From Lineus longissimus (taxonomy: Eukaryota; Nemertea; Pilidiophora; Heteronemertea; Lineidae): DNA of 64,000 bases. Of this stretch, positions 1 through 64,000 are shown one piece after another (the first letter of the stretch is position 1; each line of letters begins with the position of its first letter). The stretch spans positions 4,920,756 to 4,984,755 of the forward strand of contig NC_088318.1 of the NCBI RefSeq assembly GCF_910592395.1. Reading direction: 5' to 3'. Below the pieces are notes generated by a model. The model saw nothing but the letters and a program-made list of their open reading frames with translations, made no database searches and was not told the origin of the DNA. A program made the position numbers and the translations under genes.

Positions 1-357
1 AGACGATACGGCCCGTAGTTTTGTTGATACGAATCGTTTCCTGTAAGGCCGTTACAAGCCGTTGTCTGAATATGATGTGAACCTGTTTACTGTTCAATGC
101 TGCTCCCTGTGACGCTGTACCCGCAAATGTTCAATGAAAAAAATGCTGATAATGACTTACACGGCTTGTTCGCATCGTAAACATAGTGATACCCGGGTTA
201 ACTGTCTTTGCGTTTGGCCTAATTTTACAACGATTACTCCCCATGTAACCACGATCTAGGATGGACAGGCTGTGTATTATGAATAGGAAAAGTCATCTAG
301 GGACCGTTGCATAGAATACTTTTTTGGCGAAATATTGCGCAAAGTCTAGTAAGCCTT
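1..357 (-). mobile_element. Terminal part of a THAP/P-like DNA transposon (copy 1, cut by window start)
   Basis: This stretch is the near-exact reverse complement of 59698-60055, differing by scattered substitutions. It ends at 338-357 with the word TTGCGCAAAGTCTAGTAAGCC minus its first base, which matches the terminal inverted repeat of the 59698-62043 element. Copy 1 therefore lies in the opposite orientation to copy 2 and continues leftward out of the window. No coding sequence of the element is visible in this part. Confidence 0.6.
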
Positions 358-584
358 TTTTGCCTCCGTTACCTCCACCCGTACAACGCGTTGCGTTGTC
401 TGCAAAGCTCACATGTAGCAATTTCAATACATTGAGGGTCAAGTCTCCTGTACAGCCTAAAAAATGGAGTCCGAATAACCGCATCTTATTCTGGACGCGC
501 AACAACGACATTACGGAACATCGGAGTCAACGCTGTCTATACCCCATCTCAACTATATCGGAGGTACTCCGTCCGTAGCCTCCC

Positions 585-895
585 CTCATTACACCCCAGA
601 CGAAGTGGACCGGCCTCGTTCCTCACCATAAGGAAACCAAATTAAGATGACGCGATGGGCTGCCCAGGGAGTCTACCCCTATACGGAAAGTGAGTCCAAA
701 ATGTGAGGGTAAAGGTGAATGCGTCCACAAAGGAATGAAAAACTTTTCACCAAACCAATAAATTAATGTCTGCTTTGTTTTTTATCTTGAAATTGGCAAA
801 CTCACTTGCCGATCGAGTTTCCCTTGGGAGCCCATTGCGTCATCCTAATTTGGTCTCCTTATAAACGAGGCCGGTCCACTGCGTCCGGAGTGTAG
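585..895. repeat. Foldback (MITE-like) element with arms of about 85 bp
   Basis: The left arm (about 585-675) and right arm (about 805-893) are imperfect reverse complements, sharing the words GTGGACCGGCCTCGTT and AACGAGGCCGGTCCAC and a motif around ATGACGCRATGGGC. Arm-like relatives occur at 1375-1478, 2393-2480, 9593-9685 and 25280-25450, so this is a dispersed family. The spacer shows no coding potential. Confidence 0.6.
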
Positions 896-3800
896 TTGCC
901 CTCGGCACTGGGGGGGGGGGGGGGGTATATAGCTGTTTTTCCAGGGGTTAGAAATTACCATGATCCAACCACGTCCGTAAAAGAGGCAATGTCACAAGTG
1001 ATGCAAGGTTGTTTGATGGTAGCCCAGACGCTATTTTACTCAAATCTGTGAAAAATATGAAATTAATGATACTATTCATGATTTATGGCTGACAAGGTAT
1101 TAATGGCTGCTGTTGGGCGAGGAGATTGAAGATTTTAACATTGGCGACTCGTACACAATCCATCACAAAGAAGACTTCTGTACGTCACGCGCATTAGCTT
1201 TGAGCCAGGACACGATATGGTTCTGCACTTTGTAACACAAGAGTCTTTCAAAACAATATTTATTTGAAAGACTCTGGTAACACTAAGCTAGCCAGGCAGC
1301 AACATCGTCTGGCAAGTCTTATCAAGTCTTGCATTTAGCACAGACCAAAATGCAAGATATTGTCCTATCATACATGCAGACTCCCGGGGCAGTCCATTGC
1401 GTCATCCTAAATGGATCTCATTGGGTGATGAAGGAGGTCGGTCAACTGCGTAGTGAGTGTACCCTATCCCGGCCTTCTTTGGATGTGACTTTGTCTCCAT
1501 ACACCGATTTGAGGCTGTTGTATTTATAATTAAACACCAGGCCACGGAATCTCTCGTCTTTCAACACAACAGGAAGTATACTAGGTGTTGAAAAATAGTT
1601 TTGATACTTCTAAAGATAATAATTTTCTTTTTAAAAATGATAATTTTTTAGACACGAAGTTTTTATCGAAAACAATGTGGAAGCTATGGGATTTAGGTTT
1701 ATGTAAATGACATTAGTCGTTCCTCCGTCATGGGATATCCCTCGAACTATCTGCTGAACAAAGAAGAAAAATTCTGACCGAGCTGGTTTTCTCAAAATTA
1801 ATGGATTCTAATGATGATAAAAGTAATTTTTTTAAAAAGCTTATTTTCTAAACTTCTAATTTCCAGTTATTGATCTGTTGATGCAAATTACAACAAGCGT
1901 CAAAACATCGCTCTCATCAGCACATTAATAGCATCATTGATGAATAATTCATGAGCACGAGATTAATGACGTATTTCCATGACAACGTGCGAGTTTGTGC
2001 CACTTCCATTGGGGCGTCAGGTCCGCCGCCCGTCACGTTACTGATATCTAGAGAAACTGGAGCCTTGACCGCTATTCAATATTGTCTACATGTACATCTC
2101 CCTCCACACGCGAACGCTTTATGAATTATCATCCAAAGAAAACGGAAGAAATTATGGCTGTTGATCTTCATATCGACCCACGACAGTAGAGGTAAAGAGT
2201 TGCCACACGTGCGCGACACGCTGCGAGAGATTGTTACCCAGTTTCGTTACGCAACTTAATGCAGAGGCTTTGGGACATGTATAATATGAAAAAGTGCCAC
2301 CTCTAGACTCCCGATGCTGTGCGCAAGATTGGTGTGGTCATCAACCGGAAGTAACAACAGAAGAGTACGAGGAGAGCAATACCGGATGGAGAGTACACTC
2401 CGGACGCTGTGGACCGCCCTCGTTCCTCACTCATAGAGGGAGGACGATCAGGATGACGAAATGGACTGCATGGAGAGTAAATCACGCCGAATCCTGGATG
2501 GAGACAGTTGCATGTGCTCGAGATTGATAGGACGATGGCCATAACTTCAAACATGTTAGGTCACGTGACCCGCTTGGACTCAACTGCGCGCGCACTTGCG
2601 GATGAAGGTCGTAAATTTAGGACGGTTGTTTCATAGAAATGATTTAAGACATGTTGTGTTGTTTTCTTTTTCTTTATTGCACTGACATAAAATAGTGATA
2701 TCAATATGTGGACAATCCATCAACAAGAACATCCCCAGATTGTTTCTGCTCTAAAAATGCCATTTGTCAACGGGGCAATGACCGTTAAATATTTTCCGTT
2801 GCAGGGAATTGATCCATTTCAAAAAGAAGTCTTTGACCGAGACTGACTATGAAGCAGAGCATTTTGATTGGTTCATTGCAGATGATCAAGCCGGGGATAC
2901 AAAATTCCGTACGTTTGATTGGACAATACCACCAAAATTACTCCCAATGTTTTCAGAAATCTCTGAATTGGAAATAAGATGTCTAGTATTATGGAAACTT
3001 AGATTTTCAGGTATCATTCATGTTTTAGAGTAATACATGTGCGTTCAGGATTTAGGGGATCACAACCCTGATGTTTTTGCCTAATGCGTTCAGTTTAAGG
3101 CATTACGTTCATGAATTTAGGTATATGCTCATTTTTTAGCGTATTTATACGTTCATGTTTTGGGGTATACGTTCATGCTTTAGAGCTCTAATAGTCTCGG
3201 GGTTGCATCGAACGGCTTAATCGGGGTTAGAAGGAATGACCATTTCTGAATCCTCATCCATCCATGCCACCTATCATTTCGCCTATGAGCTTTCACCAAG
3301 TCAGCTTCCCACCAAACTTTTTTGTTTGTTCATTTTCGTTCCCATCCACTCAAACATCTCGCCGTCAGAAACGAATAGGCAATTCACTTAGGCTGCTTAG
3401 AGAGATTGACGAGGCTACTGTTGAATAGATATTACATACAGCACGGCATGTTTTACAATTGCCTATGCTTGTTTTTATGTCGGACTATCAGATGATTTAC
3501 TGCCCATAAGAAACCTTAAATTATCATTGCTTCTCGATCCAATTGGCTGTTGGGTCACAAACCTACAACCATTGCATATGTAAGATCAACTCCTCGGTCC
3601 CCTAAGGTAGGTTCTAGATGCCTTCAAAGATGGCCTCTTGCCCCCGTCGCTTTTCCATAACGCATCACTCGACAGTTCAAGCAGACAGATTTATTTACTA
3701 AGATTGTTTTGCGAGTGGTCATTGGCCTTGTGGCCACATAGCTCTTCAGCAATGGTCATTCATCTGTTCCCCCGTGAAGGGTTGGTCAGACCCAATTTCT

Positions 3801-6800
3801 TTGCAAGATGAAAAACGAGTGCACCTTCTTTTTTTGCTAACACTTTGCTATATCGTAAATATCAACGAAATGGCGGTCTACATATGAGCGGGGTACTTTT
3901 TTGTTGAAAAAACGAAAATCGTTATCACCAAAAGAAGCAACTATCAGCTTTAAACAAAGTGGGGAAAGTGTTTTTATGACAAGCTACGCTCTTCTTTATG
4001 TGTTTTTTTTTCACAAACAAGTATCAGTATCTTCGCGAGAAAAAAAACACGTCGGACTAAGCAATGAGGAACTGCTGGGACTTTAATGATATGTTTGAAG
4101 GCAATCAACCTTTAGGCAATAAGAATACGAGAAGAGAGCCGCGGTGTGCGGTCGGTCTGTGGATGACACAATAGGCCTACTTGCAGGATTAGCACGCTGG
4201 TGTCCTTAGCCATTTCACTGGCGGGCTATAGGCAAAATGCTTCATGCAGTGACCGATCTAAAACCGCGGCTCACTTCTCGTATTCACTAGGTGTCATACC
4301 ACAATATTGATGGGACGATGAATTCATCAATAAACCTTACATACCAACCTAACAACCATCACAACTGACAAACGCCCATCCGGACTTGATGGATAACTGC
4401 CGCGAGGAAAAAAATCCATACCCGGACCACTCTGTGTTGCTGGTCATGCCCGCGCCATAGAAAATGACATATTGTCTAAAGGTTGGTCCCATCCCTTGCC
4501 ATGTCTTGGAAGGATCCATTTGGCACCGGTTGATGATTTATCCCGTCTTGTGCCGCTATTATCTTGTGCTATAATTCTCCCCTAATACACTGGCCAACCA
4601 ACACAGACCATTACTCGAACAGATCAGAACTTCTTGGAGAAAAAACACTTTCGATGGATGACAGGAATGGACGGGTTTGTGGTTTGTGGGGCCGGGAAGG
4701 CGAGATGATTAGGCTGGACGCAACAGTCAGCGGGAGCAGCAACCGAGATAATTTGTCGATGATAGAGGAGACAGATGCGGACGATTGGCCAATATGTCCG
4801 GGAGTGGCCTACGAACAAATCCATATGTAAGAAAACAATCATCAACAACACCATCTTCGTCAGTATCTCGGATTTATGCTACTTTGATTCGTTTCGGCTC
4901 AAAACAATTCTGTCAACTGCACTTGTGGGTATTTTCGCGCATAATTCGCGGTCTATACATAGGTCTGTATTTGTGTCACAAAATGTGAAAATTCGTCAAG
5001 CAACAATCCCAATATCTGTGCATATGTTCCTGCAGGTGAGAGCAACTCGACTTTATGTCATTCATGGTTTGACCACAAGGGGGCGTCATGCAAAAACATG
5101 TGTAAGTCTGTTATCTCGGAGATGGGTGGTCGGATCAACTCTTCTTTGACTTACTTCACCCCACCTCTTCCCACTTCACACTTAATCATAAAAGAAAACT
5201 AGGCCAATATTCAGAGCTGTGCTGCAAACGTTTCTTTGCTTTCCTCAGCGGCTCTTCATCAACACGACCAAATGATCATCAAATACCCGTTGGCTGCCAT
5301 GTTTCTTTTGACAAAGATGATTGAGAAGGACGGCTGATTTTGATCCTCTCTTGAGCACTGCGGCACCATATCCGATGGGGCGGGTTACTGAGTAGATCAT
5401 CTGAGGATGCGGCGCAACCTTGGATTTCAAAGGTTATTGACATGCCTTGCTATCATTGTTCATTGCCTGAACCTGCAAGAATATTAATACCAGCCTTCAA
5501 AATGTTTTTGGGCACACACTAACAGCAACTCGACAAACTGACGTGGACAATGTAACAACTGCCGAGGTGCCTGAGCGATTCAAATATCAATGATAGCCAC
5601 CGGACGACTCGACCCGCTCTCACCTTTCTCGATTCCACCCCTGGCCGAATCTCATTGCAGTGACTCCGTCTGGTGCCAACTTCGTCCAAATAGCCATCAA
5701 ATGGCGGCGAGTTGTGGCAAATATCCTAATCTCTTCCACCATTCCGTCCATCATTAACTCAACGCAGTCTACAATCACCGCTAGTTCATCTTCTTTCGCA
5801 ACCCGTAGGCGTACATGTCCGCACGCGTATTCTTGATATCAGTATTCATAAAGTAGATAGGACAACACTTCACAACCAAACATGACACCTACTGGACACT
5901 GAGACAAAGTGACGGCCAACGATAGCCACCGGATAACTCAGCTTGTGACCAATATCCCGCGCGATCTCCTTCCCCATTTCCCATTCCGTCCATCCTCAAC
6001 TCATCGCGGTAACAATATCTTCAATCACTCCAAATGAATAATGCAACAAAGGGATAACTTACGTCTTGAGCTGCTGCCAGTTCTAGCCACTCTGGCTCCC
6101 AAATGAGCTCAGAAAAGACATCATACATCAAACAACAATATAAATATTCTATACCTCTTTGAAGTCTAGCAATGGTATTTTGTCAACAGCTTTTAAGTTT
6201 GACGCCTTGTCAGCTGGGCTTTTTGGAAGAATTTGAAAAGCCTTTCATTCGGTTAGAGTTGGCTCACGCGTGTGTTATTGGCTGTGACAGCAGTGTCAGT
6301 ATCACTAGGGAGGCAAAGATTTGACTTGATTGTTCAATGAAGACAGGTTACTTCAGAAGATACCGAGGTTGACTCGGAGTCGACATCACTTAGATAGCAA
6401 ACTTTGGAAGGGCGGGGATTAATGACAAAGCGTAACAAGAAGTCGTGCTGGGACTGTGGAAGGAACCGAGCAGCTTTTCGCTCCGATTCGATTCGAGTGA
6501 GACATTTTCTGAGAACCATAAACTAGCTTACTATTGAAGATATTTGCTTTCCTTCATGATGATATGTATACATTGTCTAAAAGTGCATTTTCTCCATCCG
6601 GATGCGGCGTAGTCCCTTTGGAGCACAAAACCGTGGGCCCTGATAGATGACGTCACATTTCTTGCAGCCAATAAGATACCGGTAAATTCGATTTCTCTTA
6701 TTTGCTATGGATTACGACTGGGGGCTGTCATCTATTCGCTAGATAAACGTCAGAATTCATGTTTTTGTGGTAACTTTTAATCCAATGCAGTGTATCACGT

Positions 6801-9590
6801 GTGAAAAGTTAATGCGGGAAATCGAATCTGAAAGGGAGTGTGGTGGTTGTCGTGACAACTTAAATTCACATCTTGTACGAGGCGACCGTGAGATGGGATG
6901 ATTGATTGAGTTATCCATGATATTGCCCCATCGCGCAAGTTTAGGCACGATTCTCTTAGCGTAGAGTGACCAGGGTCACCCGACACAAGGTGGATATTTA
7001 GGGTTATTGCTACAATAAATCCAAGGCTTAGGTAGCTTTTGCGACAACAGAAGATTATCAAAACCTTGTCAGTCTATAACTTTAACTTACGACCGTAGAT
7101 CATCAGTATGTCAGGTAACTTGTTATAAATCAGATCGGGAATTCACCAAACTGCCACATCGGACGGTTTGACTTCGTGAGTCGGGACATTATCGCGGTAA
7201 TTTAGGAGCCACCTCACCCAAGCTAAGCCACCATAACAATATTTCAAGCGCAGAGTAATACTGACAAGATTTATTTTGACGTGCTATGATAAACTGCCAC
7301 GAAAATGAAACCCGTAAGGATGAATATATGAAAACTATGAACCCCTGTCAGAGTTGGTGGTAATTAATTTCCAAGCTATGTGTCACCTGCATGACAACTC
7401 CAGCCCAGGAATCAATCAAAGAGGCTATTTGCATTCGGTTTGACGCGATCTGATTCGCAAGTTACCCACTTCCATGTCACAGTGAATTACCTCGAAGCGT
7501 GCTAAGTTCAGCGCTGTCCAGTGAGGATCTGATGAGGGGCTTCTGCGGCCATTTTTATCAATTAGCCCCCTCATTCGTATGCGCAAGGCTGCCGTACGAT
7601 TTGCCGGCAGGGCTTGGCCGCTGTCAGTCAGTGTTAATCCGTGCCCATATCGGTCGTTGATGATGCTGATGATGGTCAAAGATATGTCCCGAACTTACAG
7701 AAGGCCGCGAATTAGCATTGGAACTTAAGGTAGAATGCTCTGGCCGTTTGGACGGTGCGGATGGAATATATAGCTTTTATAACAGCGGACGGACTGTACA
7801 GTTTGGATTTGAGTAAGTTAGTATTCTCTGAGATGGCGCGCTACGGACTTAATCGACTCCTGGGCAAGGATGTGACCCTGATGGTCGACGACGGACACTG
7901 GTTTTTCATGACGGACGTCGATGATGATTGGCAGTAGCTGATGTGAATGGTGAAATCTGTTTCTGAATATGTCAAATCATCATTGACCCTGCCCTGACGT
8001 ATCGTTATGCGCATCAACCAAAAAAGGCGTTTAAAAACATACCAAACCATACGCACAACATACACGAAGCAACCACCATCATGATAATTATGCACATTAT
8101 TTTGATGTTATTGACTTCTGACATTTTAAATGAAAACACTTTTAACCCGTTGCAAACATGAAATATGCTCTGTGGCAGAGTTCCTAAAGGTGTCAACAGG
8201 CCATTCGATCAGGGGCAGCATCCATTCCGCATTTTCAGACGGTTTCTAATTCATCACCCTTTCATCCTTCTTATCCTTAATTTCGCTGTTTTTGCGTACA
8301 GATCTTCTCACGATAATTGTCTTAATACAATTAAATTAAATTAATTGACCAGATCGACTGTAAATCTTATTAATCTGTTTAGATGGTGCGAGATGACCTG
8401 TCTGACAGCACAATGTGAAAAGCATTATTTCCTCTCAGCTCTCGCAATCAACTGGTATAGTCCGCAGCCACTGACGACAGGAAAGAGAAGTCCTTGATTT
8501 AATTGACCTGTCAATCAAATCTATTAGGACGTGTTGGTCGGTGTCATCATGGTCTGCGTCGAGGCTGCGGCCTGTGGCTTCAGGAAGAAGATGGTAGAGA
8601 TTAGGGCAGTTTACACGGGACGAAACCGATCTGGATCGATCCGGATTGGTTAAGATTGGTATGCCGAGTAAACGCGCACGAATGTGATCTGGTCTCGTCT
8701 GGTCTGCGGTTCGATGTACTTATACGTCATTACGAGACCGGCAGCACGTACCTCGCAGTAAGATAATTCTGAATCAGTTTTGGCGTTAGTTTATATCATA
8801 GTTAGATATTTCTGCACTGCTAGCGCTTGTGTTCGTGTGGCATCCGTCAGATAATCATCGCGTTGACGTACACATGCGTGGATCCCTCTGCTAAAACGCG
8901 CGTAAACCAACGTACTTGCGGGTCTAGTAATGCTAACCTCTCCGACTCACCACGGCGCTATAAACTGAGGACGAAGATGACATCTTCTCTGGTATTCTGA
9001 TGAGTAGGGGTCTATAAGCATGATGAAGGAGTCGTCACATCGGCACTCCAATTCGCATCGACCATGTCCAAAAAACGAGCAGGCGATAACTCGTTTTACC
9101 TATTTTCCAACAGAAACTACTGAAAACACAAAACGTTATCAATAACGCTGATTTATGATACAATACGATGCAGCTTTCACAAATGCTGATCTGTTCTTCC
9201 TTAAAATTCGAAGCTACGATTTAATAAAACAACATTAACACTAACGTCGATTTGCAAAACCTCTTTTACCGTTCGTGTATTGGCGCGGCGAGTCAATGGA
9301 TTAATCCCTGAACGATTCGTTTATTAGATTCTGGATGCCGTCATCCGATATAATTATTGTGAGTGGGACGCCTGTCAATATGTCAGCACCAATCAATCAA
9401 GCTGCTCGAACTATTGTAACGGAGTATGTCAAATAATGTACATGTAAGAGGAGCCGAAAAATGAACACTGTTCGTCTCTCCCTGGACGTACAAGACTCGG
9501 TCTTCTGGCATCAATAATTTACTTATCAGGGCAGTTGATGCCCAAGAAAAGTCAAAGAGGGGAACAGACAATGCCATTTTCGTCGACCAC
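896..9590. other. Intergenic region without recognised genes
   Basis: No reading frame here shows recognisable protein motifs or a credible exon with flanking splice sites. It contains a G homopolymer at about 910-923, two partial relatives of the 585-895 foldback element (1375-1478 and 2393-2480) and a degenerate run of GTTCATG-type repeats at about 3040-3190. Short frames at 7425-7679 (minus) and 7755-7937 (plus) are open but resemble nothing I know. The rest is AT-rich sequence of no evident function. Confidence 0.5.
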
Positions 9591-9592
9591 TC

Positions 9593-9685
9593 CCCCTATA
9601 CATGTACAGTCCGGGCGAGGTCAGATGAAGCGGGCCCGTCTTGTTGATCATGAGGATGATGAAATGGACTGCATAGGACTCTACC
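9593..9685. repeat. Partial relative of the foldback family
   Basis: Shares ATGAAATGGACTGCATAGGA and the preceding CCGGGC-containing block with the copies at 2393-2480 and, inverted, at 25280-25450. Only one arm is recognisable. Confidence 0.4.
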
Positions 9686-9944
9686 TCCCCCAGAAAAACC
9701 GTGTTTTTAGCTTCAACATAGCTTTGACATGTTCCCTATCCAGGTTGTCAATCCAAATTGCGTTCAATGATTTAAGAATGAACTGTCGTGACCGCTCTGT
9801 CGTAACAAATAACTTGAAGAGATTGTGACACGAGTGTACGGTGCTATTTGAAAGCTGACCAGATCGCATCATGTCTTTCTGCAGTCACCTAATTTGCATG
9901 CTGGCAACAAAGCTATGTAATACAGTGTATTATAATATCCTGCT

Positions 9945-10260
9945 CTACGCACGGCCTTATTTACATGCCGATGCTTATTCTGGTCTAATACGTACGGTTT
10001 TATTCGCATCATGCCGACGCTTATACTGGTTTACTACGTACGGCCTTATTTACATGCTGACGCTTATTCAGGTCTAATATATATGTACGGCCTGATTTGC
10101 ATGCTGACCACAACGCTTAGCATGCTCGATGTTCGGCCTCATGATGCTGCCTGATTTGCATGCTGACCTCGGAGCTAATTATCAACATGCTCTTTATCAC
10201 TTTATTTACATGCTGACCGCAAAGCTTTTCATGCTTTATGCAGCCTAATTTGCATGCTGA
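9945..10260. repeat. Degenerate short tandem repeat
   Basis: About five to six imperfect units of 55-60 bp are built around TTTRCATGCTGACC and GCTTATTCTGGTCTAATACG. The last unit abuts the truncated 5' end of the LINE that follows, so the LINE may have inserted at the array edge. Confidence 0.55.
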
Positions 10261-10329
10261 TCTCACACGCGACCAAACGTGTGACTACTGAGGAGCACAT
10301 ATTCCAGGTTAGAAAAAAAGATGACTTGA

Positions 10330-11580
10330 GAAGAAGAAAAAACACAGTAGTGTATATCATTACGTCGTATCTTACAAATAGGAAGCAGAGAGTTGTGATT
10401 AATGGCTCGGAGTCATCACTTTTAGATGTACTGTCTGGTGTGCCGCAAGGGTCAATTTTAGGCCCTCTTTTATTCTTATTGTACGTAAATGATATTGCTG
10501 AGGTCGTTAGTGACGGTACTGCCATGGATCTTTTTGCTGATGATTCCAAAATGTGTAGGGAGATAGAGTCTGTAACCGACTGTCTGCTACTTCAGACCGA
10601 CCTTGATAAATTGTACGCTTGGAGTAAACGGTGGGGCATGACATTTAGCCCAAGCAAATGCATGGTCATGAGTGTTACTAGGAAGTTAAATCCGACACAC
10701 TTCTTTTACAATATCAATGGTTTTGCATTGTCTCGGGTTGATAAATTCAAGGATCTTGGTATTGTCTTTTCTTCGGACCTGTCATGGTCATCTCATGTCA
10801 ATAGTATTGCAAGCAGTGCAAGTAGAATGTGGGGTATGATCAGGCGTGTATGCGGGCGTACTGCAGACGTTAATTTGAATATCATGTTGTATAAATCACT
10901 TGTGCGTAGTCGCCTTGAATATGGTACGGTGGTATTCGACACACATGTGCGACGTGATCTTGAAACTTTAGAGCGTGTCCAGCGGAGGGTGACTCGTCAC
11001 ATTTTAGGCCCTGATATGCCATATGTGGAGCGTCTGCGAGCGTTGTCTCTGCTGCCCCTGTCGTACCGTCGGGAAATCAAGGATCTAGTTTTTATGCACG
11101 ATTCTTATTATAATGTCCTGGATTTTAATGCACGTTTTTATATAACCCCGGCTGTAAGGGGCGACGGTTTACGACTGGCGCAGCCGAGATTCCACTCGGA
11201 GACGTTCGGTGCCTCATACTGGGTGAGGACACCGAAGCTGTGGAACAGCCTCCCGGTCCAATTACATAATTTGAAAAAAATGCATTTTAAATCGTCCCTT
11301 AATGTTTATTATTTTGACAGGTTGGATCGTTTGGATGTCGACGACATGTGCACTTTCGTCACTTTCTGCCGTTGTGCAAACTGTCGGCCCACTTAGTGCG
11401 CATGTCGCCGGCACCCCGACGACACAACCCATATTATCTGGTGCCATATAATAGGTCTCGACCTACATGGTTACCAGTGTAAGGCATGTACGTTTTATTT
11501 TGTTCATAATCCAATGTCTTGTCATGTTATATCAAATATTGTACATGTATTTTACACGAATAAATTAAATTAAATTAAAA
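10330..11580 (+). mobile_element. 5'-truncated non-LTR retrotransposon (LINE) with reverse transcriptase 3' half
   Basis: The reading frame, open from 10254 to its stop at 11396, encodes the C-terminal half of a LINE reverse transcriptase. Visible motifs are SGVPQGSILGPLLFLLY (about residue 65) and the catalytic F-A-D-D in LFADDSKM, followed by thumb and post-thumb sequence (GMTFSPSKC, KDLGIVFSSD, SRLEYG, LERVQRRVTRHI, TPKLWNSLP) typical of the Jockey/CR1 groups. The frame ends in a small Cys-rich tail (CRCANC). The endonuclease domain and N-terminal RT motifs are missing, as expected for incomplete reverse transcription. The 3' end is a (TAAAT)n-like tail at about 11558-11580. The RT frame has no internal stops, so the insertion looks young. 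The exact clade is not assigned. Confidence 0.85.
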
Positions 11581-13320
11581 AATCATTGTGACGGATGCTG
11601 TGAATTAGATTTTATTGAATTACCCAACAGATGTGGGCCTGTAACAATGATATCGACCTCCGTCAACAGTTTCAGTCAGTCGCCCCAGGCAATCCTTCGA
11701 GCCATGTCAATCACTGCCGCTGTCTAGGCGTCAAGGACAGCTGGCGTCTGTGACTGAGCCAGTGGTTGATTTCTTTGGTGGTTAGAGAGAGGGCTGTCTC
11801 TGCTGACGTGAATTTAAACCCTTGTTTGAGGTGAGTAACTCGTAACAGAATGATACCAAGGCTTCTGTGTCCCGAAACCTTCATCAAAACGTCATCTTCG
11901 GTAGCCTCCTCGGGCAATCCTTGGGGCCAAGAGTGTCAATCATTACCACGTTTAGGCGCCAAAGACATCTGGGATCGCGACCCTAATAAAAACTCAGGCT
12001 GGCCCTTCGCTGGTTGGAGAAAATCATGCCTTGCGACAGTTCCATTAATGATTAGTAGTATCATAAAGGAATAAACAACAGTAACAATTTCATAATCACA
12101 TTGAACAAGACAGAAAGGGAAGCCTATAGAACACTTTATTTGTTAACATTGTTGACCCTCTTTTTTATATTTTTATCGGTCCTCTTCATTCAAAAAGCAA
12201 CACGGACTTCGTGTCGTATCCAAGATGGCCGCCCAAACTAAAATGGCTGCCGAAGATTTTCTACAAAACAAGTTTTGTTGGGTTTTAGTGATAAAGAAAA
12301 AAATGCAACTCGTCACACAGTGATAAATGGTGCACCAATTCCACTGACGAATCGCACATAACACTTTGAATGAAATATTTAAACCAGTTATGTATATTAC
12401 GGTGATAAAATGAAAATTGATTATACATGTATATGGTACATGTACACATATAAGTCATCATGATATTGCAAATCATAAAAATTTAAATAAGCCTTCTTCG
12501 TCTCGGTATGATTAATAGATCATCATTCTTCATCATAACTGGCGTGCAAAGTGTCGTATTGGGCAACCAAAAGTTTGATCTGTTTTGCTGAAAACCCATA
12601 TGGACTGCGCCCCTCCCCCACACACACACCAACACCACCACCACCACCACCACTCACTCCCAAAATTAAATAGTAAAAATAACTATTTGATAGTAATTTT
12701 TCACTACTCCATTAGTTCTTATTGCACCGACTGTGAAATGAGTTGTTCGAACTATCAAAACACATGTAGTAACTCTTAACCATTTTGTAGTTTTTTACTA
12801 CTATTTTTAGTTGGAACAACTAATATGGTAAGTTTTTACTAATTTCACAGTTAGTGCAATAGCAGCTACCAAATAAGTTGTTTTTACTAATAGATTTCAA
12901 GAGTGCAATCGGAGGCCTTAAAACGTTTTTCAACAAGTACTTTTTACACCCTATAATCTTTGTATAATCTTGTACTGCGTTGATTGATATTGAAGAGATC
13001 CAAGGCTTATTCATCGAATCTTCTTCAGAATCTCATCACCTCTCGCGAAATCTCCCGTGACAACTGTGGAATGACGACCTTGTGAAACTCATACTAACAT
13101 GTCATCAGGAATTATGACATGATTACGTATGATGGAGGTAGTTCGTAATTGGGTATTTTCTGTGTCATTTCTGAAAAATATTAATGCATCATTCAGTGAA
13201 ATATCAATTAAGATTGCAAGAGTATCTGTGTTGGGCTTTTGAAGATTGATGTGAAATCGTTCATGGTAAAGTTTGACTACCGCAGATTTGTTACTACGGT
13301 AATATTACTTGAGCTTTTCT
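11581..13320. other. AT-rich intergenic region
   Basis: No gene recognised. It contains a CA/CAC simple repeat at about 12613-12650. Short open frames lack recognisable motifs. Confidence 0.5.
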
Positions 13321-13324
13321 GTCC

Positions 13325-14330
13325 CAATGGTGCAATCATATGAGCATATTCCTTCCCATTTAGTGCTTACTTTATGAACCTATTCCTTCCCATCAATGTT
13401 GCATTCTTTTATCTTGCATCAACTTATTCCTTCCCATCAATGGTGCTTTTTTTTTACATGAACTTATTCCTTCCCATCTTACATCAACCCATTCCTTCCC
13501 ATCAATGGTGCATTCCTTTTTTTCTTACATGAACTTAATCCTTCCCATCAATGGTGCATTTTTTTTTACATGAACTTATTCCTTCCCAACTTACATCAAT
13601 CCATTCCTTCCAATCAATGGTGCATTCCTTTTTTTCTCACGTGGACTTATTCCTTCCCATCAATGGTGCATCCTTATTTTCTTACATGGACTTATTCCTT
13701 TCCACTGAAAATTTCATGGTTGAGACTTACAGACTTACATTACAATGAACTAATTCCTTCCCATCAATGGTGCATTATTTTTTCTTAAATGAACCTATTC
13801 CTTCCCATCAATGGTGCATTCTTTTTTCTTACATGAACTTATGCCTTTCTATCAAATAGTGCGAACTTCTTTCATACATGAACTTATTCCTCCCAATGCC
13901 ATCAATGGTGCATTCTTTTTTCTAACATGAACTTATTCCTTTCTATCAAAGAGTGCATTCTTTTTTCTTACATAAACTTATTCCGTTCTATCAAAGAGTG
14001 CATTCTTTCTTCTTACATGAACTTATTCCTTTCTATCAAAGAGCGCATTCTTTCTTCTAACATGAATTATTCCTTTCTATATATCAAAGAGTGCAATCTT
14101 CTTTCTTACATGAACTTATTCTTCCCCATGCCATCAATGGTGCATTCTTTTTTCTTACATGAACCTATTCCTTTCTGTCAAATAGTGCAATCTTCTTTCT
14201 TACATGAACTTATTTCTCCCCATGCCATCAATGGTGCATTCTTTTTTCGTAAATATACTTATTCCTCCCCACAAATGGTGCATTCTTTTTTCTTACTCGA
14301 ACTCATTCTTTCCCATCAATATTCCATTAA
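13325..14330. repeat. Degenerate minisatellite, unit about 43-44 bp
   Basis: Roughly 20 diverged units contain CCCATCAATGGTGCATTC, a T-rich run and CTTACATGAACTTATTC. Length and spacing vary, so frames of 65-140 codons across it (for example 13927-14349) are by-products of the repeat. Confidence 0.8.
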
Positions 14331-15600
14331 TCTTTTAATCAAACACTGATAACCCTATATTTGTAGTTCGGGCTTCTCTATCTCAGCCCAATATCGTTCA
14401 CTTTGAAACCTTTCTATTCAAGTCAAAGTTCATTAGTAAGCTAATAAGAAGACACAAATACTCGAAATGATAGGTTAAAGCGTAGTGCAAGGCGACAAAA
14501 CGTGCCCAGGTGTAAAAGAAATGCAAGTCCCCCGGAATCAAAGTCCGGTCCTTTTGTTAAAGTGAATAGAGTCGCCGAGTTCCTTTGTTGAAGATTATGT
14601 AGCTAACCCTGACCAAACCATAAACCACATTCGTTGACAATACACAACTATTGTATGGGGTCCTGCATTCGAAGGACGTCCATTCCTGTTACACCAGGTC
14701 AAAGCCCTAAAGGCCGGAGATTGAATGCTGAACATATTTTCATGATTTTCATCAGCGGAAATTACGTAGTCCGCCAAAGTAAAAGGCATGAAAATTTTAT
14801 TTTTTTTTAGAATTTCGCAAGGCGCAATATTTTGTGATGACAGTAGTAGGACTAATACCACCATCTACATGTAACAAAGTTACGAAATAAAAATCCAACG
14901 AGATGAAAACAGCATTTCTCAACTTGATGGATGGTTACTGGTGATGGAGGCTGAGTATCAAAATGACTTAAAGAATCCTCATCAGTCATATCCAAAGGTT
15001 TAAATATGAAAAGCATAGTCAAAACGGCTTAGAGGCCATCTTACAGAAATCTGGTCGCATTAGTCATAATTATCGACAGATAGACAGGTTCCTTGCATCG
15101 AAAGAAGCTGGTGTCGTTATTCTTTACGCATATTTGACAGGTTGAACCCAAAGTCGTGTAATTATATCATGCCAGTTTCAGGGCCATTTCCCACACTAAA
15201 CTCCTGGGTCCGCTTAGGTGAACATGTATCCGGTTGTAATCATAGGCCTGCCTAAATTTCACATGTCGTGTCCAAAACTGCCTCCCAACACTGTCCAAAA
15301 CCGTAGTTAGAACTCAGCATTAGTGTGATACTACCGGTGGCGGCGCATGGTGGCAGGCAGGGTAATTATCCTCCTGGCCAGGTAAATACCACGCCCAAGT
15401 TGTCCCTTTAAAACTTTTTACGACAAATGTCTAACGTGTTATTTGACATTATGAGCAGGAAGCACAGGCGCATGAATATCCAGCCCAATTGACGGCACTA
15501 TACACTCTTTAAACAACACTATTTTTGTTGAGTTGTGCCAGCTGGACACGGGAGTTTTGGTCTTCATGTGCAGTTTGTCATGTGCCTGTGACTGAGTCGA
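14331..15600. other. Region without recognised features
   Basis: No exon, RNA gene or repeat array was recognised. A frame at 14595-14864 (minus) has no family resemblance. Confidence 0.4.
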
Positions 15601-15604
15601 CTGA

Positions 15605-16040
15605 CCTGCAACAGAACGGGTGTTAGATCACGGCGGTGTGAGAACAGGTTAGCCTGTCACGGCGATATGAGAACAGGGCAGGTCACGGCGATGTAAGAAC
15701 AGGTTAGGTCACGGCGGTGTGAGAACAGGGTAGGTCACGGCGATGTCAGAACAGGTTAGTTCACGGTGGTGTGAGAACAGGTCAGGTCATGGCGCTGTGA
15801 GAACAGGGTAGGTCACGGCCGTGTGAGAACAGGTTAGGTCACGGCGGTGTGAGAACAGGGTAGGTCACGGCCGTGTGAGAACAGGTCAGGTCATGGCGCT
15901 GTGAGAACAGGGTAGGTCACGGTTGTATGAGAACAGGTTAGATCACGGCGGTGTGAGAACAGGTTAGGTCACGGCGATGTGAAAATAGGTTAGGTCACGG
16001 TGGTGCGAGAACAGATTAGCTCACGGCGATGTGAGAACAG
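15605..16040. repeat. Minisatellite, unit about 26 bp
   Basis: About 16 units of AGGTCACGGCGRTGTGAGAA followed by CAGGKT are arranged head to tail with moderate divergence. The array is purine-rich on the plus strand and carries no coding signal. Confidence 0.85.
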
Positions 16041-17668
16041 TATTGATATTCATGATGGTCGATCCTTTACCAATCTTGCCACTGATCATTCAGATACTTG
16101 ATAGTAAAGGGAGATGAGGAAGACGCTTCAGCCCAAACTCACTTTTAATAATCAGCAAGAAACTAATGCACTCCAATTGCTATTTCTTTTGTCTCAAGCA
16201 AAGATTGCCTAATCCCACATACAAAAGCCGTATAAAAATTTTATTTCATTTTTGACAGATGACGCTGCTGGGATTACGAATGCTGGTATGTCTACCCGAG
16301 ATGCGGTCATTAGGCAGTCGGCCGATCCATCGTGTGGATGTTGTATCCTAGATGATAAAATACATCACAGGTCTATCCATCATGACCGCTGGATCATAAC
16401 TGGGCATAAATCATTCACGTCAGATGAGGAGATCACATCCAAACTTGGCCGTCATTTATCAAAGTGACATTTGACTAAGAACCCTGTCTCTGAAATGGAG
16501 AACGAGGAATTTATACGCTTGAAAGATGATCCAATAATTCACGACCTCTGCCGCCATCTTGGATTTTGCTGCATGACCTTGGATTTTATAAATCACTTTT
16601 GCACCTTGACCCTACTTTCGGTTTGACCTTCGACCTTGGTACTAGGTTGATCAAAGTTCCTAAAGATCATGTTCCCGTTGAAGATGCCCCCACACCCACC
16701 CATTTGACATTTTAATGTTACACGAAGTAAGCTGCCAAGCTTGACTGACATTTATAGATGGTACCCGGTCAGGTCACCAGATGGATAGACGAGCTGCCAT
16801 CTGTAAATACATGTGGTATCACTCTCTAGGACATTTGCACACAACCATGATGCGGATTTCAGCAGAACTAAAACATGCCACCCAACCCAATATCCTCGCC
16901 TCGATATACCCTCGCACCCTCAATCAAAAGTACATTATCAAATCATATATCTCAAAAGAAACCAAGCTTGACGAAAATCAAACCACGTGACCAGACACAT
17001 CAATCAATAATTAGAAAATCTAATTAACCTACATTAGAATGCGAGTTTGGTGTTGTGATTAATAGGCTCTCGTAGCGGTTGGGGCCCCGGGACCCCAGGA
17101 CATTTGCATCACACGCCATATGTGGCGGCCAAGATAAAATTCTATTGACAAGTACTAATCACCAATTGTTCTAAGATCAACGCTATCAATTAAAAAGATT
17201 AAAATTTGTTCTGACAGGTTTTGGAATATTGACAGCCAGTGGTTTGAATATTAAACTAGGCACTTTCAAAATGGGCAGTAGGCCTACGACACTTCCTGTG
17301 CACTTTTTTGCCACACCAATTTCCGCTGATATAAAATGTAACTTCATAAGATGAAAATAACATTTGTTGGTATTTGATTACATAATTGCATTCATTTGTG
17401 AAAATGTGTCTCTTCTTCAGCAAGATTTTCGGGCAGGGGTATGTCTAGCAACGTCACTGAGTTAGGTACCGGGAGTCGTTTGGCCTATCCAAAAACCTAT
17501 CGCATTGGGACTGGCATTTAAGGTGATCTTGGGCTCCTGATGGGCATCAGTCGTGAAAGGCAAAAACAATCCAGATCGGACACTTCCGGTGTGAACGAAA
17601 AGGCTGTCCGCAGGAGGAAGTGTCCGGACAGGCGTTATCTAACTTCCACTTCCTATAATTGCACCATT

Positions 17669-17885
17669 GGACATGGCAGACGACCACAAACTCCTGGCCA
17701 GAGAACTAATAAACATGTCAGAACGAGTCACTCGTCTGAATCTGTTGCGGTCACATCATCTGCCAGTCACAGTCGGAAATATGCATGTCAGAACCAGGGC
17801 TGTCTTATTTCCTTCACGTATGTCCCCGGGCGGGACTGAACCACGATATGTCTACGTGGATGACACCGCGGACAGGTACCGGTAA
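17669..17885 (+). CDS. Candidate first coding exon or short ORF, unknown product
   Basis: An ATG at about 17673, within a weak A-containing context, opens a frame of about 70 codons (MADDHKLLARELINMSERVT...) ending at a TAA near 17883-17885. Just before the stop, the sequence CCGGTAACG could be a splice donor, so this may be a first exon. The frame is GC-richer than its surroundings and has balanced composition, with DHKLLARELI and YVYVDDTADRY segments. I do not recognise a family and found no convincing second exon before the 18 kb satellite. It may be fortuitous. Confidence 0.25.
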
Positions 17886-17999
17886 CGTCGTACTGGCCAA
17901 GGGTCAAGGCAGAGCCAAAATCAGTCAATCTACAAGTAATCCTCAATGTGTGCAGCTTCTAGTCATGATCTAATTGAGAAAAAGCAATCCGGAGTTATC

Positions 18000-18905
18000 G
18001 TTAGTTTCGTGATGCTGGCCACTGCGCCATCAACTTCAAAATGGCATAATCAGTGATGCTGACCACTGCACTACCAATTACACCAGAATGGCAGAATCAG
18101 TGATGTTGACCACTGCGCTACCAATTACACCACAGGGCAGAATCAGTGATGCTGACCACTGCGCTACCAATTACACCAGAATGGCAGAACCAGTGATGCT
18201 GACCACTGCGCTACCAATTACACCACAATGGCAGAATCAGTGATGCTGACCACTGCGCTACCAATTACACCGCAATGGCAGATTCTGTGATGCTGACCTT
18301 TGCGCGCGGCTACCAACACCAAAATGGTAGAATCAGTCATGCTGGTAACTGCGCCACCACTACCAAAGTTGCAGAATCAGGGATGCTGGCCGTACCAACA
18401 ACAACAAAATGGTCGAATCAATCAATCAATTAATAAACAATGTCTTATAGAGCGCCAAACTCCAGGTAAACCTGCTCAAGGCGCTACCTCCCCACCAAGA
18501 AATGCTTCCTCGAACAGCCAGGATTTTAGGAGTCGTTTAAAAGCAAGCAGCGCGTCCGTGAATCAGTGATGTAGTCACTGCATGTGCCCCCATTACCAAA
18601 GTTGCAGTATCAGGGATGCTGACCGTACCAACAACAACAAAATGGTCGAATCAGTGATGCAGTTGCAGTCACTGCATGTGCCCCCATTACTAAAGTTGCA
18701 GAATCAGGGATGCTGACCGTACCAACAATAACAAAATGGTCTAATCAGTGATGTAGTCACTGCATGTGCCACCATTACCAAAGTTGCAGTATCAGGGATA
18801 ATGACCGTACCAACAACAACAAAATGGTCGAATCAGTGATGCTGTCACTGCAGGTGCCACCATTATCAAAGTTGCAGCATCAGGGATGCTGACCGTACCA
18901 AGAGC
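18000..18905. repeat. Minisatellite, unit about 47 bp (left part)
   Basis: Units read GCAGAATCAGTGATGCTGAC followed by CACTGCGCTACCAATTACAC and CACAATG. Units from 18000 to 18300 are regular. Later ones are diverged and interspersed with an inserted LINE tail. The array resumes in the same orientation at 21420-21660, beyond the foldback element. Confidence 0.8.
18420..18560 (-). mobile_element. 3' tail of a CR1/L2-type LINE inserted in the satellite
   Basis: On the minus strand the sequence reads the last RT codons (FKRLLKSWLFEEAF, then a stop), then GCGCCTTGAGCAGG, GGCGCTCTATAAGA and a (ATTG)n tail at 18417-18432 (plus-strand AATCAATCAATC). Such 3' ends, with a GCGC stem and short tandem tail, are typical of L2/CR1-group LINEs in aquatic animals. 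Only about 140 bp are present. Confidence 0.6.
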
Positions 18906-19198
18906 AAAGTGGTAAGTAGTAAGGCATGTTGTTTATGGTCCCGATTGAGGAAGATTCGCAAAGAGGATTCATCTAAAAAATAGATTCTAGGCGGGAAATT
19001 CAAAAAATAGTTCCCAAATGGATAAAAGAGGGCGCTTTGTTCAGCGCAGCGGGAAATTCAAATTTTGAAGTGACAACAGGCCATAATACTACAAGCTTGC
19101 ATCGGTACGATTGATCTCTTTTTAAAGATTTGGGGTGGATTTTAGAAAGGCCTTTTTTGGTCCTTTGCAGAACCTTTTTTGTTTGGAAGGGTAGCTCT

Positions 19199-19552
19199 TC
19201 ACAGGAACTTTGGAAGATGGTCTTGGTGAAGCAGATACCAGGTTCTCTCATCGGCCGTTTCGAACAATCGACTTCTGCATGTCTGTAGCAGGAACCAAGC
19301 ATCGGGAGTAACCTCTAACATGGTGACGTTGAAGCTGTCTCTTCGCACCTGACATAGGCCTACTCGATCATGCTTCCATCCATTGTGTAGAAGATTTGCT
19401 GGTAGAATTATTACCCCCATGCAGGTGTTCATTTCTGGTTGGTAGTTCTTGTGTATAAAGTTGGCCGACTCAATGACGCTCTTAGGTAGATCAAACATTG
19501 GTTTTGGGTAGAGGTCTTCATCCTGGAGCTTCCAATACTTGGTAGGGTCCAA
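19199..19552 (-). pseudogene. Protein-like frame in left arm of the foldback element, unknown family
   Basis: The 117-codon frame begins MDPTKYWKLQDEDLYPKPMF and continues through DLPKSVIES, MGVIILPANLL, VRRDSFNVTMLEV and DAWFLLQTC. The same protein, frameshifted, is encoded in inverted orientation in the right arm (20712-21168). Conservation of the encoded words between arms is consistent with either a recent duplication or past coding constraint. The start Met is the first in frame. No catalytic motif is recognised. It could be part of an uncharacterised transposon protein. Confidence 0.35.
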
Positions 19553-19585
19553 TTCTTCTAGATGTGTGTAACCACTGTCGATGAT

Positions 19586-19650
19586 GTAGCGCTTAGAGTG
19601 TTAGACCGTGGTTCGGCTGGTCACGGGTTCGACTCCTGGTGAATCTGCCA
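19586..19650 (+). repeat. tRNA-like module (SINE head), copy 1
   Basis: GTAGCGCTTAGAGTGTTAGA resembles a tRNA A-box region and CACGGGTTCGACTCCTGG is a good B-box with T-arm pairing. At about 65 nt it is too short for a complete tRNA, lacks a clear acceptor stem, and is followed by a T-rich stretch and TTCATTCAAGTTCATG. That fits a tRNA-derived SINE or a truncated tRNA pseudogene. Confidence 0.5.
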
Positions 19651-20187
19651 CATTTTTTTCTCTTTTTTTCTTCATTATCTTGTTAGCTATTCATTCAAGT
19701 TCATGGCAGACGGCGTGAGCCTTTACAAAATCACCAACTACAATAAAGATCCCACCAAAACAGAATGTAGGCTAAATGGCAGAATGGATTCCAAGAGAAT
19801 CGACTCGAACTTAAGAACAAATCCGCCATGTCGCTGACATCATTGGCGCAAAAAACTATTTCTTTTGACCCTGTTGACCTCAATTCTAAAAACTTTTTCA
19901 AAAAGGCCATTCAAACGTAAAATCAACTGCAAGCATTATCTTTTATATCACCGAGGTATATAAATACGATATAGTGTGAAAAATCTGTACAACTATCGAA
20001 ATATAACATTACTTGGAACTATTTCGGTCAATCACTCTGCACCTGCGCGAACTAATCACAATTGCGGCGCGTTTTCAATATGGCGACGACTTGAATGGTA
20101 TTCGAGGGATGTCATCTAGTCATGCATCACCTGGCTCGTTGATAACTGGCAAATAAAATCTCCAGGTCAACATGAAAGCCTTTCTGG

Positions 20188-20250
20188 TATAGCGCTTAGA
20201 GTGTTGGACCATGGTTCGGCTGGTCACGGGTTCGACTCCCGGTGAATCTG
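20188..20250 (+). repeat. tRNA-like module (SINE head), copy 2
   Basis: Nearly identical to the module at 19586-19650, including ACGGGTTCGACTCCCGGTGA with a perfect CGGG/CCCG T-stem. The same T-rich tail and TATTCATTCATGTTCATG follow. It is again too short for a functional tRNA. Confidence 0.5.
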
Positions 20251-21419
20251 ACACATTTTTTCTTTTTTTCCCTTTATTATCTTGTTACATGTATCTATTC
20301 ATTCATGTTCATGTTATTATTTTCAATATCATCATTGTCATTATTATATCTTGAAGAAAACCACCGAAACAAACAATTTTAAACTGCAGCACGCTCTGAT
20401 TCCGTGCGTTCGAGTACTTCCGAGGATGATTCGTATCAGCAGCAAGATTTCTCGAGGCTACATTGGGGTGGAAAAGTATTTCTCTCAGACTGTGACTTCT
20501 CCAATCAGAATTAGCTAAAGGGCATCCTGAGATCCAGGCTTTTCATACGCTCCTTCGTCATATCGAGAGGGGGAGTAGATTGAAAACCACTGCTGCCAAG
20601 ATGTTTAAAGGGGATCGCCGTTCGTTCACATGATGTCATCTGGTCATGCATCACCTGACCCGTTGATAACAGGCAAATAAAATCCTTACGTGAACATGAA
20701 AGCCTTGACGGTTGCATCGCATTATGGACATCATCGACAGTGGTTATACACATCTAGAAGAATTGGACCCGACCAAGTATTTGAAGCTCCAGGATGAAGA
20801 CCACTACCCAAAACCAATCTTTGATCTACCCAAGAGCGTCATTGAGTCGGCTAAGTTTGTACACAAGAACCACCAACCAGAAATGAACATCTGCATGGGG
20901 TAATAATTCTACCAGCAAATCTTCTACACAATGGATGGAAGCATGATCGAGTAGGCCTATGTCAGGTGCGAAGAGACAGCTTCAACATCACCATGTTAGA
21001 GGTTACTCCCGATGCTTGGTTCCTGCAACAGACATGCAGAAGTCGATTCTTCGAAACGGCCGAGAACCTGGTATCAGCTTCACCAAGACCATCTTCCAAA
21101 GTTCCTGTGAAGAGCTACCCTTCCAAACAAAAAAAGGTCCTGATAGGGACCAAAAAAGGCCTTTCTAAAGGCCACCCGATGCAAGCTTGTATAGTATTAT
21201 GGCCTGTTGTCACTTCAAAATTTGAATTTCCCGCTGCGCTGATTGAAGCGCCCTCTTTTAACCATTTGAAAAATATTTCTCAACAAATTTCCCACTGATC
21301 AAAGCGCCCTCTTTTATCCATTTGAGAACAATTTTTTGATTTCCCGCCTGGAATCTATTTTTAGACGAATCATCGCGAATCCTCCTCAATCGGGACCATA
21401 AACAACATGCATTATTACT

Positions 21420-21660
21420 GTGTTAGAATCAGTGATGCTGTCACTGCATGCGCCACCATTAGCAAAGTTGCAGAATCAGGGATGCTGGTCGTACCAACAC
21501 TAACAAAATAGCAGATTCAGTGATGCTGACCGTATACCAACAACATAATGGCAGAATCCGTGATGCTGGTCACAGCATGCGCCACCATTACCAGAATGAT
21601 GGAGTGAGTGATGCAGACTGCTGCCCCACAGAAACAAAAAATAAAAGAATCAGTCATGCT
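21420..21660. repeat. Minisatellite, unit about 47 bp (right part)
   Basis: Continues the 18000-18905 array in the same orientation (GAATCAGTGATGCTG, GCACCACCATTA-type units), separated from it by the foldback element. Confidence 0.7.
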
Positions 21661-22369
21661 ATATAGGCTGATCACACAGCGCCAAGGCAGAATCCAGAAG
21701 TTTCAAGTTCTCCGACACCTTTACAATGCCTCATTTGGCCCTGATGTGTTGATTTCCATGACAACCACGACAACATGACAAATACCTCAATCAGAAATGT
21801 CATATCTTCGGTGCATTGTTCACCGGCCAAATGTCTCCTGAACTCGATCGCTCGGTCTTCATTAGGCTCTTGAGGATGATCATTAGGTATTAGCCACTGC
21901 GGGGAAGACGGACACATCTAATGGCGCTCATCCATCAAAATGCTCCTCACTCCATCATACTAATGTACAATCTCTTCATCATGCGAATGGAAAGACAATT
22001 ACATTCTTGGACAGGCTGTAGGATGTTTCTCGCCATTTTGGTATTGGTGGCGCAATACAGACAGAATAAAAACACCCGGTAAAAACATCTAGATGATTGG
22101 TCTATAGGTTAGCCCATTTGACGAAAAAATGGGACTGCATGCAAACGATCCTAAAAAGCCTTGGGAAAGTATTTTACTTCAAGTATATAGCTCTTTCTTG
22201 TCATGATTTGTCCCCCGATTCTGGATATTTTAAGGTTGTATTTTCATATACATTTTGAAATTTCATCGACCTTATATTTTGTTCAATATCTCTTACATCC
22301 CACTTTATACGAAGGTCATCAGATTCAGTAGACATTTTTGGCCTGGCTGATCAGGATAAGACACCAGAA

Positions 22370-23400
22370 CGAGGAAGCAAGTTTTCGAAGCGCGCGCGCT
22401 CTGGTGAAAGCAACCAATACATATCCTATGCCCCATATAGTTTTAGGCGGGGCCATCCACAGTCGTAAAAAATAACGATTTAATTGTTAATAGTGCTTAA
22501 ATAGTAGATTTTTCTCTACCAGACTTTGCTACATAGTTTATAAATTTGTTGACTCTTCACGGAGAAGTTGTCAGATAGCGGTGTAGAAGTTTAAAATGTC
22601 CCAGGATAGAATGCCCGGGAAACAAAGGATTCTATTATGCGCTTCAATCTCTGAGCTATTGACGGCCAGGGTCTCTATTGAACCATATTGCAGAATACAA
22701 TAGGGCCGGACACTTTTTCCAGGGGGGCATTTGTTACTGTTACACCGGCACAACTTTTTGATCTCGAAGGATCAAACATCAGTACGTATACATGGAGGCC
22801 GGGAGCGCATTTTGAATATTCAATAGCGCGACAATGGTGGAAATAACCAATAGGATGAGCTACCCAAAGTAAGCTACGTGCACTCGTATCTCTGCTGCAT
22901 CATCGAGTGACGCTGCACGGAGATTGTCGGTACAACTTTTTGGCCGGGCCCCTGAAGATCAAACACCAGAACGGGAGGCTATACACCTTTCCAGAAATGG
23001 GGCGCTGAGTGTCCGTAATAGTGATGTCATAAGGGGAAACTAGGCCTTATGGTGGAGGGACAAAGGCGATAGTCATGGTTGACCAACACACTTGAATGCC
23101 TTTAATGACGGACAAGGGGGAAAAGGTTAGTTCCAATGCAAGCCACCAATTTCGGGAAGCATGTATAGCGGTAGTCAATATATACAGCGCGGTAATGGTG
23201 AAAATAACCAATAAGCGGAGCCTACGAAAATCGCCAAAAAAGCGATGCATCCTCGTATCGTATCTGCTGCATCAGCCAAAGTTCATAAATTGATTGACGC
23301 TGCACGGAGGTTGTCAGATAGCGGAGGATCAAACACCAGAACGGGAGCGTATTTTCAATATTCAACAACGCGGCGATGGTGATGGGAAGCAGACGGGGGT
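22370..23400. repeat. Degenerate long-unit repeat region
   Basis: Blocks containing GATCAAACACCAGAACGGGA, a TTCAATATTCAAYARCGCG segment, AACCAATARG and GACGCTGCACGGAGRTTGTC recur at about 22560-22990 and 23150-23400. The units are a few hundred bp and poorly conserved. A copy of another dispersed repeat (22992-23175) lies between them. No gene recognised. Confidence 0.5.
22992..23175 (-). repeat. Dispersed repeat F, copy 1
   Basis: Reverse complement of the 180-bp sequences at 43307-43485 and 52525-52705, sharing CAAGTGTGTTGGTCAACCAT and GTCCGTCATTAAAGGCATTC. No terminal repeats or coding potential were seen in it. Confidence 0.7.
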
Positions 23401-23959
23401 TTTTGTTGTCGGAGTCATCCATCAATCACGAGATGATGGATGATCATGATGGTTTGATTACACATCAGGAGTTTGGTAGTTATCAATCAGATAACCACAT
23501 GATGCCAAGCTGCCTCACAGCGGTTACGTGATGCTTTACTTTGACCTTTGCTTTTGGTATGTCATAATGTCGGCCAATTTATCGGGTGATTCATAAAAAC
23601 TTCATGAGACGTGATGACACGTGCTTCTCATCTAAGTTTTGTTCGAGTATAGGGACCAATAATTTGTATTAATTTCTGAGCGGTCACGAGGCTTAATCAT
23701 TCTCTTGAGCTGTAGTTTCGATCCGAGTTGCAATCTGTCAGGGCTACATTTTTGTACCTACAGACGATCAGATTTCCCTCTGTCAACGAATCACCAAATC
23801 ACTAGATTTTCGTTTACCCTATATAGCATATGCTATATAGTTGAAGTCCGTCAACTTCGATCGAATCGACTGTTCATTTCCAATAATAAGGTACCCTATA
23901 ATATGTAGTTGCAGTACGTTTACGTGAGTATTTAAAAGAAACCACGAAACATTCCAAAT

Positions 23960-24650
23960 CCTCATGTTCTTTCAGGTATTTGCAATCCGTCAACGAACTA
24001 CCAAGTCATTTTACTTGAAGTAGTACAATTGGAATCAGTCAACGTACTACCAAGTCATTTCCCTTGAAGTAGTAGATTTGGAATTCGTCAACGTACTACC
24101 AAGTCATTTCACTTGAAGTAGTACAATTGGAATCCGTCAACGAACTACCAAGTCATTTCCCTTGGAGTAGTACAGTTGGAATCCGTCAATGAACTACCAA
24201 GTCATTTCCCTTGAAGTAGTACAGTAGGAATCCTTCAACGAACTACCAAGTCATTTCCCTTGATGTTCATGTTGTTGCAATCTTCAACGAACTACCAAGT
24301 CATTTCCCTTGAAGTAGTACAATTGGAATCCGTCAACGTACTACCAAGTCATTTCCCTTGAAGTAGTACAATTGGAATCCGTCAACGAACTACCAAGTCA
24401 TTTCCCTTGAAGTAGTACAATTGGAATCAGTCAACGAACTACCAAGTCATTTCCCTTGAAGAAGTACAGTTGGAATCCGTCAACGAACTACCAAGTCATT
24501 TCCCTTGAAGTAGTACAGTTGGAATCCGTCAACGAACTACCAAGTCATTTCCCTTGATGTTCATGTTGTTGCAATCGTCAACGAACTACCAAGTCATTTC
24601 CCTGAGTTGCAATCCATCAACGAACTACCGAAAATTTCCATTGATCGAAA
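23960..24650. repeat. Minisatellite, unit 49 bp
   Basis: About 14 well-conserved units of CAACGAACTACCAAGTCATT followed by TCCCTTGAAGTAGTACAATT and GGAATCCGT. Two units carry a variant ending (GATGTTCATGTTGTTGCAAT) spaced about 300 bp apart, suggesting a higher-order duplication. Confidence 0.9.
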
Positions 24651-25660
24651 GGTATAATGCCTTTGAATACAAAGACTCTGAATTTACCTACCAACAGGAA
24701 GTGTTTACTTTGTAATAGCCTAATCTGTCTCGGTTAACGGGCTATGATGAGTTTTATCATGGCACGATCCACAACCGTCAGCCCGACATGCCTGAGATCC
24801 AAGGCCACGTTGCCTCGTTTGTCAAACCATCAATCACCGATCTGTTGACCTGACAAACATAGCAGCATAATAAATCATGGCCGACCCGGATCAAGACAAG
24901 CTGTTGCAGGGTACGGCAGGAGCTTGGTGGAGGGGCCATAAGGGTGCCTCCCATCAGATTAGGAGTGATCCGGAGTTCGTGACTTGAATCCTAAGTCCAT
25001 ATGGCGACACCATCGGAATGCGTGTGAACTATCTGTACTAGTTTCCTTCAAAAGACTACACACGGCCCGACGACAAAGCCACGCTGGGTATTAATCAGCA
25101 GATTCAGAACTATAATTATTACCTTGGAACTCTTGTGGCGGAGCAGACAAGATCCGCTGAGATATATCAAAGCGGAGAACAAACATGCAGAAAGCTGTTT
25201 AACAATACCAACTGTGAAAGCTTTTTATGAATTATAGGACTAGTAACCATGGGTACATCAGAATATGTTCGAATACGCAGACTCCTATGCAGTTCATTTC
25301 GTCGTCCTGTCGCCTTTCTTCCCGGCGACCGTCCTGAGGTACAGGTTTTTGATGTCTGGTCGAGAGGTGGAGTATATTGAAAATCGCTGGTTATGTCAGG
25401 ATGCCTGGCGATAGGACGGGGCCGGTCCACCATGCGTCCGGAGTGTCCATGGAGAATTGGCCAAATAATGCAGTAGGTGGCAGAAATGAATATTGAGAGG
25501 CATTTGTAACCCCCGCCGGTTGTATTACCTCAAAAAACGTTCACATAAAGATACTGAGAGTTGTTCGTCTAAACCGGTCTTGAGGCAAGTGGGTGTCACA
25601 ACAGCTGTCCAAATGTCTACTCGGGGACATTTGGGGCATGTCAGTTTGCCCACCCTACTC
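24651..25660. other. Region with a foldback relative, no gene
   Basis: Contains at 25280-25450 a relative of the 585-895 foldback family (ATGCAGTTCATTTCGTCGTC on one side, GGGGCCGGTCCACCATGCGT on the other). The remaining sequence shows no recognised features. Confidence 0.4.
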
Positions 25661-27690
25661 AAGGGAAGCCTGGAGACACGAATCATAGGTTTGCCCAAAC
25701 TCTCGAGAGACACCATGGACTGAAGCCTGGAGACATGAATCTTGGGATTGCCCAAACTCTCAAGAGACACTATGGACTGAAGCCTGGAGACACGAATCAT
25801 AGGTTTGCCCAAACTCTCGAGAGACACCATGGACTGAAGCCTGGAGACATGAATCTTGGGATTGCCCAAACTCTCAAGAGACACTATGGACTGAAGCCTT
25901 GAGACAAGAATCTTGGGTTTGCCCACCCTACCACAGAGACAACATGGACTGAAGCCTAGAGACAAGAATCTTGGGTTTGCCCACCCTACTACAGAGACAA
26001 CATGGACTGAAGCCTAGAGACAAGAATCTTTGGTTTGCCCACCCTACTACAGAGACAACATGGACTGAAGCCTAGAGACACGAACCTTGGGATTGCCCAC
26101 CCTACTACAGAGACAACATGGACTGAAGCCTAGAGACACGAATCTTGGGATTGCCCACCCTACTACAGAGACAACATGGACTGAAGCCTGGAGACACGAA
26201 TCTTGGGTTTGACCAACCTCCTCCAGAGACAGCATGGACTCGAGCCTGGAGACACGTCATGGGCTTGTCCAACCTACTCCAGAGGCAGCATGGACTCGAG
26301 CATGGAGACACGTCATGGGCTTGTCCAACCTCCTCAAGAAACAGCATTGATTCGAGCCTGGAAACACGAATCTTGGGCTTGACCAACCTCCTCCAGAGAC
26401 AGCAAGGACTCGAGCCTGGAGACACGTCATGGGCTTGTCCAACCTCCTCAAGAAACAGCATTGATTCGAGCCTGGAAAAACGAATCTTGGGCTTGACCAA
26501 CCTCCTCCAGAGACAGCAAGGACTCGAGCCTGGAGACACGTCATGGGCTTGTCCAACCTCCTCAAGAGACAGCATTGATTCGAGCCTGGAAACACGAATC
26601 TTGGGCGTGACCAACCTCCTCCAGAGACAGCAAGGACTCGAGCCTGGAGACACGTCATGGGCTTGACCAACCTCCTCAAGAGACAGCATTGATTCGAGCC
26701 TGGAAACACGAATCTTGGGCTTGTCCAACCTCCTCAAGAGACAGCATTGATTCGAGCCTGGAAACACGAATCTTGGGCTTGACCAACCTCCTCCAGAAAC
26801 AGCAAGGACTCGAGCCTGGAGACACGTCATGGGCTTGACCAACCTCCTCAAGAGACAGCATTGATTCGAGCCTGGAAACACGAATCTTGGGCTTGACCAA
26901 CCTCCTCCAGAGACAGCATGGACTCGAGCCTGGAGACACGAATCTTGGGCTTGACCAACATCCTCCAGAGACAGCATGGACTCGAGCCTGGAGACACGAA
27001 TCTTGAGCTTGACCAATCCGCTGCAGAGACAGCATGGACTCGAGCCTGGAGACACGAATCTTGAGCTTGACCAATCCGCTGCAGAGACAGCATGGACTCG
27101 AGCCTGGAGACACGAATCTTGAGCTTGACCAATCCGCTGCAGAGACAGCATGGACTCGAGCCTGGAGACACGAATCTTGGGCTTGACCAACATCCTCCAG
27201 AGACAGCATGGACTCGAGCCTGGAGACACGAATCTTGAGCTTGACCAATCCGCTGCAGAGACAGCATGGACTCGAGCCTGGAGACACGAATCTTGAGCTT
27301 GACCAATCCGCTGCAGAGACAGCATGGACTCGAGCCTGGAGACACGAATCTTGGGCTTGACCAATCCGCTGCAGAGACAGCATGGACTCGAGCCTGGAGA
27401 CACGAATCTTGAGCTTGACCAATCCGCTGCAGAGACAGCATGGACTCGAGCCTGGAGACACGAATCTTGAGCTTGACCAATCCGCTGCAGAGACAGCATG
27501 GACTCGAGCCTGGAGACACGAATCTTGAGCTTGACCAATCCGCTGCAGAGACAGCATGGACTCGAGCCTGGAGATGCGAATCTTGGGCTTGTCCAACCTA
27601 CACTCCAAAGACGGCAAGGACTCAAGCATGGAGACACGAATCTTGGGCTTGACCAACTTCCTCCAGAGACAGCATGGACTTAAGTCTCTA
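25660..27690. repeat. Minisatellite with 57-bp (left) and 58-bp (right) units
   Basis: About 35 units contain AGCCTGGAGACACGAATCTT, GGGCTTGACCAACCTCCTCC and AGAGACAGCATGGACTCG. The left units (25668-26170) measure 57 bp, so one frame repeats every 19 codons. The right units mostly measure 58 bp, so three units give a 58-codon period. All three minus-strand frames, and some on the plus strand, stay open for long distances: the longest is 26105-27637 (minus, 510 codons). Variants alternate in the middle (CGTCATGGGCTTGTCC versus CGAATCTTGGGCTTGACC), which shows higher-order block amplification. There is no splice or start context to support translation, so I treat the frames as by-products. Confidence 0.9.
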
Positions 27691-29396
27691 TTCTCACAAT
27701 ACACAGGGGTATTTCAAGTCACAATCAGACAAACCTTGAGCAATCAAACTGCAAATCCGCACTGCGAGCGTTACTCAAGGAGCAACCACACAGAAATATT
27801 GCAGGAATAAGTGCCCTAAGGAATTGATGCAAGTGAAAAATATTATGTTTCGTTTTTTTATTAATGACCAACTATTTACATGAAATATGCACATTTTGTG
27901 TTTGGTTGAGTGGATTTCCGGTCCAAATAACAAGGAGAGGAGATCGTCACCACATTGACAGAAATCTGACAACATTTTCCAGACTTTGCATCCAGTTATG
28001 CATGCACCGAATTGATAGGTAACCAAGGGAACCGAGACGTAAACAAGGTATACTCATTCATGCGCATGAGAAACCAGATGCAAAATCTGTTTCGAAATTA
28101 TGCCAACCACCGTCCTGAATCAGTCCTCAAAGGAGTATACTATATGATAATGCTGGTAATTCTACCGACAATAGTAAGGTTTTGCAAGCTTACGTTTGTA
28201 ACGAATTGACCGATGACCGACCATGGTGAATAATTATGGTGTTGTAATAGTTGAATGGTGTATATAGGGTATTTTAAGAGTTGAATGGTGCTATTGTGTG
28301 ACTGAGTTATTGGGTGAGTGCGTTGTTGTGTAAATATGTTTTAAGTAGGTTTTAAGGTTGGAGTTTTAGCTTTAGTCAGTAGTAGGGTGGAGTTTAGAAT
28401 GGTAGGATGTATATTATGGTAGAACGAAGTTGTGGGGTAAGTTTGTTCAAAAGTTAACATTGTATTCGTGTTTGATATATTGTGATTCAGATGATAAGCC
28501 TGGTTTCTAGGCTGTTTGATATATTGTGATTCGGATGATAAGCCTGGTTTCTAGGCTGTTTGATATATTGTGATTTGGATGATAAGCCTGGTTTCTAGGC
28601 TGTTTGATATAGTTTGATTATGATGATATAAGCCTGGTGCTTGGCTGTTTGATGTATTGTAATAAGGATGATATAGTGTGGAGTCATTGATCTGTGTTAG
28701 ATATGTTGATTGAATTGTAATCCCACTTCTATTATATTTGCAGTTCCTCCATTGAGTTATTAAAGACACCTGTACCTGACTGAACGTGTCGAGTCTGTTT
28801 TATCGTGCGAACCTTTACATGGCGACCTTTACAACGTTTTCCGTAAACGATTACGTTTTCGTAGAGCCTCTGCGGGATTTTTTTACGCGTAAATCGCTTA
28901 CTACGCGTAAGTGAAATTATGATTTAGTCAAAGCTCAGTCTTATAGCTTGTGATGAATGGATTCAATTGGAATTTTAGACACTCTTATATGAGTATATTA
29001 CCTATATATTCTCATAATTTCAAGAAGAATGCATTGCGCATATATGTAATTTAGCGGTGGTTGAACTCGAGTGATAGATCAAAGGATTTTCAGCCGTACG
29101 GGAAGCCTCACCTCAGTCGATGACGTAATTGCGTCAAGTCTTCTGTCGGCACCAAATTTTGCGTCAGGATGTCGTCAAATCGTAATCGTAAATGTAAAAT
29201 GTAAGCTTGTAAAACCTGCCTAATTATTTCAGTTAAACAAAGCTACATGTATATTCCAAGTAATATTTGACTCAGTGACTATTCAATAACTGTGTGGAGA
29301 TATCAGAAGGTATTATAACAAGTCATCTCTCAATTTGGTTAAAATGATGTAAATACAAGCCATTTAGGCAACAGCAATCGCTTGTGTATTAGGAAG
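27691..29396. other. AT-rich region with a short 44-bp tandem repeat
   Basis: 28471-28660 holds four units of 44 bp (TTTGATATATTGTGATTCGG, ATGATAAGCCTGGTTTCTAG, GCTG) with the last one diverged. Otherwise no gene or element is recognised. Confidence 0.6.
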
Positions 29397-29965
29397 TACA
29401 GTAGAACCTCTCTCAGCGGACAACTCTCTTTTAAGGACACTAACTTTGGTCCCAAATTGGATGTTTCCATTCAATTTGACCTCTTTAATCAGGACAGTTC
29501 TCTATAACTCACACAACGTAGCGAGTGTAATGGTTGCGTATGTATACACTGTATGTAAAGTGTAAACAAAATTCATATATATATCATGTCCATCGAATCT
29601 GAAAAAATTTGTGCAGACCCATGACAATTCTGGTTCCGGTACAGTTTGTCGCATTCCATATGGGCCGCGTGTTGGCCGATCATGCATTCATGACGCGCCG
29701 CACCCACAGTTACGACGTCGGACGTGAATCCCATTGTTTCCTTCCTTGTGACGCAATTATTTCATGACATCATGAGCCATTGACCATTCACACAAGTAGA
29801 TTTATTCACACCGGCGCCACTGAAGTGCGGGTGTGGGACATCATGTATTTAAAAATCGTCTGCTAGGACATACAGTTGTGTGAGTTCACTAGAGCTTGAT
29901 CTTTACATATTAAGGACAGCACTAGTCAGTTCTAAGGGTGTCCTCAATAGAGAGGTGCTACTGTA
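29397..29965. mobile_element. MITE family A, copy 1, split by a 403-bp insertion
   Basis: Left part 29397-29504 and right part 29908-29965 together match the family A consensus, with TACAGTAGAACCTCTCT at the left end and GCTACTGTA at the right. The insertion at 29505-29907 is flanked by TA on both sides. It contains AACTCACACAAC near its left end and GTTGTGTGAGTT about 28 nt from its right end. Its right-end sequence recurs at 34303-34345. Confidence 0.75.
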
Positions 29966-30308
29966 GTTTCTAATCTGACTTGGCATGAGCGGTTTAAACC
30001 ACTACGACTTTCAATCATGATCGCGTGCAATAACAAAAATTGCTCATCTGCAATAGTCATCGCAGGTGCCCACAACAAGAATTATTGAGTGACCTGCGAC
30101 CAGTATCAAATTACCCAATGACTTCCAGTTTTACCCGTAAACAAGAGATATTTTTGTTGCTCATAGCAGTGATTATGATTGCAGATCCCAGCAACAAAAA
30201 TCGCTTGTTTGCGCAGTAGTTAAGGCTCGGGCAGTTGATTTTCATGAACACAAACTAAATGACTTTAAATTGTTCAATGAGGGTACCCATCCCTCAGCAT
30301 GGTAACCG

Positions 30309-33300
30309 TCATGTGGTCGATGGGCTGTTGATACGGGGCTTTGGCTTCAAGATCAATTTCCCCGTCTGTAATGAGAAATCGAATAGAAGAGCAAATTAGA
30401 GATGAGGCAAGCCAATTCAAGGATCAAAAGCTGGGAATTTGACTTGATGCAACTTCAGGACTTAGTTGCATAACTTTAACCGACTAAATATCAACGGATT
30501 TTTCGACTTGGGACACGACAGAAGAGCTACATGTAGATAGTAATTGCATACATGGACGTATCAGAATTAGAAATTTTTCGTCATAAGTTTACTTAGTTTT
30601 AGTGTGGAGCAAAAAACAAGACAATGCTCCGGGTTACTATAGATTCATGCACTTGATTGGGAACAACGTTTACATGACGTAGTGTTGGCCGTCGTCACGT
30701 CACCATGCATTTTACATTACTGAAACGTGACGAGACGCGACGTTTTCGTAAACGTTGGTCCCAATCAAGTGCATGGATCTTGGGTACATGTATCTCCCTG
30801 AATGCTTAATTGGTAGGCTGTGCACAATTTAGGGGTAATTTGAGATTATTTTTTAATGGAATATAAACAAAATCCGAAAAAAACTTTTTAGCCGAAGTGA
30901 CTTCTTTTGGCCCTGTGGTGGAAGGGCCTGATCAGCTTGGATGGACCGTGATTAAAACCCATCGAATTTCCGAGAGCCGAAATCTTTCTCATATCAAGTA
31001 CAACGAATGCTTCTTCATACTTACATCATCACAAGACATATTATAATCAGCTAGGACTGTCCGACATCTTGAGGCAATACTGAGAGGCGAGTCAAGGAAA
31101 TAATGCCAAGGTCCAAACAAAGCACTGGTAAATTCGGAAAGCGTATACTCTCTGCTTTGCCAAATGGCAACTACACGTAAGACTATTTTAGGAAATTTGA
31201 ATATCAGGAAACAAGACCTAGATTCTTATCACTGGATGAATTATCAAGAATTAACAGATCACTGGAATTCGTGGATGTATCGAAGTGAATATTTGAATAC
31301 TAATAACTTGTCTCATCCTAATTATGTTTTAAATGGACACAACTAGACACACAAACATGAGAATTATTTTACCCTTAGGCTTATGCATGGGTGAGCTGAA
31401 AATTCCCTTGGTAGATGATTGTAAATGAGCCTCAAAGTCAAAATATACAAATCAAAATCAGAAGACAGAATCAATTTGACATTAGACAAAGATAAAATAT
31501 ATGTTCCGGAAACCACTGATGGTCAATTTACGCTACTTGACCCCTGTGACCTTGAAAAGTAGGTCAAATCAAAAACCCGGGTATTTTGTGATGTAGTCTC
31601 ATGAGTACTGTCCTCAGTAAAAATATCATGATTCTAGCTAGCATAATTCATGAGATATAGCCAAAAGTAGTTTTTTTGCATGAAGCGCCCCCTGGGGCCA
31701 AGTGTAGGACGAAAACCATCAAAACTACCAAAAGGCACAATGGTACCATAAGACCTTCAAACCACCCAGAGATGAAATGCCCAGCATTTATGGTTACGGA
31801 TATATGCTCCGGAAACGAGATCAACGGACAGACAGACGGACAGACGGACAGACAGACGGCGAACGCCTCGACAATACCCCTCTAGCCTTTATGGGCTGAG
31901 GGGTAAAAACAACACGAAGCTGCTTCAGCTCAAATCATAATAATAATAATAATACGAGTCTTAAGCCCGCTACACACGAGGGATTTCTCACCAACTTAGT
32001 TGGTTTTAAAATTAAGAACAGGTGCACAGGTGACTGGAAGTTGAGAGTCGTTCCCACACTCCTAATATAAATAAAAAAATCCTTATATAAACAAAAGATG
32101 TCGTCGAGAAATAGAACAAGTCGGTAGTGCAGCCAGCAACTCCAACCAGTCCGGGCAAAGTATCAGTTACCTGGTCTGGATTCCTGTTATGAATTAAAAT
32201 TCCAACTAAGTTGGTGAGAAGTCCCTCGTGTGTAACGGGCTTTGTATAGCGCAGTATCCAACCATTAACTGGCCACTCAAAGCGCTTGATAGGCCTCTTT
32301 AAAAAGCAAATGAAAAAGTGAAAGGGACGATGATACACTGCGACATTGACGGCATCATGAAAAGGATACATTGACGGCAGTAAGACTCTTTTATGTATTC
32401 CACAGAGGAACAGCATCACCAGGGCTAAGCAACTGATGGTGAAAAACGGATGGTTGCAGAGTGATTGAAAGAAGGTCACCTGAAAAAGAGACCAGCATTG
32501 TCAATGCATATACAGTGGAACCTCCTTTATTAGGGACAACCTCTTTATCAAGGACACTAGTTTTGGTCCCAAATTGGTACTTTCCATTCGATTTGACCTC
32601 TCTAATCAGGACACCTCTCTATTAAGGACAGCACTAGTCAGTCCCAAGGGTGTCTTTAATAGAGAGGTTCTATTGTATTCATCTAACGAAATTGAGATCG
32701 AAAGTCATTGAGTGTTGGATGCCTAATGATAAAGCTCAACCATAGCTTGAGAACTCATGCAGTGTTCTCCACAAGGCCATTTGTCTGGGCATCCCACCCT
32801 ACCTTGGCAGCTTACTACCCTACTTTGGAAGAGCCACCCTACCTTGCTCTAGAACTTTGTCAAGGTTTTCTATAAGCCCACACTACCTTAAATTGCTGGC
32901 CACCCTACATGTACCTTGTGTTGCACACAGGCAAAACATCTTTAGTATCAAAGGTACCACACTACCTAGAGAAAACCCTGTGGAGAACTCTGTAAGGGTT
33001 GTTCTTTCGGCCAAATAAGTTACATAGTCCCATTGAAGAAATAGCAGGTCACCACTAATCAATAAACTGTACGGGTGCACAAAACCCCGTACTTGCATTT
33101 TACTCAGGATAGTGATGCCATGTGTGGTCAGTGGCACATGATGTCATGAACTCATGGCGTCATGACACAGGAAGCAAATCAGATCTTTTTTACTTTTAAA
33201 TCAAGACGACATGAGTGCATGACGTTGTAAGTTACAGAGAAATATCAGCTCATTCTCCCAACTTACAAAGAGGGTTGACAGACTCCAGAGTGATGTCATG

Positions 33301-33998
33301 AACTTAGCAAAGCACATATTTTAGTAAAACCAACTTTAATAATCGACATAGAAGTAATTGACAATGTACCTTTGATGTGTCAGGATCCCACAGCCAGTTC
33401 CATGCCCCAGTGGCAGTGCATACAGATACCACAACCAGAATCACTGAAAATAAAGGAGAAGCGCATGATTTTGTAGGACTAACATCAAGTTGTAATATCA
33501 GAAATCCCACCACCCAAGACATTACTGACAACAAATGCTTCGAAATATCTCAGCAGATTTTTCAACTCGAAGACCTTGCAAAGTTGCATGTTCTGGAACA
33601 TTGAAAGATTCGATGACAGCTTATCAGAAGAGATTCCTCCTATCTGAAAAAGGCTTTATTCAGAGGGACTGAGAAGTCAATAAATTGCTCCGACACAGTA
33701 GTGGATAGGAAACATTGACATCAAAATTAGAAATGAAATCAGGGCTTTGATTCCCAGTCAGATAACCTCCCTCATGAGTCGGTTAGTCATTGAGTTATTT
33801 TTTCTGGGGTCACCAGTTTTCTCATGTAAAACCAGATGAAATGCATCGTCATTAAAAAAAAAATACATGTAGAGCTAAACCATGCCCACCAACTTCTTAA
33901 AATCTTGGCTTGGAATGATAACTTACACCGCCATCTGCCTGTTGCTGGCTGTAATTGAGCAATTACTTCAGTTAACCTCCTCTCAAAGGCCTTGAGAT
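30309..33998 (-). CDS. CNEP1R1: Nuclear envelope phosphatase-regulatory subunit 1 (TMEM188), 5' exon not found
   Basis: The family protein binds the CTDNEP1 phosphatase at the nuclear envelope/ER and supports dephosphorylation of lipin, controlling lipid synthesis. Five minus-strand exons are visible: 33998-33927, 33443-33370, 32479-32370, 31079-31025 and 30365-30309. All have AG acceptors, GT donors and matching phases. They encode about 122 residues beginning [20 protein letters not shown]. Family hallmarks are TGRWR, a first membrane segment ([18 protein letters not shown]), [10 protein letters not shown] leading into a second membrane segment, [20 protein letters not shown] and [10 protein letters not shown]. 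The human protein has 125 residues. Here only the short first exon (about eight residues before Asp, ending in phase 1) is missing; it should lie above 34000 on this strand. The C-terminal tail (RINSPSTT) is a few residues longer than I recall for vertebrates. The introns hold at least four MITE-type insertions. Confidence 0.93.
30646..30775. mobile_element. MITE with CATGCACTTGATTGGGA termini
   Basis: Imperfect inverted termini (CATGCACTTGATTGGGA at 30646 and TCCCAATCAAGTGCATG at 30759-30775) extend inward as AACGTTTA/TAAACGTT. It is about 130 bp long and lies in the last CNEP1R1 intron. Confidence 0.65.
31500..31910. repeat. Probable dispersed repeat with GACAGACG simple repeat and GACAATACCCC tail
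   Basis: A GGACAGACAGACGGACAGAC run at about 31828-31858 is followed by GCGAACGCCTCGACAATACC and GAGGGGTAAAAA, a combination I have seen as the tail of interspersed repeats in marine invertebrate DNA. There is no second copy in this window, so the call is from general familiarity. It lies in a CNEP1R1 intron. Confidence 0.35.
31963..32242. mobile_element. MITE with terminal inverted repeats of about 40 bp
   Basis: Left end AAGCCCGCTACACACGAGGG continuing to CACCAACTTAGTTGG; right end CCAACTAAGTTGGTGAGAAG continuing to CGTGTGTAACGGGCTT. The element is about 280 bp, with no coding capacity, and sits in the CNEP1R1 intron between exons 31025-31079 and 32370-32479. Confidence 0.75.
32511..32677. 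mobile_element. MITE family A, copy 2
   Basis: A 167-bp copy with ends TACAGTGGAACCTCC and GGTTCTATTGTA. The interior is itself nearly palindromic (AGGACAACCTCT, AGGACACCTCTCTATTAAGG). It lies only 32 bp upstream of the acceptor-side edge of the CNEP1R1 exon at 32479, so it is close to the branch-point region. Confidence 0.8.
32761..32992. mobile_element. MITE-like repeat with AGTGTTCTCCACA termini
   Basis: The left end AGTGTTCTCCACAAGG and right end CCCTGTGGAGAACTCT are inverted. The interior is rich in CCACCCTACCTTG-type repeats. It lies in a CNEP1R1 intron. Confidence 0.55.
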
Positions 33999-34529
33999 CT
34001 GGAAAGAAGTAAAAATTACATTATACGTATCATAAAAATAACTTATTCCCACATCACAGACCAGAGTTCGGCTGATCGATTAGAGGAAAAAACCCTTTTT
34101 TTTTAATAATATATTTTCAAGGTGAGCCCGACAGCAGAGCCTGCATTCTGCTGTTCTAGTCAGTCTTCTTGAGGTCCTTATTTTTCAATAAAGAGCACTC
34201 AAATATTGATATACCATCTGTACATCCACTGGAATGTTTGTCTAAAACATGTCAGAAGGACGGGGATTGGGGGGGGGGGGGGGCTCCCCATGTCAAACTG
34301 AAACAGTTGTGCGAGTTCACTAGAGCTTGCACTTTACATATTAGAGATGCCTCGACACAACTCTGCCTCTGACACAACTCGACTAACACAAATCGAGTCA
34401 AGTAAAGTGGTCACTCACTCTACTATACGTGAATCGACTTGTCATCAAGACAATGCATCTTTGGTGCCTCCTAACTTAGTAGAACCAAGCTATGTCGCAT
34501 TCAGTTCACTGCAGTGCAAATGCAATACT

Positions 34530-35560
34530 ACAATCAAGATGTACAGACCGGGGGAGCTGGCGGTACGTACCCATAAGTCTTTGTGGTAGTCTCGCGCGTA
34601 CCGGATATAACCCATCAAGCTTTTCTCCTTCAGAGAAATACTGCGTTGCGCTCAAGTGCCTTATAAAAGGCTGTGAACAAAATTAACGTTCGACCAATGA
34701 GAAAGCCACATTACCCTGCATACGAGGTTGGACGCGTGATCACTTAGTGACAAGTAAAAATAGAATCAGACCACATGTTTCTATATGTCAGAATGCTGCC
34801 GTTTGCGCTGTAGTACACGTGTGTTGTCCAAATTTTCGATTTCAAGCAAGTTTAAGGCCAACCTCGTGTCCACCAGACTAATGCATAATTGGCAGTTGAG
34901 CGCAACGCAGTATTTCTCTGAAGGAGAAAAGCTTGATAGGTTATATCCGGTACGCGCGAGACTACCGCAAAGACTTATGGGTACGTACCGCCAGCTCCCC
35001 CGGTCTGTACATCTTGATTGTCGTATTCATTGCCTCTAAACTCCAGTCAAATGGCATCGGAGTTGGACTTGACCATTATGACTGGTGCTACATTCATTCA
35101 TTCATGCAATGCTTGAATGATACATGTATCAGTGACTGCCTTTTGAAAAAGCCAGGTGCATGGTTTTCAGTGCACCATAAAATCCTAGGTGCACTGTTTT
35201 TTTTACCACCAACCAACTTTTCTTCTGGTATCCATCGACAACGTTAGTCTGGTGGACACGAGGTTGGCCTTAAACTTGCTTGAAATCGAAAATTTGGACA
35301 ACACACGTGTACTACAGCGCAAACGGCAGCATTCTGACATATAGAAACATGTGGTCTGATTCTATTTTTACTTGTCACTAAGTGATCACGCGTCCAACCT
35401 CGTATGCAGGGTAATGTGGCTTTCTCATTGGTCGAACGTTAATTTTGTTCACAGCCTTATAAGGCACTTGAGCGCAACGCAGTATTTCTCTGAAGGAGAA
35501 AAGCTTGATGGGTTATATCCGGTACGCGCGAGACTACCGCAAAGATATTTCCAGAACTGC
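34530..35560. repeat. Large nested inverted repeat
   Basis: A left arm at about 34576-34881 recurs inverted at about 35247-35551 with high identity over about 305 bp (for example AATCAGACCACATGTTTCTA and its complement). In between, 34896-35015 is an inverted copy of 34530-34645, including GTACCGCCAGCTCCCCCGGT. The element therefore consists of one full and one partial palindrome sharing an arm. No terminal TSD could be fixed. The short frames here are palindrome artefacts. It lies upstream of the known CNEP1R1 exons. Confidence 0.75.
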
Positions 35561-38078
35561 GAGATTTACGTCGGAGTACCGGTATAGTATGTCTTCTCTT
35601 GAGTATATAATTTCGGCGGGAATATTGCATCTCGGCTCGTGCACCTGCGGCAGTCGCGTCCGGTTTCTATAATTTCTGTCTATCATGGCCTAGTCTTTAG
35701 CACAAAAATAGTTCGATAATTGAAATGTCTGACTTACTGACCCCTGTGTAATTAGCATCACTTTCCACTGCGTCGCAATCATTTTTTAGGCGCGCAATTT
35801 TTTAATGCATTTTAAAGGGCAGGCGCGCGATGTTTCATTCACCTAAAAAAAATTGAGGCGCGCGATGGTGCGCGGGCGCGATCGCGCGCCTCAAAAGGCA
35901 GTCACTGATGTATGCATTGGCAATGCCTTCACACACTGACACAGTCAGAGTCACAGTGCATTTTTTGGACATAAAAGTTAAATGCTATAAACAGTAATGA
36001 TTCGACCAAATTTATCCATGATATCATAACACATCATGCTACAAGTATTGCAGATACAATAAAACATATCTAAAATAACAAATACAAAAAGAATTCATTA
36101 TTTCAAAGCATTTTTTAACCTTCGGTTTGTTCCAAACTTCCCATTTTACAAATTTTGTTGTCGTTGTTTTGTTATCTCGGCTCGTATGGAAATGTAGCGA
36201 CGATAACAACGAAATATTTTTTTGGAAAGTCCATCAACTTTGTCCTTCTAAATCTCGTTTTTCCTGATAGTTGCACTAACTAACAGTCTTTTCGAGCAGT
36301 AACAACAATAAATAAAGTGTATTGTGTTGGTTTTTGAAGGCAAGTAATCTCCGCTTTTCTTTATGAACAGACTTAATATTTGGGTAGCAGAAATGACAGT
36401 ACCACGGCGTACATTAGCTGTACATGGATAGTGCATATGTGGTGGTGTAAACGGAAAGATAGTCCCTCGAATAATATAGTCCTTCACAAATGCCTGTGTT
36501 TTTTAGTCTGTGATGAAGAAAGTAAAATGGCTATCCCCATTGCTATGCACAGGCTTGAGGTTGCTACAGCCAAACTTTCAATAACCTAGTGGTATTTGGG
36601 ATGACACATGATATGATGATTTTGATCGCACACGTCACATGTAATTGTGCCGTTGTGGGAATGTATGCCTAGGCCGGTACAGTCACAGTATGCACATAAC
36701 AGGGTGTGTGAATAAAGTGAAGGAGATGATGACCATGGGCGACATGGACTGGACAGTATTGATGGTACATGAGGCCTCCACTAGCCCAGGGCCAAGGTCA
36801 GCTAGGGACAGCCTTTTAGACATGGTGGTGGGGTGGAGGATGGCTGGGCTTGTGTCACCTCTCATGATTGGGCCAACTAGACCATTCTGTTGAAACCACC
36901 AGGAGAATGTCAACACAATCATTGAATCAAACCAAGTTGGTGTCATCCACAAAAAAGGAGCATGGCCATTTGCCCTCTGCCTACACAGGACCCCTTAAAA
37001 ATTGGCATAGAAAGAAAATAAGTTAACTTATAAGTCTAAATAAGTCTAACCTGGAAATTGGGATGGTGCCGAAAATAGGATTATTTGAAGAAATTGCTCT
37101 AGCTTTTGCTCAGCGGCCCAAAAGAACGTGGACATTTATTTCTGGAAAGCCTACAGGTGAGATAAGGATAAAGTTATGAATATGGCTTGGACATGTTCCT
37201 TTGATTTGAGTTTGTTCAGGCTCAGATTAGCCAGGCAGATAATTCTAATTTGCAGGCCATGAAATAATGACACGTGACATAACTTATCGAAGGCATGACT
37301 TGGTCAAGGTGTGAAGTCAGTAGTCCAGCTGGTGGATCTTTGCCTGTGATGATATCAACAGTGCATTTCAAAAATCCAAGGTTCTGCATATCTCATATTT
37401 ATTATAATGTCCTTATTTTCTTAAAACAGCACACAAAATCCTTTTGTGCCACCAATGTGCATGTAAACCACTTCCCTGTCAATATCAGTTAACAAACAAT
37501 TTCTGTAATTTTTATGTAACCTATCACTATCATCTATTTTATTCTTATTTTATTGTTATTTCATGTGCTGTTCATGTCCTCAATTTTAACTTATCTTTGG
37601 CAAATTCACATGACACAGTGGGTCCTGTGGTCCTTGTAATTAGGCCAGTTATATCACATGGTCTACATCTGTGCCAATATATGTAACTTTCGGAAACGCT
37701 CAATACTCTTGAAAGCCTGTGGTAAGGTATTTTAAACATGTACCGGGGTATTTAAAAATGTGGTTGTATATCTTTTGACTTGTCACCAGTTGTGAAAATT
37801 TTGCTGATGAGGTTGGGAAGATTCATGAGTAGGCATACCCTTTTTATGGAACCAAAACCTTTTTCTGTTATGTCTGTTATCATTTCATTATTTTGTCTTT
37901 TCAGATGGGCTCCCTAGTCAGTGACATACCTGGGGATGGTGTTAGACAAATGCTAGAGTAGATGTCATTGCTGCCATGCCATAGACACCAACTTAGTCAG
38001 GAAAGAACACTACCTTGAATATCCCTCTAGTCAACTCTGGAGATTGATAATGCGCTGGATTACATTCTAGTCAAAAAT
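35561..38078. other. Intergenic/5' flank between CNEP1R1 and the CD36-family gene
   Basis: The missing first CNEP1R1 exon (minus) and 5' UTR exons of the CD36-family gene (plus) should lie somewhere here, but I could not fix either. A good acceptor (TTTTCAG) at about 37898-37904 precedes sequence leading to the ATG at 38079 and may start the 5' UTR part of that exon. Short palindromic GC-rich blocks (GGCGCGCGAT) occur at 35790-35890. No other gene recognised. Confidence 0.4.
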
Positions 38079-41000
38079 ATGCAGGACCGTTCACTCAAAA
38101 TCATTTTTGGAATCGGAGTGGTGGGATTGCTGATTGGTTGTGCGATGATACCCATTCTGAAGGTGGTCATTCATGAAGAAGTGCTCAAGGTATACAACAG
38201 TTGAAGTTCTGTGGTTATGGGTGATGACATGAGTTGATAACGTGGAAGGGAGGTTCTTTGGAGATATATGTAACTAGGTTGTCTTCAGTAAATCACTAAT
38301 AACTTCCCCTGAAAGTCATTGAATATGAAATCAAATCATGAACTGAAGACAGAGCAACTACATGTATATTCCAAATAATGCTCTTCTTCTGAAAAAAGGT
38401 TTATAAATCTCCTTTCAGTTCAAGGAAGCTTGTCAAACTACTTCAAATTAATGTAATAATGTTGATTACCGGTACAGAATGTTTACCTAACGGACAGTCC
38501 TGGTGGTCCCTCTGAAGCCTACAAGATGTGGATGAAGCCGACAGTACCCATATACATGCAGTTCTATGTGTTTGATGTGGTGAACCCAGCTGAGGTACTG
38601 ACTGGAGAGAAACCCTTCCTGGTACAAAAAGGCCCTTACACATACAGGTAAACTTGGTTAAGTCCTTCGCCCCAACCAAAGATCAAAGAGGCCCATAACT
38701 ACAGTCCAAATCACAATTGACATCTCGTCAATCGCGCAATTGACATCCCGTCAATCGCGTCATGAGCACTTCATTGACGTTCTACCCAGCACGTAATATA
38801 CGCAAAACATTGGCTTGCATTTTGTGTGTCACTGACGCAAAGCAGGATGGATGTCAGTTGTGATTTGGACTGTACTTTAATACCTTTCTGTGCTTTTTCT
38901 AATGAGAGAATTGTTTTACACCATTATAGGATGTCAATCGGGTTATCGACCAGGCGATTCGTCTCCAGCTAGGGTGGAAAAAGGTCTGTCACCAGTTGCT
39001 GCTGTTTCTCAGTTGCAGACGGTGTGTTTGCTAGCCCAGATATTGTTTTAGTTTAAGCATATTTTTATTCATAGAAGAGAATAGGGATTGGACGTAAGTT
39101 TCAAAGAAACTTATAAAATGTCCTTTCCACAGTACAAAGTAATCTACAAATGGTGTAGTAGACAAACATAAGTTTACATACAGGTTTTTTGGTGAAAGAA
39201 GTATGGTGGTGCTTTGTCAACAATTGACACTGTTTTTACAGGGGATCTGGCGGTAGCGGCCTTTGAAGGGAGAATCTATTTGTGCGTATGATAAAAGTCT
39301 GAACAGCGTTCATGATGGATAAATTTTCCTCCAAAGTAAAGCGAAGGTTCCCAGATAATAATATTTGTAAATTTATGTTTGGAATCCAGATATTGTTAGA
39401 AGTGCTTGTGAGATTTTGAATGCTGGTGGGGAGTGAGTTTCAGAATCTGGCACCCTGGCGCCTCACTCTCCAGCCTCAGTAGGTCCCCAGGCCTTGGTTC
39501 GAGGCCGAGACATGGAGAGGCCCCACAGAAGATTTGAGTCAGTACCATGGCGTAAACAGGCATAGCAGCTCCCTCAGGTTCTCGTAAGTTTGGCCAATTG
39601 ATAAACATACGTGTACTAGATGTGTATTTTCTTTCCAGAGAATCCCGTGAGAAAGTGAATATCACTCACAATGGTAACGGAACAGTATCGTATGAAGAAA
39701 TCAAGACCTATAACTTTGTACGAGAGATGTCTGTTGGTGACGATTCTGACAACTTTACGACCGTCAACATACCATTATTGGTGGGTATATTCTGTAATGT
39801 GGCATTTGAACGGAATCGCCATGTCAAGTTAAGATGTATTTCAGTGAAAAGTCACATCATGCAGGCTGTTCTTTAGTGGAATTGACCTTGTGCTATTTGA
39901 CACACTGTCCCTTAATAGTCAAACCACACTCAAGCAAGTCGGGTAGGTTGAGAATTTGCTGACTCTGAAATAATCTTATGCAATGCTGTTCAGTATTAAA
40001 GAAATCGTTGAAAATGTCCAGAGGAATTCTATTTCACAGTTTGCTACATGTATTTATTTCAAGTATTACCTGTCAACTTACTGTGTAACTTGCACTGAGA
40101 GAGATTCGCTCTACGTGTATATTTCCATTCCAGACGCTTGTGGAAGCCCTTAGGTTCGAGACAAAGGTTTTCCAAGACTTAGTCAGCACAGTATTAAAAC
40201 TGTTCAATGAGGATGTTTTTGTAAAGCTCTCCGTGAATGACATCATTTGGGGGTACCATGATGATCTCTTGGCGCTTGGTCACGATGCATTCCCTGACTG
40301 GATCTATACATCTTTCATTGGAGTTTTCAGCAATGTAGGTAGTTTTTTTTGTTAGTTTCTTCTCCTTGTTCCAATTATTGCTCAAACTAAACAAATTGAG
40401 TGTAATATAATTACTTGGGAGGTTTAGAGAATTACACGGCACTGCCGGTTTCTGTATCAAAATGCTTGTGTTAGAAATGGAGAACGGGAGGGTGTGGAGC
40501 TGAAATTTAGACCCTAAGGGTTAAAGGGGTATGCCGTTCGTAATTATTTGTGGTCCAGTTAAATAGAAATCCACTAATACACAATGCCATAGTGCAGTTA
40601 TTATGAATAAAAATTTGTCTAAACTTGGTATTCATAGTATTTGTATATCAGTCTACACAACGGCAATGTTGAAATTTATATTCAGTATGTAGACTGATAT
40701 ACCAATACTATGAATACCAAGTCTAAACAAATTTGTATTCACAATAACTGCACTACGGCATTGTGTATTAGTGGATTTCTATTCGACAGGACCACAAGTA
40801 ATTATGAACGGCGTAGCCCTTTAAGTCTCACTGGATTTAGACGGTCTCTCCCTTTTGAAGATTTAATAGCTCATCTTCACTGTCATGTTTTCACTGGAGG
40901 CACAAATCTCCTGTGATCTTTTGAATATTGGGCCTCTCGCGTCACTCAGTTAAATCTTGAAATTCTTTTGCAGAAAAATCACACGGCCGATGGTGTCTAC

Positions 41001-44000
41001 ACAATCTACACAGGGGAGACAGATACTCTTAAGCTTGGCGTCATCGATAAGTTCAATGGATCAAGTCACCTAAATTTTTGGTCGGATAAATATGCAAATA
41101 TGGTCAATGGAAGTGGTAAGAATTAAAGTGATACTATGATGTGATTTACAACTTGATCACAAATGTAAAGCTCAAATTTTCCATTTTTGATTAGATTTAT
41201 TATAAAATCGCTGAATGTAAACCACCGCAACCGCGGAAATGTTCATGTTGTGACGTCATCAACGAAAACGGCATCAAAGCGAGCCGTCCGGGCAGGATTA
41301 AACCATCAATTTCTAGAAAATGTGCATTTCGATTCGAAAACCTTACCGATTTATGAGAAAGTGACATAGTCATTTGTCAAAAACAGCTAAAACATTATAT
41401 GGTGAAATTTGACACGAGTTACCATTTAAATATTTTTTTGAAGAAAAAACTTAGTGACACAGAGTCACCAATAGAATGAATGAGTGAATGAATATAAGAA
41501 TTTCTATAGTGCCTGAATTAAACGAAAAACTTAAATTCTCAGGCGCTTTACAAAGCAAAACACTCCCTGAAAAGGTGTTGTTTCAGGAGAGTTTTGAAAA
41601 TGTCTATGGAACCAGCAAGCCTGATGTTGGAAGGTAGCTGGTTCCATAGAACCGGTGATGACTTGTAAAAAGAACGGTCACCAAAGGTTTTGCACTTAGT
41701 GCAGGGGACCACCAAAGTTGGAGCAATAACAGAGCGGAGATGGTAGGTGGAATGGTGCCTCAGTCTGACCATATCACACAGGTACGCAGGTGCGACTCCA
41801 TGTATTGCCTTATATGTAAATAAAAGCACTTTGAAAACAATCCTGTATTTAACAGGAAGCCAATGGAGTCGCATGAGAACCGGTGTGATACGATCAAACC
41901 GCGGCACCAGACACACAACGCGAGCTGCAGCATTAAGTGCACGCTGCAGTCTGGAGAGTTGATGTGTAGAAATGCCATATAGAAGGGAATTACAATAATC
42001 AATGTGAGAAGTGACAAAGGCATGAACAAGAGTGGTGGTTGACTCAGGACTGAGGAACCGTCGAATTTGGCGGATCTTATAAAGACCCAGGAAAGCCTTG
42101 GAGCAGACCCTACTAACATGGGTTTCCATAGACATGTTTTTGTCAAAGTAAACACCAAGGTTTCGTACTGATTCGACAGGTGAAATTGAGGCCTCCCCCA
42201 CTCTGATTGGACCCATATCTACCTTCTGGAGCATTTGTCTAGAACCGATAAAAATGAACTCTGTCTTAAGATCATTGATGAGGAGCTCGTTCTCGATCAT
42301 CCACGCGCAGACATCAGCTACACATGCTTCCGATCATAGGGGTCTCTCTTATCTCACAGTACATCGAAAAGGGGGCATTCTGCTGTGTATTCGTTAGGTC
42401 GTTTTCCAAACACTTTGTGAGTACAGTGGAAACTCTCTATTAAGGACACCCTTGAGACTGACAAATGTTGTCCTTAACAGAGAGGTGTCCTGATAAGAGA
42501 GGTTAAATTGAATGTAAGGTACCAAATTGGGACCAAAACTAGTGTCCTTAATAGAGAGGTTGTCCTTAATAGAGAGGTGTCCGCTAAGGGAGGTTCCACT
42601 GTAATTGATACTGAACTGGAGATTCTCACCAAACGCTGCAAGGGTGGAGCTAAAATGTAGGCTAAAACCTAACTGTGGCAGCAGCTGAGGTTTTAGGAGA
42701 AATGACCGCAGCAAATATGACACAAGGAAACTTGATTATATATTTGTATTTTTCAGATGGCACCTTAGGCCCGCCGTTTACGCAAAAGTCTTGGATAGTG
42801 TACACATTTGTATCAGATATTTGTAGGTGAGTTATTTCAAGATTTCTCCCAAATCTTATTAAACGTTGATGGCATAATCTGTTGCGAAGTAGGCAATGCA
42901 GAAAATGCGCACTAGAAAAGAAAACAAGTGATCAAACCTATTGATATGACCGCCATCCGTTTGTAAGCTTTTGATGAGCACTGTCCCGTGCTAAGTGCTA
43001 AATTGTTCCATTTGCATTGTGTGTTTTTTAGAACTGTTGATATATATGTTCAGAATCCTCAAAATAGTTGAAGAGCTCGAAAAGCTGCAATGGTGCATGG
43101 CATCTGCTTAAGTGACAGGTCCCGGATTCAATTCACGACTATTCAGGCGAAAACCCCAGGCTCTTTACGACAGATGGGGCAGTATTAGTCGTCTGTTGTA
43201 TCATGTCTCTAAACCAGAGAAACTAAAATATCATGTGCAGTTGGACGATAGCCTAAAATGAACACTTTCATATGCACAGGTCAACAACTGGCTTTACATG
43301 CTTCCCAAAATTGGTGGCTTGCATTGGAACTAACTTTTTCCCCCTTGTCCGTCATTAAAGGCATTCAAGTGTGTTGGTCAACCATGACTATCTCCTTTGT
43401 CCCTCCACCATAAGGCCTAGTTTCTCCTTATGACATCGCTATTTCGGACACTCCGCGCCGCATTTCTGGAAAGGTGTATATGCCTTTGCCATAAAGGGGT
43501 ATGTCGTTCGTAATTACTGGTGGTCAAAGAAAATAGAAATGCAGTTCTTAAATACATAATACTGCAGTGCAGTTATTATGCTTAAGCTGAAACTTGGCAT
43601 TTATAGAATTTGTATCTATGTCATCACAACATCATTGCAGACATTTATATCTAGAAGGCATTAACTGAATTGGAAAGTTTCAAATTCAATTAGCAATTTC
43701 AAATTTTTAACGAACGGTGTTGGCCTTTAATAGATAACCATACAATGTAACCAGTCGTCAGTACTTCTCTCATATTCTCTTTTCTAGGTCAGTTCCCGGT
43801 ACTTTCGATTGAGAAGAAACCACCGCCCAGGGCAACCGGTTGTACCGTTTCACTGGGCCAGGGTGTAGGCCTTTAACAGATAACCATACAATGTAACCAG
43901 TCGTCAGTACTTCTCTCATATTCTGTTTTCCAGGTCAGTTCCCGGCACTTTCGATGCAGAAGAAACCACAGCCCAGGGCATCCAGTTGTATCGTTTCACT

Positions 44001-47000
44001 GGGCCAGAGTGGGCCTTGGCTGGCGTGGAGGAGAACCCTGACAACAAAGGTTTCTGTACTCCTGCTGGCAACTGTATGGGCAATGGTGTTGTTAATATTA
44101 CTTCTTGTCAATTAAGTAAGTTTCCAAATTTGTTCTCAGTAATCTTACTAATTCAATGAAGAATAGGAAGGTGCCAGTGTAACACATAGGATCAAACACA
44201 AGATCATGTACTCCACAGGTACCCGGGACACCGAGAGACTGGCCACATGTCTGAGCAGTGGATCAATGGCGATAATGCTCTGGGCATCAAGGGAGGAACA
44301 AGAGATGACAGCCAGGTTTTTAAGAAACATAGGCCTGTTTCTCTAATATAGCCATAAAAAAGTACAGTAGAACCTCTCTATTCAGGACACCCTCGGGACT
44401 GACAAGTGCTCTCTTTTATAGAGAGGTGTCCTGATAAGAGAGGTCAAATTGAATGGAAACACCCAATTTGGGGCCAAAACTAGTGTCCCTAATAGAGAGG
44501 GTGTCCTTAATAGAGAGGTGTCCGCTAAGGGAGGTTTTAATGTACATCGAAAGCAAGAAGAAGAAGAGTGACATATCTTTCCTATTTAGTATGCTTTAGA
44601 GTGTAAAAGTACTGTAAAATCACTTCAGAACCACCACAACTTTCCAAATGGTAGCTTCCATAATGATTATAATAATAATGATGTGATAATTCATTTTGAT
44701 ATACAGGTAGTGCCACTTACAAATTCTCTGTGGCACTGTACAAGAGAGAGATATATAAAGAAATATCACCGTAATGATAGTAGGGCTGGTAGCCACTTTA
44801 AAAGTTATAATAACGAACATATATTATTGGCCTGTTGTTGGCCTCATTGAAAGATGTCCACATCTGTTTGCATTATGTTTTGACCTGTCCATGATTACAA
44901 TGTAGCATATTACATGCCAGTTGTGCAGTTAAATAATCCAACCTTGCCAATGCATCAGTGAAAATAATTATTTCCCGTGTCTCATTTTCAGTTGATTTCT
45001 TTCACATTCCAACTGTCGTATCATTACCCCATTTTCTGATGGCTGATAAAAAATACAGAGACGCGGTTTATGGTATGCATCCGGACCCGGTGGAACACAG
45101 AACAGAAATAGGGATAGAACCTGTAAGCATACCGTATGACAATTATAATAAACCTGAAAATATCGGAAGCCATTTTATTTCGTGGTTCTGTGAAATGACA
45201 ACTTTTCGTACCATCACCTGCGGGGTAACGTTGAACACCCCTCCGAAAGAATTGTTATGATAAGAAACATCTGTGTAAGCCGGGAGTTCAAAGTTACCCC
45301 ATGTGATGGTACCTTTAATGAAGCATTTTGACATCTCCGTAATGGTAACTTCAATAAAATTTTCTTTTTCGTATTCAGGGTTTACAAAATGTTCTAATTA
45401 ATACATAAAATGATATTCCCATTCATTCAGTGACATCTTATCTGTTTTGTCCAATTCTTTTCCAGATGACGGGGTTGTCACTAAAAGTTGCCAAGAGGTT
45501 GCAGATTAATATTTTCGTGCAGTATTCTGAGTTTGTCAGGTAAATATGATGACTGAAACTTCCAATTTTAACTGCCAGTCTACAATTTATCAAGTGTGTG
45601 AAAGTGAGGTTGAGAATCGGGTTGTAATTTTTTGTTTTTTATTGGAACTGCCAGTGTAGATACAAACTATTGGTAAGACTGCTGCAGAAGAAAGAAAAAT
45701 TGATATCTCAGCATAGATATTTTGGAAGAAAATCATGTCTTTTGACCAAATCAAGTGTGGCACTCCAATGGAGGGATGCAGTCTAGTACATGTCATTCAT
45801 AGTTGTCAAAATTGAAACTTTCTCATGATTTCTTGTTGTTCCATTTCAGTCAGACCCATAACATTTCAGACACGGTCTTTCCGTTATTTTGGTTGAATGA
45901 GGTGAGCCCTAGATCAAGTTTCTTATGAATGAAAGCTCAAAACAAATCTCTGGCCAAAGACAGGAGATTCGATATGCCATTTTGGAGAAATTTCAAGTGC
46001 TCCTGACTTTTACAAATACTGGTGATTAATTTGCAAGCAATTTCGCTTTATTCTGATGGTACTGGCTACTGTCAGGTGGAAAGTATGTAGTGTTTTGCCT
46101 CACCGTCTATGACTTAAACTGCCCACAGTTATGATTATTGTCACCCAAATGTATTTTCCACAGGAATGAAAGCAAAGTTGACCAGTGCCTCATGGAGTGT
46201 CAGTCAGCACATTCATACATTGTCTGTTTTGAAGAGTCCATGTATGAAGATTAGAACTGCTCTCATCTGCTTTTTACCCTGAAGCCCAAGAAAACAAGAG
46301 TGGTGTTGTTATTTTTGTCACGTGGGATGTTTGTCCGTCTGTTCGTGGTGACTGACAGGTTAGCTGGATTTCAAAAGATCCTCTATGCAATCTATTTCAT
46401 ACTGTCCGGCTGTTCGTGGTGACTGACAGGTTAGCTGGATTTCAAAAGATTGTCTATGCAATATACTTCATACTGTTTAAAGATACAAATGCTATAAAGC
46501 TTGATTTGTTGTTTCAGAGTGCTGTGATAGATGACGCCACTGCCGACATGTTAAAAGGGATGCTGTTTACGCCACTGTTAGTAGGGCATGTGATCATGTA
46601 CCTGTTGATCGGGTCGGGTGGTTATGTCGTTGTTGTCGGAATCGTCTATTTCTTCCTTAGAATCAATAGGGTATGTAAATTCTTTTTGTGAAAAGTCGGA
46701 GAAAATGTCCAGGCCAGTTTGGAGTTCAGTCAAACCTTAAAGGGACTTTATAGGCAGCAGCTAGGTAGGCAAGATAAAGTTACATGAAGTTGCCACCAGG
46801 TGTCTCCCCCATCGCACAGTACATCGAAACTATTGACCCTTCGTATGAGGAATATAATTAGTGTTGAATCAAAGATGACCCTGGGCCCTTACCGTGCATA
46901 TCAGCCACTAAAAGATGGCCAATTTGACCCCCCCTGCTCCTCCCTATAGTCCCATTTTAAGCTTCCATATTTGATTCACTGGGTGATATGAATAAAGGCT

Positions 47001-47391
47001 AGCAAATGCTTTTACTTCAATTTTGTACAGAAAGGCCAAGTGTAAATGTACATGGAGTTTTAGATAAAAGCATTTACTACTCTTTATTCATATCACCCAC
47101 TGACATCACATGGAGATCAATCCATTTTACAAAGTCTACATAGAACTCAAAATGTTGGAAAGGATGTTGCCCAGCATAACAGTACTTTGTCTCACAATTT
47201 ATTTTCAGAGTGCCAAAAGAAAAAGAGTAGCAAAACCAGATATTCAACCACTACATCAGAATGGAACCGCCTCGCCTCATGTCCAGGGAGAGCCAAATGA
47301 GACGACGAGATTGATATCAAATATAACTTACGAAACGACCATTAAGAATTCACCAGTGAGATACTCAGACCTTCAATCAGACACGGAATAG
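38079..47391 (+). CDS. CD36/SCARB family scavenger receptor, LIMP-2-like, complete, 12 exons
   Basis: Exons: 38079-38189, 38478-38647, 39639-39780, 40134-40334, 40974-41115, 42757-42826, 43934-44115, 44992-45122, 45466-45539, 45850-45901, 46518-46670, 47209-47391. All junctions are GT-AG with consistent phases and total 536 residues, usual for the family. Residues 8-29 form the N-terminal membrane anchor (LKIIFGIGVVGLLIGC) and 443-471 the C-terminal one; the loop between is lumenal or extracellular. Family motifs are VYLTDSPGGPSEAYKMW, FYVFDVVNP, KGPYTYRE, NFWSDKYANMVNGSDG, LYRFTGPEWAL, GFCTPAGNCMGNG and PHFLMADKKY. There are several N-glycosylation sites (NIT, NHT, NGS, NIS) and a Cys cluster in exon 7. 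The 61-residue tail has an ETTRLI acidic dileucine (507-512), the kind of signal that sends LIMP-2 to lysosomes. Ligands cannot be inferred. Introns hold MITEs and a LINE fragment. Confidence 0.95.
38700..38874. mobile_element. MITE family G, copy 1
   Basis: Ends TACAGTCCAAATCACAATTG and AGTTGTGATTTGGACTGTA are inverted repeats of about 20 bp with TA at the outer edge. It is about 175 bp long and lies in intron 2 of the CD36-family gene. A related, shorter copy starts at 58631. Confidence 0.75.
40521..40824. mobile_element. MITE family B, copy 1 (near-complete palindrome)
   Basis: A 304-bp foldback: TTAAAGGGGTATGCCGTTCG at the left returns as GAACGGCGTAGCCCTTTAA at the right. The inner arms (ACTATGAATACCAAG, ACTGCACTACGGCATTGTGT) also pair. 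TTAA occurs at both ends. It lies in CD36-gene intron 4. Related copies are at 43492-43730 and 47418-47660. Confidence 0.8.
41480..42300 (-). mobile_element. CR1/L2-type LINE fragment, antisense in intron 5 of the CD36-family gene
   Basis: The 250-codon frame (42300-41548) is the C-terminal part of a LINE reverse transcriptase: NDLKTEFIFIGSRQ, VRNLGVYFDKNMSM, SHIDYCNSLLYGI, LNAAARVVCLVPRFDRITP, LHWLPVKYRI, FKVLLFTYKAIHG, LWNQLPSNIR and FKTLLKQHLF. The catalytic motifs lie upstream and are absent, so the copy is 5' truncated. After the stop come GTAAAGCGCCTGAG and a (ATTC)n-like tail (41470-41492 on plus: GAATGAATGAGTGAATGAAT), typical of L2-group 3' ends. The frame is uninterrupted, indicating a fairly recent insertion, opposite to the host gene. 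Confidence 0.85.
42422..42603. mobile_element. MITE family A, copy 3
   Basis: About 182 bp, ends TACAGTGGAAACTCTCTATT and GGAGGTTCCACTGTA, in intron 5 of the CD36-family gene. Contains the family core ACCAAATTGGGACCAAAACT. Confidence 0.8.
43307..43485 (+). repeat. Dispersed repeat F, copy 2
   Basis: Matches 52525-52705 almost base for base in the same orientation and 22992-23175 inverted (CAAGTGTGTTGGTCAACCAT). It lies in intron 6 of the CD36-family gene, directly followed by MITE family B copy 2. Confidence 0.75.
43492..43730. mobile_element. MITE family B, copy 2
   Basis: Starts ATAAAGGGGTATGTCGTTCG and ends CGAACGGTGTTGGCCTTTAA, an inverted pair similar to the ends of the other two family B copies. 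The interior is more diverged. It lies in intron 6 of the CD36-family gene. Confidence 0.65.
43788..43862 (+). pseudogene. Decayed duplicate of CD36-family exon 7 (pseudo-exon)
   Basis: A 146-bp tandem duplication (43732-43877, then 43878 onward) copied the 3' end of intron 6 plus the first 75 bp or so of exon 7. The upstream copy keeps the acceptor (TTTCTAG) and most codons (SVPGTF, EETTAQG partly), but the codon after Asp, GCA in the real exon, is TGA at 43810-43812. The copy also stops before the exon 7 donor. Inclusion would truncate the protein before the Cys cluster. The downstream copy is the functional exon. Confidence 0.8.
44363..44544. mobile_element. MITE family A, copy 4
   Basis: About 182 bp, left end TACAGTAGAACCTCTCTATT, right end GGAGGTTTTAATGTA, in intron 7 of the CD36-family gene. 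Confidence 0.8.
46335..46479. repeat. Direct tandem duplication of about 72 bp
   Basis: GTTCGTGGTGACTGACAGGT TAGCTGG and the following ATTTCAAAAGAT occur twice, 72 bp apart, with few differences, in intron 10 of the CD36-family gene just before exon 11. Confidence 0.75.
46979..47100. mobile_element. MITE family C, copy 1
   Basis: TGGGTGATATGAATAAAGGC at the left and CTTTATTCATATCACCCA at the right are inverted termini. The interior AATGCTTTTACTT / AAGCATTT also pairs. It is about 120 bp, in intron 11 of the CD36-family gene. The second copy is at 53116-53237. Confidence 0.8.
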
Positions 47392-47417
47392 TGTTTTCTA
47401 AATGTGACATTCAGCAT

Positions 47418-47660
47418 TTAAAGGCCTACGCCGTTCGTTAAACATTTTGAATTTGTAATTGAATTTAAAAATGTCCAATTGCAGGAATACTTACAAAATA
47501 AATAAATTTCAACATTGCCGTTGTGTATACTGATATACAAATACTATGCATACCAAGTTTATACAAATTTGTATTCGCAATAACTGCACTACGGCATTGT
47601 GTATCAGTGGATTTCTATTTAACTGGACCAAAAGTGATTACAAATGGCATACCCCTTTAA
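47418..47660. mobile_element. MITE family B, copy 3
   Basis: Starts TTAAAGGCCTACGCCGTTCG and ends GGCATACCCCTTTAA. It lies 27 bp after the CD36-family stop codon, so it probably forms part of the 3' UTR. It carries AATAAA at 47501-47506 that could act as a polyadenylation signal. Confidence 0.7.
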
Positions 47661-48172
47661 GTCTGCTGAGCTTTAGTCCGAGCTGTGAATGGCTCATTAA
47701 GGTCAAAGCTCAACCTAGAATCTGTTGTAACCAAGCAGGTAATTGGGAGTATCACTCCCCATGGATATTCAAAATGATATCAAGTGAATCTTATGAAAGG
47801 GAAGAAGGGCAAAACGGGGGCATATGGAGAGCAATTTGGATTGATGTCTCTGCGTGTTTTTATTTTGTCTCTAAATATAGAATTTGTTGTGGTGGCCTTG
47901 TATGCAATGGGTGCTAGGGGGCTTTATGCATGGTGAATTGAATGTAATAAAAATCAAGGAAATATTCTATCTGGTAATTTATGATAAAATGTTGGTGCTA
48001 TTTTTGTATGTCTATTGGCTCATTATGGGGATTGGGATGAGTTTGGGACGTGACTGTGATTTGATGAGGCATGAAGTGGTGCTACATGTACATGTATATT
48101 CTATGCAAAGATAAACAAACTGCTATACTTGTACATGTAGATTAAGAATGAATGAACTGGTTATTCTTGACT

Positions 48173-48638
48173 ACCGTATTTTCCGGCGTATGACCCGCGG
48201 CTTTTTGCCCTCAAACAGGCCCAAAAAGTGGGGGTGCGGGTAATACAAAGGTGCGGGTCTTGCGTGGATTCTGAGAGGGATAAGCCCCAACCCCAAAGAA
48301 AAAAAAGGGGACCAAACTGGTTACTTGATAAGGATTTATGTCCATCGTTTTCGCATTGTTTTCAACCAATATTTCCGCCATGATCGCATAGTTTGTGATG
48401 TCTCCGCTAGGGAAAATAGTTACGGCCATGCTGGAATTGATCCACTTTGGTTAACAATTAAAAAAAACATGGCGGTTCTAGGATGTCAACATCAATGAAT
48501 GGCTTACTATTTTTGGAGAATGCGGGTCTTGGAGCAGTGCGGGTCATAATCAGGTGCGGGTCTTGCGTGGCTTTAGGTAATGGTCAAAGGGGGTGCGGGT
48601 CATAGGGCAGTGCGGGGGATAATCCGGAAAATACGGTA
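48173..48638. mobile_element. MITE family D with ACCGTATTTTCCGG termini
   Basis: Left ACCGTATTTTCCGGCGTATG, right ATAATCCGGAAAATACGGT; outer bases TA. The interior has repeated GTGCGGGTCWTGCG motifs pointing both ways. It is about 466 bp with no coding sequence. The terminus resembles one I have seen widely in animal DNA transposon remnants. Confidence 0.7.
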
Positions 48639-48639
48639 C

Positions 48640-51480
48640 ATGGATGGGAAAATGTTATCTGAAGCTGGAACTGTTTTTAGTAAGCGAAGAATCCTTAATA
48701 CAAGACTAGCAGTTGATTATGAGTGCGCAGGCCAACACTGCACTCAATAATGAAATCAATTTTCTAGTTGAATAATAATGGAGTCAGGAATTACCAACCT
48801 GTTTCGTCTTCTCATAAAATTAGCTAAATATTATGTGCAAAACATGACCTTCATGACGTTACGTCGTGTATCGACGTTAGATTTTAACACGGCGGTACGC
48901 AGTATGACGTCAAAACGTCAAGCATGCGTCGTCTGCTGGTTGACAAAACAACGTTTTGCAAGCCATTTCCGGTAGCTTTGGGATCCAAATTCGACCCGAT
49001 CGTCTTGATGAAACTGGCTGAAAATGTTATTGAGAGAAAAATTCGGACAGTGCTATCAATGTGCAAGATCAAATGAAGTTTGGACGGTCCAAAGTGAGTG
49101 TATGCAAGTTTAAAAAACACATTCTTCCAACCAGCCGGTGCCCAAGCCCAGAGTAGCTTGACAATGTTCCTAGAGATTGCATCGTGAAACTCATTATCAT
49201 ACTTACTGAAATGATTCTCTGTGATGCATTCAATGCATGACTTGGGCACTTTTATATTGGGTGGTCAGCACCATGTAGAGATGACTTAGGGCAGAAACTC
49301 ATTTTACTCAAAAAGGGACTCGGGTCATTATTTTAATAAGGTGACGATATGTGACCCGTCATAGCAAAAGCAGGCGGATGTCGCACCGAAGATGAGCCTA
49401 AATGACTCCAGGAGATAATGGAAGACATTGACGTGCTCATATTTCACATAAGGCAGACAACAGAGAAATGTACAAACAGTCTCAACCTGCCAAGCTCAGA
49501 GCGACATGCGACTGCTTTTGCTCTGACAGGTCACACATACGTTGTGAAAATATCAAAGCAACCAACTAAAGTATTAATATTCAGTGTAAACATGTTATGA
49601 TATTCTCCTAATGAATAAAGGCTATTTATTTTAAATGATATCTTTCTTTTGATTTGCCTGTCAGTATTTACTTGTCCTGCTCAGGACCCGTACATGTAGT
49701 GGCTAATGAGCCACCATAGATATCCAGTAGAACCTCTCTACTAAGGACACCCTCGGGACTGACAAATGCTGTCCTTAATAGAGAGGTGTCCTGATTAGAG
49801 AGATCAAATTGAATGGAAATAACCAATTTGGGACCAAAAGTTGTGTCCGTAATAGAGAGGCTGACCTTATTAGAGAGGTTCTACTGTAGTCAAGAATTGA
49901 AAAAACTAGTCCTTATCAATAATCTATTTATATCAACGTCTGCCCAGTTGAGAACCACAAGCTAGGGAATACACCACTTCGTGTACAATTAAGACAGACC
50001 CGTTGTGGCTACAACTTTTGGCACGAAAAGGTGCCACACCCATCGACCATCTATAAAGAACTGGCCACCGTGGCCTACGTTGGCACCTAATAAAAACGAA
50101 TAGGAGTAAGTGATAGGGAGCTCTTAGCGAGCTTTATGGTTAGAGAGTGTGTGTATACCATCAACGAAAAAAACTTGACCCGGAACCAGAAAACCTCCAC
50201 ACCCAGGTGACAGTTTTGCACGCGAATCGTATACGCTAATGCACAGCAATTTACCTGGGGAGAGATTTTCTTTTTCCAAACAATTCAGCGGGACGCTACG
50301 ATGTTTACGCAGAGAAGCCGCTGTTCGGTTGAAGATTTCGTCAAAACAGGGCCGAATCAAAGTGTAACGATACCCTGGGGCGAATCGAAATGCATTAAAC
50401 AACAAGCTGCATCGCTGCCAGAGATTATTTTTCTCTTTCCGCGAAGAAATCGTGCTTTTAACTGGCAAAATTCCGCAAAAGATTTTCCGTCTGCTAACTT
50501 TTCCGTAGTTTCAAGCGCACCAACATGATCGGTCCGGGGCTGCCCGTTTCGACGACGATTTCGTCAATATCATGGGGTGTGACAATATGTCGACGGTCTG
50601 GTTCCATTAATAATGCAATAATCTTGAAAGTACATTGGTCTCAATGTCTATTTCTCCGTTTCCATGACAAAATCCTACCTTGAAACCTGAAACCACTCGT
50701 CCACAACACAAGCCATTTCTATTTTCAGAAAGCGCATGCGCACTAACTCAAACGCACGCGCTGACCTCAGGTCTCACTAGCCGGTGCGGAGGCCAGGCCT
50801 ACTTGCCTCCAAAAATGACGCGACGTCATTTCATGCATACCCCTGTTCCAGCGGCTGTAGACTTGACAGTACCTTACTCTCACACAAACCTATACATTTC
50901 TGAATAGCTTGTCTCTTGAAGAATACATCTGACCAAGTTTCAACGTCGTCTAGACTTACAGTCATGCATAGACTGATGTAGCACAATGCATGAGACACCC
51001 TGTATATATAACGCAAATTTGAAAAATTTCACCTCTATGCCTTATAACTTCAAGATTAACACCTGATCACCACTGGCTAGTGAGACCTCAAACTATTCAG
51101 GACGGGGGGGGGGGGGGTCGGCTAAGGTGTTTTTGAATTAGAATATAAATCTTAATTACACTTGGGTCTTGGGATCATTATGCCTATCTCCGGGCAAAAA
51201 TACCTATCCTTCTCCTGTTGTGTTTAGTTTCCCACATTCTCCCCACTTATTTTCTATACTGCGACAGCGTCTATTGGGTCAACTGCCATGATGGCATCAT
51301 CCTAACTATATCCCCCCTCTCCCACCCACCAACTACTCGCCATCAATCATTGACATTGTGTGCTAGCCAACTGCTTCTTCGGTCAACTGTCATGATGGCA
51401 TCATCCTAACTATATACCCCCCCCCCCCCCGAGTCTTCTCGCTCACCAGCCCTATTAACGAAGAGCTCCCTGTCAAGGCC
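48640..51480. other. Intergenic, one MITE and simple repeats
   Basis: Apart from MITE family A copy 5 (49723-49888), a G tract at about 51102-51116, a C tract at about 51417-51431 and a direct repeat of GTCAACTGYCATGATGGCAT (51278 and 51382), nothing is recognised. A 114-codon frame at 50124-50468 (minus) shows no family motif. Confidence 0.45.
49723..49888. mobile_element. MITE family A, copy 5
   Basis: About 165 bp; CCAGTAGAACCTCTCTACTA at the left, GAGAGGTTCTACTGTA at the right, interior AACCAATTTGGGACCAAAAG. Confidence 0.8.
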
Positions 51481-51509
51481 TGAGCCTTCCTCATATTACA
51501 ACAGAATGC

Positions 51510-51690
51510 CAATGCCCAACAGCAGTGCAGACACCAGTCCACATCTTATTCCTACAAAACTGTCCCCTGCCCCAGGATTTACCACAGAAATTCTGGCCCC
51601 CAGACACCAATGTCGATGGAAAACTTAGGGGAACACGACATGACCTTGAAACAACTGTTTTCCTCTCTGTGTATCAATTAATAATGGGCG
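51510..51690 (+). mobile_element. LINE C-terminal fragment (RNase H-side zinc knuckle region)
   Basis: The translation CQCPTAVQTPVHILFLQNCP, then LPQDLPQKFWPPDTNVDGKL, follows the pattern C-x-C-x6-HIL-x3-CP-x5-L-x-Q-x-WP seen at the end of many LINE polyproteins. Only about 60 codons are recognisable. The upstream polymerase part is missing and the reading ends at stops after about 51680. Confidence 0.5.
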
Positions 51691-52071
51691 GATCGATCGC
51701 TACGATTTTGATATCTTCACGCACCTGTGCCACATCTGAAGGCCAGCTGCTCCACGCACCGTGAATAATCCACAATGACGTTGATCTTTCATCAAGCATA
51801 ATAGAATTTTATTCAGAATCGGATGTCTGTTTAGTGATTACACAATTACCATTTCAGAGGAGACCGATCGACAGTCACATCTTCCAATGTAGCATGTTAG
51901 GACTGTCTCCAGTCCATCCTCTTTCTTTGCTACCAATCATCCTAATTCTTCTGATTGTGACAGACATCCATACAGAGAAGACAATTTGACTCCCTCGCCT
52001 TCCAACTTGGCAAGTTAGGACTTGCTGTATTCCCTTCCCATCACCGCAATACATTATCCCTTAGCCCATAA

Positions 52072-53112
52072 GGCTTGTGGTATTCGACTCGATGACTCGA
52101 CGACGCGATGGCTCGATGACGCGATCGTTGCTATGGATTTTGCTAAAATACGGAATCCCATGATCCTGGTCTCCGGGCTACCGCTGCAACAGCAGAGGTT
52201 TTAGCTCGGCCTTCCCATACCCAGCTACGGTATGTAGAAGGATGTGCCCCCCCCCCCCCCCCCCCAGCCATGGCCACTGAAGATTGGTCCCCGCGATTGA
52301 TTTTGATATTTAAAGGACTCGCGGAAGTTTCATAGCATGCAAAATGACCGGAGATTTAATTGACAAACAAGCTTCTAGTGGCCAATGTCAGATGTCATGT
52401 GGTAGTCTGTCAACAATCGGAATTTCGCATATGTGCAGTTTTTTAGACTCAGTCACTCAGTCCCTCTTCCGCCCCTTGACATCTGCCCCCCCCCCCCCCC
52501 CCAATACATCAGCCCCTACATGCTTTCCGAAATTGGTGGCTTGCATTGGAACTAACTTTTTCCCCCTTGTCCGTCATTAAAGGCATTCAAGTGTGTTGGT
52601 CAACCATGACTATCTCCTTTGTCCCTCCACCACAGGCCTAGTTTCCCCTTATGACATCACTATTTCGGACACTCAGCGCCCCATTTCTGGAAAGGTGTAT
52701 AGGACATTTAATATTGCCGTGCTGAACGGATATCCAGAGCCAACCTTGTCTCCAGGAACTCGCGTGTCATTTTAACATAGGAATTTCTGCTCGTAAAGAA
52801 CCTGGGTAGGAGGTTGATCTGAACCAGCTATATTTAGGTGTATTTAGCTGTATTGACGGTAAGCTTGCATAGCAACATGGCGCATGGTTTTATCAAAAAT
52901 GCGAACTTGTAGGAAACGAAAAATGGTCGGATTAGATACGGTGAAAACAGCTGGAAAGGGGTTGGTAATGATCGGTTCTTTTTTATTTTCCTCCACTTAT
53001 GATTCTATGTATAAATTACAGTCCAGGCAGTGATATTCTTTAAAAAGATTCCAACTTGATCGCGTCATCGAGTCATCGCGTCGTCGAGTCATCGAGTCGA
53101 ATACCACAAGCC
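52072..53112. mobile_element. 1.04-kb element with 55-bp terminal inverted repeats
   Basis: Ends 52072-52126 and 53058-53112 are reverse complements with one or two mismatches. They start GGCTTGTGGTATTCGACTCG and carry an internal tandem motif GATGACTCGACGACGCGATG. ATAA flanks both outer edges and is a possible target duplication. The interior holds dispersed repeat F (52525-52705), two long C tracts and no credible gene. MITE family C copy 2 begins only a few bases beyond the right end. Confidence 0.7.
52525..52705 (+). repeat. Dispersed repeat F, copy 3
   Basis: Near-identical to 43307-43485 (same orientation), inside the 1.04-kb inverted-repeat element and just after a C tract of about 14. 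Confidence 0.75.
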
Positions 53113-53115
53113 ATA

Positions 53116-53237
53116 ATGGGTGATATGAATAAACACTAGTAAATGTTTTTACTTCTATTTTGTACAGAAATGCCAAGTGTAAATGTACGTGAAGTTTTAA
53201 GTAAAAGCATTTCCTAGTCTTTATTCATATCACCCAT
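53116..53237. mobile_element. MITE family C, copy 2
   Basis: TGGGTGATATGAATAAACAC at the left and CTTTATTCATATCACCCA at the right. It resembles the copy at 46979-47100 throughout, including the TTTTGTACAGAAA centre. Confidence 0.8.
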
Positions 53238-53344
53238 TGTCGGTTTGGGTGTGACGACCACTGCAGAGAAGACCAGTTGTCTGTCCTTGCCTTGTCACAA
53301 TCAGGACACATTGATGAAATTTGTCTTTCATATGTTATTGCCAT

Positions 53345-54365
53345 CTATAGCACAAGAGACAAACAGCTAATAGTGTGAAAGATTTGATAGAATGTCAAGA
53401 GAGCACGAGAGACAAACTAAGCTAATAGTGTGAAAGATTTGATAGAATGTCAAGAGAGCACGAGAGACAAACTAAGCTAATAGTGTGAAAGATTTGATAG
53501 AATGTCAAGAGAGCACGAGAGACAAACTAAGCTGATAGTGTGAAAGATTTGATAGAATGTCAAGAGAGCACGAGAGACAAACTAAGCTGATAGTGTGAAA
53601 GATTTGATAGAATGTCAAGAGAGCACGAGAGACAAACTAAGCTAATTGTGTGAAAGATTTGATAGAATGTCAAGAGAGCACGAGAGACAAACTAAGCTAA
53701 TAGTGTGAAAGATTTGATAGAACGTCAAGAGAGCACGAGAGACAAACAGCTAATAGTGTGAAAGATTTGATAGAATGTCAAGAGAGCACGAGAGACAAAC
53801 AGCTAATAGTGTGAAAGATTTGATAGAATGTCAAGAGAGCACGAGAGACAAACTAAGCTAATTGTGTGAAAGATTTGATAGAATGTCAAGAGAGCACGAG
53901 AGACAAACTAAGCTAATAGTGTGAAAGATTTGATAGAACGTCAAGAGAGCACGAGAGACAAACTAAGCCGATAGTGTGAAAGATTTGATAGAATGTCAAG
54001 AGAGCACGAGAGACAAACTAAGCTAATTGTGTGAAAGATTGGATAGAATGTCAAGAGAGCACGAGAGACAAACTAAGCTAATAGTGTGAAAGATTTGATA
54101 GAATGTCAAGAGAGCACGAGAGACAAACTAAGCTGATAGTGTGAAAGATTTGATAGAACGTCAAGAGAGCACGAGAGACAAACTAAGCTGATAGTGTGAA
54201 AGATTTGATAGAACGTCAACAGAGCACGAGAGACAAACTAAGCTGATAGTGTGAAAGATTTGATAGAATGTCAACAGAGCACGAGAGACAAACTAAGCTG
54301 ATAATGTGAAAGATTTGATAGAATGTCAACAGAGCACGAGAGACAAACTAAGCTGATAGTTCCCG
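53345..54365. repeat. Satellite, 55-bp unit (about 18 copies)
   Basis: Units read GAGCACGAGAGACAAACTAA, GCTAATAGTGTGAAAGATTT, GATAGAATGTCAAGA. A minority of units lack three bases (AAACAGCTAA, 52 bp). Point variants (TAATAG/TGATAG, AATGTC/AACGTC, CAAGAG/CAACAG) change gradually along the array, with the CAACAG form confined to the right end. That pattern suggests local unit exchange. Confidence 0.95.
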
Positions 54366-54769
54366 GGCCTGTGATGGGCGAAAGAAATGACAGCCCACAT
54401 GATTTCATCTGCGAGATGACGACATCCTTTTGAAGAACATTATAAAAACCATTGCGGTGTTTGGTGACATCCACTTTGGTATCAATTCCTTTCCGATGAG
54501 TGCCTGTCCTCAGGTTGTGACAATTGTCCCCCATCTGTGACAAGTAGTTCATTATAAGTTGGGAGAACATTCTTGGCAGACTGGCAGATTTTCGTTGATT
54601 GTGACATTGTCCATGGTGAAGTATTGGGCTAGGTGACACGGTCGTAGGATGTCCTTGGGGCTGGCAAATCTTGTGAGAAGACATCTTGATCAGAGAGGTT
54701 GGATTGAACTGAAGGGACGAAGACGGTACCACGAGTGCCTACATGCACCCTATTAACAACCAGTTCTAT

Positions 54770-55030
54770 TCATCATCATCATCATCATCATCATTCCCCA
54801 CATGTCGACTGCACACCAGGCGGCCACAAGCTTCCTCCAGCTTACCCCATCCTGGGCTAGGTCCTCAAATTGGCTAGGTGTCAGCAGTCCTTCTCCATCT
54901 CCTAGTAGTGATTGGGTGCAAGATGGGGGGACACTCGCTGGCAGGCTTGGCATCTCCTCCCATTCGTTGCCTGGTACAGGGTGTACAATTTGGCTGTTTC
55001 AGCATTCCCAGTATATGCCCCAGTTGAATT
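54770..55030 (-). mobile_element. LINE 3' end (RTE-like) with (ATG)n tail
   Basis: On the minus strand the frame reads LLGDGEGLLTPSQFEDLAQD, GVSWRKLVAAWCAVD, close to the family ending in which an alpha-helical A-x-D-x2-x-WR segment and a small Cys/Asp tail precede the 3' end. It is followed by a GATGATGATGATGATGATGA tail (54773-54798 on plus as CAT repeats). Only the last 80 codons or so are visible, and they end at the satellite-side flank. Confidence 0.45.
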
Positions 55031-55160
55031 ACTAAGAGGGGTCCACCTTATGTATTGATTTTGACTCTAAAAATTGGAAGGGCAACCAATATTACTGTTG
55101 GCCATACAGGCCTATGACCAACAAAAATAACCAGAAAAAGCCTAAGATTCAAAAAATATT

Positions 55161-55166
55161 TTTATT
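55161..55166 (-). terminator. Polyadenylation signal of the MsrA gene
   Basis: AATAAA on the minus strand, about 540 nt after the stop codon at 55706-55708 and 190 nt after the SECIS core. It is the first canonical hexamer I see downstream of the SECIS. Confidence 0.5.
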
Positions 55167-55334
55167 TATAAAATTTCTTTAAATCAATGCATCGTGTTTT
55201 GTGAAATATTGCAAAAGCAAAATCCAACTATACAGCCATTGAATTTTGCCAAACATTTACATAAAGAGTCATAACAATATTTTCAGCACAACAGAGGTTT
55301 TCGCTTGGGTCACCAACACCAGAAAGACGCACAG

Positions 55335-55425
55335 TCCTCCATGCATGAAGTAACATCATCCTCACAGTTTCAGCAATACTGAGTTAACCGTGAAAAGTCA
55401 TAAGAGGAGAACTTGCACCGATCTG
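55335..55425 (-). promoter_or_regulatory. SECIS element (form 2) in the 3' UTR of the MsrA gene
   Basis: Read on the minus strand. The 5' core is ATGA at 55401-55398, followed by one C, then helix strand TTTTCACGGTT (55396-55386). Unpaired AA (55385-55384) and C follow. The ministem is TCAG (55382-55379), loop TATTG, CTGA (55373-55370). The helix strand AACTGTGAGGA (55369-55359) pairs with the first strand over 11 bp (two or three G-U). The 3' core is TGAT at 55358-55355. This matches the eukaryotic SECIS consensus: AUGA and UGAU forming the SBP2-binding non-Watson-Crick quartet, 11-14 bp helix, AA in a bulge under a short ministem (form 2). A lower helix is plausible from GTTCTCC (about 55414-55408) with GGAGGAC. 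It sits about 305 nt past the stop codon, a usual distance. Confidence 0.88.
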
Positions 55426-55705
55426 GTTTTCTAAGCCAAACGAATTGCCCTGTTGTCGCAAGATATTTACAACATCGAGGCTTTTGTGGAGACTAATAAC
55501 AGCATTTTATTAAGATCGTGACGTCCTGTCCTACACTAATGTAAAACAGTAGGCCTAAAGCATTAAATCTGTCTTCTAAACAGTAATTAAAAACAATTGT
55601 CTATTGGGTATTCCATCTTGACAGTCAGTATTAGCAAGTATGGATTAAATAATCTATACTTAGTATTAGTCCATGATACGTATCTTATAGCTTAGATATT
55701 TTTGC

Positions 55706-58456
55706 TCACACATTATCCACAACATATTCTGTCTGTTCCTCACTCAATCCCATCTTCTTGCTCTCCTGAAAAATAAAGATAAAAATATGTTGATTGTCAT
55801 ATTCGTATTCTTGTCAAATTGTCAAATGAAATGCCATCCATGGCCGGATAGAAAAAGTGGGGCTAAAGGTACACTGTACACGTAAGCAAGGCCATTATGG
55901 CCTTTGGATCCTCCTATACAAATTATATTACATGTAGCAAAAACAGGTTACTCACTCTCTCCAAACTTGTTATCACCAGCCTGCCCTGGCATAGGCCCTT
56001 GTGTTCAGATCAAGATTAAAAAATCTCAGTTGATTTAGAGGACTGACCACATCCAGAGATATAAATCTTCGTACTCTAACAAGATACTACCCTGGGCCTT
56101 ATTGTGAAATGGATATGAGCAGCATCCCTACTGAGTGACTGCCCCCCCCCCCCACCCATTTGCAGTGCCACTATTACATGAAAACGTACCCTCGCAAATT
56201 GGTGCATTTGTCCATAGCCACCAATGTAACCATTGAGCCTGGCAGCGATGTGTGACTTGATCAAGTCCTCATCACCCAAACGGAGACTGTTGAACAGAGA
56301 TGGATGCTGCCGGAGGAGGTACTTCTGATGATAGCTGAAAACAAGGTAGCAAAATAGTATACCAGGAAGCATGACTCGCAGAGTTCCCGTAACTAAGTAT
56401 TGGTTGCACTTACAAGTCAGAAAGTCCCTTGACAAAACGCCAAGGATATCAGTCAGAATTTGTGGCGTTCAATTATAGAGACCAGCCATTCGGGCTTCGC
56501 CTCAAGCTTGAGGCAGCTTTTAGCACCACAACCAAACGGATGTGATACTGACAGCCAATTTTTTTTCCAGACATGATGCCTGGAAGCGAAGTTCAATCAT
56601 CCTTTGTCGACACTGCTGTTAATGACCATGATGCGATGCTTGACGTACCAATCTGAGACAATGCGTTATTACATGAATGACTTGTAGGCAGGATCAGTGA
56701 CCAATTTGATCACTCTTCTGGCACATCTGATGGGCTGCCTCATCCACGTGTCAGCATCTTGCATAGAAAGGGTAGTCATGCGTTCAGCAGTGGTGTGGGG
56801 CGAGATTAAGTGATTGATCACAAGCGCGGGCAGTTCAGCATACAGTGGAACCTCCCTTAGCGGACACCTCTCTATTAAGGACTATAGTTTTGGTCCAAAA
56901 TTGGTTGTTTCCATTCAATTTGAACTCTCTAACTAGGACACTTAAGGACACCACTTGTCAGTCCCAAGGGTGTCCTCAATAGAGAGGTTCTGCCGTATTT
57001 GTAATTGTTAAAGGCAGCATATTGGGCGGGAGTTAAAGGGACGCTATGACATGTATGAGACGACGGCTAGAGAGACCAGAGACCAACGAGAGGACAGCCA
57101 ATTGCTTACTTTTCAGCGTCGTAAAATGTTTCCGCTGGTAAAATCTTCGTCTGAATCGTCTTCGACTTCGACCTCTGTTGATCAACCATACTCTGCTCTG
57201 CAAGATCCTTCTGCTCATCGTCATGGAAGAAAATGGCGGACATGTACTGCCGAGATTTACACGATGTTGTGTCGTGATTCTTCCAGAACATAGTCAGTAA
57301 CTTCTCGTAAGATGTTTGAGCTGGGTCGTAGTCGATATCCACAGTTTCTGTATGGTCACCCCTGGAAGACAGCATATTTGAGATTTAGTTTCATAATTTT
57401 TATCTATTTCATCTTTCATTAGCGGCATCACGGCAGTCCAGGGTAGGGCATTTAGTTGCACATATTCTTTGGAAGCCTGTCCCTGGACCTGGACTAAATC
57501 GACTAAAAATGTTCTCAAGATAAGGATAAGGCTGTGTCACAATGACACATCAACATTCGAAATCTCCTTTGAACTTTTACATCATTTACCATTACATTAT
57601 ACATGTACAATGCTGTACAACAAGAATAGTTTATTGATAAGGCCACGTGTTTTTTATTTCTTGGTTTACGGGACCGACCGACTTGCTTTTTTGGGATTTT
57701 GGAGAAAAAAATAAAATCTGAAAATCATCGACTTTTTTATTTTATTTTCCACCCGACCCATCATAATTAGATAAAATAATGAGAAATAAAATAAAATCCA
57801 CTGTATAGAGCAGTGTGATAACCAATGTTTGTGCACTTTCACAACTTATCAGCCATCTAGATGAGGGAAATAGCCCCGACTAAGACATTGCGCCTTGTTC
57901 TGAAAAAAAGTGAACTTTGATTCCAGCAGTATTTGGTTAATTTAATTTCTTCCGATCATACATAGCTATTTGGGTTATTTTTATTTTTTATTTTATTTCG
58001 ACCACCCGACCATACATTTTTAAAAGCTCTTCCCGTAAACCAAGAAATAAAAAACATGTAGCCTAATCATCTGTCATGGGATGATTCTTGACCTGTTGGA
58101 ATCTAGAGAACTAAATACTATGTGATAAGGCAATTCGAAAAACATCCAAAGATGAGTCATCCTCTTGCAAACAGGGCCGGCAACACGACTTCTCCTTACG
58201 CATGTTTCCGAGGGAGTATGTATCGAGTGAAATGGCCTGATATTGTCAGGATGATTGAAAATGAGTCTCATTCAGTTAAAATGGTTATTTATACTTACAG
58301 ACTATGGTAGGTGGGGAACTTTTTAGTTCCGCCTGTATAACCCACCCTTGTATGGATGACCCCGGGGGCACAGCCGAACTGTGCCTCCGGGAACCAAAAT
58401 CAGCTAAGGGCAAATGTTGCCTTTTTTGTTTTCACGTCTGGCTCGTACAATGGCAT
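55706..58456 (-). CDS. msrA: Selenocysteine-containing peptide methionine sulfoxide reductase A (Sec-MsrA), four coding exons
   Basis: MsrA reduces methionine-S-sulfoxide in free or protein-bound form. Coding exons (minus): 58456-58299, 57361-57110, 56334-56190 and 55765-55706. All junctions are GT-AG with phases 2, 2 and 0, giving 204 residues, a normal MsrA length. The catalytic motif, GCFW in most MsrAs, reads S-TGA-F-W. The in-frame TGA (58402-58400) falls exactly at the nucleophilic Cys (residue 19) and FPEAQFG follows with the conserved Glu. Downstream are GVIHTRVGYTGGTKK, PTYHSLGDHTETVDIDYDP (across intron 1), FWKNHD, RQYMSAIFF, ILPAETFYDAENYHQKYLLR (across intron 2) and GYIGGYG, with no other stop. 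The ATG has A at -3. The exon also extends in frame to an acceptor at 58472, so a 5' exon may exist. With the 3' UTR SECIS, I infer Sec insertion. MITE copy 6 lies in intron 2. Confidence 0.9.
56841..56997. mobile_element. MITE family A, copy 6
   Basis: TACAGTGGAACCTCCCTTAG at the left, AGAGAGGTTCTGCCGTA at the right, about 157 bp, with a small internal deletion relative to the other copies. It lies in intron 2 of the MsrA gene. Confidence 0.75.
58400..58402 (-). other. msrA: Selenocysteine (UGA) codon of MsrA
   Basis: TGA read in frame between AGC (Ser) and TTT (Phe), at the position of the catalytic Cys in the MsrA motif G-C-F-W. Exon 1 stays open from the acceptor at 58472 to the donor at 58298 except for this codon. 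The codons on both sides are typical MsrA residues, which argues against a frame error. Confidence 0.88.
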
Positions 58457-58630
58457 GCTTGCAGGGAGCAGCTGAAAGTAAATGAATAATATCAGCAGTG
58501 TACACTGCCACCCCACTGTGTCACTGAGATAATGTCATCGTTTTGACGTCATATATTTGCCATCCATCTGATCTCCATGGGTGGCAGTGAGATGAGTGAT
58601 CATACCATTCTGACATTCACAGAGAGAACA

Positions 58631-58740
58631 TACAGTCCAAATCACAATTGACATTAGGTAAATCACGTCTCATTGGCGCGTCATTGAATCAACTCATAGA
58701 CACGCTACCCAGCGCGTAGGTCGCGCGGCCAATTAACTGA
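58631..58740. mobile_element. MITE family G, partial copy 2
   Basis: TACAGTCCAAATCACAATTG, followed by CATTRGGTAAATC and a CGCTACCCAGCGCGTA block similar to 38780-38800. The right terminus is missing. It lies just upstream of the MsrA coding region. Confidence 0.55.
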
Positions 58741-59690
58741 ACTCACTATGTCACGAATCCTTCTGAATTGACCCTGATGGTGATACCAATAAACAAGTTG
58801 CAAGCAATGACAGTAAAGTGTGTTTCTCAAAGCTGTGTTAGTGTGTACCAAAAAATATACACGAGTGACTATCACTGTAGGCCTACTGTAAAAAAGTGTT
58901 AGGGCCTACTGACTGTTTAGTTAGTCACTAGTGTAGTGTAGGCCAGTGGCAGTGACAGTCACTTAGTGACCTAGGCTATAAAACATCCATTTTCCGAGAC
59001 CACAATGGAAAACAGCTGGTACTAACAGATTCTGTAGCTCCCATAAGATTTAGTTATTCACCTTCTGCGACGAAAATGTGAAAAATGGTCGAGAAATCAC
59101 TCGTAGAAGTGACATCTGCTAAAATTCATGTGATCATCTGATCATGCAGTGTTTATAATATGGTTTTGTAATAAAGGTCAAGGTGATTCCCGAGCCTAGT
59201 CTTCAGGTGACCTTTTACCTATGCTACACTGTACATTTGTGTGTAAAAAGGATACCTGCTTGTGAGGTTAGCTGATATTGTCTTAGTCACATGGCCATTG
59301 CGCGACCAATCAACTGCAACCTTGCCCCTGTTTACCATTTCCCACTTGGCATTGTATAGTGTCTTGGGCAAAGCACTTCACTCCTTACTTTTCCTCTCGT
59401 CGTGATGCAGCGATTTTGTGATGACGCTTCTGGCCTAAGCAAGACTTGATTAATTGTTTGTTTGGACTCCCTCATCCTGGCATCTCTCGATATTTCAAAT
59501 TTTATTTTTGTATACGAGTAGTATCAAAAACCTGTATCTCAGCATGGAGGTATTTATACCTCCATGATCTCAGCATGGAGGTATAAATAATATTTATACC
59601 TCCATGATCTCAGGATGTGCAATACCCCAATACACAGGGTTATATCAGTGACTCCAGTTTAACCTGTGTGAGCTGCGCAATTGAGGGCGC
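58741..59690. other. Intergenic with two perfect hairpins
   Basis: No gene recognised. Two palindromes sharing GGAGGTAT/ATACCTCC arms lie at 59543-59566 and 59574-59606. The second has 16-bp arms around one base. The words ATGATCTCAG follow each, so the unit is a tandem duplication of a hairpin. Confidence 0.6.
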
Positions 59691-60437
59691 ATTGAGGGCT
59701 TACTTGACTTTGCGCAATATTTCGCCAAAAAAGTATTCTACGCAACGGTCCCGAGGTGACTTTTCCTATTCATAATACACAGCCTGTCCATCCTAGATCG
59801 TGGTTACATGGGGAGTAATCGTTGTAAAATTAGGCCAAACGCAAAGACAGTTAACCCGGGTACCACTATGTTTACGATGCGAACAAGCCGTGTAAGTCAT
59901 TATCAGCATTTTTGTCATTGAATATTTGCGGGTACAGCGTCACAGGGAGCAGCATTGAACGGTAAACAGGTTCACATCATATTCAGACGACGGCTTGTAA
60001 CGGCCATACAGGAAACGATTCGTATCAACAAAACTAAGGGCCGTATCGTCTGTTTCATGTTTTTTTGCATTACGCCCCCTGGTGCCAAACAAAGAATAAT
60101 TTTGAAACGAAATTTGGTGTGAATTTGTGAATAAAGTCTTAAAGGCCATATATCAAGGTTTTTTGCCATTTTCTGCTGTAAGACGATTTCAAAAGTGTAC
60201 CTAACACTTTATACAATACAGAAAACCAAATGCAATTAGCTCCATCCATTTTGAAGATATAGCCAGTTATGTGTTTGACAACTTGATACCTAATCAGGCT
60301 AGCAACTGGCTTGTTAGAGCCAGGCGGCGGGTTCAGCAAAAGTTGTGATGTAGATTAGGTTTACATGTCATGCAATCATAAAAGCAGGAGGGCCTTAATT
60401 AATTATGCACACCTGGAAGTAATGTGTTTCATTCACT

Positions 60438-60741
60438 ATGGTGTATTGTGTGGCTCCGAATTGTGTCAAGGATAGCACAAAGAACAATCGAATGACGGAT
60501 GGGACCCATTTTCATGAATTTCCAAAGCCAGTTGAACGAGAGGAGGAAGCTGTGGATTCGGAAGTGCAAACGTTTGGAGTGTTGGAAGCCTGGGCCTTTG
60601 GCCAAACTTTGCAGTGATCACTTTATCGATACGGATTATCACATGAAGCCGGATGTCTGCATCCAACTGAATATTAAATGCCACTTGTTAAAAACAGCTG
60701 TTCCAACCATGTCAATTGCATTTAATGCCCGAGGCTGCTGA
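60438..60741 (+). pseudogene. THAP domain with a frameshift
   Basis: A THAP domain is a C2CH zinc finger of about 90 residues that binds DNA. From the ATG at 60438 the frame reads MVYCVAPNC, then HFHEFPKPVER. About 60533-60545 (GAGAGGAGG) one extra base shifts the frame. The second frame then reads RRKLWIRKCKR, PLAKLCSDHFIDTDYHMKP and LLKTAVPTMSIAF, ending at 60741. The zinc ligands C-x4-C and C-x2-H, the invariant Trp and the AVPT box are all present. The shift may be a real lesion or a sequence error in a purine run. The place inside an inverted-repeat element suggests a transposase N-terminus. Confidence 0.75.
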
Positions 60742-61135
60742 GGTCGGTTGTTATACATAATGTGTAGGCCCTATTGGGGCCTGTGATACCGCATAGTGTC
60801 TTCTTGTGTTCCAGCCATAGCAAGGTGACAGCGACACAGGTCAGTGTCAGTGACAGCCACTGTCAATGACAGATTATTGTCATCTGACATCTAGGCCTAT
60901 CTAACGTTGCACGGCATTATATCGTCACGTCAAGATGATTGTGCATAATACCGTCACTTTTCAATAGTAGTTCAGCGTCATGACATAACAGGCGATACAA
61001 CACTGACGAGGCGAAACAATATTGTGCAACATTAGTCTGTTCAAAAATCATACATGTTATGCATCTGCAACCGTCTATCAATGTCGTCTTTGCTATATCG
61101 GCAGGTCTGCCATGCAAATTGATTAACCACAAATT

Positions 61136-61288
61136 CTAATCACTTTCGTCCGAATGATCACTCTCATTATGATCTAGTGATATTAATGGCTCGAACATGT
61201 ACGGCTCAACGTTTAAATATCCTTCTGTATCGACCAAAACATCCTCAAATTCACTGCTCTCACTCTCTGAACTGTATGCGGAAGCCAT
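61136..61288 (-). CDS. Short acidic N-terminal exon or ORF, resembles start of P2X7-C-terminal-like proteins
   Basis: The 50-codon frame starts MASAYSSESESSEFEDVLVD and continues with EGYLNVEPYMFEPLISLDHN, then an acidic Ser/Asp tail. The Ser/Glu-rich start followed by EPYxFEP resembles the N-terminus of the expanded P2X7 intracellular-domain-like proteins in invertebrates. The Cys-rich zinc-binding part that should follow (on this strand, below 61136) is not convincingly present. Identification is from memory of the pattern and weak. Confidence 0.3.
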   Translation of the reverse strand: MASAYSSESESSEFEDVLVDTEGYLNVEPYMFEPLISLDHNESDHSDESD

Positions 61289-62043
61289 CTTGCTTTGTTC
61301 TGACTGACCTGATCTACGTCATCAAAAAATCCCTAGCGGCCACATGTGGAACTAATCTAAAGTTGTGTGTGGTGGGAAATTCAAATAGTTTAAAATTGAA
61401 AATTGAAATAACTAAATAATGACTTTATTATTAGAATTTTTTTAATGTCTGGGATCTTGTTTTTTTAACCCTCAACATATTTCATGAGTATAAAGCATGT
61501 TTTCAAACCTTGATATATGGCCTTTAAGTCCAGACCCCAAGCGGTTACGGGTACACACTACATTTATTATCAAATTGCTAATGCATTAAAAAGTTGAATT
61601 GGTCAAGTTTAGCGCCCCATAGATTTTTCCCAGACCTGCCGATGAAAGTCAATTTCCGGCAGATAATACAGCCCGGGGTTAGATCTTCAAACCATAGAAA
61701 TTTTGTTGTGGGCTGACCGTGATAGTTACCAGGTTGGGGGTCTGAAGTTTTGGGGGTCATTATCGACCATTTGTGACCGGTGAATCGACTTTTCAGCCAA
61801 CGAGGGGTTAATTTGGCCATTGGGACCACAAAACTTAGGCTCCTAAACTGAAACGTCGTCATCTTCTTCTTCTAATGGAAAGGAAATTCATGATTTTGAT
61901 TTTTAAAAACAAGTACTCATAATGGAAAACACATCCATACTGGTGACTGACACCATGTATCGAACTTGACGTACCGGGGTAAAACATAATGGTCGCTCCC
62001 CCATTTCGCTCGTTTCGTTTCGTTGCGCAAAGTCCAGTAAGCC

Positions 62044-62749
62044 CGCATTGAGGGCTGTGTAAAAAACACATATATGGATGACGTAGTTCACATTTCCGCC
62101 TTCAGCCACTTTTTTCGACTGATGAAATCCGATTTTTGAAGTGGAGCTAGCAATGCACAAAATTTTGTATCAACCAAATCACCCTTGCAATACCTGAAGG
62201 TAAGTTTTTAATGTTTCAAAACTAGTTTTTAATGATTATATTTGTATAAATCTACATGCTAGGAAAGTATAAAGAGGATTTGAGCACCAGAACATTGCTT
62301 TTGAACGCCCAGAAAAATCGATATCGAAGTGAAATTTTGCAAAAACCGGTCAAATTCTGAAGAAAAAAAAGACTCAATAAACCCCGCAAAAATAGCAATT
62401 GTGCACAAATATCATGTTCAAATGATAGTTTAGGATGTTAAGCATTGATTTCGGACCAGTTTTATGAAAATAATGTCTTAGATATAAGGATGATATGCGA
62501 TTTTGATGGTTACCTCTCCAGGCTAAAAAAGACATGGAGGCTGGCTAGAGGTCACGTGACCTGATTCTAGGCTTCTGATTGGCTGATGCCTGTGTTTACC
62601 AACACAAGTAGCCATGTGTTTTTTGTTTATATTTTAAATGAATGCTTTTCAAAGGATTCTTTTTCTGTTAGCTCCCACATTATGTGTGCTTCCAAGAAAT
62701 AAAGATGCTGAATGTAACTTCTTCTATATTCCAGGTATAAATAGTAAAA
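62044..62749. other. Flank and 5' region of the 62750 gene
   Basis: AT-rich sequence without coding motifs. TTCTATATTCCAG at about 62722-62734 is a good splice acceptor, so the ATG at 62750 may lie in a second exon. Confidence 0.4.
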
Positions 62750-64000
62750 ATGCCGAGACCAACCAAGAAAAGGAGAGGAGCCTTGCCGGGGAAGATGGGA
62801 AAGAATCGCCAGTTTCTCTCGGACAGTTTCAGGTTTTTCCCAGACAACCTCGACAGTCTGAAGAAAGGACACCTGCTGCTTCTCTATGTAAATCATGACA
62901 GTTCAATTAGTAAGACAATAAAAGCAGCCGAGGAAAAGCTACAAGTATCATCCAGGATCACTCTGTCCCAAATGTTGTCCCTCGTCAACCACTCAAAGAA
63001 GTTCCAGAGCACAAATGAGACGACCATGAAGAAGTATGCAAGCTTTTGCTGTGAACCATTTCTCCCTCATGCTGAAGTGCAACAGCCAGATCTGCCAGTA
63101 CCGCCAAGGGAACCTCAGTCAGTATCATCGTCACCCATGCTGCCTCCTGAGACACCAGGATCATTGTCGCCCATTCCGCCTCGTGAGACACCAGGATCAT
63201 CAACATCGACTCGTTCTTCAGCACGCAAAGGACCATTTACTCCGAGAAAATTAAAATTAAAGAAAAGATTGGAGTTTGTTTCTGAGACAAAGGGTGCCAT
63301 GAAAACTATATACCAAAAAAAGATGAAGGATTTAAAATCGCAAATTCAGGGCCAACAAGGGAATATAAGGAATGTCAAATATCTGAACCAGGAGATAAAA
63401 CGTAAAAAACTCGCAATTGTGAGTAGGGACAACAAAATCAAGCGACTTCGAATGGAATTTTCTGATACATCATTGGCCAAGGCACTAGCAGAATCGAAAC
63501 GGACCATAAAATGCATCAAACGAAAATACAAACGATTGAAAAACAATTATGCTAAAGTGAACCAAATTTCCTGTGATTGTGCATTGTCAAATGATGTTGA
63601 GATTGTGAAATTAAAAGATGAACTAAAAGCAAAAAATGAAACTATCAGTTGTTTACAGAATGAAAATCTGTATTTGGAAGAAAAAATCAAACTGATGAAA
63701 GACAATAATGCCAAATTATTTGAACAGGAGGGTAGGATGTTCCCTTTTAAATGAGGATGTTTGTTTATGACTGTGTGATTAACCATGTACCAACTAAAAC
63801 TGTTCCCACACTCATGAAAAAAGCTGCACAACGATTTGGATTCCAGCTAGATAATGTACGGCACAGGACAAGTGTGGAAATGATGGTTCGAGAATTGGGG
63901 GCGGTGACAGACTATCAGGTAGCAGAGTTTCTTTTACGGCATGATGACCTAACCATAGGTTTTGATGCAACAACACAGGAGGGTGTTCACATTAATGAAG
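62750..64000 (+). CDS. Coiled-coil protein of an expanded uncharacterised (probably element-derived) family, partial and frame-broken
   Basis: The first frame (62750-63754, 334 codons) starts MPRPTKKRRGALPGKMGKNR, a basic, nuclear-signal-like N-terminus, with an AAAATG start context. It has a conserved-looking segment to about residue 100, a Pro/Ser-rich linker (about 105-160, with TPGS repeats), a Lys-rich region and a long coiled coil (about 180-330). It stops at 63752-63754. From 63751 the -1 frame is open to the window end and encodes MRMFVYDCVINHVPTKTVPT, VTDYQVAEFLLRHDDLTIGF and DATTQEGVHINE. I have seen TTQEGVH-type segments in multicopy invertebrate proteins of unknown function. The two frames probably form one protein interrupted by a one-base change at TTTTAAATGAGG. 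A conventional intron would be only about 24 nt. The rest lies beyond the window. Confidence 0.55.

Follow-up and report, generated by a model that had tools for sequence, protein, structure and literature searches.

A predicted selenocysteine-containing methionine sulfoxide reductase A in the ribbon worm Lineus longissimus

Introduction

A gene for methionine sulfoxide reductase A (MsrA) lies on the minus strand of a 64,000-nt stretch of ribbon-worm DNA (the window; 42% GC, no N), and its reading frame is interrupted by a TGA at the position of the catalytic nucleophile. Does this TGA encode selenocysteine (Sec), or does it reflect an inactivated gene, a product that starts further downstream, or an error in the sequence? 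In the MsrA reaction, as described in excerpts of work on the clostridial enzyme, the nucleophile attacks methionine-S-sulfoxide and methionine is released, and the nucleophile, now oxidised, is then reduced (PMC4479559). A sequence-only reading of the window had proposed a Sec-containing MsrA. Here, we analyze the structure of the gene, the active site of its product, the catalytic codon in its relatives and the 3' region.

Results

Structure of the MsrA gene

Four exons of the minus strand, when joined, form a CDS of 615 nt, encoding 204 residues and a stop. The gene extends from the ATG at 58456 to the last base of the final TGA at 55706.

58299..58456, minus strand: exon 1, from the ATG to the donor GTAAGT, with residues 1-52 and 2 bases of codon 53; by homology to MsrA proteins, it contains Sec19 (predicted), Cys29 and Tyr50
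58400..58402, minus strand: TGA codon 19, predicted selenocysteine at the catalytic position (SUFWFPE)
57110..57361, minus strand: exon 2, with Glu58, Cys87, Gln91 and Tyr92
56190..56334, minus strand: exon 3, with His139 and Tyr142 and the greater part of the helical domain (PF20939 at residues 156-200)
55706..55765, minus strand: exon 4, with the terminal stop codon TGA

The three introns, of 937, 775 and 424 nt, all follow the GT...AG rule. Joining and translating the exons showed that the exon coordinates of the sequence-only reading are exact. The joined CDS has in-frame stops at codon 19 (TGA, 58402-58400) and codon 205 only, which agrees with the earlier description of a four-exon frame with intact splice sites and downstream exons, whose sole internal stop is a TGA at the catalytic codon. 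The motif given for this site needs correction: the TGA is indeed at the catalytic position, but the surrounding motif is SUFWFPE rather than GCFW. Meanwhile, an acceptor-like CAG is located 15 nt 5' of the ATG and the reading frame is open there, so a further exon 5' of exon 1 is possible.

The change from TGC or TGT to TGA takes a single base, and a nonsense mutation might have inactivated an ordinary Cys-MsrA, either as a newly formed pseudogene or as an allele carried by the sequenced individual. Such an inactivated gene is hard to reconcile with the intact state of the four exons, their splice sites and the remaining active-site residues.

Several other features are found in the window. 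Two plus-strand frames, 39556-39873 and 44937-45257, match CD36 (Pfam PF01130) and may be exons of a single scavenger-receptor-like gene; between them is a tandem duplication of 146 bp (43716-44011). A 58-bp tandem repeat with 35 copies (25667-27680) keeps long open frames of up to 524 codons, and a second tandem array of 55-bp units occupies 53349-54360. At 10179-11393, a match to the reverse transcriptase domain (PF00078) probably marks a retrotransposon remnant.

Domains and active site of the predicted protein

The sequence-only reading had suggested a search of the joined exons against MsrA proteins as a check, and this search returned two MsrA domains as well as solved MsrA chains. Residues 12-147 match Pfam PMSR (PF01625; 142.6 bits, E 1.5e-41; curated cut-off 23.7), and residues 156-200 match MsrA_helical (PF20939; 46.8 bits, E 2.5e-12; cut-off 23.7), a family titled 'Selenoprotein methionine sulfoxide reductase A, helical domain'. 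Among solved structures, sequence comparison ranks the MsrA chains 7c13_A, 4u66_A and 4lwj_A highest (E about 5e-47); the titles of 4u66 and 4lwj name Clostridium oremlandii.

Excerpts of the structural work on the Clostridium oremlandii Sec-MsrA place Phe17, Trp18, Tyr47, Glu55, Gln89, Tyr90, His137 and Tyr140 at the active site (PMC4333827). The equivalents are all present in the worm protein, namely Phe20, Trp21, Tyr50, Glu58, Gln91, Tyr92, His139 and Tyr142, with the register of this correspondence read from the sequence alignment to the PDB chains. The AlphaFold model of a homologue (P0022, not the worm protein itself) has a mean pLDDT of 94.8, and a Foldseek search with this model placed the Clostridium oremlandii structures 4lwj, 4lwm, 4lwk and 4u66 at the top. 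P0022 carries Cys at the positions matching worm residues 19, 29 and 87.

The public record of the gene

The genome of Lineus longissimus is reportedly described in a paper of its own (PMC8593623). The public protein record 'peptide methionine sulfoxide reductase-like [Lineus longissimus]' (P0014) is 100% identical to the predicted protein over residues 77-204. It starts with MFWKNHD at Met77, and exon 1, the catalytic codon and the early part of exon 2 are absent. The sequence-only reading had anticipated that annotation would truncate the gene, and this record of 128 aa bears out the expectation. Taken at face value, the annotated start would mean that the true product begins at Met77 and that exon 1 is untranslated. 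A product of this kind, without residue 19, Tyr50 and Glu58, would be no MsrA by known chemistry, and the sequence of exon 1 is kept in homologues. We consider a true start at Met77 extremely improbable and regard the record as a concrete annotation error, in which 128 aa stand for 204 and the catalytic residue is lost.

The catalytic codon in relatives

The homologue search gave 1280 proteins with E up to 0.001, and the counts of homologues use the 120 listed. Among these 120 of 1280, the residue at the catalytic position is Trp in 52 and Cys in 37, while the remaining 31 show another residue or none. The motif SWFWFPE occurs in 46 of the 52 Trp-type proteins. Because a Trp that replaces the nucleophile is expected to kill the enzyme, we infer that these Trp residues represent TGA codons translated as Trp by gene callers. 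P0001, which is 70% identical over its full length, is of the Trp type. In the records of Lytechinus (sea urchin), Amphimedon (sponge) and Nematostella (sea anemone), the protein starts at the residue directly after the catalytic codon, and the Acanthaster (sea star) record starts one residue later than these three.

For prokaryotes, the codon was read by alignment in the best 80 of 545 confirmed loci (L001-L080). It is TGA in 66 of these 80 loci, TGC or TGT in 13 and unreadable in one (L015); no other stop was found in the aligned part of the 79 readable loci. TGA-bearing records among the best 80 of 545 include titles of Deltaproteobacteria, Chloroflexi, Nitrospirae and Planctomycetota. As judged from these codons and residues, Sec seems to be common in helical-domain MsrA. 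The prokaryotic counts fit a family of this kind, and the tree leaves the direction of change unsettled. In viral contigs, 17 pattern matches were obtained, with no relative among them.

These comparisons bear on two of the alternatives. The stop does not lie at a random position: 66 of the best 80 of 545 prokaryotic relatives likewise have TGA as this codon. If the worm TGA were a sequencing or assembly error for TGC or TGT, the error would have to strike exactly this codon, in a gene that also has the SECIS-like element described below; we find such a coincidence barely credible. The closest full-length homologues, among those listed, are of the Trp (TGA) type, which also argues against a pseudogene.

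A SECIS-like element in the 3' region

A canonical-looking type II SECIS-like element lies in the predicted 3' UTR, between two AATAAA signals.

55506..55511, minus strand: proximal AATAAA, 5' of the SECIS-like element; its use would remove the element
55355..55401, minus strand: SECIS-like element, type II, supported by pattern scan, shuffles and fold, with no Rfam match
55161..55166, minus strand: distal AATAAA; a message ending past here retains the SECIS-like element

The element begins 305 nt 3' of the stop codon, ahead of the distal AATAAA, and consists of AUGA, an 11-bp stem, an unpaired AAC, a small apical hairpin and UGAU. We take this order of motifs to be that of type II eukaryotic SECIS elements; bacterial Sec insertion relies on a different kind of SECIS. 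The signals on both sides mean that alternative polyadenylation could in principle remove the element.

Scanning both strands of the whole window with a pattern that was written after the element had been spotted by eye, and that is uncalibrated on known SECIS elements, gave two matches, of which 55401-55355 has the longer stem (11 versus 9). With the window shuffled 40 times at constant dinucleotide content, the expectation is 0.075 matches with a stem of at least 11 per 128 kb. The 47-nt core folds with -15.0 kcal/mol (z -4.09), and 0 of 200 shuffles are equally stable; the z values of the 39-nt and 57-nt cores are -3.96 and -2.83, and a longer fold, of 91 nt including the element, lacks significance (z -0.92). 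The canonical look of the element is not matched in Rfam, however: cmscan of 3.8 kb and of 101 nt with E up to 10 gave no SECIS match. The Rfam matches listed in these two scans (6 and 1) are all under the gathering scores of their families and were taken as chance.

A correctly placed SECIS-like element is a further point against a nonsense mutation in a Cys-MsrA, and we think a pseudogene or a defective allele very unlikely. The SECIS-like element, the match to the clostridial active site, and the relatives with TGA or with Trp that presumably stands for TGA support the earlier proposal of a Sec-MsrA. On this evidence, the ribbon-worm MsrA gene very probably encodes a selenoprotein, whose UGA codon 19 would be recoded to Sec at the active site. 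As for other parts of the Sec system, no tRNA was detected within the 64,000-nt window, and an excerpt of a review mentions a Sec-rich SELENOP in Nemertea.

Additional cysteines near the active site

Besides the predicted Sec19, the worm MsrA carries two cysteines, at positions 29 and 87. Cys87 sits four residues before Gln91-Tyr92, which corresponds to the clostridial Gln89-Tyr90. This setting, taken together with the distribution below, hints at Cys87 as a candidate resolving cysteine, and the sequence evidence for it is descriptive.

A Cys in this loop, at position 85, 87 or 88 in worm numbering, is found in 43 of the 52 Trp (TGA)-type versus 3 of the 37 Cys-type proteins among the 120 listed of 1280 homologues, and one of the three Cys-form carriers is an insect (P0110). 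At the best 80 of 545 prokaryotic loci, the loop Cys occurs in 13 of 66 TGA loci versus 0 of 13 Cys loci. Adding the prokaryotes and the worm to the listed homologues results in 57 of 119 versus 3 of 50. The contrast is weaker for Cys29, which is present in 35 of 52 Trp-type versus 6 of 37 Cys-type proteins (120 listed of 1280), in 1 of 66 TGA loci versus 0 of 13 Cys loci (best 80 of 545), and in 37 of 119 versus 6 of 50 after the prokaryotes and the worm are added. All these counts omit L015 and the 31 of the 120 listed proteins that have neither Cys nor Trp at the catalytic position.

The loop Cys is no general need of a Sec-MsrA, because it is absent from 9 of the 52 Trp-type proteins (120 listed) and from 53 of the 66 prokaryotic TGA loci (best 80 of 545). 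The trees contain only two or three well-supported independent pairs, which are too few to test the association between Sec and the loop Cys, so this association is descriptive only. Shared descent can explain the distribution of the loop Cys.

In L036 (1-505), a locus from a Trueperaceae MAG, one gene that is cut by the contig end combines the TGA, Cys29 and a Lys-Cys loop. This combination of TGA, Cys29 and loop Cys resembles many animal forms. The L036 frame continues into what we take to be sequence resembling cell-wall enzymes, possibly a misjoin.

Discussion

Proposed reaction and route of reduction

We infer the recoding, the catalysis and the reduction route of the worm MsrA from the features above and from the clostridial enzyme. 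UGA at codon 19 would be recoded to Sec via the 3' SECIS element. Sec19 would then attack the sulfoxide of Met-S-O, aided by Tyr50, Glu58, Gln91 and Tyr92. Met would be released, and Sec19 would become a selenenic acid. A glutaredoxin-like donor might reduce this selenenic acid directly, as it does in the clostridial enzyme; more speculatively, Sec19 might first form a selenenylsulfide with Cys87 in the loop and be reduced by this route.

We extend the latter route, as a tentative and rather doubtful proposal drawn from the sequence comparison, to the animal helical-domain Sec-MsrAs. Unlike the clostridial 1-Cys(Sec) enzyme, these proteins would use the loop Cys for resolution, forming a Sec-Cys selenenylsulfide, and the loop Cys would have been lost when Cys replaced Sec in insects. 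With the same reservation, the resolving residue might lie in the loop that precedes the catalytic Gln-Tyr, a site that other MsrAs are not known to use. The literature matches listed for a resolving cysteine in Sec-MsrA include the clostridial work, and none of those listed deals with an animal Sec-MsrA.

Comparison with known MsrA enzymes

Insect MsrA_helical proteins belong to the same family as the worm enzyme, and the named insect records listed are 51-55% identical to it. The insect form has Cys at the catalytic position, whereas the worm has TGA. In E. coli and bovine MsrA, the resolving cysteines are located near the C-terminus. These enzymes of the 3-Cys type share the PMSR catalytic domain with the worm protein, and excerpts of PMC4479559 describe their resolving cysteines as two in number. 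According to excerpts of PMC4333827, they have no helical domain, in contrast to the worm protein.

The Sec-MsrA of Clostridium oremlandii (4lwj, 4lwm, 4u66) is like the worm protein in the position of Sec, the active-site residues and the C-terminal helical domain, so far as excerpts of PMC4479559 and PMC4333827 describe it. Excerpts of PMC4479559 state that the clostridial enzyme contains no Cys, unlike the worm protein with its Cys29 and Cys87. They also report that the clostridial Sec-MsrA is reduced by glutaredoxin and not by thioredoxin, that it is reduced through a homodimer as well, and that its activity is 20-fold higher in the Sec form than in the Cys form (PMC4479559). Many animal Sec-MsrAs carry loop cysteines that are absent from this characterised selenoenzyme, which raises the testable question of how the animal enzymes are re-reduced.

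Sec-MsrA has been described in algae and a diatom (excerpts of PMC2375036). In animals, Sec-MsrA is already published (PMC3473315; PMC4244043), and the sequence-only reading overrated the novelty of the worm gene. The excerpts of PMC3473315 term it widespread in marine invertebrates and list it in Amphimedon, Trichoplax, Nematostella, Capitella, with two copies of which one is incomplete, and Branchiostoma, but not in Lottia. Excerpts of PMC4244043 add Strigamia (centipede), Daphnia pulex and Ixodes (tick), again with Branchiostoma (amphioxus), and propose an ancestral Sec form with separate changes to Cys in insects and vertebrates. No nemertean Sec-MsrA is among the literature matches listed from a search that left most subscription journals outside. 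As far as searched, Sec-MsrA is new for Nemertea, although its kind is already known. As those papers describe the marine-invertebrate and arthropod forms, the worm enzyme is like them in having UGA at the catalytic codon and differs from the published animals in its phylum, Nemertea; a nemertean is thereby added to the animals with Sec-MsrA.
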